Positions 1-38,562 of a stretch of 38,562 bases of DNA are shown one piece after another. The position numbers and the translations under genes are program-made. The stretch is from Parcubacteria group bacterium (GTDB lineage: Bacteria; Patescibacteriota; Minisyncoccia; Phycocordibacterales; Phycocordibacteraceae). The stretch is from contig JAQBRE010000006.1 in the NCBI GenBank assembly GCA_028286605.1, forward strand, positions 1 to 38,562, written 5' to 3'. The notes below the pieces were generated by a model. The model saw only the letters and a list, made by a program, of their open reading frames with translations, had not been told where the DNA came from and searched no databases. How positions within the stretch are numbered: position 1 is the first letter of the stretch; each line of letters begins with the position of its first letter.

Positions 1-139
1 GCCCTCTGGTGAGCTGTTGCTCGCCTACCTTGCCGGAAAGATGCGTCTGCATCGTATCCGCGTATTGGTAGGGGACAAGGTCGAACTCGTCCTTGATCCC
101 TACGGCGGGCGCGCTCGCGTTGTGCGGAGACTAAGCTAA
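1..139 (+). CDS. infA: Translation initiation factor IF-1, C-terminal part
   Basis: The open frame enters from the left edge (codons start at base 2) and stops at TAA 137-139. It encodes the last 45 residues of IF-1, recognisable by the run [20 protein letters not shown] followed by the VELVLDPY segment; this is the S1-like OB fold that sits in the ribosomal A site with IF-2 and IF-3. It is followed after 3 bases by rpmJ, the usual infA-rpmJ-rpsM-rpsK-rpsD-rpoA order at the end of the ribosomal superoperon. The N-terminus is outside the window. Confidence 0.9.
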
Positions 140-142
140 AAC

Positions 143-259
143 ATGAAAGTACGAGCATCAATCAAGGTTCAGCAGCCGGGGGACATCATCGTCCGCCGTC
201 GTGGCCGCCTATATCGCATCAACAAGCGTAATCCACGTCGCAAGGCGCGCCAGGGATAA
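143..259 (+). CDS. rpmJ: 50S ribosomal protein L36 (bL36), cysteine-free form
   Basis: This 38-residue ORF is too short for the supplied track. It begins MKVRASIKV and ends NPRRKARQG, matching the two ends of bL36, and lies exactly where rpmJ is expected, 3 bases after infA. The middle reads [17 protein letters not shown], so the C-x2-C...C-x4-H zinc-ribbon ligands of classical L36 are absent; it is a 'C-minus' paralogue type that must fold without zinc. The start ATG has no clear Shine-Dalgarno and is probably reached by translational coupling from infA. Confidence 0.9.
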
Positions 260-274
260 AACGGCGATAATTTC

Positions 275-280
275 TATAAT
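275..280 (+). promoter_or_regulatory. Possible internal -10 element before rpsM
   Basis: A perfect TATAAT lies in the AT-rich gap between rpmJ and rpsM, 25 bases before the rpsM ATG. No convincing -35 is seen at the right distance, so this is only a candidate internal promoter boosting rpsM-rpoA transcription. Confidence 0.3.
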
Positions 281-305
281 TTTATTTAACTTCTAACTCA
301 TTCGC

Positions 306-686
306 ATGCGTATTTCAGGTGTCACCCTTCCAGATAACAAGCAGCTCGCATACGCGCTGCCTCTTATCTTTGGCATCGGCCCTACTCGTGCGAAGGACAT
401 CCTTACGCAGGCGAAGGTTCCTTTCACTAAGAAAGGTTCTGAGCTCACTGCAGAGGAAGAGCAGACCATCCGTACCCTCGCTGAGGCGTACACGATCGAA
501 GGCGAGCTCAAGCGTGAAGTCGGTCAGAACATCAAACGCCTAAAGGATATTCGTTCGACCCGTGGCATCCGTCATGAGCGCCGCCTACCTGTTAAGGGAC
601 AGCGCACGAAGACCAACTCTCGTACCGTTCGTGGAAACACGCGTAAGACGATGGGTTCTGGTCGCCGTACGCTCGAGAAGACATAA
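306..686 (+). CDS. rpsM: 30S ribosomal protein S13 (uS13)
   Basis: S13 of the small-subunit head, contacting 16S rRNA, S19 and the P-site tRNA. The 126 residues show the N-terminal helix-two-turn-helix (MRISGVTLPDNKQ and FGIGPTRAKDIL) and the basic C-terminal tail with GIRHERRLPVKGQRTKTNSR, the family signature. Length is normal. It lies 46 bases after rpmJ and 24 bases before rpsK in the classical order. The ATG at 306 has no Shine-Dalgarno; the leader is AT-rich. The overlapping plus-frame ORF at 319 and the minus ORF at 293 are shadows. Confidence 0.97.
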   Translation: MRISGVTLPDNKQLAYALPLIFGIGPTRAKDILTQAKVPFTKKGSELTAEEEQTIRTLAEAYTIEGELKREVGQNIKRLKDIRSTRGIRHERRLPVKGQRTKTNSRTVRGNTRKTMGSGRRTLEKT

Positions 687-710
687 TCCTTGCGCATACT
701 CTAATTATCT

Positions 711-1145
711 ATGGGAAAGAAACGAATCATCAAGAAGAGCGGCCGCGGTCTCGATCAGGGACGCAAGGAGCGTGCCCTTTCAAAAGCGTCTAAGCGTCGC
801 CTCGAAAAGGGTATCCTGCACGTTGAAGCTACCTTCAATAATACGAAGGCAGTCCTTACGGACGAGAAGGGAAATGCGATCATGTCCTCTTCTGCAGGCG
901 CACTTGGCTTCTCTGGCGCTCGCAAGAGCACGCCCTACGCTGCCGCTAAGGTTGGCGAGCTTCTCGGCGAGAAGGCGCTTCTCATCGGTATCAAGGAAGT
1001 TTCCGTTATCATCCGTGGCGTTGGTGCCGGCCGCGAGTCTGCACTGCGCGCTGTTTCTGGAAAGGGTATTCAGATCCGCTCTATCAAGGATGCGACTCCG
1101 ATTCCTCATAATGGCCCCCGCCCGAAGAAGGCGCGCCGCGTATAG
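711..1145 (+). CDS. rpsK: 30S ribosomal protein S11 (uS11)
   Basis: S11 of the platform near the E site. The 144-residue product has the basic N-terminal extension MGKKRIIKKSGRG, the conserved core GILHVEATFNNTKAVLTDEK, the AAAKVGE helix and the C-terminal signature IKDATPIPHNGPRPKKARRV. It is slightly longer than E. coli S11 because of the basic N-terminal tail. It sits between rpsM and rpsD as in most bacteria. No Shine-Dalgarno is visible; the 24-base spacer is AT-rich. Confidence 0.97.
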   Translation: MGKKRIIKKSGRGLDQGRKERALSKASKRRLEKGILHVEATFNNTKAVLTDEKGNAIMSSSAGALGFSGARKSTPYAAAKVGELLGEKALLIGIKEVSVIIRGVGAGRESALRAVSGKGIQIRSIKDATPIPHNGPRPKKARRV

Positions 1146-1163
1146 TCATTTAAATTATTCAAT

Positions 1164-1772
1164 ATGAAAGTCGGACCAAAGTATAAGATCGCAAAGCGCC
1201 TCGGAGCATCAGTCTTCGAGAAGACGCAGACGCAGAAATTCGCGCTCGCACAGGAGCGTGGAATGAAGACGCGCAAGCGCAGCCGCGGGCCGACCGAATA
1301 TGGCAAGCAGCTGCTCGAGAAGCAGAAGGTCCGTATGACCTATGGACTTCCAGAGCGTCAGTTCGGACGCTACGTGCGCGAAGCTATGGCTACGCACGGT
1401 GCGAACCCTGCTGATACGCTTCACACGACGCTCGAGACCCGTCTCGATAACGTCGTGTACCGCCTAAGCCTCGCGCCGACGCGTCGTGCTGCTCGCCAGA
1501 TGGTTTCTCATGGCCACATCACTATCAACGGCCGCAAGACGACCATCCCGTCCCGCATGGTTCATGTGGGCGAGATGATCGGCGTCCGCGAGGGCAGCAA
1601 GAGCCGCGTGCTTTTCGAGAACTTCGCAGAGAAGTTCGCGGAGCGCACGCTCTCGAGCTGGCTCATGTGGAATGCGAAGTCTATGGAAGGCGGCATTCAG
1701 CACATGCCGACGAAGGAGTCTGCAGATCCTGCAGGCGACCTCGTCGCGGTGCTCTCGTTCTACAGCCGCTAG
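1164..1772 (+). CDS. rpsD: 30S ribosomal protein S4 (uS4)
   Basis: Primary 16S rRNA-binding protein and assembly nucleator, at the mRNA entry channel. The 202-residue protein starts MKVGPKYKIAKRLGASVFEK and carries an S4 RNA-binding domain at about residues 92-150 (TRLDNVVYRLSLAPTRRAAR and HGHITINGRKTT). The N-terminal segment has no cysteines, so it is the zinc-free form. It lies 18 bases after rpsK and 41 before rpoA. Whether it also acts as operon autoregulator, as E. coli S4 does, cannot be judged here. Confidence 0.97.
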   Translation: MKVGPKYKIAKRLGASVFEKTQTQKFALAQERGMKTRKRSRGPTEYGKQLLEKQKVRMTYGLPERQFGRYVREAMATHGANPADTLHTTLETRLDNVVYRLSLAPTRRAARQMVSHGHITINGRKTTIPSRMVHVGEMIGVREGSKSRVLFENFAEKFAERTLSSWLMWNAKSMEGGIQHMPTKESADPAGDLVAVLSFYSR

Positions 1773-1813
1773 TTTTTAATATTATTCACCTACTAGGTAA
1801 CACTGATTGAGTT

Positions 1814-2776
1814 ATGGAACACCAAGTCACCCTCCCGTCTAAGCCTCGCGTCGTCTCTGAAGAAGGTCTTCAGGGCGTATACGAGATAGATTCGCTTTAT
1901 CCTGGCTACGGCCACACCCTCGGCAATTCGCTTCGCCGTATTATCCTTTCCTCGCTCCCTGGCGCGAGCATCACTTCGGTGAAGATCGAAGATGTCAGCC
2001 ATGAATTCGCTACCGTCGAAGGCATGCGTGAGACTGTTATGGAAGTTCTTCTTAACCTCAAGCGCGTTCACTTCGCGCTTCATGGCGACGAAGCACAGAC
2101 CGTCCGTCTTTCTGTTAAGGGCCCTAAGGAAGTTACGGCAGCAGATTTCTCGCTTCCTTCCCAGGTTACTATCGCTAACGGAACGCAGCACATCCTTTCT
2201 ATGACCGGCAAGGGCTCATTCGAGCTTGAGGCGACCATCGAACGCGGACTCGGCTACGTGCCTCGCGAAGTGCTTACTAAGGAGAAGGTAGACATCGGCA
2301 CTATCGCACTTGATGCGACCTTCACTCCTATCCGCCGCGTTAACTACGAAGTAGAGAACATGCGCGTCGGTGATCGTACTGATTTCAACCGCCTCCGTAT
2401 CCTCATCGAGACGAACGGCACTATCGGTCCTCGTGAAGCCCTTGAAAGCTCTATCGAGATCATGATTCACCAGCTTAAGTCGGTTATCGGCTTCCAGGAG
2501 AGCGAAGAAGAGACTTCTTCATCTTCGAACGGCATGATGATGGACGATTCAGGCGTAATCGACGGCTCGAAGGATGCAGGCAAGACCAAGGTCGAAGATC
2601 TCGTCCTTGGCGCACGCATCATCACCGCCCTTACGGACGCTGGTATCAAGACGGTTGCAGGTCTCTCACGCAAGTCTGCAGGCGCTCTGAAGGAACTCGA
2701 CGGTATCGGCGACAAGGCCGTTACGGAGATCGAAGAGGCTCTTTCGACCCTCGGCGTAACGCTCAAAGGCGAGTAA
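1814..2776 (+). CDS. rpoA: DNA-directed RNA polymerase subunit alpha
   Basis: Alpha subunit, which dimerises to nucleate RNA polymerase assembly. The N-terminal domain (about 1-230) shows the family signatures GYGHTLGNSLRRIILSSLPG and RVNYEVENMRVG. The C-terminal domain (about 255-320) contains the helix-hairpin-helix that binds UP elements and activators (ALKELDGIGDKAVTEIEEAL). The linker is unusually acidic and polar (EESEEETSSSSNGMMMDDSG). At 320 residues the length is normal. It lies between rpsD and rplQ, so it is probably co-transcribed with the ribosomal genes. Confidence 0.97.
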   Translation: MEHQVTLPSKPRVVSEEGLQGVYEIDSLYPGYGHTLGNSLRRIILSSLPGASITSVKIEDVSHEFATVEGMRETVMEVLLNLKRVHFALHGDEAQTVRLSVKGPKEVTAADFSLPSQVTIANGTQHILSMTGKGSFELEATIERGLGYVPREVLTKEKVDIGTIALDATFTPIRRVNYEVENMRVGDRTDFNRLRILIETNGTIGPREALESSIEIMIHQLKSVIGFQESEEETSSSSNGMMMDDSGVIDGSKDAGKTKVEDLVLGARIITALTDAGIKTVAGLSRKSAGALKELDGIGDKAVTEIEEALSTLGVTLKGE

Positions 2777-2821
2777 TTTGTAGGGAAGTTAATTTCGTGT
2801 TAAAACTGTAAGACTCAAGGT

Positions 2822-3175
2822 ATGCGACATCACAAAAAAGGACGAGCGTTCAACCGACCTGCGAATCAGCGGGGAGCTTTGATGCGCTCGCTTGCACGCT
2901 CGCTCATCATTCACGAGAGCATCGCCACCACCGAAGCTAAGGCTAAGGAGCTGCGTCCGTTCATCGAGAAGATCGTTTCTCAGGGCCGTGTGGACTCTGT
3001 CGCTAACCGCCGTCTTATCGCGGCTCGTCTCGGCAACGATGACGAGATCGTAAAGAAGATCTTCAACACGATCTCACCTCGCTACGCGACTCGCCCAGGC
3101 GGGTACACTCGTATCGTGAAGCGCGCACCTAATGCCGTTAACGCACGCGAGAACGCGTACATCGCATTCGTATAA
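2822..3175 (+). CDS. rplQ: 50S ribosomal protein L17 (bL17)
   Basis: Large-subunit protein near the exit tunnel. The 117-residue sequence begins MRHHKKGRAFNRPANQRGAL, continues with LARSLIIHESIATTEAKAKELRPFIEKI and ends with the GGYTRIVKRAPNAVNARENA segment typical of bL17. Length is standard for the short bacterial form. It follows rpoA by 45 bases and precedes rplM by only 6 bases, linking the superoperon end to the rplM-rpsI pair in one transcript. Confidence 0.96.
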   Translation: MRHHKKGRAFNRPANQRGALMRSLARSLIIHESIATTEAKAKELRPFIEKIVSQGRVDSVANRRLIAARLGNDDEIVKKIFNTISPRYATRPGGYTRIVKRAPNAVNARENAYIAFV

Positions 3176-3181
3176 ACTCTT

Positions 3182-3583
3182 ATGACTTCCATTGCACAAA
3201 AAGTATCTAAGCAGCGCACCGTACAGGGTCTCGATGAGATCTCGTACACCATCGACGCTAAAGGAAAGTCGCTCGGCCGCGTTGCCAGCGATGCTGCACA
3301 GGCGCTTCTTGGTAAGAAGTCTGTTCACTACGTTCAGAACGCCGTCCTTCCGGTCCGTGTCACCATCATCAATGCTTCCAAGCTCGCTATGACGGAGAAG
3401 CGTATCGCGAACAAGGTATACGTTCACTACACCGGATACCCAGGCGGTCTTCGTAAGACTCCTATGAGCCGCATGATGGACAAGAAGGGCATCGAAGAGG
3501 TCATGCGCAAGACTGTAGACGGCATGATCCCGCGCAACAAGCTCCGCAAGGACCGCATGAAGCGTCTTACCGTAACCGCGTAA
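3182..3583 (+). CDS. rplM: 50S ribosomal protein L13 (uL13)
   Basis: Early-assembling 23S rRNA-binding protein. The 133-residue product carries IDAKGKSLGRVASDAAQAL, then VYVHYTGYPGGLRKTPMSRM and a C-terminal VDGMIPRNKLRKDRMKRL, all characteristic of L13. It is some 10 residues shorter than E. coli L13 at the C-terminus. rplM-rpsI is a conserved pair in bacteria. The ATG at 3182 is preceded by TATAAA within the end of rplQ and has no Shine-Dalgarno. Confidence 0.96.
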   Translation: MTSIAQKVSKQRTVQGLDEISYTIDAKGKSLGRVASDAAQALLGKKSVHYVQNAVLPVRVTIINASKLAMTEKRIANKVYVHYTGYPGGLRKTPMSRMMDKKGIEEVMRKTVDGMIPRNKLRKDRMKRLTVTA

Positions 3584-3598
3584 GCAATTTAATTATAT

Positions 3599-4006
3599 AT
3601 GTCTGAACAGAACACCGTTCCCTATATCGTCGCCATCGGCCGCCGCAAGACTGCGTCTGCTCGCGTACGCCTTACGCCCGCAGAAACGTCTACCGTTACG
3701 GTGAACGGCATGAGCGCTGCTGACTACTTCAAGACGAAGGAGCGCGGTTCCATCACGTTCGATGCGCTTAACCTCGAAGAGGTTACCGGCACCTTCCAGA
3801 TCTCTGCGAAGGTACAGGGTGGAGGCCTCAACGCGCAGGCAGAGGCTATCCGTATGGGTATCGCTCGCGCGCTCACCAAGGGTGAGGACACGCTCCGCGG
3901 TCCCCTTAAGGCTGCAGGCTTCCTTAAGCGCGACCCTCGTTCGGTTGAACGCAAGAAGCCAGGACTCCTGAAAGCTCGCAAGCGACCATCTTGGTCGAAG
4001 CGTTAA
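3599..4006 (+). CDS. rpsI: 30S ribosomal protein S9 (uS9)
   Basis: S9 of the 30S head, whose C-terminal tail reaches the P-site tRNA. The 135-residue sequence has AIGRRKTASARVRL near the N-terminus, the GGGLNAQAEAIRMGIARAL core helix, and the tail ending in RPSWSKR, keeping the canonical terminal SKR. It is the last gene of this operon, 15 bases after rplM and followed by a Rho-independent terminator 10 bases downstream. The overlapping ORFs at 3593-4093 and 3724-3981 (minus) and 3762-3971 (plus) are shadows. Confidence 0.96.
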   Translation: MSEQNTVPYIVAIGRRKTASARVRLTPAETSTVTVNGMSAADYFKTKERGSITFDALNLEEVTGTFQISAKVQGGGLNAQAEAIRMGIARALTKGEDTLRGPLKAAGFLKRDPRSVERKKPGLLKARKRPSWSKR

Positions 4007-4015
4007 GCTTCCTGC

Positions 4016-4038
4016 AAAAACCGCCTTCGGCGGTTTTT
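4016..4038 (+). terminator. Rho-independent terminator after rpsI
   Basis: Perfect 10-bp stem AAAAACCGCC / GGCGGTTTTT around a TTC loop, then GTTTTG. It closes the infA...rpsI operon; the A-tract on the 5' side would also let it work in the other direction. Confidence 0.93.
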
Positions 4039-4129
4039 GTTTTGAGATAAAATAAATCTGAAGAGAAATTGAGTTATGCACACGAAAAACCAATTATCAG
4101 CAGACACGCAGGATCCATAGTTAAAGCAT

Positions 4130-4345
4130 ATGGATCAACTTGTCATAAACATCGGCTGGGCACAGTTTGTTGGAATTATTGTCAGTATTACTGGCTTCTT
4201 TATTGTATTTAGCAAAAGTATTGAGAATCGTTTTTCATCAATTGAAGGTCGAATTGCAATAATGGAAAACGATATTGCTTGGCTTAAGGAAAGCTTCAAG
4301 GAAATTAGGGAAGCACTCAGGCAACTTTCTGCTCGTATTACGTAA
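4130..4345 (+). CDS. Small membrane-anchored coiled-coil protein
   Basis: I do not recognise a named family. The 71-residue product has an N-terminal hydrophobic segment (about residues 9-27, FVGIIVSITGFFIVFSKSI) followed by a heptad-like amphipathic region (ENRFSSIEGRIAIMENDIAW and onward), the shape of small holin-associated or 'tetrapeptide-anchor' coiled-coil proteins. Base composition is clearly more AT-rich than the ribosomal genes before it, which suggests a separate origin. It sits between two terminators and is therefore transcribed alone. Confidence 0.6.
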   Translation: MDQLVINIGWAQFVGIIVSITGFFIVFSKSIENRFSSIEGRIAIMENDIAWLKESFKEIREALRQLSARIT

Positions 4346-4370
4346 CAAAATCTTCAGACATTGATTAAAT

Positions 4371-4400
4371 AGAAAAACCGTCCCTAGGGACGGTTTTTCT
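4371..4400 (+). terminator. Bidirectional terminator between small ORF and grpE
   Basis: A perfect palindrome with arms AGAAAAACCGTCCC / GGGACGGTTTTTCT around TA. A-tract and T-tract on the two sides make it usable on both strands. It isolates the small membrane gene from grpE. Confidence 0.93.
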
Positions 4401-4502
4401 ATCATGCCTGCTCTTCGGCTTGGATCTAGGATCTGGCCGAAAGGGGCTTTCGCCCACAGACATAAGTCGACTATAAACTAGTGACTTTTATCTTTCAAGC
4501 TT

Positions 4503-4531
4503 TTGACTACGCCCGCGCATTCCGGCATAGT
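4503..4531 (+). promoter_or_regulatory. grpE promoter, implying a leaderless mRNA
   Basis: TTGACT (5 of 6 matches to the -35 consensus) at 4503-4508, a 17-base spacer, and CATAGT at 4526-4531. The grpE ATG follows only 8 bases later, so transcription would start at or next to the start codon. No CIRCE inverted repeat is present. Confidence 0.6.
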
Positions 4532-4539
4532 GTATCTAT

Positions 4540-5088
4540 ATGGAAGATGACGTAACAATCGAGCAAGACGGCCGCGAGGAGGTCGGCATGAGCGAGGAAG
4601 AGCTCGATGCCACTGAATCCCGCGTTGATGCGAAGGCGACGAAACTTAAGAAGGAGCTCGATACCGCCAAGGCAGAGCGTCAGGAATACATGGACGGCTG
4701 GCAGCGCGCCAAGGCAGACTACGTGAATGCCGTTAAGCGCTTCGAAGAAGAGAAACGTGGTGCCGTTGCGCGCGGCGTAACGAAGAGCGCAGAAGCATTT
4801 CTTCCTGCCATGGACTCGCTCGCTCGCGCCGAAGCTGCCGGCGATATTCCAGAAGCATTCCAGGGAATTGCGAAGCAACTGCATGACGCGGCGAAGTCGC
4901 TCGGCCTCGTGCAATTCGGTGCCGTCGGTGATACGTTCGATCACAACATTCACGAAGCACTTGGTCAGGACGTGGCCGCTTCAAAGGAAGAAGATGACAC
5001 CGTAAGCGCCGTGCTCCAGCCCGGCTGGATGGCAAGTGAGTCTGTCGTTCGTCCTGCCAAGGTACGCGTCGCACAGTTCGAAAGCTAA
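4540..5088 (+). CDS. grpE: Nucleotide exchange factor GrpE
   Basis: Releases ADP from DnaK in the DnaK-DnaJ-GrpE chaperone cycle in the cytoplasm. The 182-residue protein has an acidic N-terminus, a long coiled coil (about 25-90, including LKKELDTAKAERQEYMDGWQ) and the C-terminal beta-wing region with FDHNIHEALGQ, the GrpE signature close to FDPNLHEAV. dnaK follows after one small unrelated gene. The start chosen is ATG 4540, directly behind a -10 element, with no Shine-Dalgarno. Confidence 0.92.
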   Translation: MEDDVTIEQDGREEVGMSEEELDATESRVDAKATKLKKELDTAKAERQEYMDGWQRAKADYVNAVKRFEEEKRGAVARGVTKSAEAFLPAMDSLARAEAAGDIPEAFQGIAKQLHDAAKSLGLVQFGAVGDTFDHNIHEALGQDVAASKEEDDTVSAVLQPGWMASESVVRPAKVRVAQFES

Positions 5089-5098
5089 AATAATATCT

Positions 5099-5479
5099 AT
5101 GACCTCAGAAGAAACAAAGAACTATTTAATTGGAATCTTTCCTGGTTTTGCAATCCATTGGGAGGATGGGAATCTATTTATTGAAAAGGAAACAGGCATC
5201 TATACTCACTGTGGCGTTTTAAGTTGGTTCACTTCATATTTTCTGGCACACGTCACAGAATTTAGTGATACGCAGTTGCAAACTTTATTTACATTCGTTG
5301 AATCTCATATGGGTGAGGACGACGCTGAGAAAATAGAGCAAGGTGATTTAGGGGCGCTTCTCGATAATGCTGTTGGTGCATGCTTTTTAGAAGATATTGC
5401 AGGAGAGGGGTTAACCAAAAAACTCACACCTTACCTTGGAGTAAAATCTACTGCATTTTACGAGTATTGGGATAAGTAA
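5099..5479 (+). CDS. Hypothetical 126-residue cytoplasmic protein
   Basis: The track ORF starts at 5036 inside grpE; the plausible start is ATG 5099, 10 bases after the grpE stop, giving MTSEETKNYLIGIFPGFAIH. The product is acidic, has no signal peptide or membrane segment, and looks like a small single-domain all-alpha protein (segments DTQLQTLFTFVESHMGEDD and ACFLEDIAGEGL). Its layout resembles small immunity-type or DUF families, but I cannot assign one. It is distinctly AT-richer than grpE and dnaK and separates them, so it was probably inserted. Confidence 0.65.
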   Translation: MTSEETKNYLIGIFPGFAIHWEDGNLFIEKETGIYTHCGVLSWFTSYFLAHVTEFSDTQLQTLFTFVESHMGEDDAEKIEQGDLGALLDNAVGACFLEDIAGEGLTKKLTPYLGVKSTAFYEYWDK

Positions 5480-5486
5480 TCGACAC

Positions 5487-5515
5487 TTGAACACGCAAAT
5501 TAAGAAGCGTACAAT
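5487..5515 (+). promoter_or_regulatory. dnaK promoter
   Basis: TTGAAC at 5487-5492, a 17-base spacer and TACAAT at 5510-5515 (5 of 6). This leaves a leader of about 50 bases before the dnaK ATG at 5573. No CIRCE-type (HrcA) repeat is visible, so heat control, if any, works in another way. Confidence 0.6.
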
Positions 5516-5572
5516 ACGAGCATACGTGCGGGGGCGTCTATTTTATAGGTTTTAAATTAACTGATTTTCACT

Positions 5573-7495
5573 ATGGCAAAAATACTCGGTATTGACCTCG
5601 GTACGACGAATTCCGCCATGGCTATCATGGAGGGTGGCGAGCCGCGCGTGCTAGAGAACGCAGAAGGGCAGCGCACGACTCCTTCGGTCGTGGCTATCGC
5701 GAAGAACGGCGAGCGCCTCGTGGGTACGCTCGCGCGTCGCCAGTCTGTGACGAACCCGAAGAACACGATCTATGGCATCAAGCGCTTCATGGGTCACTCC
5801 TTCAAGGATGAGGCCGTGCAGAAGGATCAGGGTATCGTTCCGTACGAAATAAAGGCAGGACTCGATGGCGGCGTTGTCGTACATCTTGGCGACAAGGATT
5901 ATCGTCCAGAAGAGATTTCGGCGATGATACTTTCCAAGCTGAAGGCAGACGCAGAAGCGAAGCTCGGTGAGAAGATAACCGAAGCGGTCATAACCGTGCC
6001 GGCATACTTCGACGACGCACAGCGTAATGCAACGAAGGCAGCAGGACAGGTGGCTGGCCTCGATGTGAAGCGCATCATCAATGAGCCGACCGCCGCCGCG
6101 CTTGCGTACGGCTTTAATAAGAAGAAGGACGAGAAGATCGTCGTGTATGACTTCGGCGGCGGAACATTCGACGTGTCCGTGCTCGAAGTGGGCGATGACG
6201 TCGTGGAGGTGAAGAGCACCGATGGCGACAGCCACATGGGCGGCCGCGATATCGATCAGAAGATCGTCCGCTACCTCGCAGACGAATTCAAGAAAGAGAC
6301 CGGCCTCGACGTAACGAAGGACGCGCTCGCGCTGCAGCGTCTCGACGAAGGCGCAGAGAAGGCGAAGCATGAGCTCTCCAGCGCCGCTGAAACCGAAGTG
6401 AACATTCCGTTCATCACGGTGAGTGGGGACGGCACGCCGCAGCACCTTCTGGTGAAGCTCTCGCGTTCTACGCTTGAGTCCCTCGCTGAGGAATTCATTA
6501 CGACCTCTATCGACATCACGAAGCGCGCACTCGAGGCGTCCGGCATGAAGGCTTCAGATATCAACGAGATCATCCTCGTTGGCGGACAGACCCGCATGCC
6601 GCTTATTCAGGCGAAGGTTAAGGAACTTTTCGGAAAGGAGCCGAACCTCACCGTGAACCCGGACGAAGTGGTTGCTATCGGCGCTGCTATCCAGGCCGGC
6701 ATCTTGCAGGGCGACGTGAAGGATATCCTTCTTGTTGATGTCATTCCGCTTTCTCTTTCAATCGAGACGATGGGCGGCGTCGCGACGAAGATCATCGAGC
6801 GCAACACAGCGATTCCGACTTCCCGCAGCCAGACATTCAGCACTGCTGCAGACAACCAGCCGTCCGTAGAGATCCGCGTTACGCAGGGCGAGCGTGCCAT
6901 GAGCGCAGACAACAAGCAGCTCGGCAATTTCAACCTTGATGGCATCCCGCCGGCACCGCGCGGCATGCCGCAGGTGGAAGTTACGTTCGACGTAGACTCC
7001 AACGGCATCCTCACCGTGAAGGCGCTCGAGAAGACCACCGGCAAGGAACAGTCTATCCGCATCGAAGGCTCGACTGGCCTTTCTAAGGAAGACATCGAGA
7101 AGATGAAGACCGATGCAGAAGCGCATGCGGATGACGACCTGAAGCGTAAGGATCTTATCGAAGCGAAGAACTTCGCAGAGCAGGCTATCTACACGGCAGA
7201 GAAGGCGCTCAAGGATAATGGCGACAAGGTGAGTGAAGAGATAAAGACTGACGTGAACGAGAAGATCACTGCGCTCAAGGCAGCGCGCGAAGGTGATGCG
7301 CTCGACACTATCAAGTCTGCGACTGAAGCGCTTTCAAGCTCGCTCTCTAAGATCGGCGAAGCGATGATGAAAGATCATCAGGATGCTCAGAATGCAGCGC
7401 CGAAGGAAGGCACAGATGCAGCAGCAACTACCGACACACCACCTGAAGCAGCCACTGATGCTGAGTTCACAGAGACAGAGAAGCCAGCAGAATAA
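5573..7495 (+). CDS. dnaK: Chaperone protein DnaK (Hsp70)
   Basis: ATP-dependent Hsp70 chaperone. The 640-residue protein has all three Hsp70 signatures: IDLGTTNSAMAI at residue 6, VYDFGGGTFDVSVLEVG near 185, and IILVGGQTRMPLIQAKV near 330. The substrate-binding domain follows, then a helical lid and a tail rich in A, T, E and P ending ETEKPAE. It lies between grpE and dnaJ with small genes interposed, has its own promoter, and ends at a strong terminator. The 264-residue minus ORF 5651-6445 is a shadow. Confidence 0.98.
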   Translation: MAKILGIDLGTTNSAMAIMEGGEPRVLENAEGQRTTPSVVAIAKNGERLVGTLARRQSVTNPKNTIYGIKRFMGHSFKDEAVQKDQGIVPYEIKAGLDGGVVVHLGDKDYRPEEISAMILSKLKADAEAKLGEKITEAVITVPAYFDDAQRNATKAAGQVAGLDVKRIINEPTAAALAYGFNKKKDEKIVVYDFGGGTFDVSVLEVGDDVVEVKSTDGDSHMGGRDIDQKIVRYLADEFKKETGLDVTKDALALQRLDEGAEKAKHELSSAAETEVNIPFITVSGDGTPQHLLVKLSRSTLESLAEEFITTSIDITKRALEASGMKASDINEIILVGGQTRMPLIQAKVKELFGKEPNLTVNPDEVVAIGAAIQAGILQGDVKDILLVDVIPLSLSIETMGGVATKIIERNTAIPTSRSQTFSTAADNQPSVEIRVTQGERAMSADNKQLGNFNLDGIPPAPRGMPQVEVTFDVDSNGILTVKALEKTTGKEQSIRIEGSTGLSKEDIEKMKTDAEAHADDDLKRKDLIEAKNFAEQAIYTAEKALKDNGDKVSEEIKTDVNEKITALKAAREGDALDTIKSATEALSSSLSKIGEAMMKDHQDAQNAAPKEGTDAAATTDTPPEAATDAEFTETEKPAE

Positions 7496-7530
7496 AGAAA
7501 AAGCCGCCCCTAGGGGCGGCTTTTTCTTTT
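7494..7530 (+). terminator. Rho-independent terminator after dnaK
   Basis: A 17-bp perfect palindrome (AAAGAAAAAGCCGCCCC / GGGGCGGCTTTTTCTTT) around TA. It overlaps the dnaK stop codon region and ends in a T-rich tract. Confidence 0.95.
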
Positions 7531-7574
7531 ACAACTATGTGTTAAAACAATACAGGAAAGAACTGGAGACAGAA

Positions 7575-7946
7575 ATGCCAATCCATATTATTGCACTGGT
7601 GTTTGCAGGAGGAGTAGTCATCGGATTTACTGTTGCCGTCCTTGAACACATACAAAGACGAAGAGAAATGAAGCCTGAAATTATGTCTGTGCTTAGAAAT
7701 CATGTGGCGCCCATGACTTCTAAGTATCTGAAGGTTCGTATCGGAAGCAGCCGTTTCCAATCTCTTGCTGCCCAAGGTGAGTTAAGCCGCAAGCAGCGGG
7801 ACGCAGGATCAAAACCTTTTGAACCTCGACTGATGGTCGTCAAAGACGCCCTGCAAGTGCTCAGACGAGAAGGACTGGTGTTCACGACAACACAAGTTAG
7901 CCAAGAGGGCTTTGAGCTTTGGTTTCCAAACAGAGTTCGAGGGTAA
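7575..7946 (+). CDS. Small membrane-anchored hypothetical protein
   Basis: The track ORF begins inside dnaK. The likely start is ATG 7575, which has GGAG 6 bases upstream, giving 123 residues. Residues 4-22 (HIIALVFAGGVVIGFTVAV) form one membrane segment, followed by a basic stretch (EHIQRRREMKP) on the cytoplasmic side. A C-terminal domain containing VVKDALQVLRREGLVFTTTQ may be winged-helix-like, but no family is recognised. It is flanked by its own terminator (7957-7990) and the dnaK terminator, so it is an independent insert between dnaK and dnaJ. Confidence 0.65.
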   Translation: MPIHIIALVFAGGVVIGFTVAVLEHIQRRREMKPEIMSVLRNHVAPMTSKYLKVRIGSSRFQSLAAQGELSRKQRDAGSKPFEPRLMVVKDALQVLRREGLVFTTTQVSQEGFELWFPNRVRG

Positions 7947-7956
7947 TGGTGTCGAA

Positions 7957-7995
7957 GGGCGGCTTAGCGCATGAGCGCGGCCGTCCTTTTCCTTT
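7957..7995 (+). terminator. Terminator after the small membrane gene
   Basis: Outer stem GGGCGGC / GCCGTCC (one G-T pair) with an inner GCGC-ATGA-GCGC hairpin, followed by TTTTCCTTTTT. Confidence 0.8.
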
Positions 7996-8004
7996 TTATA
8001 CTTG

Positions 8005-8010
8005 TATAAT
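8005..8010 (+). promoter_or_regulatory. dnaJ -10 element
   Basis: Perfect TATAAT directly after the preceding terminator and 47 bases before the dnaJ ATG. No good -35 is seen. Confidence 0.5.
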
Positions 8011-8057
8011 CAATACTTTTGCATCCGAAAATCAACAAGCGTATAGTTAGAGTAATT

Positions 8058-9128
8058 ATGGCAAAGAACTATTACGAAACATTGGGCGTCGATAAGAAGG
8101 CAACGCAGGATGAGGTGAAGAAAGCCTTCCGTAAGCTCGCGCAGAAGCATCATCCTGACAAGGGAGGTGATGAGGCTAAGTTCAAGGAAATTACCGAGGC
8201 ATACAGCATTCTTTCGGATGAGAAGCGTCGTAAGGAATATGACAATTACGGTCAGTCGTTCCCTGGTGGCGGTCCGCAGCCTGGTGCAGGCGGCTTCGAC
8301 TTCAGCGGATTCGGAGGGCAGGGCTTCGGCGGCCAAGGCGTGGAGTTCGATATCTCGGACCTCTTCGGCGATTTGTTCGGAGGCGCGCGCGGCGGTTCGC
8401 GTATCAAGCGCGGTCGCGACATTTCTATAGATGTAGAAGTAACCTTCAAGGAATCAGTACTAGGCGGACGCCGTTCCGTACTTATCACCAAAGTAGGGAA
8501 GTGCGATGTATGTTCGGGTTCCGGTGCGAAGCCAGGAACGGAGATGCACACGTGTAAGACGTGTAACGGAAACGGACGCATCCGCGAAGTACGGAACACA
8601 CCATTCGGTCAGATGGAGAATCAGCGCGTCTGCCCTGAGTGCGAAGGCTCAGGCTCGATTCCGAACGAGAAGTGTACGAATTGTCAGGGTCGCGGCGTAC
8701 TTCGTAAGGAAGAAGAAATCAACGTGGTCATTCCTGCCGGTATCGATGGCGGGGAGATGGTGCGCATGCCAGGCCTCGGCGAAGCGGTGAAGGGAGGAAC
8801 CTCCGGCGACCTATACGTGAAGATTCATGTGAAAACGCATCCGACATTCCGTAAGGAAGGATTGAATCTCATCATGCAGCTTCCGCTGAAGCTAACCGAC
8901 GCGCTGCTTGGTACGACGGTCACCGTCAATACGATCGATGATAAGACGCTCGATGTGAAAGTGCCTCCGATGACGAGCGCAGAAGAGACTCTTCGTATCC
9001 GCGGCAAGGGCGTTAAGGTTGAAGGCGGTTCAGGCGATCTTCTTATCCACGTTACAGCGACGCTTCCAAAGAAGCTATCCAACAAAGCAAAGAAGGCGAT
9101 CGAAGATTTGAAAACGGAGGGGTTATAA
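8058..9128 (+). CDS. dnaJ: Chaperone protein DnaJ (Hsp40)
   Basis: Co-chaperone that delivers substrates to DnaK and stimulates its ATPase. The start is ATG 8058 (MAKNYYETLGVDKKATQ), not the track start at 8019. Domains in order: J domain (1-65) with the HPD motif in KHHPDKGG; a Gly/Phe-rich region (GGFDFSGFGGQGFGG); four CxxCxGxG zinc repeats (CDVCSGSG, CKTCNGNG, CPECEGSG, CTNCQGRG); and the C-terminal substrate domain. At 356 residues it is a complete type A DnaJ. It follows its own TATAAT and ends at the promoter of the next gene. Confidence 0.98.
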   Translation: MAKNYYETLGVDKKATQDEVKKAFRKLAQKHHPDKGGDEAKFKEITEAYSILSDEKRRKEYDNYGQSFPGGGPQPGAGGFDFSGFGGQGFGGQGVEFDISDLFGDLFGGARGGSRIKRGRDISIDVEVTFKESVLGGRRSVLITKVGKCDVCSGSGAKPGTEMHTCKTCNGNGRIREVRNTPFGQMENQRVCPECEGSGSIPNEKCTNCQGRGVLRKEEEINVVIPAGIDGGEMVRMPGLGEAVKGGTSGDLYVKIHVKTHPTFRKEGLNLIMQLPLKLTDALLGTTVTVNTIDDKTLDVKVPPMTSAEETLRIRGKGVKVEGGSGDLLIHVTATLPKKLSNKAKKAIEDLKTEGL

Positions 9129-9129
9129 T
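9124..9129 (+). promoter_or_regulatory. -10 element overlapping the dnaJ stop
   Basis: TATAAT overlaps the dnaJ stop codon and ends 6 bases before the ATG of the next gene, which would give a leaderless transcript. Confidence 0.45.
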
Positions 9130-9135
9130 TAGCGG

Positions 9136-9666
9136 ATGGACGCAGTCAATAACTTCGGCTTACAGATTACGAATCTTGCGGGCCATAGCGCAGCGAGCGC
9201 CGGCGTATGGGCGACGAATTTTCTCATACTACTCATTCTCTTCGGCCTGATGCTCGCGTTCTCTTATAAGGCAGGTCGTGGCGGAATCATTTCGCTGCTG
9301 CTCGCGTTCTATGCAGGCTACGCGATCTATTCGCTATTTCCGTATACGACCGTGATCGTGAATGCAGGTGGCACACCCATAATCAAGGCGGTGATCAGTA
9401 TCGTGCTCTATGGCATCGCTACCTACGTGCCATTTCATTTCATACAACGCCTCACCAAAGGCGGCTTCGGCGTTCTTTCCTTCGTACCGCGCTTCGTGCT
9501 TTCACTGCTTGCCGCGACATTCCTACTTGCTGTTGGCTATCATGTCTTTCACGTAAGTAATATCTACACGTTCCCTGAACCAATGAATACGCTCTTCGGC
9601 CCTGACCAGTATTTCTTCTGGTGGTTCATCGCACCGTTGCTTGGAATGATCTTCCTGGTTCATTAG
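9136..9666 (+). CDS. Multi-pass inner-membrane protein, CvpA-like topology
   Basis: The 176-residue protein has four or five hydrophobic segments: TNFLILLILFGLMLAF (about 28-43), SLLLAFYAGYAIYSLF (about 54-70), IKAVISIVLYGIATYVPF (about 80-98), FVLSLLAATFLLAVGYHVF (about 117-136) and a C-terminal FFWWFIAPLLGMIFLV. The topology resembles CvpA/colicin V production proteins, but no diagnostic motif proves it. It follows dnaJ by 7 bases yet has its own -10 element. The function is unknown. Confidence 0.7.
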   Translation: MDAVNNFGLQITNLAGHSAASAGVWATNFLILLILFGLMLAFSYKAGRGGIISLLLAFYAGYAIYSLFPYTTVIVNAGGTPIIKAVISIVLYGIATYVPFHFIQRLTKGGFGVLSFVPRFVLSLLAATFLLAVGYHVFHVSNIYTFPEPMNTLFGPDQYFFWWFIAPLLGMIFLVH

Positions 9667-9713
9667 GGAAAAAGAGCAGGGAATCCCCCGACGAGCCTAC
9701 GCCTGACGCGCAA

Positions 9714-9722
9714 TGCTATAAT
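9714..9722 (+). promoter_or_regulatory. Extended -10 promoter of tyrS, leaderless
   Basis: TGCTATAAT (extended -10, TGn-TATAAT) ends 7 bases before the tyrS ATG. No recognisable -35, as is usual for extended -10 promoters. Confidence 0.6.
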
Positions 9723-9729
9723 CCTGCAT

Positions 9730-10977
9730 ATGGACCTGGTTAAAGATCTTACCGCACGCGGCCTTATAGAACATACCTCTGCCGATCTTCCCGTCATTCT
9801 GGGGAAGAAGCGCACCGTGTATCTAGGCGTGGACCCGAGCGCGGACTCGATGCATGCCGGCCACCTGATGGTGGTGCTTACGATGCGTCGTCTTGCACAG
9901 GACGGTCATAAGATCATATTGCTCGTGGGCGGCGGTACCGGCATGATCGGCGACCCGCGCGAAAGCGGCGAGCGTCAGCTCGCCGACAAGAAGGTAATCG
10001 ATCGTAACAAGAAAGCGCTCAAGGCACAGATGCAGCAGATCGTCGGCACGAAAGTGAAGCTCGTCGATAACGCAGACTGGCTGCTTAAGATTAAGCTCGT
10101 CGATTTCCTCCGTGACATCGGCAAGCATTTCACCGTGAACGAGCTCATCAAGCGAGACATCATCAAACGCCGTCTTGATAATCCGGACGACAGCATTTCA
10201 TACACCGAGTTCGCATACAGCCTTCTTCAGGGGTATGACTATTTCGTATTGAACCAGAAATATAAGGTTGACCTGCAGATCGGCGCGTCGGACCAGTGGA
10301 CGAACATTCTTTCAGGCGTTGAGCTCATTCGTCGCAAGCTTGGCAAGGAAGCGTTCGCGCTCTGCACGCCGCTCGTTACAGATGCGAACGGAAAGAAATT
10401 CGGCAAGAGCGAAGGGAACGCCGTCTGGCTTGCGGCTTCGAAGACGTCACCCTTCACCTTCTACCAGTTCTGGTTGAATCAGCCGGACACGAATGTCGAA
10501 CGGTATCTGAAATTCTTCACCTTCATGCCGGTGATGGAGATTGATGCGCTCTGCGAACTGCATCGCCGCAACCCAGGACGCCGTGATGCGCAGCGCATGC
10601 TTGCGCGCTTGGTTACAGAATTGGTACATGGGAAAGATGCGGCGATGCGCAGCATCGCCGTCTCGGAAGCACTCTATGGCGAGCGTGAACTCAGCTCGCT
10701 TTCTCCGGAAGAACGTATGATGATTCTTTCTGAAGCGCCATCTCTTAAGATCACGCAGGCACAGCTCACCGAAGGGTACAGCGTCGTAGACGCCCTCATC
10801 GGCAGCAGCCTCGCTCCTTCCAAAGGAGAGGCGAAGCGGCTTGTCGAAGGGAATGGTGTTTCTCTTAATGATGAGAAAGTTGAGTCAGTAGACGCACAGC
10901 TCGCATCTGAACACTTCCAGAACGGACTGGCACTTCTCAAGCGTGGCAAGCAGTTAGCTGTGCTTTCGCTCTCATAA
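9730..10977 (+). CDS. tyrS: Tyrosyl-tRNA synthetase
   Basis: Class I synthetase charging tRNA-Tyr. The 415-residue protein has the HIGH-type motif as HAGH (residues 42-45, in PSADSMHAGHLMVV), the tyrosine-binding segment LLQGYDYFVLNQKYKVDLQI with GASDQW, the KMSKS-type motif as KKFGKSEGN, and a C-terminal S4 RNA-binding domain (about 350-415, LAPSKGEAKRLVEGNGVSLN). The KFGKS form and HAGH place it with the TyrRS subgroup that has HxGH. The cognate tRNA-Tyr gene lies about 680 bases downstream. Confidence 0.97.
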   Translation: MDLVKDLTARGLIEHTSADLPVILGKKRTVYLGVDPSADSMHAGHLMVVLTMRRLAQDGHKIILLVGGGTGMIGDPRESGERQLADKKVIDRNKKALKAQMQQIVGTKVKLVDNADWLLKIKLVDFLRDIGKHFTVNELIKRDIIKRRLDNPDDSISYTEFAYSLLQGYDYFVLNQKYKVDLQIGASDQWTNILSGVELIRRKLGKEAFALCTPLVTDANGKKFGKSEGNAVWLAASKTSPFTFYQFWLNQPDTNVERYLKFFTFMPVMEIDALCELHRRNPGRRDAQRMLARLVTELVHGKDAAMRSIAVSEALYGERELSSLSPEERMMILSEAPSLKITQAQLTEGYSVVDALIGSSLAPSKGEAKRLVEGNGVSLNDEKVESVDAQLASEHFQNGLALLKRGKQLAVLSLS

Positions 10978-11028
10978 AATTCAGTTTTTCTTTAGAACTA
11001 TTTTAAATAGTTTTGACCACTGATTTGC

Positions 11029-11034
11029 CATACT
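11029..11034 (+). promoter_or_regulatory. Possible -10 for the LAGLIDADG-like ORF
   Basis: CATACT preceded by TGC (extended -10 shape), 6 bases before ATG 11041. It again points to a leaderless start. Confidence 0.4.
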
Positions 11035-11040
11035 TGGCGA

Positions 11041-11694
11041 ATGAGGCAACCAGCAGCAATCTCTCCAGACAAGCAGCATGCAGTCATCAGCCTGTACGAA
11101 GGTGGGATGAGCGCTCCTATGCTTGCACAATATTTTGCAGTGAGCCTTGGAGCGATTTACTATGTTCTTCGCCATAACAATATTCCGCGTAGGACGAAAG
11201 AGCACAGTAATTCTATTCGCTTCGAAGCGTTGCCACTTTCATATGAGATAAAGACAGATCTCACCCCGGAAGAAGAGAGGCTCAAGATTGCCGCAGTCAT
11301 GCTGTATTGGGCTGAAGGATACAACGTTGGAAAAGGTGTGGTTGATTTTTGTAACTCTGATCCGGATATGGTGGTTTTGTTTTGGAAATTCCTTTCTACT
11401 GTTTGCAATGTAGACAAGAGCCGTGTACGAATGAAGCTCTATTGCTATGAAGGACAGGATATTCCTTCGATTCTTCAGTTTTGGAGCACCTTGCTTTCTA
11501 TACCTGAGGAGCAGTTCACCAAACCCTATATAAAGAAGCAGGCTGAGCCTGGCCCACGAGGGCCAGGCATGATTCACGGCCTTGTACATGTTCGGTATTG
11601 TGATACAAAGTTATTACGTCAGATACTTGTCTGGATAGATGAATATCGTGTCGAATGCGTCGGTGGCAGAGCGGTCAATTGCGAGCGGCTGTAA
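11041..11694 (+). CDS. HTH plus LAGLIDADG-like protein overlapping tRNA-Tyr
   Basis: A 217-residue protein. The N-terminal 55 residues look like a resolvase-type helix-turn-helix (KQHAVISLYEGGMSAPMLAQ ... YYVLRHNNIPRRTKEHS). The rest resembles the degenerate LAGLIDADG-fold proteins found in many CPR genomes (KIAAVMLYWAEGYNVGKG, VDFCNSDPDMVVLFWKFL). The catalytic acidic residue expected at the end of the first LAGLIDADG helix appears replaced in the YWAEGY segment, so activity is uncertain. The last 12 codons and stop lie inside the tRNA-Tyr gene; the stop TAA is made by the anticodon loop. Confidence 0.6.
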   Translation: MRQPAAISPDKQHAVISLYEGGMSAPMLAQYFAVSLGAIYYVLRHNNIPRRTKEHSNSIRFEALPLSYEIKTDLTPEEERLKIAAVMLYWAEGYNVGKGVVDFCNSDPDMVVLFWKFLSTVCNVDKSRVRMKLYCYEGQDIPSILQFWSTLLSIPEEQFTKPYIKKQAEPGPRGPGMIHGLVHVRYCDTKLLRQILVWIDEYRVECVGGRAVNCERL

Positions 11695-11742
11695 CCCGCT
11701 TGACTTCGGTCTACGAAGGTTCGAATCCTTCCCGGCGCACCA
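11657..11742 (+). tRNA. tRNA-Tyr (anticodon GTA)
   Basis: A full class II cloverleaf. Acceptor GCGTCGG pairs with CCGGCGC (one G-T pair); D stem GCAG/TTGC; anticodon stem AGCGG/CCGCT with loop CTGTAAC and anticodon GTA at 11691-11693. It has a long variable arm with GAC-TTCG-GTC, T arm GAAGG-TTCGAAT-CCTTC, discriminator A and an encoded CCA. The long variable arm and GTA anticodon identify bacterial tRNA-Tyr. tyrS lies just upstream, a close synthetase-tRNA association. Its 5' part overlaps the 3' end of the preceding ORF. Confidence 0.97.
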
Positions 11743-11745
11743 GAG

Positions 11746-11776
11746 AAAACAGCAAGCCTTCGGCTTGCTGTTTTCA
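11746..11776 (+). terminator. Terminator after tRNA-Tyr
   Basis: 13-bp perfect stem AAAACAGCAAGCC / GGCTTGCTGTTTT with a TTC loop, followed by CATTTA. Confidence 0.92.
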
Positions 11777-11794
11777 TTTAATATAGTAAAATAT

Positions 11795-11824
11795 TTGAAC
11801 GGCCAATTTGGGTCGTTGTACATT
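11795..11824 (+). promoter_or_regulatory. Promoter of the GreA/GreB-like gene
   Basis: TTGAAC at 11795-11800, an 18-base spacer and TACATT at 11819-11824. The leader is short, and GGGGAG precedes the GTG start. Confidence 0.5.
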
Positions 11825-11840
11825 TTTGGGGAGCACACAC

Positions 11841-12386
11841 GTGAGCAAGAGATTCTACCAAACGGCCGAAGGTCGGAAACGTCTGCTCGACGAGATGGGG
11901 ACACTGCGTTTGCTCGAGAAGAAACTCGAGCAGCAGCGCGCAAAGCGCCAGGGCGCTTTGGGACGCGGTCAGTCCAATGAAGATCCTGAGGGTAGCGAGC
12001 TCGATAACGATCTCGCTGCCTGCATCGGTCGCATGGACGAAATCGCCGAAACCTTCAAGAACAGCCACGGCACGACCGCGCCTGTTCCCACGAACAAGAA
12101 GCAGGTCGAGCTCGGGAGCATCGTTACGATCCGCAAATATGCGAACGAAGCCGACGAGAAAGGCACGGTCTATCGCTTCCAGCTCGTCGGTCACGGCGAA
12201 GGCGATACGAAAGGCTGCAGTTCGGGCCCGAATCCCGGCTTGCCGCTCATCAGCTACACCTGTCCGTTGGGCAGCGCTGTCCTGCGGAAACGCGCCGGCC
12301 GCAGTTATGAGGTGAATGGAAAGGATTTCGACCTCGTGTCGATTGAACTTCCGAACAACCCCAAACAGGCAGCCAACGCCGCCTAA
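11841..12386 (+). CDS. GreA/GreB-family transcript cleavage factor-like protein
   Basis: The real start is GTG 11841 (MSKRFYQTAEG), with GGGGAG 8 bases upstream; the track extends it by 11 codons. The 181-residue protein follows the Gre layout. The N-terminal coiled coil (about 8-75) carries acidic residues at the tip (NEDPEGSELDNDL, where GreA has DLSENAEY). The C-terminal FKBP-like domain (about 92-175) contains VELGSIVTIRKY and CPLGSAVLRKRAGRSYEVN. Gre factors rescue backtracked RNA polymerase. The sequence is divergent and has an inserted CSSGPNPGLPL loop. It has its own promoter, Shine-Dalgarno and terminator. Confidence 0.75.
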   Translation: MSKRFYQTAEGRKRLLDEMGTLRLLEKKLEQQRAKRQGALGRGQSNEDPEGSELDNDLAACIGRMDEIAETFKNSHGTTAPVPTNKKQVELGSIVTIRKYANEADEKGTVYRFQLVGHGEGDTKGCSSGPNPGLPLISYTCPLGSAVLRKRAGRSYEVNGKDFDLVSIELPNNPKQAANAA

Positions 12387-12411
12387 CCGGCCCAGAAGGG
12401 TCACACCAACG

Positions 12412-12445
12412 CGCCGCGAACCCTAGGGTTCGCGGCGTTTTCTTT
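12412..12445 (+). terminator. Terminator after the Gre-like gene
   Basis: 12-bp perfect stem CGCCGCGAACCC / GGGTTCGCGGCG around TA, then TTTTCTTTT. Confidence 0.94.
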
Positions 12446-12468
12446 TACTCCATTCTTTCCTCCTGCTG

Positions 12469-12477
12469 TGCTATCGT
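12469..12477 (+). promoter_or_regulatory. Extended -10 of trpS, leaderless
   Basis: TGCTATCGT (TGn plus TATCGT, 4 of 6) ends 6 bases before the trpS ATG. Confidence 0.45.
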
Positions 12478-12483
12478 ATTTTC

Positions 12484-13455
12484 ATGAACCAAGGCACGCC
12501 CGTTCTCCTCTCCGGCATCAAGCCGACCGGCGAGATCCATATCGGCAACTATTTCGGCGCAATCAAGCAGCTGGTGGATCTTCTCAACACCGGCGAATAT
12601 CGGGGCTATATTTTTATCGCTGATTATCACGCGCTCAACTTCGTACAGGATGCTGCAGAGATGAAGCGCCTCACGCGCGAGCTCGCCCTCACGTACCTTG
12701 CCTGCGGCCTTGATCCTGAAAAGGTCGTGCTCTTCAAGCAGTCTGATGTCTCTGCACATACCGAGCTTGCGTGGATCTTCGATACCATAACCACGATGCC
12801 GTATCTCATGCGCGCACATGCGTTCAAGGATGCAGAAGCGAAGAATAAGGAGATCAGTGTTGGAAGCTTCAACTATCCGATGCTCATGGCGGCAGATATC
12901 CTTCTGTATGACGCCGCAGTGGTACCGGTGGGGCAGGATCAGAAGCAGCACATCGAATACGCACGCGACACCGCTGAGAAGTTCAATCGCATCTTCGCAA
13001 AAGAAAACGAAGGTACCTTCGTGCTACCGAAGCCGCACATAATGCCCGACGTCGCTATTGTTCCCGGAACAGACGGACAGAAAATGTCTAAAAGTTATGG
13101 AAACACGATTCCGCTATTTGCATCACGCGAAGTGCTCACGGAGAAGGTCATGGGAATCGTCACGGATTCCGGTGGCGACCGTCCTGAAAACGTCTACGCG
13201 ATTCATCGCCTCATAAAGAGCGAAGCCGAGCTCGCACCGATATACGAAGAGCATAAAGGGAAGTACAAGGCACTCAAGGAAGCGCTTATCGAAGACCTCG
13301 ATGCCTTCATCGCTCCGATGCGCGAACAGTATGAAGCGCTTTCGCAGGACAGCGCATTTGTTGATGCAGTACTAGAGAAGGGCGGCGAAGCCGCCCGCCA
13401 AGCTGCGAACACGAAGATGGCAGCCGTTCGTAAAGCGATTGGTGTTTCAGCGTAA
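12484..13455 (+). CDS. trpS: Tryptophanyl-tRNA synthetase
   Basis: Class I synthetase charging tRNA-Trp. The 323-residue protein has the HIGH-type motif HIGN at residues 19-22 (KPTGEIHIGNYFG), the bacterial TrpRS dimer and substrate region (MLMAADILLYDAAVVPVGQD with QHIEYARDTA), and the KMSKS loop at residues 200-204 (DGQKMSKSYGN). Length is normal for bacterial TrpRS. It is a single gene between a terminator upstream and a small cassette gene downstream; the start at 12484 lies right behind an extended -10 element. Confidence 0.97.
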   Translation: MNQGTPVLLSGIKPTGEIHIGNYFGAIKQLVDLLNTGEYRGYIFIADYHALNFVQDAAEMKRLTRELALTYLACGLDPEKVVLFKQSDVSAHTELAWIFDTITTMPYLMRAHAFKDAEAKNKEISVGSFNYPMLMAADILLYDAAVVPVGQDQKQHIEYARDTAEKFNRIFAKENEGTFVLPKPHIMPDVAIVPGTDGQKMSKSYGNTIPLFASREVLTEKVMGIVTDSGGDRPENVYAIHRLIKSEAELAPIYEEHKGKYKALKEALIEDLDAFIAPMREQYEALSQDSAFVDAVLEKGGEAARQAANTKMAAVRKAIGVSA

Positions 13456-13498
13456 TTTCTTATATAGTTTGGCGGGTTAGAACGAAAGGAACTCTTGT

Positions 13499-13696
13499 AT
13501 GCAAGAGAATTTAGTTACGTCGCGTGTCGACCCGCTCGACGGATTCACACTTCACGATACAGAGATTGGAATCTTCATCAATGACGAAAATCTCAGGAGA
13601 TGCCAGGAAAACCGCCCGCTCATCAGCCAAGTTCTGAAGATTCCTGGGGCTGGCCCACGGCCCGGCTACATCTCGACCATCCTTGTTTTCGAATAG
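13499..13696 (+). CDS. Small hypothetical protein (65 residues)
   Basis: No family recognised. The ATG has AAAGGA 9 bases upstream, a good Shine-Dalgarno unlike neighbouring trpS and aspS. The product (MQENLVTSRVDPLDGFTLHD ... PGYISTILVFE) is soluble, with an acidic middle and a Pro/Gly-rich turn (IPGAGPRPGY). An AT-rich stretch with TATATAG at 13464 may hold its promoter, and a GC-rich hairpin follows. It stands between two synthetase genes as an independent unit. Confidence 0.55.
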   Translation: MQENLVTSRVDPLDGFTLHDTEIGIFINDENLRRCQENRPLISQVLKIPGAGPRPGYISTILVFE

Positions 13697-13702
13697 CGAA
13701 GC

Positions 13703-13725
13703 GCCCGCGCAAAACCAGCGCGGGC
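13703..13725 (+). terminator. GC-rich hairpin after the 65-residue gene
   Basis: GCCCGCGC / GCGCGGGC with loop AAAACCA. The following GTGCTACTTTA is a weak T-tract, so termination may be partial and could feed aspS. Confidence 0.55.
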
Positions 13726-13737
13726 GTGCTACTTTAT

Positions 13738-15162
13738 ATGCATATGACAGAGGAATCTGGGCGCATTCTTATAGGCGAGCTTAGCTCGCACGCAGGCGAG
13801 ACCGTAACCATCCAAGGCTGGGTGGACGTGCGTCGTGATCAGGGAAAACTGGTCTTCTTCGACTTCCGCGATATGACCGGCACGGTACAGGGTGTCGTCC
13901 TGCCAGGTGACGAGGCGCTCATGGAAATTGCCAAGAGCATCCGCAGCGAATTCGTCGTCTCGATAGAAGGTATCGTGAACAAGCGTCCTGAAAAGAACGT
14001 GCAAGCCGATCGCGTGAACGGCGACATCGAGCTCGAGATAAAAGGAATCGAAGTATTGAACGAATCAGAACCGATGCCGTTCGATATCGGTTCTGACACG
14101 ATCGGCATCGATGAGTCTGCTCGCCTCAAGCATCGCTATGTGGACCTTCGTTCCGCACGCATGCAACGCAACATTCGCATGCGCAGCGAATTCATCCAGC
14201 GTTGCCGTGCATTCCTCTTCGACCGTAAGTTCACGGAAATTGAAACACCGCTTCTCACTGAATCAACACCGGAAGGTTCGCGCGATTTCGTCGTGCCTTC
14301 ACGCCTGAACCCAGGAAAGTTCTACGCGCTTCCGCAGTCTCCGCAACAGTACAAGCAGCTCCTTATGACCGGCGGCTTCGAGCGATACTTCCAGATAGCG
14401 CGCGCCGTTCGCGATGAAGACCTTCGTGCAGACCGCGGCTTCGAGCACACGCAGATCGACATGGAAATGTCTTTCGTATCAATGGAAGACGTCATGAACA
14501 CTGTCGAGGCGATGATAACGAAGAGCGTTGAAGACATGGGCTTCACCATTAAGCAGAAGCCATTTCCGCGCATTTCATACAAGGACGCGATGGAGAAATA
14601 CGGCGCAGACAAATTCGACATGCGCACCGAAGAAGATAAGGCGAACGGCATCCTTGCCTACGCATGGGTGGTGAACTTTCCATTCTTCGAGAAGACTGAC
14701 GACGGAAAGTGGACCTTCACTCATAACCCGTTCTCGATGCCGATTCCGGAACATCTTGAGTGGCTCATGAAAGGGGAGCACATCGAAGATATCCTTACGA
14801 CGCAGTACGACCTTGTTTGCAACGGATTCGAAGCCGGAGGAGGTTCTGTCCGTGCACACAAGCCGGAAATCCTTCGCGCCACATACGCAGCGATGGGATA
14901 TAGCGAAGAGGAGACCGAGGCGAGTGTCGGCCATATGCTCGAAGCGTTCAAATACGGAACACCTCCGCACGGCGGTATCGCGCTCGGCGTTGAACGTAAC
15001 CTGATGAATCTCACTGGCGAAGACATGCTGCGCGAAGTGCAGGCATTCCCGATGACCCGTGGCGGTCAGACCGCAGTGATGAACGCACCGAAGCCGCTTG
15101 CAGAGAAACAGCTGAAGGAACTCGGTATCCAAGTGCGGCCGCAGAAGGGAGACAAATCCTAA
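13738..15162 (+). CDS. aspS: Aspartyl-tRNA synthetase lacking the GAD domain
   Basis: The track starts at 13600, but that part reads through the small gene in another frame; the start is ATG 13738 (or 13744), giving about 474 residues. Domains: N-terminal OB anticodon-binding fold (VTIQGWVDVRRDQGKLVFFD), class II motif 1, motif 2 (YFQIARAVRDEDLRADRGFE) and motif 3 (GIALGVERNLMNL), with QSPQQYKQLLM as in bacterial AspRS. Between motifs 2 and 3, where bacterial AspRS has a GAD insertion of about 120 residues, only a short link is present (DKFDMRTEEDKANGILAYAW). It may be non-discriminating, but this cannot be told here. Confidence 0.95.
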   Translation: MHMTEESGRILIGELSSHAGETVTIQGWVDVRRDQGKLVFFDFRDMTGTVQGVVLPGDEALMEIAKSIRSEFVVSIEGIVNKRPEKNVQADRVNGDIELEIKGIEVLNESEPMPFDIGSDTIGIDESARLKHRYVDLRSARMQRNIRMRSEFIQRCRAFLFDRKFTEIETPLLTESTPEGSRDFVVPSRLNPGKFYALPQSPQQYKQLLMTGGFERYFQIARAVRDEDLRADRGFEHTQIDMEMSFVSMEDVMNTVEAMITKSVEDMGFTIKQKPFPRISYKDAMEKYGADKFDMRTEEDKANGILAYAWVVNFPFFEKTDDGKWTFTHNPFSMPIPEHLEWLMKGEHIEDILTTQYDLVCNGFEAGGGSVRAHKPEILRATYAAMGYSEEETEASVGHMLEAFKYGTPPHGGIALGVERNLMNLTGEDMLREVQAFPMTRGGQTAVMNAPKPLAEKQLKELGIQVRPQKGDKS

Positions 15163-15165
15163 CCT

Positions 15166-16587
15166 ATGAAACTCGTCTTCTCTAAGAAATCGATAGATGA
15201 GGCACCGAAGACGCATACACGCATCCGTCTTACGGAAGAAGCACGAAGCGCAAAGCGCCTCGTACGCGAGAACGGAGTGGACACGATCGAGATCGGCGCA
15301 GGCAAGGGAAGCGAAATGGATCTCCACAAGTTCGTTACGCTCTGTCGTTCGATCGTAAACACCGCTAAGCAGCAGAAGGCGAAGAAGATTGTCATTCAGT
15401 TTGATCGCTCGCCACAGCTTTTCGGAAACCTTCAGCACCTTACGCCGGAACAGGTCTCACAGATCGCCGCAGAGAATTATGAGATGGCGAACTTCGAGTT
15501 CCGTTCATTCAAGACGAAGCCGAAAGAAGGGTGGACTGAAGTTGAAGAAATCCTTCTTTGCGGCGCTTCGTCGCCCTCGATTGAAACAGCTGCTAAGCGT
15601 GGACAGATAATCGGACAAGAAGTGAATGCCTGCCGTGAGCTTTCAAATACGCCGGGCGGTAGCATGACGCCGCGCATGCTCGCTACTGCAGCAAAGAAAG
15701 CCGTAACCGGCCTTCCCGTTACCGTGCAGACGCTCGGACGCGCCCAAATAGAGAAGCTCGGCATGGGCCTGCTTGCTGGCGTGGGCGCCGGTTCGAATAA
15801 CGAACTGACCTTTACGATACTCGAATACAAAGGCGGCTCGGCAAGCGGCAAACCGATCGTTCTTGCTGGAAAAGGAATCACGTTCGACTCAGGCGGTCTT
15901 AATATAAAGCCATCTCAGCACATCTACGAAATGCATATGGATATGTCCGGTGCTGCATCGGTCATTCACACGGTTGCACTCGCGGCGAAACTGAAGCTTA
16001 AGAAGAATGTTATCGGCCTCGTTCCTGCTGCAGAGAACATGCTCGGACCGAACGCGACGCGCCCTGGAGATATTCATACCTCGCTTTCGGGAAAGACTGT
16101 CGAGGTGACAGACACGGATGCAGAAGGACGTCTGATTCTTGCAGATGCCATTACTTATGCGAAACGTTTCAAGCCTGGCGTCGTCATCGACATCGCGACG
16201 CTTACTGGTGCGGTGCTTTCTGCGCTCGGCCTCTACGCGAGCGGACTCATGACACGTGACGACGCGCTCAGTGAGAAAATCAGAGCGCTTGGCGAAGTGA
16301 GTGGAGATTATGTATGGCCGCTGCCGCTCTGGGATGAATACGAAGATGTCGTTAAGGGCACGTTCGCAGATCTACAGAACTATCCGTTGGGAGGGCCGGG
16401 CCGGTATGGTGGCGCGACCGGCGCAGGCATGTTCCTCTGGCAGTTTGCCAAAGAGCTCGACTGCCCGTGGGCGCATCTCGATATCGCTTCTCGTATGACG
16501 AGCGCACCCGGTGATGAGCTCGCGAAGGGCGCCGCAGGCGCCCCGGTCCGCCTCCTCCTTTCATTCATCGAAGCATGGAACTCATAG
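15166..16587 (+). CDS. pepA: Leucyl aminopeptidase (peptidase M17)
   Basis: Two-zinc cytosolic aminopeptidase removing N-terminal residues. The 473-residue protein has the metal and catalytic motifs of M17: K236 and D241 in GKGITFDSGGLNIKP, and D316, D318, E320 and R322 in TDTDAEGRLIL (family consensus NTDAEGRL; here the Asn is Thr-Asp-Thr). The N-terminal domain is shorter and divergent. It starts 3 bases after aspS, and its end overlaps scpA by 13 bases, so aspS-pepA-scpA is probably one transcript. The minus ORF 15477-15881 is a shadow. Confidence 0.95.
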   Translation: MKLVFSKKSIDEAPKTHTRIRLTEEARSAKRLVRENGVDTIEIGAGKGSEMDLHKFVTLCRSIVNTAKQQKAKKIVIQFDRSPQLFGNLQHLTPEQVSQIAAENYEMANFEFRSFKTKPKEGWTEVEEILLCGASSPSIETAAKRGQIIGQEVNACRELSNTPGGSMTPRMLATAAKKAVTGLPVTVQTLGRAQIEKLGMGLLAGVGAGSNNELTFTILEYKGGSASGKPIVLAGKGITFDSGGLNIKPSQHIYEMHMDMSGAASVIHTVALAAKLKLKKNVIGLVPAAENMLGPNATRPGDIHTSLSGKTVEVTDTDAEGRLILADAITYAKRFKPGVVIDIATLTGAVLSALGLYASGLMTRDDALSEKIRALGEVSGDYVWPLPLWDEYEDVVKGTFADLQNYPLGGPGRYGGATGAGMFLWQFAKELDCPWAHLDIASRMTSAPGDELAKGAAGAPVRLLLSFIEAWNS

Positions 16588-17333
16588 AAGAACTCGGAAC
16601 AGGCAGTGCAGCACGCGCACCCTTCATCATTCAGGCAAGCGGCCACGAAGGCCCGCTCGAGCTGATCCTCGAACTCATCGAGAAGCGAAAGCTGCATGTA
16701 AATGAGCTTTCGCTTTCGCAGGTGACGGACGATTTCATAACGTATGTACGTTCGCACGAAGCGTTCCCGATGGAAGATGCGACGAATTTCATCGGCGTTG
16801 CCGCAACGCTGCTTTTAATAAAATCCCGTTCGCTCATCCCTGAGCTCGAGCTCTCCACTGAAGAAGAGGAAGACGTCGACGATCTAAAGCGTCGTCTTGA
16901 ACAGTATGAGAAGGCGCGCGAAGCAGCACGCGCGCTTGCACAGCTGTTCGGACGCAACGTGATGGTCTCTGCCGGAGAGAAAATACCTGAACCGATGTTC
17001 AGCCCGAGCCGCGACTTCACCCTTGAAGCGATAGAACGCGCGCTCACGGATGCGCTCACCGCACTCGAGAAAGAAGAGAAGCTTCCGGAAGTGCGCGTCC
17101 GCCCGACCATCTCGCTTGAAGAAGTGATGGACAGCCTGAAGCTTCGCGTACAGCGCGCCGTGACGCTTTCATTCAAGGAGTTCGCCGGAGAGAAAGCAGA
17201 GCGTGTAGAGATGATCGTTTCATTCCTCGCGCTTCTTGAGCTCGTGAAGCAGGGCAGCGTAGACGCTGCCCAATACGATGCGTTCGGCGACATTCGCATC
17301 ACGAACACCGCGACCGACCTTCCGCGCTACTAA
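16575..17333 (+). CDS. scpA: Segregation and condensation protein A
   Basis: Kleisin subunit of the SMC-ScpAB condensin. The 252-residue sequence has the ScpA N-terminal signature GHEGPLELILELIEKRKLHV, the FIGVAATLLLIKSRSLIPEL helix and the C-terminal winged helix (VSFLALLELVKQGSVDAAQY). The start overlaps pepA by 13 bases. scpB is normally the next gene, but here a 74-residue gene with its own promoter lies between them. The 225-residue minus ORF at 16631-17308 is a shadow. Confidence 0.95.
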   Translation: MELIEELGTGSAARAPFIIQASGHEGPLELILELIEKRKLHVNELSLSQVTDDFITYVRSHEAFPMEDATNFIGVAATLLLIKSRSLIPELELSTEEEEDVDDLKRRLEQYEKAREAARALAQLFGRNVMVSAGEKIPEPMFSPSRDFTLEAIERALTDALTALEKEEKLPEVRVRPTISLEEVMDSLKLRVQRAVTLSFKEFAGEKAERVEMIVSFLALLELVKQGSVDAAQYDAFGDIRITNTATDLPRY

Positions 17334-17337
17334 ATAC

Positions 17338-17367
17338 TTGACAAAATGTCTATATGTAGTGTATAGT
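17338..17367 (+). promoter_or_regulatory. Strong sigma-70-type promoter
   Basis: A perfect TTGACA at 17338-17343, an 18-base spacer and TATAGT at 17362-17367 (5 of 6). It lies right after the scpA stop and drives the small two-TM gene. Confidence 0.75.
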
Positions 17368-17406
17368 CATTGCAAAGCTCATTCACACCAACGTTTGGAG
17401 AAACAC

Positions 17407-17631
17407 ATGCTTCACGGCCTGAAAGTACTCATCGCAAGTTTGGCGCTGCTCATCCTGTCGCTCGGCTACATCATCTGCGGCGCCTACGGCATGCTGAAGT
17501 GGAACGAATATCTGATGGGACTCTCGTTCATCGGATTCGTTGCCGGCGGCATCTGTTTCCTCGTCTGGTTCATCAGAGCGAACTGGCAGTACAAGCTCTA
17601 TCAGAGCAAGCAATCCCGCCCGCATTCCTGA
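17407..17631 (+). CDS. Small two-TM membrane protein
   Basis: The track ORF starts inside scpA; the real start is ATG 17407 with GGAG 8 bases upstream. The 74-residue product has two hydrophobic segments (LKVLIASLALLILSLGYIIC, about 5-24, and LMGLSFIGFVAGGICFLVWF, about 37-57) joined by GAYGMLKWNEY, and a basic cytoplasmic-type tail. No family recognised. With a consensus promoter, a Shine-Dalgarno and a terminator it is a complete independent unit placed between scpA and scpB. Confidence 0.7.
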   Translation: MLHGLKVLIASLALLILSLGYIICGAYGMLKWNEYLMGLSFIGFVAGGICFLVWFIRANWQYKLYQSKQSRPHS

Positions 17632-17654
17632 AACGGAAAAGGCGAGACGAAATG

Positions 17655-17694
17655 AGAGCGCACGACCCTAACCGGTACGGCGCTCTTTTCTTTT
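17655..17694 (+). terminator. Terminator after the two-TM gene
   Basis: AGAGCGC (17655-17661) pairs with GCGCTCT (17680-17686) across an 18-base loop, followed by TTTCTTTT. Confidence 0.75.
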
Positions 17695-17746
17695 ATACGC
17701 TGGACATTCCCACAAAATATAGCTTCTCTAGGCCTCGATTCTGCGC

Positions 17747-17752
17747 TATTGT
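17747..17752 (+). promoter_or_regulatory. scpB -10 element, leaderless
   Basis: TATTGT ends 8 bases before the scpB ATG at 17761, consistent with a transcript starting at or near the start codon. Confidence 0.35.
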
Positions 17753-17760
17753 GGGTAGAT

Positions 17761-18321
17761 ATGGCGCTTTCCCCCGCAGCGACCCTTGAGGCCACACTCT
17801 TCGCATCTGGCGAACCGATGACAAAGAAGCGCCTAGGCGCCCTTTTAGGCGTTTCTGGGGACCTTCTGGAGGCTGGTTTGAGCGAGTTGGCGAAGAATCT
17901 GCATGGTCGCGGTTTGGCCCTTATCGACACTGGAGAAGAGGTGGAATTGCGCACCTCACCTGATGCCGCAGAGATAGTTAAGAAGCTCCGCGAAGCGGAG
18001 CTTTCAAGGGACCTCGGAAAGGCAAGCCTGGAGACTCTCGCGATTATTTTATACAAAGGCGGCGCAACTCGCAGCGATGTGGACTGGGTACGTGGCGTGA
18101 ACTCGACGGCAGCGATCCGTTCGCTCCTTCTGCGCGGATTAGTTGAGCGAAGCGAAGATACTACCGATCGCCGTCGTGCACGATACACCGCAACGGTTGA
18201 TGCGCTCGCGCATCTTGGCGTTTCGAACAAGGAAGACTTGCCGCGCTATGCCGAGTTCCAGGCAACATTCGCAGGACAAGATGCGGCGCGCGGCGCCGCA
18301 GAAGACGCAGAGCTTTCATGA
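17761..18321 (+). CDS. scpB: Segregation and condensation protein B
   Basis: Second accessory subunit of SMC-ScpAB, with two winged helices. ATG 17761 is chosen over the TTG at 17749 reported in the track. The 186-residue sequence has ATLFASGEPMTKKRLGALLG at the N-terminus and LETLAIILYKGGATRSDVDW with VNSTAAIRSLLLRGLVERSE in the middle, the ScpB core (consensus LETLAIIAYRQPITRxEIE). The end overlaps the next gene by 4 bases (ATGA). Confidence 0.93.
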   Translation: MALSPAATLEATLFASGEPMTKKRLGALLGVSGDLLEAGLSELAKNLHGRGLALIDTGEEVELRTSPDAAEIVKKLREAELSRDLGKASLETLAIILYKGGATRSDVDWVRGVNSTAAIRSLLLRGLVERSEDTTDRRRARYTATVDALAHLGVSNKEDLPRYAEFQATFAGQDAARGAAEDAELS

Positions 18322-19277
18322 ACCAGACTTTCTTAACCTATTTCCATGCGCACAAGCGAATGATCATCGCTGCGGTGATCGTCGTACTCGGTGCCATATT
18401 GCTCGCGACGGCAAGTGTCGCTGCGCTTTCGCAGAAAGCGCAGGCGGTCGTTGCGACCGTAGCGACCAGCACGCCACCAGCACCGAATGCGTACGCGAAT
18501 CTTCATCTTCTTGGCGAAGCAGCCATCGTCTACGACCTGAAGACAGGGCAAACGCTTTATGCGCAGGACGCAGACCAGGCATTGCCGCTCGCATCGCTGA
18601 CGAAACTCATCACGATGTATGGCGCAGCCGGTGTGTTACAGGATGAATCACCCGTAACGATAACCGCGACCGCACTCGCGCAGAATGGTGATGCAGCAGA
18701 TTATGGCTTCACCGAAGGCGAGACGTTCGCATTCAAGGATATTTCCCGTCTTGCATTGGTGGCGTCTTCGAATACGGCGGCGGCGGCGATAGCCGAGGCA
18801 GCCGCGAGGAACAAGGGCGTGGAAAACACCCAGCTGCTTGCCAGCGCCGTAAGTGCCGCAGGTCTTTCTGATACGCATGCAGAGAACGGTACTGGTCTCG
18901 ATATCAGCACCAGCGAAGCTGGTGCGTACGGCACGGCGCGCGATATTGCAACGCTCGCAGGAAAGCTGCTTGAAAAGGCGCCGGCGATAGCCGGCGCGAC
19001 GGTCGCACCATCAATCACCATTCGTTCCGAAGAAGGAACCGTACACTCGATGCCGAATACGAATCAGAATGTCGTGAAGGTGCCTGGCATTCTTCTTTCC
19101 AAGACCGGCTATACGGATCTTGCCGGCGGTAACCTCGTCGTCGTGTATGACGCAGGTATCGGGCATCCGGTCGCCGTGGTCGTGCTCGGTTCAACGGTGA
19201 ACGGGCGCTTTACGGATGTGCAGCAGCTCATTACTGCGACCGGCGCGCACTTCGCCGGCGTCGTCGATCAGAATTAA
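18318..19277 (+). CDS. D-alanyl-D-alanine carboxypeptidase (S11, DacA-like)
   Basis: Penicillin-binding serine carboxypeptidase trimming peptidoglycan pentapeptides outside the membrane. The 319-residue protein has an N-terminal membrane anchor (about 16-36, IIAAVIVVLGAILLATASV) and the three catalytic motifs: SLTK (S93-K96), SSN (S150-N152, in ASSNTAAAA) and KTG (262-264, in LLSKTGYTD). The C-terminal beta-rich domain of PBP5 is lacking. It is coupled to scpB by an ATGA overlap and followed 3 bases later by mraY, so it heads an envelope gene run. Confidence 0.9.
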   Translation: MNQTFLTYFHAHKRMIIAAVIVVLGAILLATASVAALSQKAQAVVATVATSTPPAPNAYANLHLLGEAAIVYDLKTGQTLYAQDADQALPLASLTKLITMYGAAGVLQDESPVTITATALAQNGDAADYGFTEGETFAFKDISRLALVASSNTAAAAIAEAAARNKGVENTQLLASAVSAAGLSDTHAENGTGLDISTSEAGAYGTARDIATLAGKLLEKAPAIAGATVAPSITIRSEEGTVHSMPNTNQNVVKVPGILLSKTGYTDLAGGNLVVVYDAGIGHPVAVVVLGSTVNGRFTDVQQLITATGAHFAGVVDQN

Positions 19278-19280
19278 CCT

Positions 19281-20345
19281 ATGACTATCTTCGATGCAGC
19301 TCGCGTGCTCATACCATTCGTCATCTCTTTCGCCGTAGGTATCGCCGGCGCTCCGCTGCTTACGTACTATCTTTATAAATATCGCGCGTGGAAAAAGAAA
19401 GGAGGAAAAGGGAAGGGAATGGGCGACGATACCGGCACACCGCTATTCGATGGTCTTCATAAGGAGCGTGAAGTTTCCACGCCGCGTATGGGAGGCATTT
19501 TGGTATGGGGAACGGTTACATTCACCGTCGTCGGCCTCGCTATCCTTGCGGCGCTCATGCCTGCGGCATTCGCACCGCTGGACTTCGTGAATCGCGGCCA
19601 GACCTGGCTGCCGCTCTTCGCGCTCATCATCGGCGGCCTTGCCGGCATGGTGGACGATATCCTTGAAGTAACGAAGGGTAGCGGGGGGCTTTCATTGCGA
19701 TGGCGCCTGCTTGTTGTCGGGACATTCGGCGTATTCGGCGGCTGGTGGTTCTATGCGAAGCTGGGCGTGTCTGCAGTGGGTATTCCGTTCTTCGGCACCC
19801 TTCCGCTCGGAATATTCTTCATTCCGTTCTTCGTTGCCGTCACGCTGGCTATCTATGCGAGCGGCGTAATAGACGGTATCGACGGCCTTGCCGGCGGCGT
19901 CTTCGCGATCATCTTCATGGCGTATGCCGCTATCGCGTTCGCGCAGAATCAGGTTTCACTGGCGGCTTTAGCCGCCAGCATTTCCGGCGCAACCTTCGCA
20001 TTTCTTTGGTTCAATATTCCGCCCGCGCGTTTCTATCTTTCGGAAACGGGCAGCATGGCACTCACCATGACGCTCGCCGTTATCGCGTTCTCAGCAGACT
20101 CGCTAGGCGATGGCGTAGGTGTCGCCGTTCTTCCTATCATTGCTTTTCCGCTTTTCATAACCGTCGTAACAAGCATGCTCCAAGTATTCTTCAAGAAAGT
20201 CTTCAAGAAGAAACTTTTTCATATCGCACCTATCCACCATCACTTCGAAGTCCTTGGTTGGCCGGCTTATAAAGTGACCATGCGGTACTGGATCATCACT
20301 ATCATCGCCTCGATATTCGGAATCGCCATCGCTTTACTCAAATAG
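19281..20345 (+). CDS. mraY: Phospho-N-acetylmuramoyl-pentapeptide-transferase
   Basis: Membrane enzyme making lipid I from UDP-MurNAc-pentapeptide and undecaprenyl phosphate. The 354-residue protein has about ten membrane segments and MraY motifs: STPRMGGILVW, the GMVDDILEV Asp-Asp pair, ASGVIDGIDGLAGG, and the loop with IAPIHHHFEVLGWP. An inserted basic, glycine-rich stretch (KKKGGKGKGMGDD) precedes the first motif. It follows the DacA-like gene by 3 bases. Downstream lies a small RNA promoter that overlaps the end of this gene. Confidence 0.96.
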   Translation: MTIFDAARVLIPFVISFAVGIAGAPLLTYYLYKYRAWKKKGGKGKGMGDDTGTPLFDGLHKEREVSTPRMGGILVWGTVTFTVVGLAILAALMPAAFAPLDFVNRGQTWLPLFALIIGGLAGMVDDILEVTKGSGGLSLRWRLLVVGTFGVFGGWWFYAKLGVSAVGIPFFGTLPLGIFFIPFFVAVTLAIYASGVIDGIDGLAGGVFAIIFMAYAAIAFAQNQVSLAALAASISGATFAFLWFNIPPARFYLSETGSMALTMTLAVIAFSADSLGDGVGVAVLPIIAFPLFITVVTSMLQVFFKKVFKKKLFHIAPIHHHFEVLGWPAYKVTMRYWIITIIASIFGIAIALLK

Positions 20346-20361
20346 TCGGTGTGTGTATAAT
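20333..20361 (+). promoter_or_regulatory. Promoter of the putative small RNA
   Basis: TTTACT (4 of 6) at 20333-20338, a 17-base spacer and perfect TATAAT at 20356-20361. The -35 lies within the last codons of mraY. The predicted start falls at about 20368, the first base of the closing stem below. Confidence 0.6.
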
Positions 20362-20367
20362 TTCTGG

Positions 20368-20458
20368 AGTGTCCGTGGCTGAAAGGCCGTCCCTTGCCAC
20401 TTATATGTGTGCGAGTAACGGATACTATAAAAAAACCGAGATTCGTCTCGGTTTTTTT
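20368..20458 (+). ncRNA. Putative structured small RNA with own promoter and terminator
   Basis: No family recognised. The region has no ORF and folds simply. A closing stem AGTGTCC (20368-20374) / GGATACT (20420-20426) has one G-U pair and can extend to 9 bp. Inside it is a hairpin GTGGC-TGA-AAGG / CCTT-GCCAC (20375-20400) with loop CCGTC, then a mostly unpaired CU/AG-rich arm. A strong terminator follows immediately. Promoter, compact fold and terminator in about 125 bases suggest an independent transcript of about 85-90 nt. The D-arm-like string TGTCCGTGGCTGAAAGG recalls tRNA-Ser, but there is no T arm and it is too short for a tRNA. No downstream plus-strand gene is near enough for a riboswitch. 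Confidence 0.5.
20429..20458 (+). terminator. Terminator ending the small RNA
   Basis: 13-bp stem AAAAAAACCGAGA / TCTCGGTTTTTTT with a TTCG tetraloop. It serves the small RNA and mraY, and in the reverse direction the convergent gene at 20457. Confidence 0.95.
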
Positions 20459-20852
20459 ATTTCTTACACTTTCCTTTACACATTGTACTTAAGAAATAAA
20501 GTCTGCCTCCTGGCTTCTTACGTATAACAATAACTTTAACGGGGCAGACTATGCTCTTTCCTAAACCTTTAATTACAGAGTGGCTTAAACTCCAGGTGAT
20601 AACTTTTGGACTCTCAGATTTTATTTCTGGAATTGCATTTGTAGCCTTTAAAAGGACTTCATGAATATAAGGAATCAAATTTAACCGATATATCCGCTCG
20701 GATTGGCTTCGAGGACCTTGTTCTCTTTCCTTGTATACCAAATGATGAAATCCATCAGCATTGAAATAGACAGTTTCTTGTAGCGCAGGGCACCATACAG
20801 GCTGCAGCTTCTTATATATGCGCTTTTGGCGCTTTTCGAATGAATTAGACAC
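20457..20852 (-). CDS. Hypothetical 131-residue basic protein
   Basis: The start codon appears to be GTG. The protein is basic, with a WCPAL segment near residue 20, VYFNADGFHHLVYK (about 28-41), RSQSERIYRLNLIPYIHEVL (about 48-67) and a C-terminal VKVIVIRKKPGGRLYFLST. The His-His in the first segment, Arg in the second and the G-x-x-YF-x-S end are reminiscent of barnase/RelE-like (PBECR-type) nucleases. I cannot confirm this, so treat it as a hypothesis. It is AT-richer than mraY and ftsW and sits convergent to them as an insert in the cell-wall gene run. Confidence 0.6.
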   Translation of the reverse strand: MSNSFEKRQKRIYKKLQPVWCPALQETVYFNADGFHHLVYKEREQGPRSQSERIYRLNLIPYIHEVLLKATNAIPEIKSESPKVITWSLSHSVIKGLGKSIVCPVKVIVIRKKPGGRLYFLSTMCKGKCKK

Positions 20853-20968
20853 CTTTTAAGCATGAAGCTAGTCCGATTATTGTTTATAAAAAGTAACGTT
20901 TGTAGCTGCAATTTCGCTTTATATCAATTTGAGACTTTCTACAGTTCTTTATCATTTGAGTGAGATGG

Positions 20969-20974
20969 TAAAGT
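20969..20974 (+). promoter_or_regulatory. Possible ftsW -10 element
   Basis: TAAAGT ends 6 bases before the ftsW ATG; GGGAG abuts the ATG too closely to act as a normal Shine-Dalgarno. Confidence 0.35.
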
Positions 20975-20980
20975 AGGGAG

Positions 20981-22108
20981 ATGAAAGGACTATCCTTCAA
21001 TCTTTCGGGTGATCGTGTCTTTGCCGGCATCGTTCTTATCCTTGTGGTTGGGGGAATCGCGCTCTTTGCAAGCGCCGCGCTCGGCTTGCTTGCGCAAGCA
21101 AACGGAGATATCGGCAAGATAGCGCTCACGCAGGTGGTGCTCGGGCTCCTGCCAGGATTCATTGCGCTCTTTGCACTGCGTTTCATTTCACCGAAACTGT
21201 TGCTAAGAACTATCCTGCCATTCTATATATTCACCGTGGTGCTTACGCTTGCCGTATTCATCCCGCATATCGGCGTTACGATAAACGGCGCGCGGCGCTG
21301 GATAAACCTCGGCTTCACTACCTTCCAGCCATCTGAAATGCTCAAGCTTTCCGTAATCCTGATGTTCGCCGCGTATCTTGCGCAGGCGAAGCAGTCCATC
21401 AAGGAATTCAAATATGGCTTGCTGCCATTCGGCATCATAGTCGGCATACCGTGCATCATCCTTCTGTTGCAGCCGAACACTTCAACCGTGCTCGTTATCG
21501 GGGCAGCATGCGCGATACTCTACTTCCTTGCCGGCGCACGATGGCGCGACTTCGGCCTGATAGTCCTTGGAGCACTGGTTGCGCTCACTATTCTGGTCTT
21601 CATGCGCCCGTACCTCATGAACCGCGTCATGACGTTCATTCATCCGGCCGCCAACGCGAGCACCACCGGATATCAGATCCAACAATCGCTTATCGCCATA
21701 GGTTCGGGCGGCCTCCTTGGTCGCGGCTATGGCCAGAGCGTGCAGAAGTTCAACTATCTTCCTGAACCGGTGGGCGATTCTATCTTCGCCGTCTTCGGCG
21801 AAGAGTTCGGCTTCTTGGGCACCGTACTTTTGGTGATTCTGTTCGTTGCCTTCGCTATGCGCGGCTTGATGATTGCTGCTGAAGCTTCCTCGCAATTCGG
21901 TTCGTTCGCCGTAACGGGCCTTACGCTGCTCATTACGTTCTCTGCCTTTCTGAACATCGGCGCGATGCTCGGCATCACGCCACTCACCGGCTTGCCGCTG
22001 CCATTCATAAGCCACGGAGGTACCGCACTCATGGCAGCGCTCGCCTCCGTAGGAATAATCCTGAACGTTGCCGCACATCGCGCAAAGAGACGCCCTGCGA
22101 CCGCATAA
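20981..22108 (+). CDS. ftsW: FtsW/RodA/SpoVE-family peptidoglycan polymerase
   Basis: SEDS-family glycosyltransferase polymerising lipid II; placed next to murG and mraY, so FtsW is likelier than RodA. The 375-residue protein has about ten membrane segments and SEDS signatures: NGARRWINLGFTTFQPSEML, the extracytoplasmic Asp-containing loop LPEPVGDSIFAVFGEEFGFL, and GITPLTGLPLPFISHGGTAL near the C-terminus. The length is typical. Start ATG 20981. It is followed 24 bases later by murG. Confidence 0.93.
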   Translation: MKGLSFNLSGDRVFAGIVLILVVGGIALFASAALGLLAQANGDIGKIALTQVVLGLLPGFIALFALRFISPKLLLRTILPFYIFTVVLTLAVFIPHIGVTINGARRWINLGFTTFQPSEMLKLSVILMFAAYLAQAKQSIKEFKYGLLPFGIIVGIPCIILLLQPNTSTVLVIGAACAILYFLAGARWRDFGLIVLGALVALTILVFMRPYLMNRVMTFIHPAANASTTGYQIQQSLIAIGSGGLLGRGYGQSVQKFNYLPEPVGDSIFAVFGEEFGFLGTVLLVILFVAFAMRGLMIAAEASSQFGSFAVTGLTLLITFSAFLNIGAMLGITPLTGLPLPFISHGGTALMAALASVGIILNVAAHRAKRRPATA

Positions 22109-22109
22109 G

Positions 22110-22118
22110 TGGTATAAT
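22110..22118 (+). promoter_or_regulatory. Extended -10 before murG
   Basis: TGGTATAAT (TGn-TATAAT) directly after the ftsW stop, 14 bases before the murG ATG. Confidence 0.5.
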
Positions 22119-22132
22119 CCTTTTAAATACTT

Positions 22133-23323
22133 ATGAAAATCGTGTTCACAGGCGGCGGAACGGGCGGCCATTTCTTTCCGATCATAGCGGTTGCCGAGGC
22201 CGTTCAGAAAATAAGTACGGACGAGCGGCTGCTCGCGCCGACGATGTATTACATCGCGCCGACTCCGTACGATCAGCAGTCTTTGTTCGCGAATAATATT
22301 CAGTACATCGCGTGCCCCGCAGGGAAGGTTCGCCGCTATTTTTCGGTGATGAATTTTACGGACGTGTTCGTAACGCTCACGGGTATCGTGCGTGCGTTTT
22401 TCATCCTGCTTAAGATCTATCCTGATGTTGTCTTTTCGAAGGGCGGCTTCGCCAGCATACCAACGGTTATTGCAGCGCATCTCCTGCGTATTCCTATCGT
22501 TATACACGAATCGGATTCGAAGCCAGGGAAGGCGAACCTGCTTGCCGCGAAGTACGCATATCGCATCGCGATTACGTTCGACTCTTCTTCCGCACTATTC
22601 CCCGCGAAGACGCAGAAGAATATCGTGCGTACCGGTATTCCGATTCGCGCACAACTTGCGACATCGCTCCCGCAGGGCACTGCGCAAGAGCTCGGCCTCG
22701 ATCCTGTCGTACCGACCATTTTCATTCTCGGCGGTTCAAGCGGTTCGAAGAAGATAAATGAAGTGGTATTGGAAGGACTTCCAGAACTCGTAAACGTTGC
22801 GAACGTTATTCACCAAACCGGAAAAGAGCTATTCACCGAAACAGAGAGCACGGCGAAAGTGATACTCGGTACGAGCGCGCATGCTGACCGCTATCATGCG
22901 TTCCCGTTCCTTACGAGCGACGCGATGCGTGAAGCAGCGGGCGCTTCATCGCTGGTGATATCACGAGCCGGTGCGACGAGCATCACGGAAATCTCGCTCT
23001 GGCATAAGCCATCCATCCTTATTCCGATTCCTGAATCAGTGAGCCACGATCAGCGAACGAATGCATACGCGTATGCGCACACGGGTGCTGCGGTGGTTCT
23101 GGAAGAGCACAATATGACGCAGCACATTTTGGTTTCTGAAGTGAAGCGTATCCTTGGCGATCAGAATGTATGGCAGGAAATGGCCAATTCGAGCATGACA
23201 TTCGCGAATGCAGACGCTGCAGCGCTCATCGCGAAAGAACTCGTGCTTATCGCGCAGTCTCATAACCCGACCGATGCTGCTATCGCAGCGGCCACGCCAG
23301 CACCAATAACGCCAAAGGTATGA
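22133..23323 (+). CDS. murG: UDP-GlcNAc--MurNAc-pentapeptide lipid transferase MurG
   Basis: Makes lipid II from lipid I at the inner membrane face. The 396-residue GT-B glycosyltransferase has GGGTGGHFFPIIAVAEA at residues 7-23, SKGGFASIPTVIAAHLLRIP with the HESDS loop, and the donor-site segments ILGGSSGSKKINEVV and RAGATSITEISLWHKPSILI. About 20 C-terminal residues (AIAAATPAPITPKV) are extra and Ala/Pro-rich. It overlaps the start of gltX by 4 bases (ATGA), so they are translationally coupled. Confidence 0.95.
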   Translation: MKIVFTGGGTGGHFFPIIAVAEAVQKISTDERLLAPTMYYIAPTPYDQQSLFANNIQYIACPAGKVRRYFSVMNFTDVFVTLTGIVRAFFILLKIYPDVVFSKGGFASIPTVIAAHLLRIPIVIHESDSKPGKANLLAAKYAYRIAITFDSSSALFPAKTQKNIVRTGIPIRAQLATSLPQGTAQELGLDPVVPTIFILGGSSGSKKINEVVLEGLPELVNVANVIHQTGKELFTETESTAKVILGTSAHADRYHAFPFLTSDAMREAAGASSLVISRAGATSITEISLWHKPSILIPIPESVSHDQRTNAYAYAHTGAAVVLEEHNMTQHILVSEVKRILGDQNVWQEMANSSMTFANADAAALIAKELVLIAQSHNPTDAAIAAATPAPITPKV

Positions 23324-24648
23324 ACGTAAAGACCCGCATCGCTCCTTCGCCCACCGGCTGGCTTCACATCGGTACCGCACGTACGGCGCTTTTTAATTAT
23401 CTGTTCGCGAAGCATCACGGCGGCACGTTCGCTATTCGCAGCGAAGACACGGACCGCGCACGCAGCCTTCCAGAATATGAGGAGGAGATTCTTGCCGGCC
23501 TCGCATGGCTCGGCCTCAAGCATGATGAGTTCGTTCGCCAGAGCGAGCGCGTCGAGCGGCATACGGAACTGCTGAAGAAAATAATTGACGAAAGGAAGGC
23601 ATACGTTTCCGAAGAGGAAAGCAAGAATGAGCCTGGCAAGAAAGTGCAGGTCGTTCGCCTGAAGAATCCCGGAACGAGCGTTACCTTCAACGACCTCGTT
23701 CGCGGTGACATCACCTTCGACACCACCGAACTCGGAGACTTTGTCATCGCTCGTGCCATTGATGATCCGCTCTACCACTTCGCCGTTGTGGTGGACGACA
23801 TGGATATGGAAATAACGCACGTGATACGCGGAGATGACCACATCTCGAATACGCCGCGACAGATACTGATACAGGAAGCACTGGGCGCTCCGCGCCCAGC
23901 CTACGCACATCTTCCGCTTATCCTCGCGCCAGACCGTACGAAGCTTTCAAAGCGCCACGGCGCAACGAGCATCGCGGATTATCGCAACGAAGGATTCATG
24001 ATGGAAGGCTTTGTGAACTTCATGGGCCTGCTTGGCTGGAGTCCAGGTAGTGATGACGAAGACTTTTCGCTTGAACAGCTCGTGGATGCGTTTGATTTGA
24101 GCGGCGTGCAGACGCACGGCGCTATTTGGAATCGCGAGAAGCTGCTCGACGTGAACCAGCGATGGATGCGAAAGCTTTCTGATGATGAGTTCATCGCACA
24201 GGGAAGTTTGGTGGCGCCGGATGAAGCCAAGCTACGCTCTATCGTGCCGCTTCTTAAGGAACGTGCGAAGACCTTCGGCGAAGCGCGCGAAATGATTACA
24301 GGAGAATTCGCGAGCATCTTCACAGCACCAACGCCGGATCGTGCGCAGCTCATGTCGAAGGAACCAGCAGAATTCGCAGGCGTAACGGCGCTTCACCTGC
24401 GCGCCTTCGGCGCGCAATTCGCCATGCTTCATGAAGGCATGAGTGTCGAAGAAATGAAATCCATCCTTATGCCATACGCAGACGCGATTCCAAAGGAAGA
24501 AGGCGGTCGCGGAGCTGCACTCTGGCCGCTACGCTATGCGCTTTCCGGCCAAGAACGTTCACCAGACCCATTCACCCTTATTTCTATACTTGGTGTTGAG
24601 GAAAGCAGCGTGCGCATACAAAACGCCCTTGATATACTGGAAGGATGA
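23320..24648 (+). CDS. gltX: Glutamyl-tRNA synthetase
   Basis: Class I synthetase charging tRNA-Glu (perhaps tRNA-Gln too; this cannot be decided here). The 442-residue protein has HIGT at residues 16-19 (IAPSPTGWLHIGTARTALFN), the Rossmann acceptor-binding insert with VIRGDDHISNTPRQ, and the KMSKS-type motif KLSKRHG from residue 208. The C-terminal anticodon-binding region is shorter than in E. coli (471 residues). It overlaps murG by 4 bases upstream and the M23 gene by 4 bases downstream. Confidence 0.96.
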   Translation: MNVKTRIAPSPTGWLHIGTARTALFNYLFAKHHGGTFAIRSEDTDRARSLPEYEEEILAGLAWLGLKHDEFVRQSERVERHTELLKKIIDERKAYVSEEESKNEPGKKVQVVRLKNPGTSVTFNDLVRGDITFDTTELGDFVIARAIDDPLYHFAVVVDDMDMEITHVIRGDDHISNTPRQILIQEALGAPRPAYAHLPLILAPDRTKLSKRHGATSIADYRNEGFMMEGFVNFMGLLGWSPGSDDEDFSLEQLVDAFDLSGVQTHGAIWNREKLLDVNQRWMRKLSDDEFIAQGSLVAPDEAKLRSIVPLLKERAKTFGEAREMITGEFASIFTAPTPDRAQLMSKEPAEFAGVTALHLRAFGAQFAMLHEGMSVEEMKSILMPYADAIPKEEGGRGAALWPLRYALSGQERSPDPFTLISILGVEESSVRIQNALDILEG

Positions 24649-26018
24649 GTTCATTCCGTATTGCTCTACTGGCGCTCTGTCTTCTCGTCATAGCGAGCAT
24701 TGATCCTGCGCATCACGCGCTCGCACAAGCTGCTGCCGCGGATACCTCAGGCGTTCAGGCACAGATCGATCAGCACAATGCGGCGATAACGGAACTGAAC
24801 AGCGAGATCGCTGCATACCAGAAGCAGCTCGATGTACTTGGCGGCCAGAAGCAGACGCTCACTTCAGCCATAAAGACGATTGATGTTTCGCGTCAGCAGA
24901 CCGCGACGCAAGCCCAAGTTACGCAGAACCAGATCGGCGCGACCGACCTGCAGCTCACGCAGATCAAAGGTGCCATCCTCACCAAGCAGCAGGCGATTAA
25001 CCTTGATCGCGGCGCAGTTGGTGCATCCATACGAAGCTTGCAGGAAGTGAGCGAGTCCAGCCTTGTTGAGCAGCTCTTTGCCGCAAACAGTCTTTCAGAT
25101 GCGTGGACCGATATAGATAATACCGCTGCTGTCACCGACGCACTCCGCACGCAAGCAAATGTACTTTCCGGCGATACGGTCGCCCTCACCGGCCAAGAGA
25201 ATACCGCCGCCGACACTCGTACGAAGCTCGCTTCGCTTGAAACTCAGCTTAAGGTCCAGCAGAAAGCGCTCGATGTGAACAAGGCGGCAAAGGCATCGTT
25301 GCTCGCGCAAACCAATAGCAAGGAAAGCAGCTACCAGTCGCTTATAGCAACCAAGAAGCAGCAGGAAACTGCATTCGAAAGCGAACTCACGAGCCTGCAG
25401 AGCCAGCTCAAATCAGTCGGAAAGGCGAGTATCCCTACGGTCGGTGCCGGCATCCTCTCCTGGCCATACTCGGCTACCTTCGCTGCGCACTGCCTCACCA
25501 TCGCAAACGCGCTTGATCCGGTTAACAACTACTGCATCACGCAATACTTCGGCAATACACCATTCGCTACGGCGAACGCATCTATCTATAACGGCATGGG
25601 CCACGACGGCGTCGACATCGGCATGCCTATTGGTACGCCCGTGCACGCAGCGCTTTCGGGTGTCGTGCTTGGAACAGGAAACACGGACACCGCGCACAAC
25701 GCTGCAGGCCAGCAGTGCCTTTCATTCGGCAAGTGGGTGATGATCAAGCATGCAAACGGTCTTGATACGATGTATGCGCACCTTTCGGAAATAGACGTCG
25801 CCAAAGGCGACGCTCTGAGCACTGGCGACGTTCTCGGCTATTCCGGTATGACCGGCTACGCTACGGGCCCACACCTTCACTTCGGCGTGTACGCTTCTGC
25901 CGGCGTGCAGATCCTCACTCTTAACCAGTTCCGCGGCGCGGTTACGCCATGTGCGAACGCAACCATGCCAGTTGCTCCGAACAACGCATACCTCAATCCG
26001 ATGTCGTATCTTTTGTAG
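24645..26018 (+). CDS. Secreted murein hydrolase activator / M23 endopeptidase
   Basis: EnvC/NlpD-like. The 457-residue protein has a signal peptide (MSSFRIALLALCLLVIASID ... ALAQ), a long coiled coil (about 32-255, with many Q/A/L heptads such as EIAAYQKQLDVLGGQKQTL), and a C-terminal LytM/M23 domain with zinc motifs H320-x3-D324 (HDGVDIGMPIG) and HLHFG (410-414). The first His, the Asp and HxH are present, so it may be an active peptidase rather than only an activator. An insert with cysteines (CLTIANALDPVNNYC) precedes the catalytic part. The start overlaps gltX by 4 bases. Confidence 0.9.
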   Translation: MSSFRIALLALCLLVIASIDPAHHALAQAAAADTSGVQAQIDQHNAAITELNSEIAAYQKQLDVLGGQKQTLTSAIKTIDVSRQQTATQAQVTQNQIGATDLQLTQIKGAILTKQQAINLDRGAVGASIRSLQEVSESSLVEQLFAANSLSDAWTDIDNTAAVTDALRTQANVLSGDTVALTGQENTAADTRTKLASLETQLKVQQKALDVNKAAKASLLAQTNSKESSYQSLIATKKQQETAFESELTSLQSQLKSVGKASIPTVGAGILSWPYSATFAAHCLTIANALDPVNNYCITQYFGNTPFATANASIYNGMGHDGVDIGMPIGTPVHAALSGVVLGTGNTDTAHNAAGQQCLSFGKWVMIKHANGLDTMYAHLSEIDVAKGDALSTGDVLGYSGMTGYATGPHLHFGVYASAGVQILTLNQFRGAVTPCANATMPVAPNNAYLNPMSYLL

Positions 26019-26051
26019 GTAAATATTCAATGCCTAATGTGCTATAAATTT

Positions 26052-26771
26052 ATGTCTAAAACTGAGCCATTGAAGTTGTTTTCAACTCGGAATGTTATAG
26101 TCCATTATTATAAATTACGCGATTCTTTAGCAGAGACGAGTATCTCTAGTAGAGAATTTAGGAAGGCTACCGAGGCATATTTTGTTGCAGAAATGTTGGC
26201 AGGTCGTAGGGCTGCAGATGGTCAAGACTACTGGCTCCGTTTGATCGATAATAAAGAACAAACTCCTGATATAAAGACTTATTCTTGGAAACACTCTGGA
26301 AGGATTCCTGATGGCATGTGGGAACATTTCATTGAAGTAACTGAGTATGAAGATCATTCATCTGAATCTCTTATAGATTTTTTGGAGAGAACGAAATTAA
26401 ATAAATATCGTGATGATCCTCAGCTAATTATTCTTTGCCGCGTCAGTAAATTTACAACAATCCCTCCGCTTTTAGAGTTAAAAAGGGAACTATTGGCCCG
26501 CAGGGTAGTTAATCCAATACTGATTTGTGGCAGAATGAGCAGCGAAACAGATGAGGAAGTAATTTATCGTCTTATTCAAATTGATCCTGGTGTGGATATT
26601 ATGCCGCAGAGCGTTGATTTCAATCTTAAGCAGCAATTAGAACAAATGACTAATGATGGGGTACTCATTTTGGATAAACTAATGGAGCCAGGAAAATATA
26701 TTGATATTAAGAATTATCCGTTTGAATCATTGGGATTTATTCCAAAAGATGACGGGACTTATGGGCCCTAA
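26052..26771 (+). CDS. Hypothetical protein, possible PD-(D/E)xK-like nuclease
   Basis: The start is taken at ATG 26052 (MSKTEPLKLFSTRN; 239 residues); the track begins 5 codons earlier. A central block KEQTPDIKTYSWKHSG ... EHFIEVTEYEDHS has the spacing of a PD-x(n)-E-x-K nuclease core, but the expected Lys is Thr (EVT), so a catalytic role is only suggested. C-terminal part: VNPILICGRMSSETDEEVIY. It is strongly AT-rich compared with the M23 gene upstream, stands alone and was probably acquired. TATAAA is present only 3 bases before the ATG. No named family recognised. Confidence 0.55.
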   Translation: MSKTEPLKLFSTRNVIVHYYKLRDSLAETSISSREFRKATEAYFVAEMLAGRRAADGQDYWLRLIDNKEQTPDIKTYSWKHSGRIPDGMWEHFIEVTEYEDHSSESLIDFLERTKLNKYRDDPQLIILCRVSKFTTIPPLLELKRELLARRVVNPILICGRMSSETDEEVIYRLIQIDPGVDIMPQSVDFNLKQQLEQMTNDGVLILDKLMEPGKYIDIKNYPFESLGFIPKDDGTYGP

Positions 26772-26811
26772 TGCTTTGTTATAGAGTAATTATAGTTTCA
26801 GACAGAAGGCG

Positions 26812-26817
26812 TATACT
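26812..26817 (+). promoter_or_regulatory. -10 element, leaderless
   Basis: TATACT ends 6 bases before ATG 26824. Confidence 0.45.
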
Positions 26818-26823
26818 TGTTGT

Positions 26824-27309
26824 ATGACGGAGCGAAGGAAGATGCTCATGTACGCATGTATCGCAGCGGTGATGCTTATCATTGCCGCTGTCGGAGGATG
26901 GTATGCCTATGCGAAATCTGAGAAAGAATCTATTCCTTCGAAGGATATGTACGTGGCAGGAAATCTTCTGCTTGGGACAGACGGGACCAGCACAAATAGC
27001 GCGTATCTCATTGGCTTCAATGGCATGACGCTCTATACGTATGCGAAAGATACCTCCGGCACTTCAAGCTGCACAGTTTCGTGCGTGAAGGAGTGGGTTC
27101 CATATCTGGTGCCTTCTAAAGATATCCTTGCGAACGTGCAGGAAGGGATTCCAGGCGCGATTAGCAGTATTATTCGAGCTTCTGGCATGCAGGTTACGTA
27201 TGAGGGAAAGCCTCTCTATTTCTATGTCGGAGATAGCGTTTCAGGGGACATGAACGGGCAAGGAAAGGGTGGGTCTATGGTGCAAATTCCTGCCATAACA
27301 GGCTCCTAA
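26824..27309 (+). CDS. Membrane-anchored COG4315-type secreted-repeat protein
   Basis: The 161-residue protein has an N-terminal membrane anchor (about 9-30, YACIAAVMLIIAAVGGWYAY) without a lipobox Cys, then two copies of the 'secreted repeat of unknown function' (lipoprotein_15/COG4315 type). One copy is GMTLYTYAKDTSGTSSCTVSC with CVKEWVPYLVP, the other is YEGKPLYFYVGDSVSGDMNG with QGKGG. In other bacteria such domains occur in small lipoproteins near electron-transfer genes, but the role is unknown. The two Cys flanking TVS may form a disulfide outside the cell. Confidence 0.8.
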   Translation: MTERRKMLMYACIAAVMLIIAAVGGWYAYAKSEKESIPSKDMYVAGNLLLGTDGTSTNSAYLIGFNGMTLYTYAKDTSGTSSCTVSCVKEWVPYLVPSKDILANVQEGIPGAISSIIRASGMQVTYEGKPLYFYVGDSVSGDMNGQGKGGSMVQIPAITGS

Positions 27310-27347
27310 AAGGTGCTAGGATATTTATATTATCTAGCAACATTTCT

Positions 27348-27869
27348 ATGAACTCCTTATTCGGCGCAGCCTCCCTCGTGTTCGTAGTGCTTTTAGTAAT
27401 CGTCGTTATCTGCGTATTGCTGATTGTTTCGGGTTGGAAGATCTTTCAGAAAGCAGGCCGCCCAGGATGGGCCTCGCTCATTCCATTCTATCGTCAGGCC
27501 GTGCTTCTTGAGCTCGTGAATAAGCCGCTCTGGTGGATACTTCTGTTCTTCGTTCCAATCGTGAACCTGTTCATCATCGTCATAACCATTCGCCGCTTGG
27601 CACATGCGTTCGGAAAGGGAGTCTGGTTCACTGTTGGGCTCATATTTCTTCCGTTCATCTTCTATCCTATTCTTGCCTTCGGAACGTCAACGTACGTGAA
27701 CGCGTTCCCACCTGCAAAGCCGATGTCTGAAGCGGTTAAGTGGACGCTCATCGCTGCATTCGTATTCATTATGATTGAAGGGATGATGGTACTTTCTTTG
27801 GGTGCTGGTCGCGACACATCACGTTCAGATATGAACCAGCGACCATTCGAGATGAATCAGCCTGTGTAG
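27348..27869 (+). CDS. DUF5684-like multi-pass membrane protein
   Basis: The 173-residue protein has an N-terminal membrane segment (about 5-28), then the family-like block WKIFQKAGRPGWASLIPFYR and two further hydrophobic stretches (WWILLFFVPIVNLFIIVITI and FTVGLIFLPFIFYPILAFG), and a last one before a polar tail. The K-A-G-x-P-GW-A-x-IP-x-Y pattern is that of DUF5684/signal-peptidase-associated membrane proteins common in CPR genomes. Function unknown. It is convergent with the AlkA gene, with 6 bases between stops. Confidence 0.75.
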   Translation: MNSLFGAASLVFVVLLVIVVICVLLIVSGWKIFQKAGRPGWASLIPFYRQAVLLELVNKPLWWILLFFVPIVNLFIIVITIRRLAHAFGKGVWFTVGLIFLPFIFYPILAFGTSTYVNAFPPAKPMSEAVKWTLIAAFVFIMIEGMMVLSLGAGRDTSRSDMNQRPFEMNQPV

Positions 27870-27875
27870 GAAAAC

Positions 27876-28526
27876 CTATTTCGTATCGCGGACTTTCCAA
27901 AGAACACGGCTCGCGAACGTGCGGTGTGGAGACCATTTCAGCGCGATCGCTTCAAGCTGTTTTATTGGCGCGTCTTTCGGCAGGGAATAGAGCTGTTCTA
28001 TGGAACGGCGTAAGCCGAGATCACCAGGTGAGAAGACGTCTTCGCGTTCGAGCGCGAACATCAGGAACATTTCCGCAGTCCAGCGGCCGATTCCCCATAT
28101 CGCGACCAGCTGCGCAATCGCGTCTTCTTCAGGAATCTTCTTTAATGTCTCCAGCTTAAGTTCACCTTTCATAACGGCTTTAGAAAGTTCTTTAAGGGAT
28201 TTTACTTTTGCTGCAGAAAGACCCGCTTTACGGAGCGTCGGCGTGCGGAGGCGGGATATGGCTTCCGCTGTTACCTGGCCGCCGCAGGCGGCCTTCAGAC
28301 GTCCCCAAATGGTATCTGCAGCCTTGGTAGAGAGTTGCTGGCCGACAATCGAACCCGCAAGCGCATCGAAGAGCTGTTGGTACGAACGACGGTGACCTTT
28401 ACGCGAAAGAATCTCTTCCGCATGGGGCAGGGAAGCCTTGTACAGGATTGGGTCTATCTTGCGAAGATGAAGAAGAGCTGGAGATTCAGCAGCCTTTTCC
28501 CCCTTTATTACTTTGGCAGCTTTCAT
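27876..28526 (-). CDS. DNA-3-methyladenine glycosylase II (AlkA-type)
   Basis: HhH-GPD base-excision glycosylase removing alkylated bases. The 216-residue protein has YQQLFDALAGSIVGQQLSTK (about 49-68), the helix-hairpin-helix with IWGIGRWTAEMFLMFALERE (about 143-162) and the catalytic Asp in DVFSPGDLGLRRSIEQLY (about 163-180). The N-terminal AlkA domain is missing, so it is the compact form. The ATG is 6 bases from a palindromic -10 shared with the divergent gene at 28549. Confidence 0.92.
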   Translation of the reverse strand: MKAAKVIKGEKAAESPALLHLRKIDPILYKASLPHAEEILSRKGHRRSYQQLFDALAGSIVGQQLSTKAADTIWGRLKAACGGQVTAEAISRLRTPTLRKAGLSAAKVKSLKELSKAVMKGELKLETLKKIPEEDAIAQLVAIWGIGRWTAEMFLMFALEREDVFSPGDLGLRRSIEQLYSLPKDAPIKQLEAIALKWSPHRTFASRVLWKVRDTK

Positions 28527-28532
28527 AGGGCC

Positions 28533-28540
28533 AGTATACT
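28533..28540. promoter_or_regulatory. Palindromic -10 element shared by divergent genes
   Basis: AGTATACT reads TATACT on both strands. On the plus strand it ends 8 bases before ATG 28549, with TTGGCA (5 of 6) 16 bases upstream at 28513-28518. On the minus strand it ends 6 bases before the AlkA ATG at 28526. Both transcripts would be nearly leaderless. Confidence 0.55.
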
Positions 28541-28548
28541 AAACATAC

Positions 28549-28761
28549 ATGGTACGTCTTCTTATTTGGGTCATCGTTGGTCTTTTGGCACTTTCGTTCT
28601 TCGGCGTATCGTTGAAAAGCCTCGTTAACTCGCCAACGAACAAGGAAAACCTTTCATTCATTTCCCAGCTTCTTCATCAAGGATGGGCTACGGTTAGCGT
28701 ATGGTTACATATGCTCATCGATCCCATCGTCGCGATGACGCATATCCATTTCCCTCTATAA
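28549..28761 (+). CDS. Small single-TM hypothetical protein
   Basis: The 70-residue product has a membrane segment at about residues 2-20 (VRLLIWVIVGLLALSFFGVS), then a linker (LKSLVNSPTNKENLS) and an amphipathic segment (LLHQGWATVSVWLHMLIDPI). No family recognised. It lies directly upstream (4 bases) of the DUF3467-like gene, so the two are probably co-expressed from the palindromic promoter. Confidence 0.6.
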   Translation: MVRLLIWVIVGLLALSFFGVSLKSLVNSPTNKENLSFISQLLHQGWATVSVWLHMLIDPIVAMTHIHFPL

Positions 28762-28765
28762 CTCT

Positions 28766-29014
28766 ATGCCTGACGAACCTATCGCTATCACCATTCCGCA
28801 GGACACGAGCCCCACGTTCTCGAACGCGACGCAGGTGACCGTTTCTGACGACTCCGTCGTGCTGCAGTTTGCCTATGTTCGCCCAGACCGCACCACCGGC
28901 CAGCTCATCGCCGAGATAGTGCTTTCGCCGAAGCATGCTATCGATTTCAGCCGCGCGCTCGACGCAACCATTAAGCAGCATTTCACGCGCCACCTCAACG
29001 ACCCTGAATTTTAA
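28766..29014 (+). CDS. DUF3467-like small protein
   Basis: The 82-residue sequence (SNATQVTVSDDSVVLQFAYV, TGQLIAEIVLSPKHAIDFSR) matches the DUF3467 layout: N-terminal beta strands, then an 'ArVaLSP.HAk.ll.aL' helix. The family occurs widely in bacteria without a known function. No signal peptide. It follows the small TM gene by 4 bases. Confidence 0.7.
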   Translation: MPDEPIAITIPQDTSPTFSNATQVTVSDDSVVLQFAYVRPDRTTGQLIAEIVLSPKHAIDFSRALDATIKQHFTRHLNDPEF

Positions 29015-29118
29015 AGGCTCTGACGCTTCATGAAGAAGCTTCACGCCATATTCATGGTCTACTTTGTATACATACATGGTCAGTAGCTAATTGACTGACA
29101 CTAACCCTTACGATAGAT

Positions 29119-29361
29119 ATGAAAACGCTACTTCTTGGTTCTCTCGCTATGGCCGCTGCGGTCGTAGCTCCCGCTGTTTCTTTCGCTGACACCTTCGCAT
29201 ACGTTAATACGAGCGGCGATGTTCAGACGATGGATGCAACTACCGCAAATCAGGCTATCCTGACTGCACCGAACATTGCTACCCATAGCGGAGTTATGGA
29301 TCTTAATGTCTCGAACTCAACCGCTAATCCTGTCGCTGGCCAGAGCGTCGGCGGCGTGTAA
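29119..29361 (+). CDS. Small secreted protein
   Basis: The 80-residue product has a classic signal peptide (MKTLLLGSLAMAAAVVAPAV with SFA before DTFAYV), leaving a mature peptide of about 57 residues rich in T, N, A and V. A similar 'small secreted TFAYVNTSGDVQTM' type occurs in CPR genomes. TTGACT lies at 29091 with an imperfect inverted repeat GTCAGT...ACTGAC around it, perhaps an operator. A long terminator hairpin follows the stop, so it is an independent gene. Confidence 0.65.
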   Translation: MKTLLLGSLAMAAAVVAPAVSFADTFAYVNTSGDVQTMDATTANQAILTAPNIATHSGVMDLNVSNSTANPVAGQSVGGV

Positions 29362-29383
29362 GCCAAGCTTCGCGCTATGCAAG

Positions 29384-29427
29384 AACATACCGCAGGTCTG
29401 CTTCGGGCAGCCCTGCGGTATGTTTTA
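29384..29427 (+). terminator. Long terminator hairpin
   Basis: 13-bp stem AACATACCGCAGG / CCTGCGGTATGTT with an inner CTGC/GCAG stem around TTCG, followed by TTT. Confidence 0.88.
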
Positions 29428-29450
29428 TAGAAACCAACCGTCATATTCTG

Positions 29451-29456
29451 TATACT
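29451..29456 (+). promoter_or_regulatory. -10 element, leaderless
   Basis: TATACT ends 7 bases before ATG 29464; TAGAAA lies 17 bases upstream as a weak -35. Confidence 0.45.
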
Positions 29457-29463
29457 TCTACCT

Positions 29464-30396
29464 ATGAAATATCTTCCCGTACTTTTCTTCGTGCTCAGTG
29501 CGAGCATGCCATTCGCGGCGTCTGCATCAACGTTTCCGCCCGTGTGCAGCGTTCTTACCAAAACTGCAGACGGCGAGTTCTGGCCGATGATCAACAACAA
29601 GCTGTACCTGATCGCACAGCCGAACGAACCAGTAACGATAATCTGGGGCAGTGCGAATGCCACGATCGCATACAATAATCTCGGTTCGATAGGATTCACC
29701 GGGCAGCAGGTGGTTACGCCGACGAAGACGACGGCGTACACCTACACATTCGCTGCAGGAAGTGCACAGACCACGTGCACCGTAACGGCCGTCGTACTCA
29801 CCGGCACGACAGGGCAGGGGACTGGCCCGGTTGCTGTTGCACCTGCTCAGCAGACATCAGTAACAAGCACTTCAGCAGCGACACCCGTAACCGTTACCAC
29901 ATCACCAGCAACCGCAAGCACGACTCCTTCAACGGCGTCATTCTCTGCATCTGAAATTCCGCTCCTTGCCGGGGGAGTCGCAACGCCCGGCGCAGTCGTT
30001 CCTGTTCAATATCTGCAGCTCATCAACACGAGCAGCACGCAGACCACCCTTCCTGGCGTCTGGTTGAAACAAGACGGCAGCGCGCCGCTGAGTAGTATCA
30101 TCGGCTTCACGACGGTGGATGATAAGGCGCAGTTCCGCACGAGCGTCGGCGGTACGGAAGGCGCAGCACTATTCAAGAATGGCCTTGCCTTCGTTCCGCT
30201 GAATGCAGCATTCGCGCCTGGCCAGCTCCGCATCTTCACTATCAAGGCGCAGGTCAGCCACAATCTGCTTACGAGCACCGGCAGCGCATACGGCACCACG
30301 CTTATGCTTGATACGGCAAGTATCAGCACCACGGGCGCAGTGAACGCTCGCTTTCCGATCGTCGGCACCACATGGACGCTACAAGCAACGAACTAA
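29464..30396 (+). CDS. Secreted Thr/Ser/Ala-rich surface protein
   Basis: The 310-residue protein has a signal peptide (1-20, MKYLPVLFFVLSASMPFAAS). An N-terminal Ig/PKD-like part (EPVTIIWGSANATIAYNN and TGQQVVTPTKTTAYTYTFAA) has paired cysteines. A Thr/Ser/Pro/Ala linker (about 125-160) leads to a C-terminal beta-rich region (VVPVQYLQLINTSSTQTTLP ... WTLQATN). This architecture is frequent in CPR surface proteins, sometimes near pili. No anchor is seen at the C-terminus, so it is either released or held by another partner. Confidence 0.75.
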   Translation: MKYLPVLFFVLSASMPFAASASTFPPVCSVLTKTADGEFWPMINNKLYLIAQPNEPVTIIWGSANATIAYNNLGSIGFTGQQVVTPTKTTAYTYTFAAGSAQTTCTVTAVVLTGTTGQGTGPVAVAPAQQTSVTSTSAATPVTVTTSPATASTTPSTASFSASEIPLLAGGVATPGAVVPVQYLQLINTSSTQTTLPGVWLKQDGSAPLSSIIGFTTVDDKAQFRTSVGGTEGAALFKNGLAFVPLNAAFAPGQLRIFTIKAQVSHNLLTSTGSAYGTTLMLDTASISTTGAVNARFPIVGTTWTLQATN

Positions 30397-30417
30397 CTCA
30401 GAATATATAAAGAAGTT

Positions 30418-30441
30418 GGGCCGCCCTGTAAGGGGCGGCCC
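30418..30441. terminator. Bidirectional hairpin between convergent genes
   Basis: GGGCCGCCC / GGGCGGCCC with loop TGTAAG, between the plus-strand surface protein and the minus-strand PEP-CTERM gene. The T-tracts on both sides are short. Confidence 0.75.
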
Positions 30442-30486
30442 ATTTCGTAAGAACCGTAGGATTCTTACTATAGTTCTCGCGTTGGC

Positions 30487-31194
30487 CTAGGCCGCGGCGA
30501 GGGAAGTCGAAGCGCGACGACGACGGAGCACGGCGCCGAGACCGCCGAAGCCGACGAGCATCATCGCCCAGGTCGCCGGTTCCGGCACTGCGCCGCTGCC
30601 CGCGAAACCCGTGCCCAATTGAGCCACGGTCGTCAGGGACTTCGTGCCGCCCGCCAGCCCGGTCACCGTCAGCTTGACGTCATAGGTGCCGTTGATGGCC
30701 GGATCGAAGTTGAGGCCGGGCAGGAAGTTCAGACGATAGCTGTTCTGCGTGCTGCCGTTGGCGACCGAGTTGTCGTTGCCGAGAGCGAGCGCATTGTAGC
30801 TGAAACTGCCGCCCGCCAGGTTGGTGAACGTCAGCGTCGCCGTCCCAGCGAAGGGAGTGGTCTCGTTGTCGTCGAAACCCCAGTCGTAACTGACGAACTG
30901 GCCGGCGCTCGTCGCGAAGTCGTAGACGCCCCCAGACGACGCGGGCGCCGTCTGGAAGGTATCATGCATGCGCAGATAGAGCTGGTCGCCGCCGGAGGTC
31001 GAGAGCACTTCGGTATTGGCAGGCGTATAGCCGTTGCCCGTGCCGTAGAACCAGTTGTCCGACGGATTCGAATTCTGGACCGTCGTGTCAGCGCGAGCCA
31101 CGTTCGCGCCAAAAAGCGCGACAGCGAGCGCACTGGCCACGATGGCGCCGGCGAGAAGGCGATTCTTCTTGATTTCCAATTTCCTGATTTTCAA
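30487..31194 (-). CDS. PEP-CTERM-type secreted protein 1
   Basis: Start taken at TTG 31194 (MKIRKLEIKKNRLLAGA), with GGGA upstream; the track uses GTG at 31239, 15 codons earlier. About 235 residues. Signal peptide ending ARA-DTT. The beta-rich body contains YDWGFDDNETTPFAGTATLT. The C-terminal sorting tag is PEPATWAMMLVGFGGLG followed by AVLRRRRA, the form common in sphingomonads and other Alphaproteobacteria. Exosortase (XrtA/EpsH) normally cleaves this tag, but none is visible in the window. GC content and antisense ORFs set the gene apart from neighbours, suggesting horizontal transfer. It is the last gene of the minus-strand block and has its own leader. Confidence 0.85.
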   Translation of the reverse strand: MKIRKLEIKKNRLLAGAIVASALAVALFGANVARADTTVQNSNPSDNWFYGTGNGYTPANTEVLSTSGGDQLYLRMHDTFQTAPASSGGVYDFATSAGQFVSYDWGFDDNETTPFAGTATLTFTNLAGGSFSYNALALGNDNSVANGSTQNSYRLNFLPGLNFDPAINGTYDVKLTVTGLAGGTKSLTTVAQLGTGFAGSGAVPEPATWAMMLVGFGGLGAVLRRRRASTSLAAA

Positions 31195-31234
31195 GACGCA
31201 TATCCCTTGTTTGCTCGGTATATCCCCTAAATGG

Positions 31235-31286
31235 TTCACCGCAGCATAGAAAGCTCATGTATATAAGCGCTCTAGGCTACGGTGTA
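31235..31286 (-). promoter_or_regulatory. Conserved leader hairpin of PEP-CTERM gene 1
   Basis: Arms 31235-31250 and 31271-31286 pair at 13 of 16 positions plus one G-U on the minus strand, around a 20-base loop. Sequence and position match the hairpin before PEP-CTERM gene 2, with base-pair covariation at three positions. Confidence 0.6.
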
Positions 31287-31361
31287 CAACAAAACGGACT
31301 GAACTAATGTGAAAGAACTCAGCGTGTACCTTACCACTTTTCTTTACATATGACAAATAGA

Positions 31362-31387
31362 AGCGCCCGGCTGAGAAGCCGGGCGCT
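31362..31387 (-). terminator. Terminator after PEP-CTERM gene 2
   Basis: 11-bp stem AGCGCCCGGCT / AGCCGGGCGCT with a 4-base loop; on the minus strand it is followed by TCTATTTG. Confidence 0.85.
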
Positions 31388-31406
31388 GTAGTGTTTTCGC
31401 GTTGAT

Positions 31407-32228
31407 CTAGGCGATCGCGGCGAGATGCGACCTGCGCCGGAGCGCAGCGCCGACGCCACCGAAGCCCAGAATCATCAAGGCCCAGGAAGCCGGTTCGGGC
31501 ACGCCGCCGGTGGTGACGTTGTCCCACATGACGTTCCGAGTCACGCCGCCGACGGCATTCTGGTTCTGCAGGATGACAGCTCCGAAGTTGGTGCTGAGAT
31601 CGCCGGCGTTACCGGTCGCATAATCAGGACTGAGGAGGCTCACGCTGTGCGACGCGTCGGACACCGTGTAGAGCAGGTTGCTCCCGTCGATGGTCACGCC
31701 CAGCGTCAGCCAGTCGTTGGTGGTGAAGCCCGTCGGCAACCCGATGTCCACGAACGCGGAGGTGACGTTGTTCCAGCCATAGGCGCTGATGCCGCTGCCG
31801 TTGTTCTCGAGCTCGATGATGCCATAGTCGGTGGGAACGCTGTTCACACCGTTGTTGCCGACGGCCCACAGACCCGCGATGCGCCCATTGCCCGGGTTCC
31901 ACGTCTTGTCGACAAAGATGTCGGCGGAGATGTGGGTGGTGCCGGGATCAGTGACCGTCGAACGCCCCTGCGTATTGTAGAAGGAGTTGGCCGCAGTCTG
32001 CCCGTCGCCCGCGGTGATAATCTCCTGGAGGACATTGCCGTGGGTGCCGCCAATATTAGTGACAGTGAAGCCGGCCGGAGCGAAACGGTCCGGAGACCAC
32101 ACGCCCGGACCCGGAGTCGCACTCAGCAGCACCGGCGTGTCGAAGGTGTTCGTGCCCGCCGAAGCGGCGCCGGCGCCGAGAGCCAACAAGGAGGCCGCGC
32201 AAACGGCAAGAAGAAGAGAGTGTCGCAA
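31407..32228 (-). CDS. PEP-CTERM-type secreted protein 2
   Basis: The start is a TTG at 32228 with GGAG 7 bases upstream, a well-supported unusual start codon. The 273-residue protein has a signal peptide (RHSLLLAVCAASLLALGAGA with ASA cleavage), a concanavalin/LamG-like beta body (TTHISADIFVDKTWNPGNGR, DYGIIELENNGSGISAYGWN) and the C-terminal tag VPEPASWALMILGFGGVG with AALRRR. The body is unrelated to PEP-CTERM protein 1, but leader and tag are alike. Alphaproteobacterial-style GC-rich composition. The plus-strand ORF 31425-32243 is its shadow. Confidence 0.85.
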   Translation of the reverse strand: MRHSLLLAVCAASLLALGAGAASAGTNTFDTPVLLSATPGPGVWSPDRFAPAGFTVTNIGGTHGNVLQEIITAGDGQTAANSFYNTQGRSTVTDPGTTHISADIFVDKTWNPGNGRIAGLWAVGNNGVNSVPTDYGIIELENNGSGISAYGWNNVTSAFVDIGLPTGFTTNDWLTLGVTIDGSNLLYTVSDASHSVSLLSPDYATGNAGDLSTNFGAVILQNQNAVGGVTRNVMWDNVTTGGVPEPASWALMILGFGGVGAALRRRSHLAAIA

Positions 32229-32273
32229 TGGAATTCTCCGTAACTGAGGTTGTGCCTACAGATCCCCAAAAGG

Positions 32274-32326
32274 TTCAACGTGGCCTAAAAAGTTCATCTG
32301 AGATGAGCGCTTTAGGCCACGTTGAA
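32274..32326 (-). promoter_or_regulatory. Conserved leader hairpin of PEP-CTERM gene 2
   Basis: Perfect 16-base inverted repeat TTCAACGTGGCCTAAA / TTTAGGCCACGTTGAA around a 21-base loop that itself contains TCATC-TGA-GATGA. It lies about 45 bases before the TTG start and may be an operator dyad or an RNA leader element. Confidence 0.65.
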
Positions 32327-32398
32327 AAATTGGAACCAATTGATTTGAAAGAACGCTGGTAAAACCTTAACATTTTTATCTAAATTAGGCAATAGAAA

Positions 32399-32420
32399 CG
32401 CCCGGCTGGTGTGCCGGGCG
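32399..32420 (-). terminator. Terminator after the C39-like gene
   Basis: Stem CGCCCGGC / GCCGGGCG with a 6-base loop; the minus strand continues TTTCTATT. Nearly identical to the terminator at 31362. Confidence 0.83.
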
Positions 32421-32441
32421 CTGTAGGGTAGTTCGGGAGCG

Positions 32442-33122
32442 TCAGTCGCCCCCATATGCGATCAATTCTTTGGGTTTGTGCGACAGATAGAAATCCTGAA
32501 GCAGGGTAACTTTTCCTCCTGCAGGATCCACTGCAACAAACGTGCCGTCTTCGTCAGACACGGCACGTATCCAGTGCGACGTGACGCCGCGACGTGAACC
32601 GTGCGAATGATCGAGCCGGAATACGACTGATGCACCTTGTGAAAGCCAGTCCTGGATGACGCTGAGTCCGTTACCTTGCGACAACGGTTGGCGCACCAGG
32701 ATTTTCAAGCTCGATGAAATGATCTCGAGGCTCTGAGTACGAATCCGACCCGAAGGGTCGATCAGTCCCAGTGCCTTGAAGCGTTGGGCAAGTTCGCGAG
32801 GATCGCGAGCTTGGCCCTTCTGCATCATGTCCATGGCAATATCCATGAACAGACATCCTTGGCCGCCGATCGTTGTCTTCTTGCCAAGCCGCACTTTATT
32901 CCAGCGCGGGTCGGTTTGTGAGAGAACGACCCGCGCGGCCGCAGGCGAAGCCTGCGGCTTCTCCATCATGCGGTCGTAAAAAGCTTTCGATTCAGCGGAG
33001 TCCAGAGAGGACTGCATCATCGTTCCGTACTGGTAGTTTGGGTCGGACGCGGCGGATTCCTGTGCGGCGCACAACCCTGCAGACAGCAGGAGTGCGAACA
33101 TCGCACAAAATATCAAACGCAT
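32442..33122 (-). CDS. Secreted C39-like cysteine peptidase
   Basis: The 226-residue protein has a signal peptide (MRLIFCAMFALLLSAGLCAA). A papain-like C39-type domain follows: LSQTDPRWNKVRLGKKTTIG leads into the catalytic-Cys segment GGQGCLFMDIAMDMM. The His segment is GVTSHWIRAVSDEDGTFVAV, then DPAGGKV, the usual 'H-w-v...v.DP..g' order. Such domains cleave at Gly-Gly motifs or act as cell-wall peptidases; the substrate is unknown here. It has TTGACA and AAGGAG upstream, and its terminator matches that of PEP-CTERM gene 2, placed next downstream. Confidence 0.78.
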   Translation of the reverse strand: MRLIFCAMFALLLSAGLCAAQESAASDPNYQYGTMMQSSLDSAESKAFYDRMMEKPQASPAAARVVLSQTDPRWNKVRLGKKTTIGGQGCLFMDIAMDMMQKGQARDPRELAQRFKALGLIDPSGRIRTQSLEIISSSLKILVRQPLSQGNGLSVIQDWLSQGASVVFRLDHSHGSRRGVTSHWIRAVSDEDGTFVAVDPAGGKVTLLQDFYLSHKPKELIAYGGD

Positions 33123-33168
33123 AACAAACTCTCCTTGTACTGTGGTGGGAAATTCTTTCCCTATATAT

Positions 33169-33197
33169 TTATTATCATATTAAATAGATATTGTCAA
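33169..33197 (-). promoter_or_regulatory. Promoter of the C39-like gene
   Basis: On the minus strand a perfect TTGACA (33197-33192), a 17-base spacer and TAATAA (33174-33169). AAGGAGAG precedes the ATG by about 6 bases. Confidence 0.5.
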
Positions 33198-33214
33198 GTT
33201 CATGATTGGTAGAT

Positions 33215-33251
33215 GAATACGGGCCGCGGGCAAAGCCCGCGGCCCGTATTC
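33215..33251. terminator. Long GC-rich hairpin after the PKD/IPT gene
   Basis: Perfect 17-bp stem, arms GAATACGGGCCGCGGGC / GCCCGCGGCCCGTATTC, loop AAA, just after the minus-strand stop at 33280. There is no long T-tract, but the stem is very stable. Confidence 0.8.
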
Positions 33252-33279
33252 TATATAGCTTCTTCAGATACTATTCCTG

Positions 33280-34263
33280 CTATTGAGCAGTAACCTGAAC
33301 GGAAGCGCTCGTACTGGTCGTATCACCGGCATCATCCGTGATCGTAAAGGTTGGCTGATACGAACCTGCCGCGTCATAAGCGTGCGTGAATGTTGCAGAG
33401 GTCTGAGTCGTCTGCGGCATCACAACAGCCAGAGCACGAAGCATCATGTTCTCGTCGCCCCATACTACTGAATAGTGCAGGTTGCCCGAGACATTGCTGC
33501 TTGCGTGCACGGTCCATGTGCCATCGGTACCCGCAACCAGCGTTACTGGCGCGTCGATTCCGTTAACTGAAAGGTGCGCCTTGATTGGGGCAGTCACCGT
33601 GAAGCTCACGACATTGCTCTTTCCCTTGTTACTATCGTTACCCTTCACCCACACCTTATACGTGCCTGCGGGGGTAGTGGAGGGAACTGTGAAGCTGATA
33701 TCGTTTGCATCCTGAATTGCCGCGCTGACGGTCGTAGTGCCGAAGTGTACTACGCTGCTAGAAGCGAATCCAGAACCGACTAGTGTCACCGCCGTACCGG
33801 CTAGGCCCGTACCCGGCGTTATCGAGGTGATGCTTGCAACCACATTGTTCGTACCGACCTGAACCTTTGCTGCATTCTTACTTACCGAGTGTCCTGAGTC
33901 ATCCGTTACGGTGAAGGTCGGCTGATACGTGCCCTTCGTGCTGTACGCGTGAGTGAAGGTCGCTGATGTTGTCGCCACCGGCGAAATCAGAGCATTACGA
34001 CGTAGCGCCGAATTCTCATCACCCCATATAACGGAGTAATGAAGATTCTGATCACCGATTTCCTTAACGTTCACCGTCCAGCTTCCGTTCTGATCGAGGG
34101 CAAGGCTGGTCGGACCAACAACGCTTGAAATCTGTGGCGCGCTACCTACCGTAACGGGTTGGTTAGGTGCCTGATAAAGATTCGTGGGAGGCATGTGCGC
34201 CATGCCCGAGAAGGTCATGAACGGCGCAAGGAACATGGCTCCTAATTTTGTTGCGAAATGCAT
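33280..34263 (-). CDS. Secreted PKD-IPT/TIG-PKD repeat protein
   Basis: The 327-residue protein has an N-terminal hydrophobic export signal (FATKLGAMFLAPFMTFSGMA). Order of domains: PKD-like repeat 1 (about 42-138, LHYSVIWGDENSALRRNAL and TFTHAYSTKGTYQPTFTVTD), an IPT/TIG domain (about 140-225, ITSITPGTGLAGTAVTLVGS), and PKD-like repeat 2 (LHYSVVWGDENMMLRALAVV and TFTHAYDAAGSYQPTFTITD). The two PKD copies are close relatives, so an internal duplication around the TIG domain is clear. Surface adhesion or scaffold roles are typical. No membrane or sorting anchor is seen. Confidence 0.88.
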   Translation of the reverse strand: MHFATKLGAMFLAPFMTFSGMAHMPPTNLYQAPNQPVTVGSAPQISSVVGPTSLALDQNGSWTVNVKEIGDQNLHYSVIWGDENSALRRNALISPVATTSATFTHAYSTKGTYQPTFTVTDDSGHSVSKNAAKVQVGTNNVVASITSITPGTGLAGTAVTLVGSGFASSSVVHFGTTTVSAAIQDANDISFTVPSTTPAGTYKVWVKGNDSNKGKSNVVSFTVTAPIKAHLSVNGIDAPVTLVAGTDGTWTVHASSNVSGNLHYSVVWGDENMMLRALAVVMPQTTQTSATFTHAYDAAGSYQPTFTITDDAGDTTSTSASVQVTAQ

Positions 34264-34951
34264 AAAGTGAATATCATTACGCTGATAAGGCGTACCGAAC
34301 CATATTCATCCTTTACTGTTTGCATCCATTGGTGCGATAGAACGGTACTGTTAAGAAGACGTCTAATGCTATTAGCGCTTACAGAAATCAACTCTCCCCT
34401 TTCACAAAATACTCATATAGTGGGCCGGATTCTGTCTCGGATAGACGCAATCTCGGATAGGCTAGCAGGGAAGTGGTAGGTCTATTTTTTGTACATATAT
34501 AAATAAACAGAGAAAAAGAAATAGATAGCAACGCACAGATCAGAAGTAATCCTGTAAGACCTTGAGAATATAGCCTGCAAGCGCAAAGCAACAGGGAAGA
34601 TGCCTTGGTAATTGATCTGAGGGAATGATTCAAATGCCGCCAATCCAAGGCTTGTTATAATGTTAGGACGTAAAAGATATATTGTGCGACGTACTCATAT
34701 ACAAAGGCCCCTTCTGACAATCATTAAATTTAGGCTTCTATGCTTTGACTCGATCTTCCCCTTCTCTTCCCTCTTCATGTGTCTGTAAATTTCTGAGCCA
34801 ACTCACCTCTTTATCTGCACAAAATTATTAAAATATTATTTACTCAAAACCGACCACTTCCCCGAAAACGAAAAAACACCGGTGGGGAACTCATAAATGG
34901 ATCTCTTCCTAAGAGAGCAAAAGGGGAGCTTTCGCTCCCCTGCTCGCTCCC
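34264..34951. other. 688-base AT-rich stretch without a convincing gene
   Basis: Only weak ORFs occur. One is a minus-strand TTG-started ORF at 34388-34648 with one hydrophobic segment; another is plus 34258-34479 with no protein-like features. An extended -10 (TGTTATAAT, about 34652-34660) points rightward. A pyrimidine tract (CTTCCCCTTCTCTTCCCTCTTC region, about 34754-34775) and the terminator of the downstream minus operon are present. It may hold decayed sequence or an unrecognised RNA. Confidence 0.5.
34916..34940 (-). terminator. Terminator after the DUF4258/DUF2283 pair
   Basis: Stem GGGGAGC / GCTCCCC with a 4-base loop, followed on the minus strand by TTTTGCTCTC. It lies 11 bases after the DUF2283 stop. 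Confidence 0.85.
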
Positions 34952-35191
34952 CTACACTATTGCCGGTAATCCCGAGGTTATAGTAATGGGGATTCCTGTG
35001 TCTACATTGCTTTCAAGATTCTTGATGAGTTCTTCTTGATTTGATGCATCGAGTATTTCCATACCGACTATATTCCCGAGAGTATCAACATCAACAAGCA
35101 AACGATCCTCAAGTTCAAGTGTCTTGTGCACTTTTCCGCCACTTACATACATATAGAGTGCATCAGCAATTCTGTCGTATTGAATAGTCAT
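34952..35191 (-). CDS. DUF2283 protein, probable antitoxin
   Basis: The 79-residue protein begins MTIQYDRIADALYMYVSGGK, continues with ELEDRLLVDVDTLGNIVGME, the DUF2283 core ('YD.eaDaLYi.....DE.....vvDyD..G.vvGiEil'). DUF2283 is often encoded with DUF4258 and is predicted to be an antitoxin. Here its start overlaps the DUF4258 stop by 4 bases (ATGA), giving translational coupling. AT-rich relative to core genes. Confidence 0.88.
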   Translation of the reverse strand: MTIQYDRIADALYMYVSGGKVHKTLELEDRLLVDVDTLGNIVGMEILDASNQEELIKNLESNVDTGIPITITSGLPAIV

Positions 35192-35448
35192 ACATCGATA
35201 TAATAAGCAGTAATAATGAAATAATCGTTAGTGCCCCGTACGTCTTCTTTATAGTATATAACTTGGATTATCTTTCCGTTAGCAAGCTTCTTTCTTACCT
35301 TAACCCTACCCTCAAAAGTTCTCATCGTAGAATCTGGTGACGAAATTGCTGACCTAAGTTCTTGCACATTTATGTTACGTTCTTGCATTCGATGCTGGAA
35401 ATGGTTTGGAAACTTAAGTCTTATCATTAGACGAATTATAAAATTCAT
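35188..35448 (-). CDS. DUF4258 protein, probable RelE-like toxin
   Basis: The 86-residue protein has FQHRMQERNINVQELRSAIS (about 18-37), VKVRKKLANGKIIQVIYYKE (about 49-68) and FIITAYYID at the end, matching DUF4258 ('hA..rm.eR.is...v...l' plus 'g...Vvy....d....viTvy'). DUF4258 is a RelE/BrnT-related mRNase-like fold. It is the first gene of the two-gene operon; the toxin-first order is usual for DUF4258-DUF2283 pairs. Confidence 0.82.
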   Translation of the reverse strand: MNFIIRLMIRLKFPNHFQHRMQERNINVQELRSAISSPDSTMRTFEGRVKVRKKLANGKIIQVIYYKEDVRGTNDYFIITAYYIDV

Positions 35449-35523
35449 CCTTACAGAACTACCGTAAATTAGTACTTCACAACCTACTTACGATTCATCA
35501 TTTCTATATATCTAAATCATTAT

Positions 35524-35802
35524 TTATTTATCCCCAGACCGTTTTGAATATTTTTCTAGCAAGGCTTGATAGATCGCTCGTGCCTCAGCTTCAGTCTCAT
35601 ATTGCTCAAGGGGAGCCCAGTTCGTCACTTGCTTCATGGTCATGCCTGAATGCGTTGCCCAGGTGAATTCCATCGCGCCTACGAGGTGGCGGCTGACTTC
35701 TTCAGAGAAGTAGATCGACACCGTCGCGAACGTACCGTCTGCGCGCTCGATAGTCTCTGATTCCAGATGCGTTACTTGCTTGGTTAGCTCTACGGGTTCC
35801 AT
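35524..35802 (-). CDS. Hypothetical 92-residue protein
   Basis: Soluble small protein (MEPVELTKQVTHLESETIER, VSRHLVGAMEFTWATHSGMT, EAEARAIYQALLEKYSKRSG). No family recognised; the last 30 residues form a predicted helix. It starts 8 bases after the end of the LOG gene on the same strand and is GC-richer than the toxin-antitoxin pair, so it belongs with the LOG/exonuclease operon. Confidence 0.7.
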   Translation of the reverse strand: MEPVELTKQVTHLESETIERADGTFATVSIYFSEEVSRHLVGAMEFTWATHSGMTMKQVTNWAPLEQYETEAEARAIYQALLEKYSKRSGDK

Positions 35803-35810
35803 ACAAAACC

Positions 35811-36584
35811 CTAGCAGCTCGTGACATTCTTCGTGATGTACGCCATTGCGTCGTCGACGCTGTCCGTGATGTAGAAGAGATCCAGGTCTGCGGCATCGAT
35901 AGCGCCGTGTTCGTCGAGAAGCTTATCTTTAAAGAAAGCTACAAGCGGGTTCCAGTATTCGCTGCCGAAACAGATTACGGGTATCCGTTTAATCTTCTTC
36001 GTCTGGATGAGCGTGATGATTTCCGTGAACTCATCGAGCGTTCCGAAGCCTCCGGGGAAATAGATGTATACGTCTGAAGCGAAGGCGAGCATCACTTTGC
36101 GAACGAAGAAGTGGTCGAAGGAAAGAGAGTCGGTTAGATACTTGTTGAGGCCCTGCTTATCGCCAAGGTTGATGTTCAGGCCTACAGATGCGCCGCCAGC
36201 CTCGAACGCGCCTTTGTTAGCTGCCTGCATGATGCCGGTGCTGCCACCGGTTATAACGGCGTATCCCGCCTGCGCGAGCTTCCCTGCGAGCGCATCGGCA
36301 TCTGCGTAGAAATGTGGCTCGAAGGTTTCGCGCGCGGTACCGAAGAAGGTCGCAGCGAGTCCGTACTTCCCTATCAATTCGAAGCCGCTGACGAACTCCG
36401 CCATGATCTTGAACACGCGCCAGCTTTCAAGCTGCGTCGGCTTACAGACGAGCGGCTGCGGCTGTGCAGGCACTTCCCTCTTCCCCACCTGGATAGCCTG
36501 GGCAAGTTTCTGTCCCATCACTTCGTGATGTTCAGGCGTATCTGATGCGAGCGGGAGCACAGGGGGCACTACGTTTTCTTCCAT
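35811..36584 (-). CDS. LOG-family (TIGR00730) nucleotide hydrolase
   Basis: Lysine-decarboxylase-like/LOG Rossmann protein; characterised members are nucleoside 5'-monophosphate phosphoribohydrolases that release cytokinins or nucleobases. The 257-residue protein has AVITGGSTGIMQAANKGAFE and the hallmark PGGFGTLDEFTEI (family PGGxGTxxE), with the catalytic Arg/Glu region in that motif. There is an N-terminal extension of about 55 residues not typical for short LOG proteins (PVLPLASDTPEHHEVMGQKL). It overlaps the exonuclease gene by 16 bases, implying an operon. Confidence 0.9.
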   Translation of the reverse strand: MEENVVPPVLPLASDTPEHHEVMGQKLAQAIQVGKREVPAQPQPLVCKPTQLESWRVFKIMAEFVSGFELIGKYGLAATFFGTARETFEPHFYADADALAGKLAQAGYAVITGGSTGIMQAANKGAFEAGGASVGLNINLGDKQGLNKYLTDSLSFDHFFVRKVMLAFASDVYIYFPGGFGTLDEFTEIITLIQTKKIKRIPVICFGSEYWNPLVAFFKDKLLDEHGAIDAADLDLFYITDSVDDAMAYITKNVTSC

Positions 36585-37165
36585 GGTATCTCGTACATTT
36601 CAAAGTCCGGTAATAGAGGTTTAGTATACGCCATGCGACTGAACACTTCCGCATGGGATAACGCCCCGGTGAGCGCATTGTGCGGTTTTGGTTCTTCAGG
36701 GATGCCGCAGTATTGAAGAATGGTATCGAGCTTGATAGCAGAACGATGATTCGCTTCCGGCGGTGTGATGCCGCGGTTCGTCATGTGCATCCAGGCGATC
36801 GTATGCGTATCAAGCGAACGCTGGGCGAACGTTGATTCAATACCGGCACGCCGCGCTGCGGCGCGAATGAACGCGCTATCGAATGCGACATTCTGTGCGA
36901 CGAGCGTATGGTTGCCGGGTCTATCCATCGCCCATGCCATGAATGCGGTTATCATTTCCGCTTCAGTCTTGCGGCTTGGATCCGTTATCTCCTCACGCGT
37001 GAACCCGTTCACCGCAAGCGCTTCATCGCTTATGTCTGCACCATCCCATACGCGACATTCATCGTAGAACTGCGCAGTGGGTTCATCGGTATCAACTGCA
37101 CCGATAGAAAGTATCGACGCTTTGCTCGGATCCAAGCCGCTGCTTTCGGTGTCTACGGCGATCAT
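36569..37165 (-). CDS. DnaQ-like 3'-5' exonuclease (DEDD family)
   Basis: The 198-residue protein has Exo I motif D5-x-E7 (MIAVDTESSGLD), Exo II with Asp in NVAFDSAFIRAAARRAG, and Exo III with His in PHNALTGALSHAEVFSRM. The usual last Asp of DEDDh (HNALxDA) is Gly here (HNALTGA), so either a variant subfamily or reduced metal binding. Members act in proofreading, RNA trimming or oligoribonucleotide turnover. First gene of the operon with the LOG gene and the 92-residue gene. Confidence 0.85.
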   Translation of the reverse strand: MIAVDTESSGLDPSKASILSIGAVDTDEPTAQFYDECRVWDGADISDEALAVNGFTREEITDPSRKTEAEMITAFMAWAMDRPGNHTLVAQNVAFDSAFIRAAARRAGIESTFAQRSLDTHTIAWMHMTNRGITPPEANHRSAIKLDTILQYCGIPEEPKPHNALTGALSHAEVFSRMAYTKPLLPDFEMYEIPWKKT

Positions 37166-37302
37166 TCTCTCTATGATAACAGGTGGTCAAAGACGACGCT
37201 GGAACCTTCATCACTACAGTGCCTCGACATTTCCCACAACCGACGTACCATAGATAGCGGAACCAGGTTCGGTTCTGAAATCACAAACAAAGGAGTTTTG
37301 TG

Positions 37303-37611
37303 ATGACTGATACCGCTATGTTTTCTGCTGCGCTGGAATCTCTTGAAACCGTTGCGAAACGAGACTTTCTTGCCCTACTAGAGGCTTCAGAGATCAATCC
37401 CGAACAGGTAAGCGGCCAGACTTTTGCGCGCATTCTACGTTTCGCGCATTTCTACGGCATAGGCGCCGGAGAGCTCTCTAGCAAGCTACGAGTTACGCTC
37501 AGCACGGTCAGCCGTTGGAGAACAGGTGTCGACCACCCCGGCATGTTTATGCGGGGAGACGCTATCGAGTTCATTCGCCAGCGTTTGCGTGAACTGAACA
37601 AGGCAGCGTAA
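37303..37611 (+). CDS. Small helix-turn-helix protein
   Basis: ATG 37303 is preferred to the GTG at 37300, as AGGAG lies 7 bases upstream of the ATG. The 102-residue protein is helical: an N-terminal part (TAMFSAALESLETVAKRDFL), then an HTH with YGIGAGELSSKLRVTLSTVS and RWRTG, of the Cro/C1 type. It could bind DNA, but the target is unknown. A promoter-like TCGACA-16-TACCAT lies at 37224-37251, and a terminator follows. It is built as an independent unit like the genes at 11841, 13499 and 17407. Confidence 0.7.
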   Translation: MTDTAMFSAALESLETVAKRDFLALLEASEINPEQVSGQTFARILRFAHFYGIGAGELSSKLRVTLSTVSRWRTGVDHPGMFMRGDAIEFIRQRLRELNKAA

Positions 37612-37630
37612 CTGCCAAATACTGAAAGAG

Positions 37631-37665
37631 GGTGGTTTGCGGAAACGCGACCACCTTTTCATTTT
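37631..37665 (+). terminator. Terminator after the HTH gene
   Basis: Outer stem GGTGGT / ACCACC with an inner GCG-GAAA-CGC hairpin, followed by TTTTCATTTTA. Confidence 0.85.
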
Positions 37666-37813
37666 ATGGCTGCCTGGAGCGATGTTGGAACCCTAACGAC
37701 AGTCCACAATTAGTAGAAATGAAAGTGCTTTGATTTGACTCAACTCATATAAAAACACTTGTTCTTCATCGAGAAAATTCTATGATGGGCTTATATAAAA
37801 TAGTTACAAATGT

Positions 37814-38182
37814 ATGCTTGATCACACAGGACTAGCGGTTAGAGACTTACGTGCAGCAAAGACATTTTACGAAGCGGCGCTCCTGCCTCTCGGGCTACCT
37901 GTGCGTTTCGAGGTTCCAGATAAAATTGTGGGCTTTGGCGTAGATTGGTCAGAGTTCATGGTGCATGTAGGAGAAACACGCCATGCGCATATATCTTTTA
38001 CTGCGCCAAGTAAAGAAGTGGTTAATGAATTTTACGCTAAAGGTCTCGCTTCAGGGGGTACGGATAATGGCGCTCCTGGATATAGGAAGAATATCAATGC
38101 CGGTCATTACGCTGCCTTTGTACTAGACCCAGAAGGTAACAATATAGAAGCAGTCTTCCACGATCCAAATCCAAGCGAGTAA
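37814..38182 (+). CDS. VOC-family (glyoxalase/bleomycin-resistance-like) protein
   Basis: The 122-residue protein fits one VOC domain: MLDHTGLAVRDLRAAKTFYE at the N-terminus with a potential metal ligand His4; HAHISFTAPSKEVVNEFYAK in the second beta-alpha-beta-beta unit; and the C-terminal AAFVLDPEGNNIEAVFHDP with Glu in NIEAV. These His/Glu ligands are those of type I extradiol dioxygenase/glyoxalase-like VOC proteins. The substrate cannot be told. It is AT-richer than core genes; TATAAA lies upstream. Confidence 0.88.
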   Translation: MLDHTGLAVRDLRAAKTFYEAALLPLGLPVRFEVPDKIVGFGVDWSEFMVHVGETRHAHISFTAPSKEVVNEFYAKGLASGGTDNGAPGYRKNINAGHYAAFVLDPEGNNIEAVFHDPNPSE

Positions 38183-38221
38183 GAATACTATTTAGTTTGC
38201 AAGAGCCTTCTTTTTATCTAC

Positions 38222-38383
38222 TTAGGAAAGGAATTTCCTTCGTTTCGATTTCAAAATAGCAGTCTCAATTTCATTCCATCCTAATTCGCCTATGCCCGCT
38301 TGTATCAAAAACGCCTGCACCGCCTCATTTGGTCGTGTTTCTTGACATAGACCTAGTAAATTTACCCAAAAAGTAGAGATGGG
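38222..38383 (-). pseudogene. Truncated remnant of an unknown gene
   Basis: An open minus-strand frame of 53 codons without an ATG or good alternative start; a TAG lies just before it (38384-38386). Its sequence is protein-like (FWVNLLGLCQETRPNEAVQA, GELGWNEIETAILKSKRRKF) and ends in a normal stop, so it looks like the C-terminal piece of a gene whose 5' part was deleted. It was not in the ORF track. Confidence 0.35.
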
Positions 38384-38416
38384 CTATACTCATAGGACAA
38401 TAAACTTGAATAACTT

Positions 38417-38562
38417 ATGTATAAGCTCACTAAGGCAATTAAAAACCCTGAAATTATCTTAAGTAGATGCTATGCAATGCTTACAGGCATATCAGTCCGC
38501 GAGTTGGAAAGCCAGAATAAAATGCTTAGAGGCACAATTGATGCATTGGCTAAGATGTCAAA
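38417..38562 (+). CDS. Partial ORF at the right edge
   Basis: ATG 38417 opens a frame that runs off the window: MYKLTKAIKNPEIILSRCYA and MLTGISVRELESQNKMLRGT are visible, 48 codons. No stop within the window. The start resembles the N-terminus of small methyltransferase or glycan-associated proteins, but no call can be made. TATACT lies at about 38385, about 26 bases before the ATG. Confidence 0.5.
   Translation, partial: MYKLTKAIKNPEIILSRCYAMLTGISVRELESQNKMLRGTIDALAKMS

Follow-up and report, generated by a model that had tools for sequence, protein, structure and literature searches.

Candidate free-standing homing genes lodged directly 5′ of tRNA genes in Patescibacteria

Homing endonuclease genes are associated with RNA genes in several known systems. 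SegB of phages T4 and T6 is a free-standing GIY-YIG homing endonuclease encoded in phage tRNA clusters, which cuts within tRNA genes and spreads by intronless homing (PMC2988022, PMC13096335). Endonucleases encoded by group I introns in tRNA genes are reported to target the anticodon region. In insertions of the rRNA genes of CPR bacteria, LAGLIDADG endonucleases have been described, among them I-ShaI, which has a single motif and was shown to be a homodimer (PMC11270868), and homing genes also occupy rRNA spacers of the same phylum (PMC8172020). In the collaborative homing of phages, the site of a free-standing endonuclease is also occupied by a group I intron; the same source covers intronless homing (PMC3984707).

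The gene family described here resembles SegB in being free-standing among tRNA genes, but it is chromosomal and LAGLIDADG-type, with one clade per tRNA, whereas SegB is phage-borne, GIY-YIG and not isotype-faithful; unlike SegB, it also lies between promoter and tRNA and is accompanied by changes of the anticodon stem. Its proposed target is the one of intron-encoded tRNA endonucleases, but these are encoded inside a group I intron of the tRNA, whereas the present genes lie outside the tRNA and mostly lack an intron. With I-ShaI the family shares the phylum, the LAGLIDADG superfamily likeness and the single motif, but the I-ShaI group sits inside rRNA introns or insertions, and PMC11270868 does not mention tRNA. 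Our literature search, in which subscription journals were thinly covered, found no prior report of tRNA-parked homing genes in Patescibacteria.

The window, that is, the whole 38,562-nt stretch of DNA analysed, belongs to the 805-kb genome, in 7 contigs, of an uncultured bacterium, the named relatives of which are Kaiserbacteria and other Parcubacteria/Patescibacteria. The ORF under study lies between tyrS and the single match to tRNA-Tyr in this genome, in the following arrangement:

9730–10977, + strand: tyrS, directly 5′ of the ORF (PF00579, E 9.5e-74)
11013–11034, + strand: candidate ORF promoter, with TTGACC at 11013–11018, a spacing of only 10 and an extended −10 element TGCCATACT at 11026–11034, 6 nt before the ATG
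11041–11694, + strand: homing-endonuclease-like ORF, 217 aa, apparently leaderless and without a Shine-Dalgarno sequence
11065–11229, + strand: N-terminal helix-turn-helix (HTH), residues 9–63 (AF2 model, pLDDT 92.5; HTH Pfam families are found in many family members)
11302–11325, + strand: LYWAEGYN, a LAGLIDADG-like motif whose E92 and G93 do not vary across the family and which aligns with LYVAEGDK in I-DmoI
11656–11694, + strand: C terminus and stop of the ORF over the 5′ half of tRNA-Tyr, taking in 38 nt of the tRNA
11657–11742, + strand: tRNA-Tyr(gta) (ARAGORN; Rfam RF00005, 54.7 bits)
11684–11700, + strand: anticodon arm AGCGG-CTGTAAC-CCGCT, which departs from the ORF-free consensus ACAGG-CTGTAAA-CCTGT
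11745–11776, + strand: terminator-like inverted repeat with a T run, 3′ of tRNA-Tyr, read by eye from the sequence

The inverted repeat presumably ends a putative ORF–tRNA transcript. No intron family matched within the window and the tRNA-Tyr is uninterrupted, so that the ORF is not intron- or intein-borne. Close downstream lies a second class I aminoacyl-tRNA synthetase gene of the W/Y type (12484–13455, PF00579, probably trpS), preceded by a GreA/GreB-like gene.

An earlier note had read the end and stop of the ORF as tRNA-Tyr sequence, with the TAA coming from the anticodon loop, and both features hold, within the 38-nt overlap. Its count of twelve tRNA-derived codons is correct for eleven: codons 207–217 are tRNA-Tyr sequence entirely, whereas codon 206 is shared, being composed of T11656 and tRNA bases G1-C2. 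The stop codon at 11692–11694 is made of anticodon bases 2–3 and base 37. This overlap is not a matter of chance, because most Tyr-linked orthologues have it too, at −38, and members at other tRNAs show recurrent overlaps of their own (−10, −15 and −87). The stop lies inside the tRNA in 41 of the 87 co-oriented members, with preferred end points at base 10 (n = 11; TAG formed by T8-A9-G10), base 15 (n = 7) and base 38 (n = 11; the TAA of Tyr).

The tRNA thus physically supplies the C terminus, as had been proposed, but this appears incidental and the tail dispensable, because 6 of 21 Tyr-type homologues end 1–15 nt short of the tRNA and, in family alignments, conservation of the protein ceases before the tRNA is reached. 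The identical frame and TAA in most Tyr-type orthologues would suit a tail that is a functional, selected part of the protein, which is how a coevolution of ORF and tRNA would be read. We nevertheless consider this very improbable and dropped it for lack of conservation: besides the homologues that do without it, the tail tracks the tRNA sequence rather than protein conservation, and the last block of the model has low confidence (pLDDT 61). The overlap would rather be a by-product of an ORF that abuts a tRNA without a private stop. For annotators, it is a warning that ORFs may end inside tRNAs.

Comparison with relatives supports insertion at the 5′ side of the tRNA, which had been suggested from the window. 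Of 62 ORF-free genomes of the genus, 47 have the tyrS stop no more than 100 nt from tRNA-Tyr (median gap, 29 nt), and these empty sites, tyrS-29 nt-tRNA-Tyr, carry a strong promoter, TTGAAA-17-TATACT/TATAGT, about 9 nt 5′ of the tRNA. Occupied and empty alleles of one site are therefore both present, as expected of a homing gene. The synthetase is the ancestral upstream neighbour of tRNA-Tyr in the genus and stands outside the element. Its position directly upstream of the ORF was noted correctly, but the three genes do not form a cluster in the sense first suggested: the ORF interrupts an older adjacency, and outside the genus it keeps tRNA-Tyr with no tyrS in the searched stretch. A functional tyrS–ORF–tRNA trio was accordingly dropped, since the ORF tracks the tRNA. 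The tyrS/tRNA-Tyr gap of some ORF-free genomes holds non-homologous inserts of 406–672 bp (L072, L151, L165, L170, L172 and L175).

The ORF lies between the tRNA promoter and the tRNA. Promoter scores immediately before the tRNA were 9.05 in ORF-free genomes (6.5 for shuffled sequence) versus 7.3 in ORF-bearing ones (6.9 shuffled); in the latter the tRNA-proximal promoter is missing and a promoter instead precedes the ORF, its −10 element usually ending 6 nt from the start codon. In orthologues this promoter is clear, TTGAC(C/T)-16/18-TATAAT-like, with the −10 element ending 6 nt before the ATG and no Shine-Dalgarno sequence, whereas the match in the window's genome is weak. Because the promoter has been swapped to an ORF start without a Shine-Dalgarno sequence, the ORF probably lacks a leader, and one transcript probably serves both the ORF and the tRNA. 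Such a joint transcript is plausible, as is processing that limits ORF expression; RNase P RNA and tmRNA are both encoded in the genome, so that leader removal and rescue of stop-less messages would be possible.

Next, we collected the family from 77 of 148 related genomes, 23 named loci and 78 of 287 genomes drawn across the phylum, oriented each locus by its ORF and recorded the position of the nearest tRNA. Every one of 105 distinct readable loci was in contact with a tRNA, versus 29 of 546 control ORFs, which were the other ORFs of at least 130 codons within the same tRNA-rich loci and served as the null for tRNA adjacency. In 87 loci a co-oriented tRNA starts −100 to +120 nt from the ORF stop, and five more are co-oriented before a tRNA-Arg with a 180–200-nt intron; ten are divergent at the tRNA 5′ end (Val, one Trp and one intron-containing fMet) and three convergent with tRNA-Ile(tat). 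The 30 best loci of the phylum-wide draw were likewise all at a tRNA. The tRNAs used are those for Tyr, Ile, Gly, Trp, Arg, Ala, Gln, Met, Lys, Phe, Ser, Thr and Val, and on a tree of 107 proteins the 24 tRNA labels cost 24 changes (minimum 23; shuffled 78.8), that is, a protein clade keeps its tRNA across distant hosts. A tRNA-Ile with a TAT anticodon occurs in these genomes and is a frequent seat of the family (for example, L015, L027 and L096). At one IMG/VR contig (L307:594–1382), a complete tRNA-Glu is followed directly by a family ORF and then by a second copy of the tRNA 3′ end alone, with a different T-stem; the ORF seems to have inserted at the 3′ end of the tRNA and to have displaced the original one. 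A search for displaced tRNA remnants around the ORFs found none, the top matches looking like complete neighbouring tRNAs. A phage origin was dropped, as the family had no match in 50,697 phage records and a single IMG/VR locus.

The distribution is patchy and partly horizontal. With 10 carriers on a 64-genome tyrS tree, the ORF required 9 state changes (random, 9.4), and the ORF tree conflicted with two tyrS clades, chosen after the tyrS tree had been seen (AU test, p 0.033 and 0.039). A minority of copies in the phylum-wide draw have internal stops, and one locus (L201) retains an ORF remnant at a wild-type tRNA-Trp; such patchiness with decayed copies is expected of homing genes. Intact copies are under purifying selection, with dN/dS of 0.11–0.24 where dS is not saturated.

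The protein is LAGLIDADG-like without being a proven member of that superfamily. In the domain that follows the HTH, E92, G93, N105, W148 and G180 are invariant in the family alignment, and the LYW.EG.K motif, in which all 67 members share E92 and G93, has the acidic residue and glycine of a LAGLIDADG helix. The name given to the ORF at first reading is fair, if weakly founded for this protein: the family profile reaches I-DmoI (E 0.004, LYWAEG.K against LYVAEGDK) as the best PDB match for the catalytic domain and the only homing enzyme, a weak and partial match; the ORF protein by itself matched no curated LAGLIDADG model in Pfam, and 5 of 67 members weakly match LAGLIDADG_3 (best E 0.0085). 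I-DmoI is a two-domain enzyme from an archaeal rRNA intron. Structure models were confident (pLDDT 92.5 and 92.8), and the order of elements is compatible with an alpha-beta-beta-alpha-beta-beta-alpha core in which strands 3 and 4 are separated by an additional helix, but the top PDB matches of Foldseek, for the full model and for the domain, included no LAGLIDADG protein. The arrangement differs from that of WhiA in that the HTH is N-terminal, and no WhiA match is listed for the family.

The reading of the ORF as a homing gene is, in our view, best supported by a second family that occupies the same position. In one genome (G064; L184/L345), the gene between tyrS and tRNA-Tyr is an unrelated one, which encodes an HTH protein of 260 aa with two LAGLIDADG motifs of canonical form (LAGLIDADG_3, PF14528, E 2e-17) and ends at base 10 of tRNA-Tyr. 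Its relatives with readable flanks (loci of the second family: L184/L345, L346, L347, L348, L350–L369 and L356) are nearly all directly 5′ of, and co-oriented with, tRNA-Tyr, tRNA-Ser (four isoacceptors) or tRNA-Gln(ctg), and the family has weak WhiA matches. The window's genome itself carries a second-family gene before tRNA-Ser(gct) (L356, G000:C3:207329–207910); together with the window ORF, its first-family members at Gln, Met and an intron-containing fMet bring the number of tRNA-linked genes to five.

Group I introns occur at some of the family's loci. An fMet-type tRNA of this genome contains one (RF00028, 43 bits) and has a family ORF divergent from it (L002, G000:C3 around 226650), and family ORFs also adjoin intron-containing Arg, Ile, Thr, Asn and Phe tRNAs (L032, L103, L111, L124, L128, L298, L299, L303, L293 and L302), with group I matches of 64–81 bits at four of these loci. 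By position, the members next to Arg, fMet, Ile, Thr, Asn and Phe tRNAs with introns recall collaborative homing. Such introns are common in the order, where they interrupt the anticodon loops of Thr, Asn, fMet and Leu tRNAs, and 81 of 119 genomes have an RF00028 match. None of the 30 strongest group I introns of the relatives adjoins the family, so the link may be coincidence, and a partnership of intron and homing gene was dropped as the general case.

Several resident tRNAs look rewritten as if escaping cleavage. The Tyr consensus arm is present in 41 of 62 ORF-free but 0 of 11 ORF-bearing genomes (p 3.6e-5), and, when each tRNA is compared with the ORF-free one closest to it in the rest of the sequence, 2.4 of 5 stem pairs are changed in ORF-bearing genomes versus 0.45 in ORF-free ones (p 1.8e-6). 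In one tRNA-Tyr pair (L005/L065), all 8 differences fall in the stem, across four pairs and with pairing kept; in another (L007/L174), 8 of 9 do so. L011 is an exception among the Tyr loci. The wild-type stem of tRNA-Trp was found in 18 of 24 ORF-free versus 0 of 9 ORF-bearing genomes (p 1.3e-4), and that of tRNA-Ile(GAT) in 15 of 16 versus 0 of 2. Tree-aware independent pairs pointed in the same direction and were too few for significance. The comparison was ambiguous for Ile(tat), and tRNA-Gly(gcc) had no stem change, with one and the same sequence in several genomes with and without the ORF; the idea that recoding is universal was thus dropped. The new stems have no common motif, which fits escape better than recognition.

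We suggest, with a probability of roughly 0.7, that these free-standing genes are homing genes for which the tRNA leader is a safe site, beside a recoded, resistant resident tRNA. The ORF would be an intron-less homing endonuclease gene inserted downstream of the promoter of the single tRNA-Tyr gene and ahead of its base 1, and a representative of a Patescibacteria family in which each clade has specialised on one tRNA. Insertion would be tolerated because transcription from the upstream promoter could still supply the tRNA, and because RNase P removes a 5′ leader of any length, serving the element as self-splicing serves an intron. The HTH-LAGLIDADG-type protein, probably a homodimer, would cut the matching tRNA gene where the allele lacks the ORF; the near-palindromic anticodon arm is the most likely cut site, and repair would copy the ORF and its linked tRNA into the cut allele. 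The resident tRNA would escape through an anticodon stem recoded with pairing kept (Tyr, Trp and Ile-GAT) or, perhaps, through an intron that interrupts it. Cleavage by RNase P would leave a stop-less message, and hence low expression.

Other readings of the same data have to be weighed. The combination of an HTH with a LAGLIDADG-type domain as in WhiA, the strict tRNA linkage and the purifying selection could also be expected of domesticated, non-cutting regulators that control transcription of the adjacent tRNA. We consider this doubtful, as a regulator would hardly be patchy, with decayed copies, and lacking in close relatives whose tRNA is intact with its own promoter; moreover, the catalytic-type acid E92 is invariant, ORF-bearing tRNAs diverge in various ways that leave no common bound motif, and a canonical endonuclease-type gene occupies the same site.

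That the tyrS/tRNA-Tyr gap can hold other, unrelated genes (L072 and L175) would fit a tRNA 5′ flank that merely tolerates insertions, the ORF being a hitch-hiker moved by an integrase or natural transformation and the stem changes a coincidence or the result of selection by other tRNA-cutting systems. Passive tolerance of this kind seems quite unlikely to us, given that the protein clade predicts the tRNA isotype across orders, that the insertion abuts tRNA base 1, that neither an integrase gene nor tRNA remnants were seen at the insertion, and that stem changes are concentrated in ORF-bearing tRNAs.

On the homing reading, these genes may be natural cleave-and-rescue elements, each combining an isotype-specific endonuclease gene with a recoded, resistant version of its essential target, with RNase P replacing splicing, phylum-wide, at many tRNAs and in at least two LAGLIDADG-type families; we hold the chances of this wider proposal to be about even. 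If true, selfish genes would need no intron to reside in an RNA gene, as the tRNA leader removed by RNase P would be an equivalent safe site. Engineered cleave-and-rescue drives would then have a natural counterpart, many isotype-specific endonucleases would become available along with predictions of their targets, and the unusual anticodon-stem diversity of tRNAs in these bacteria would be accounted for.
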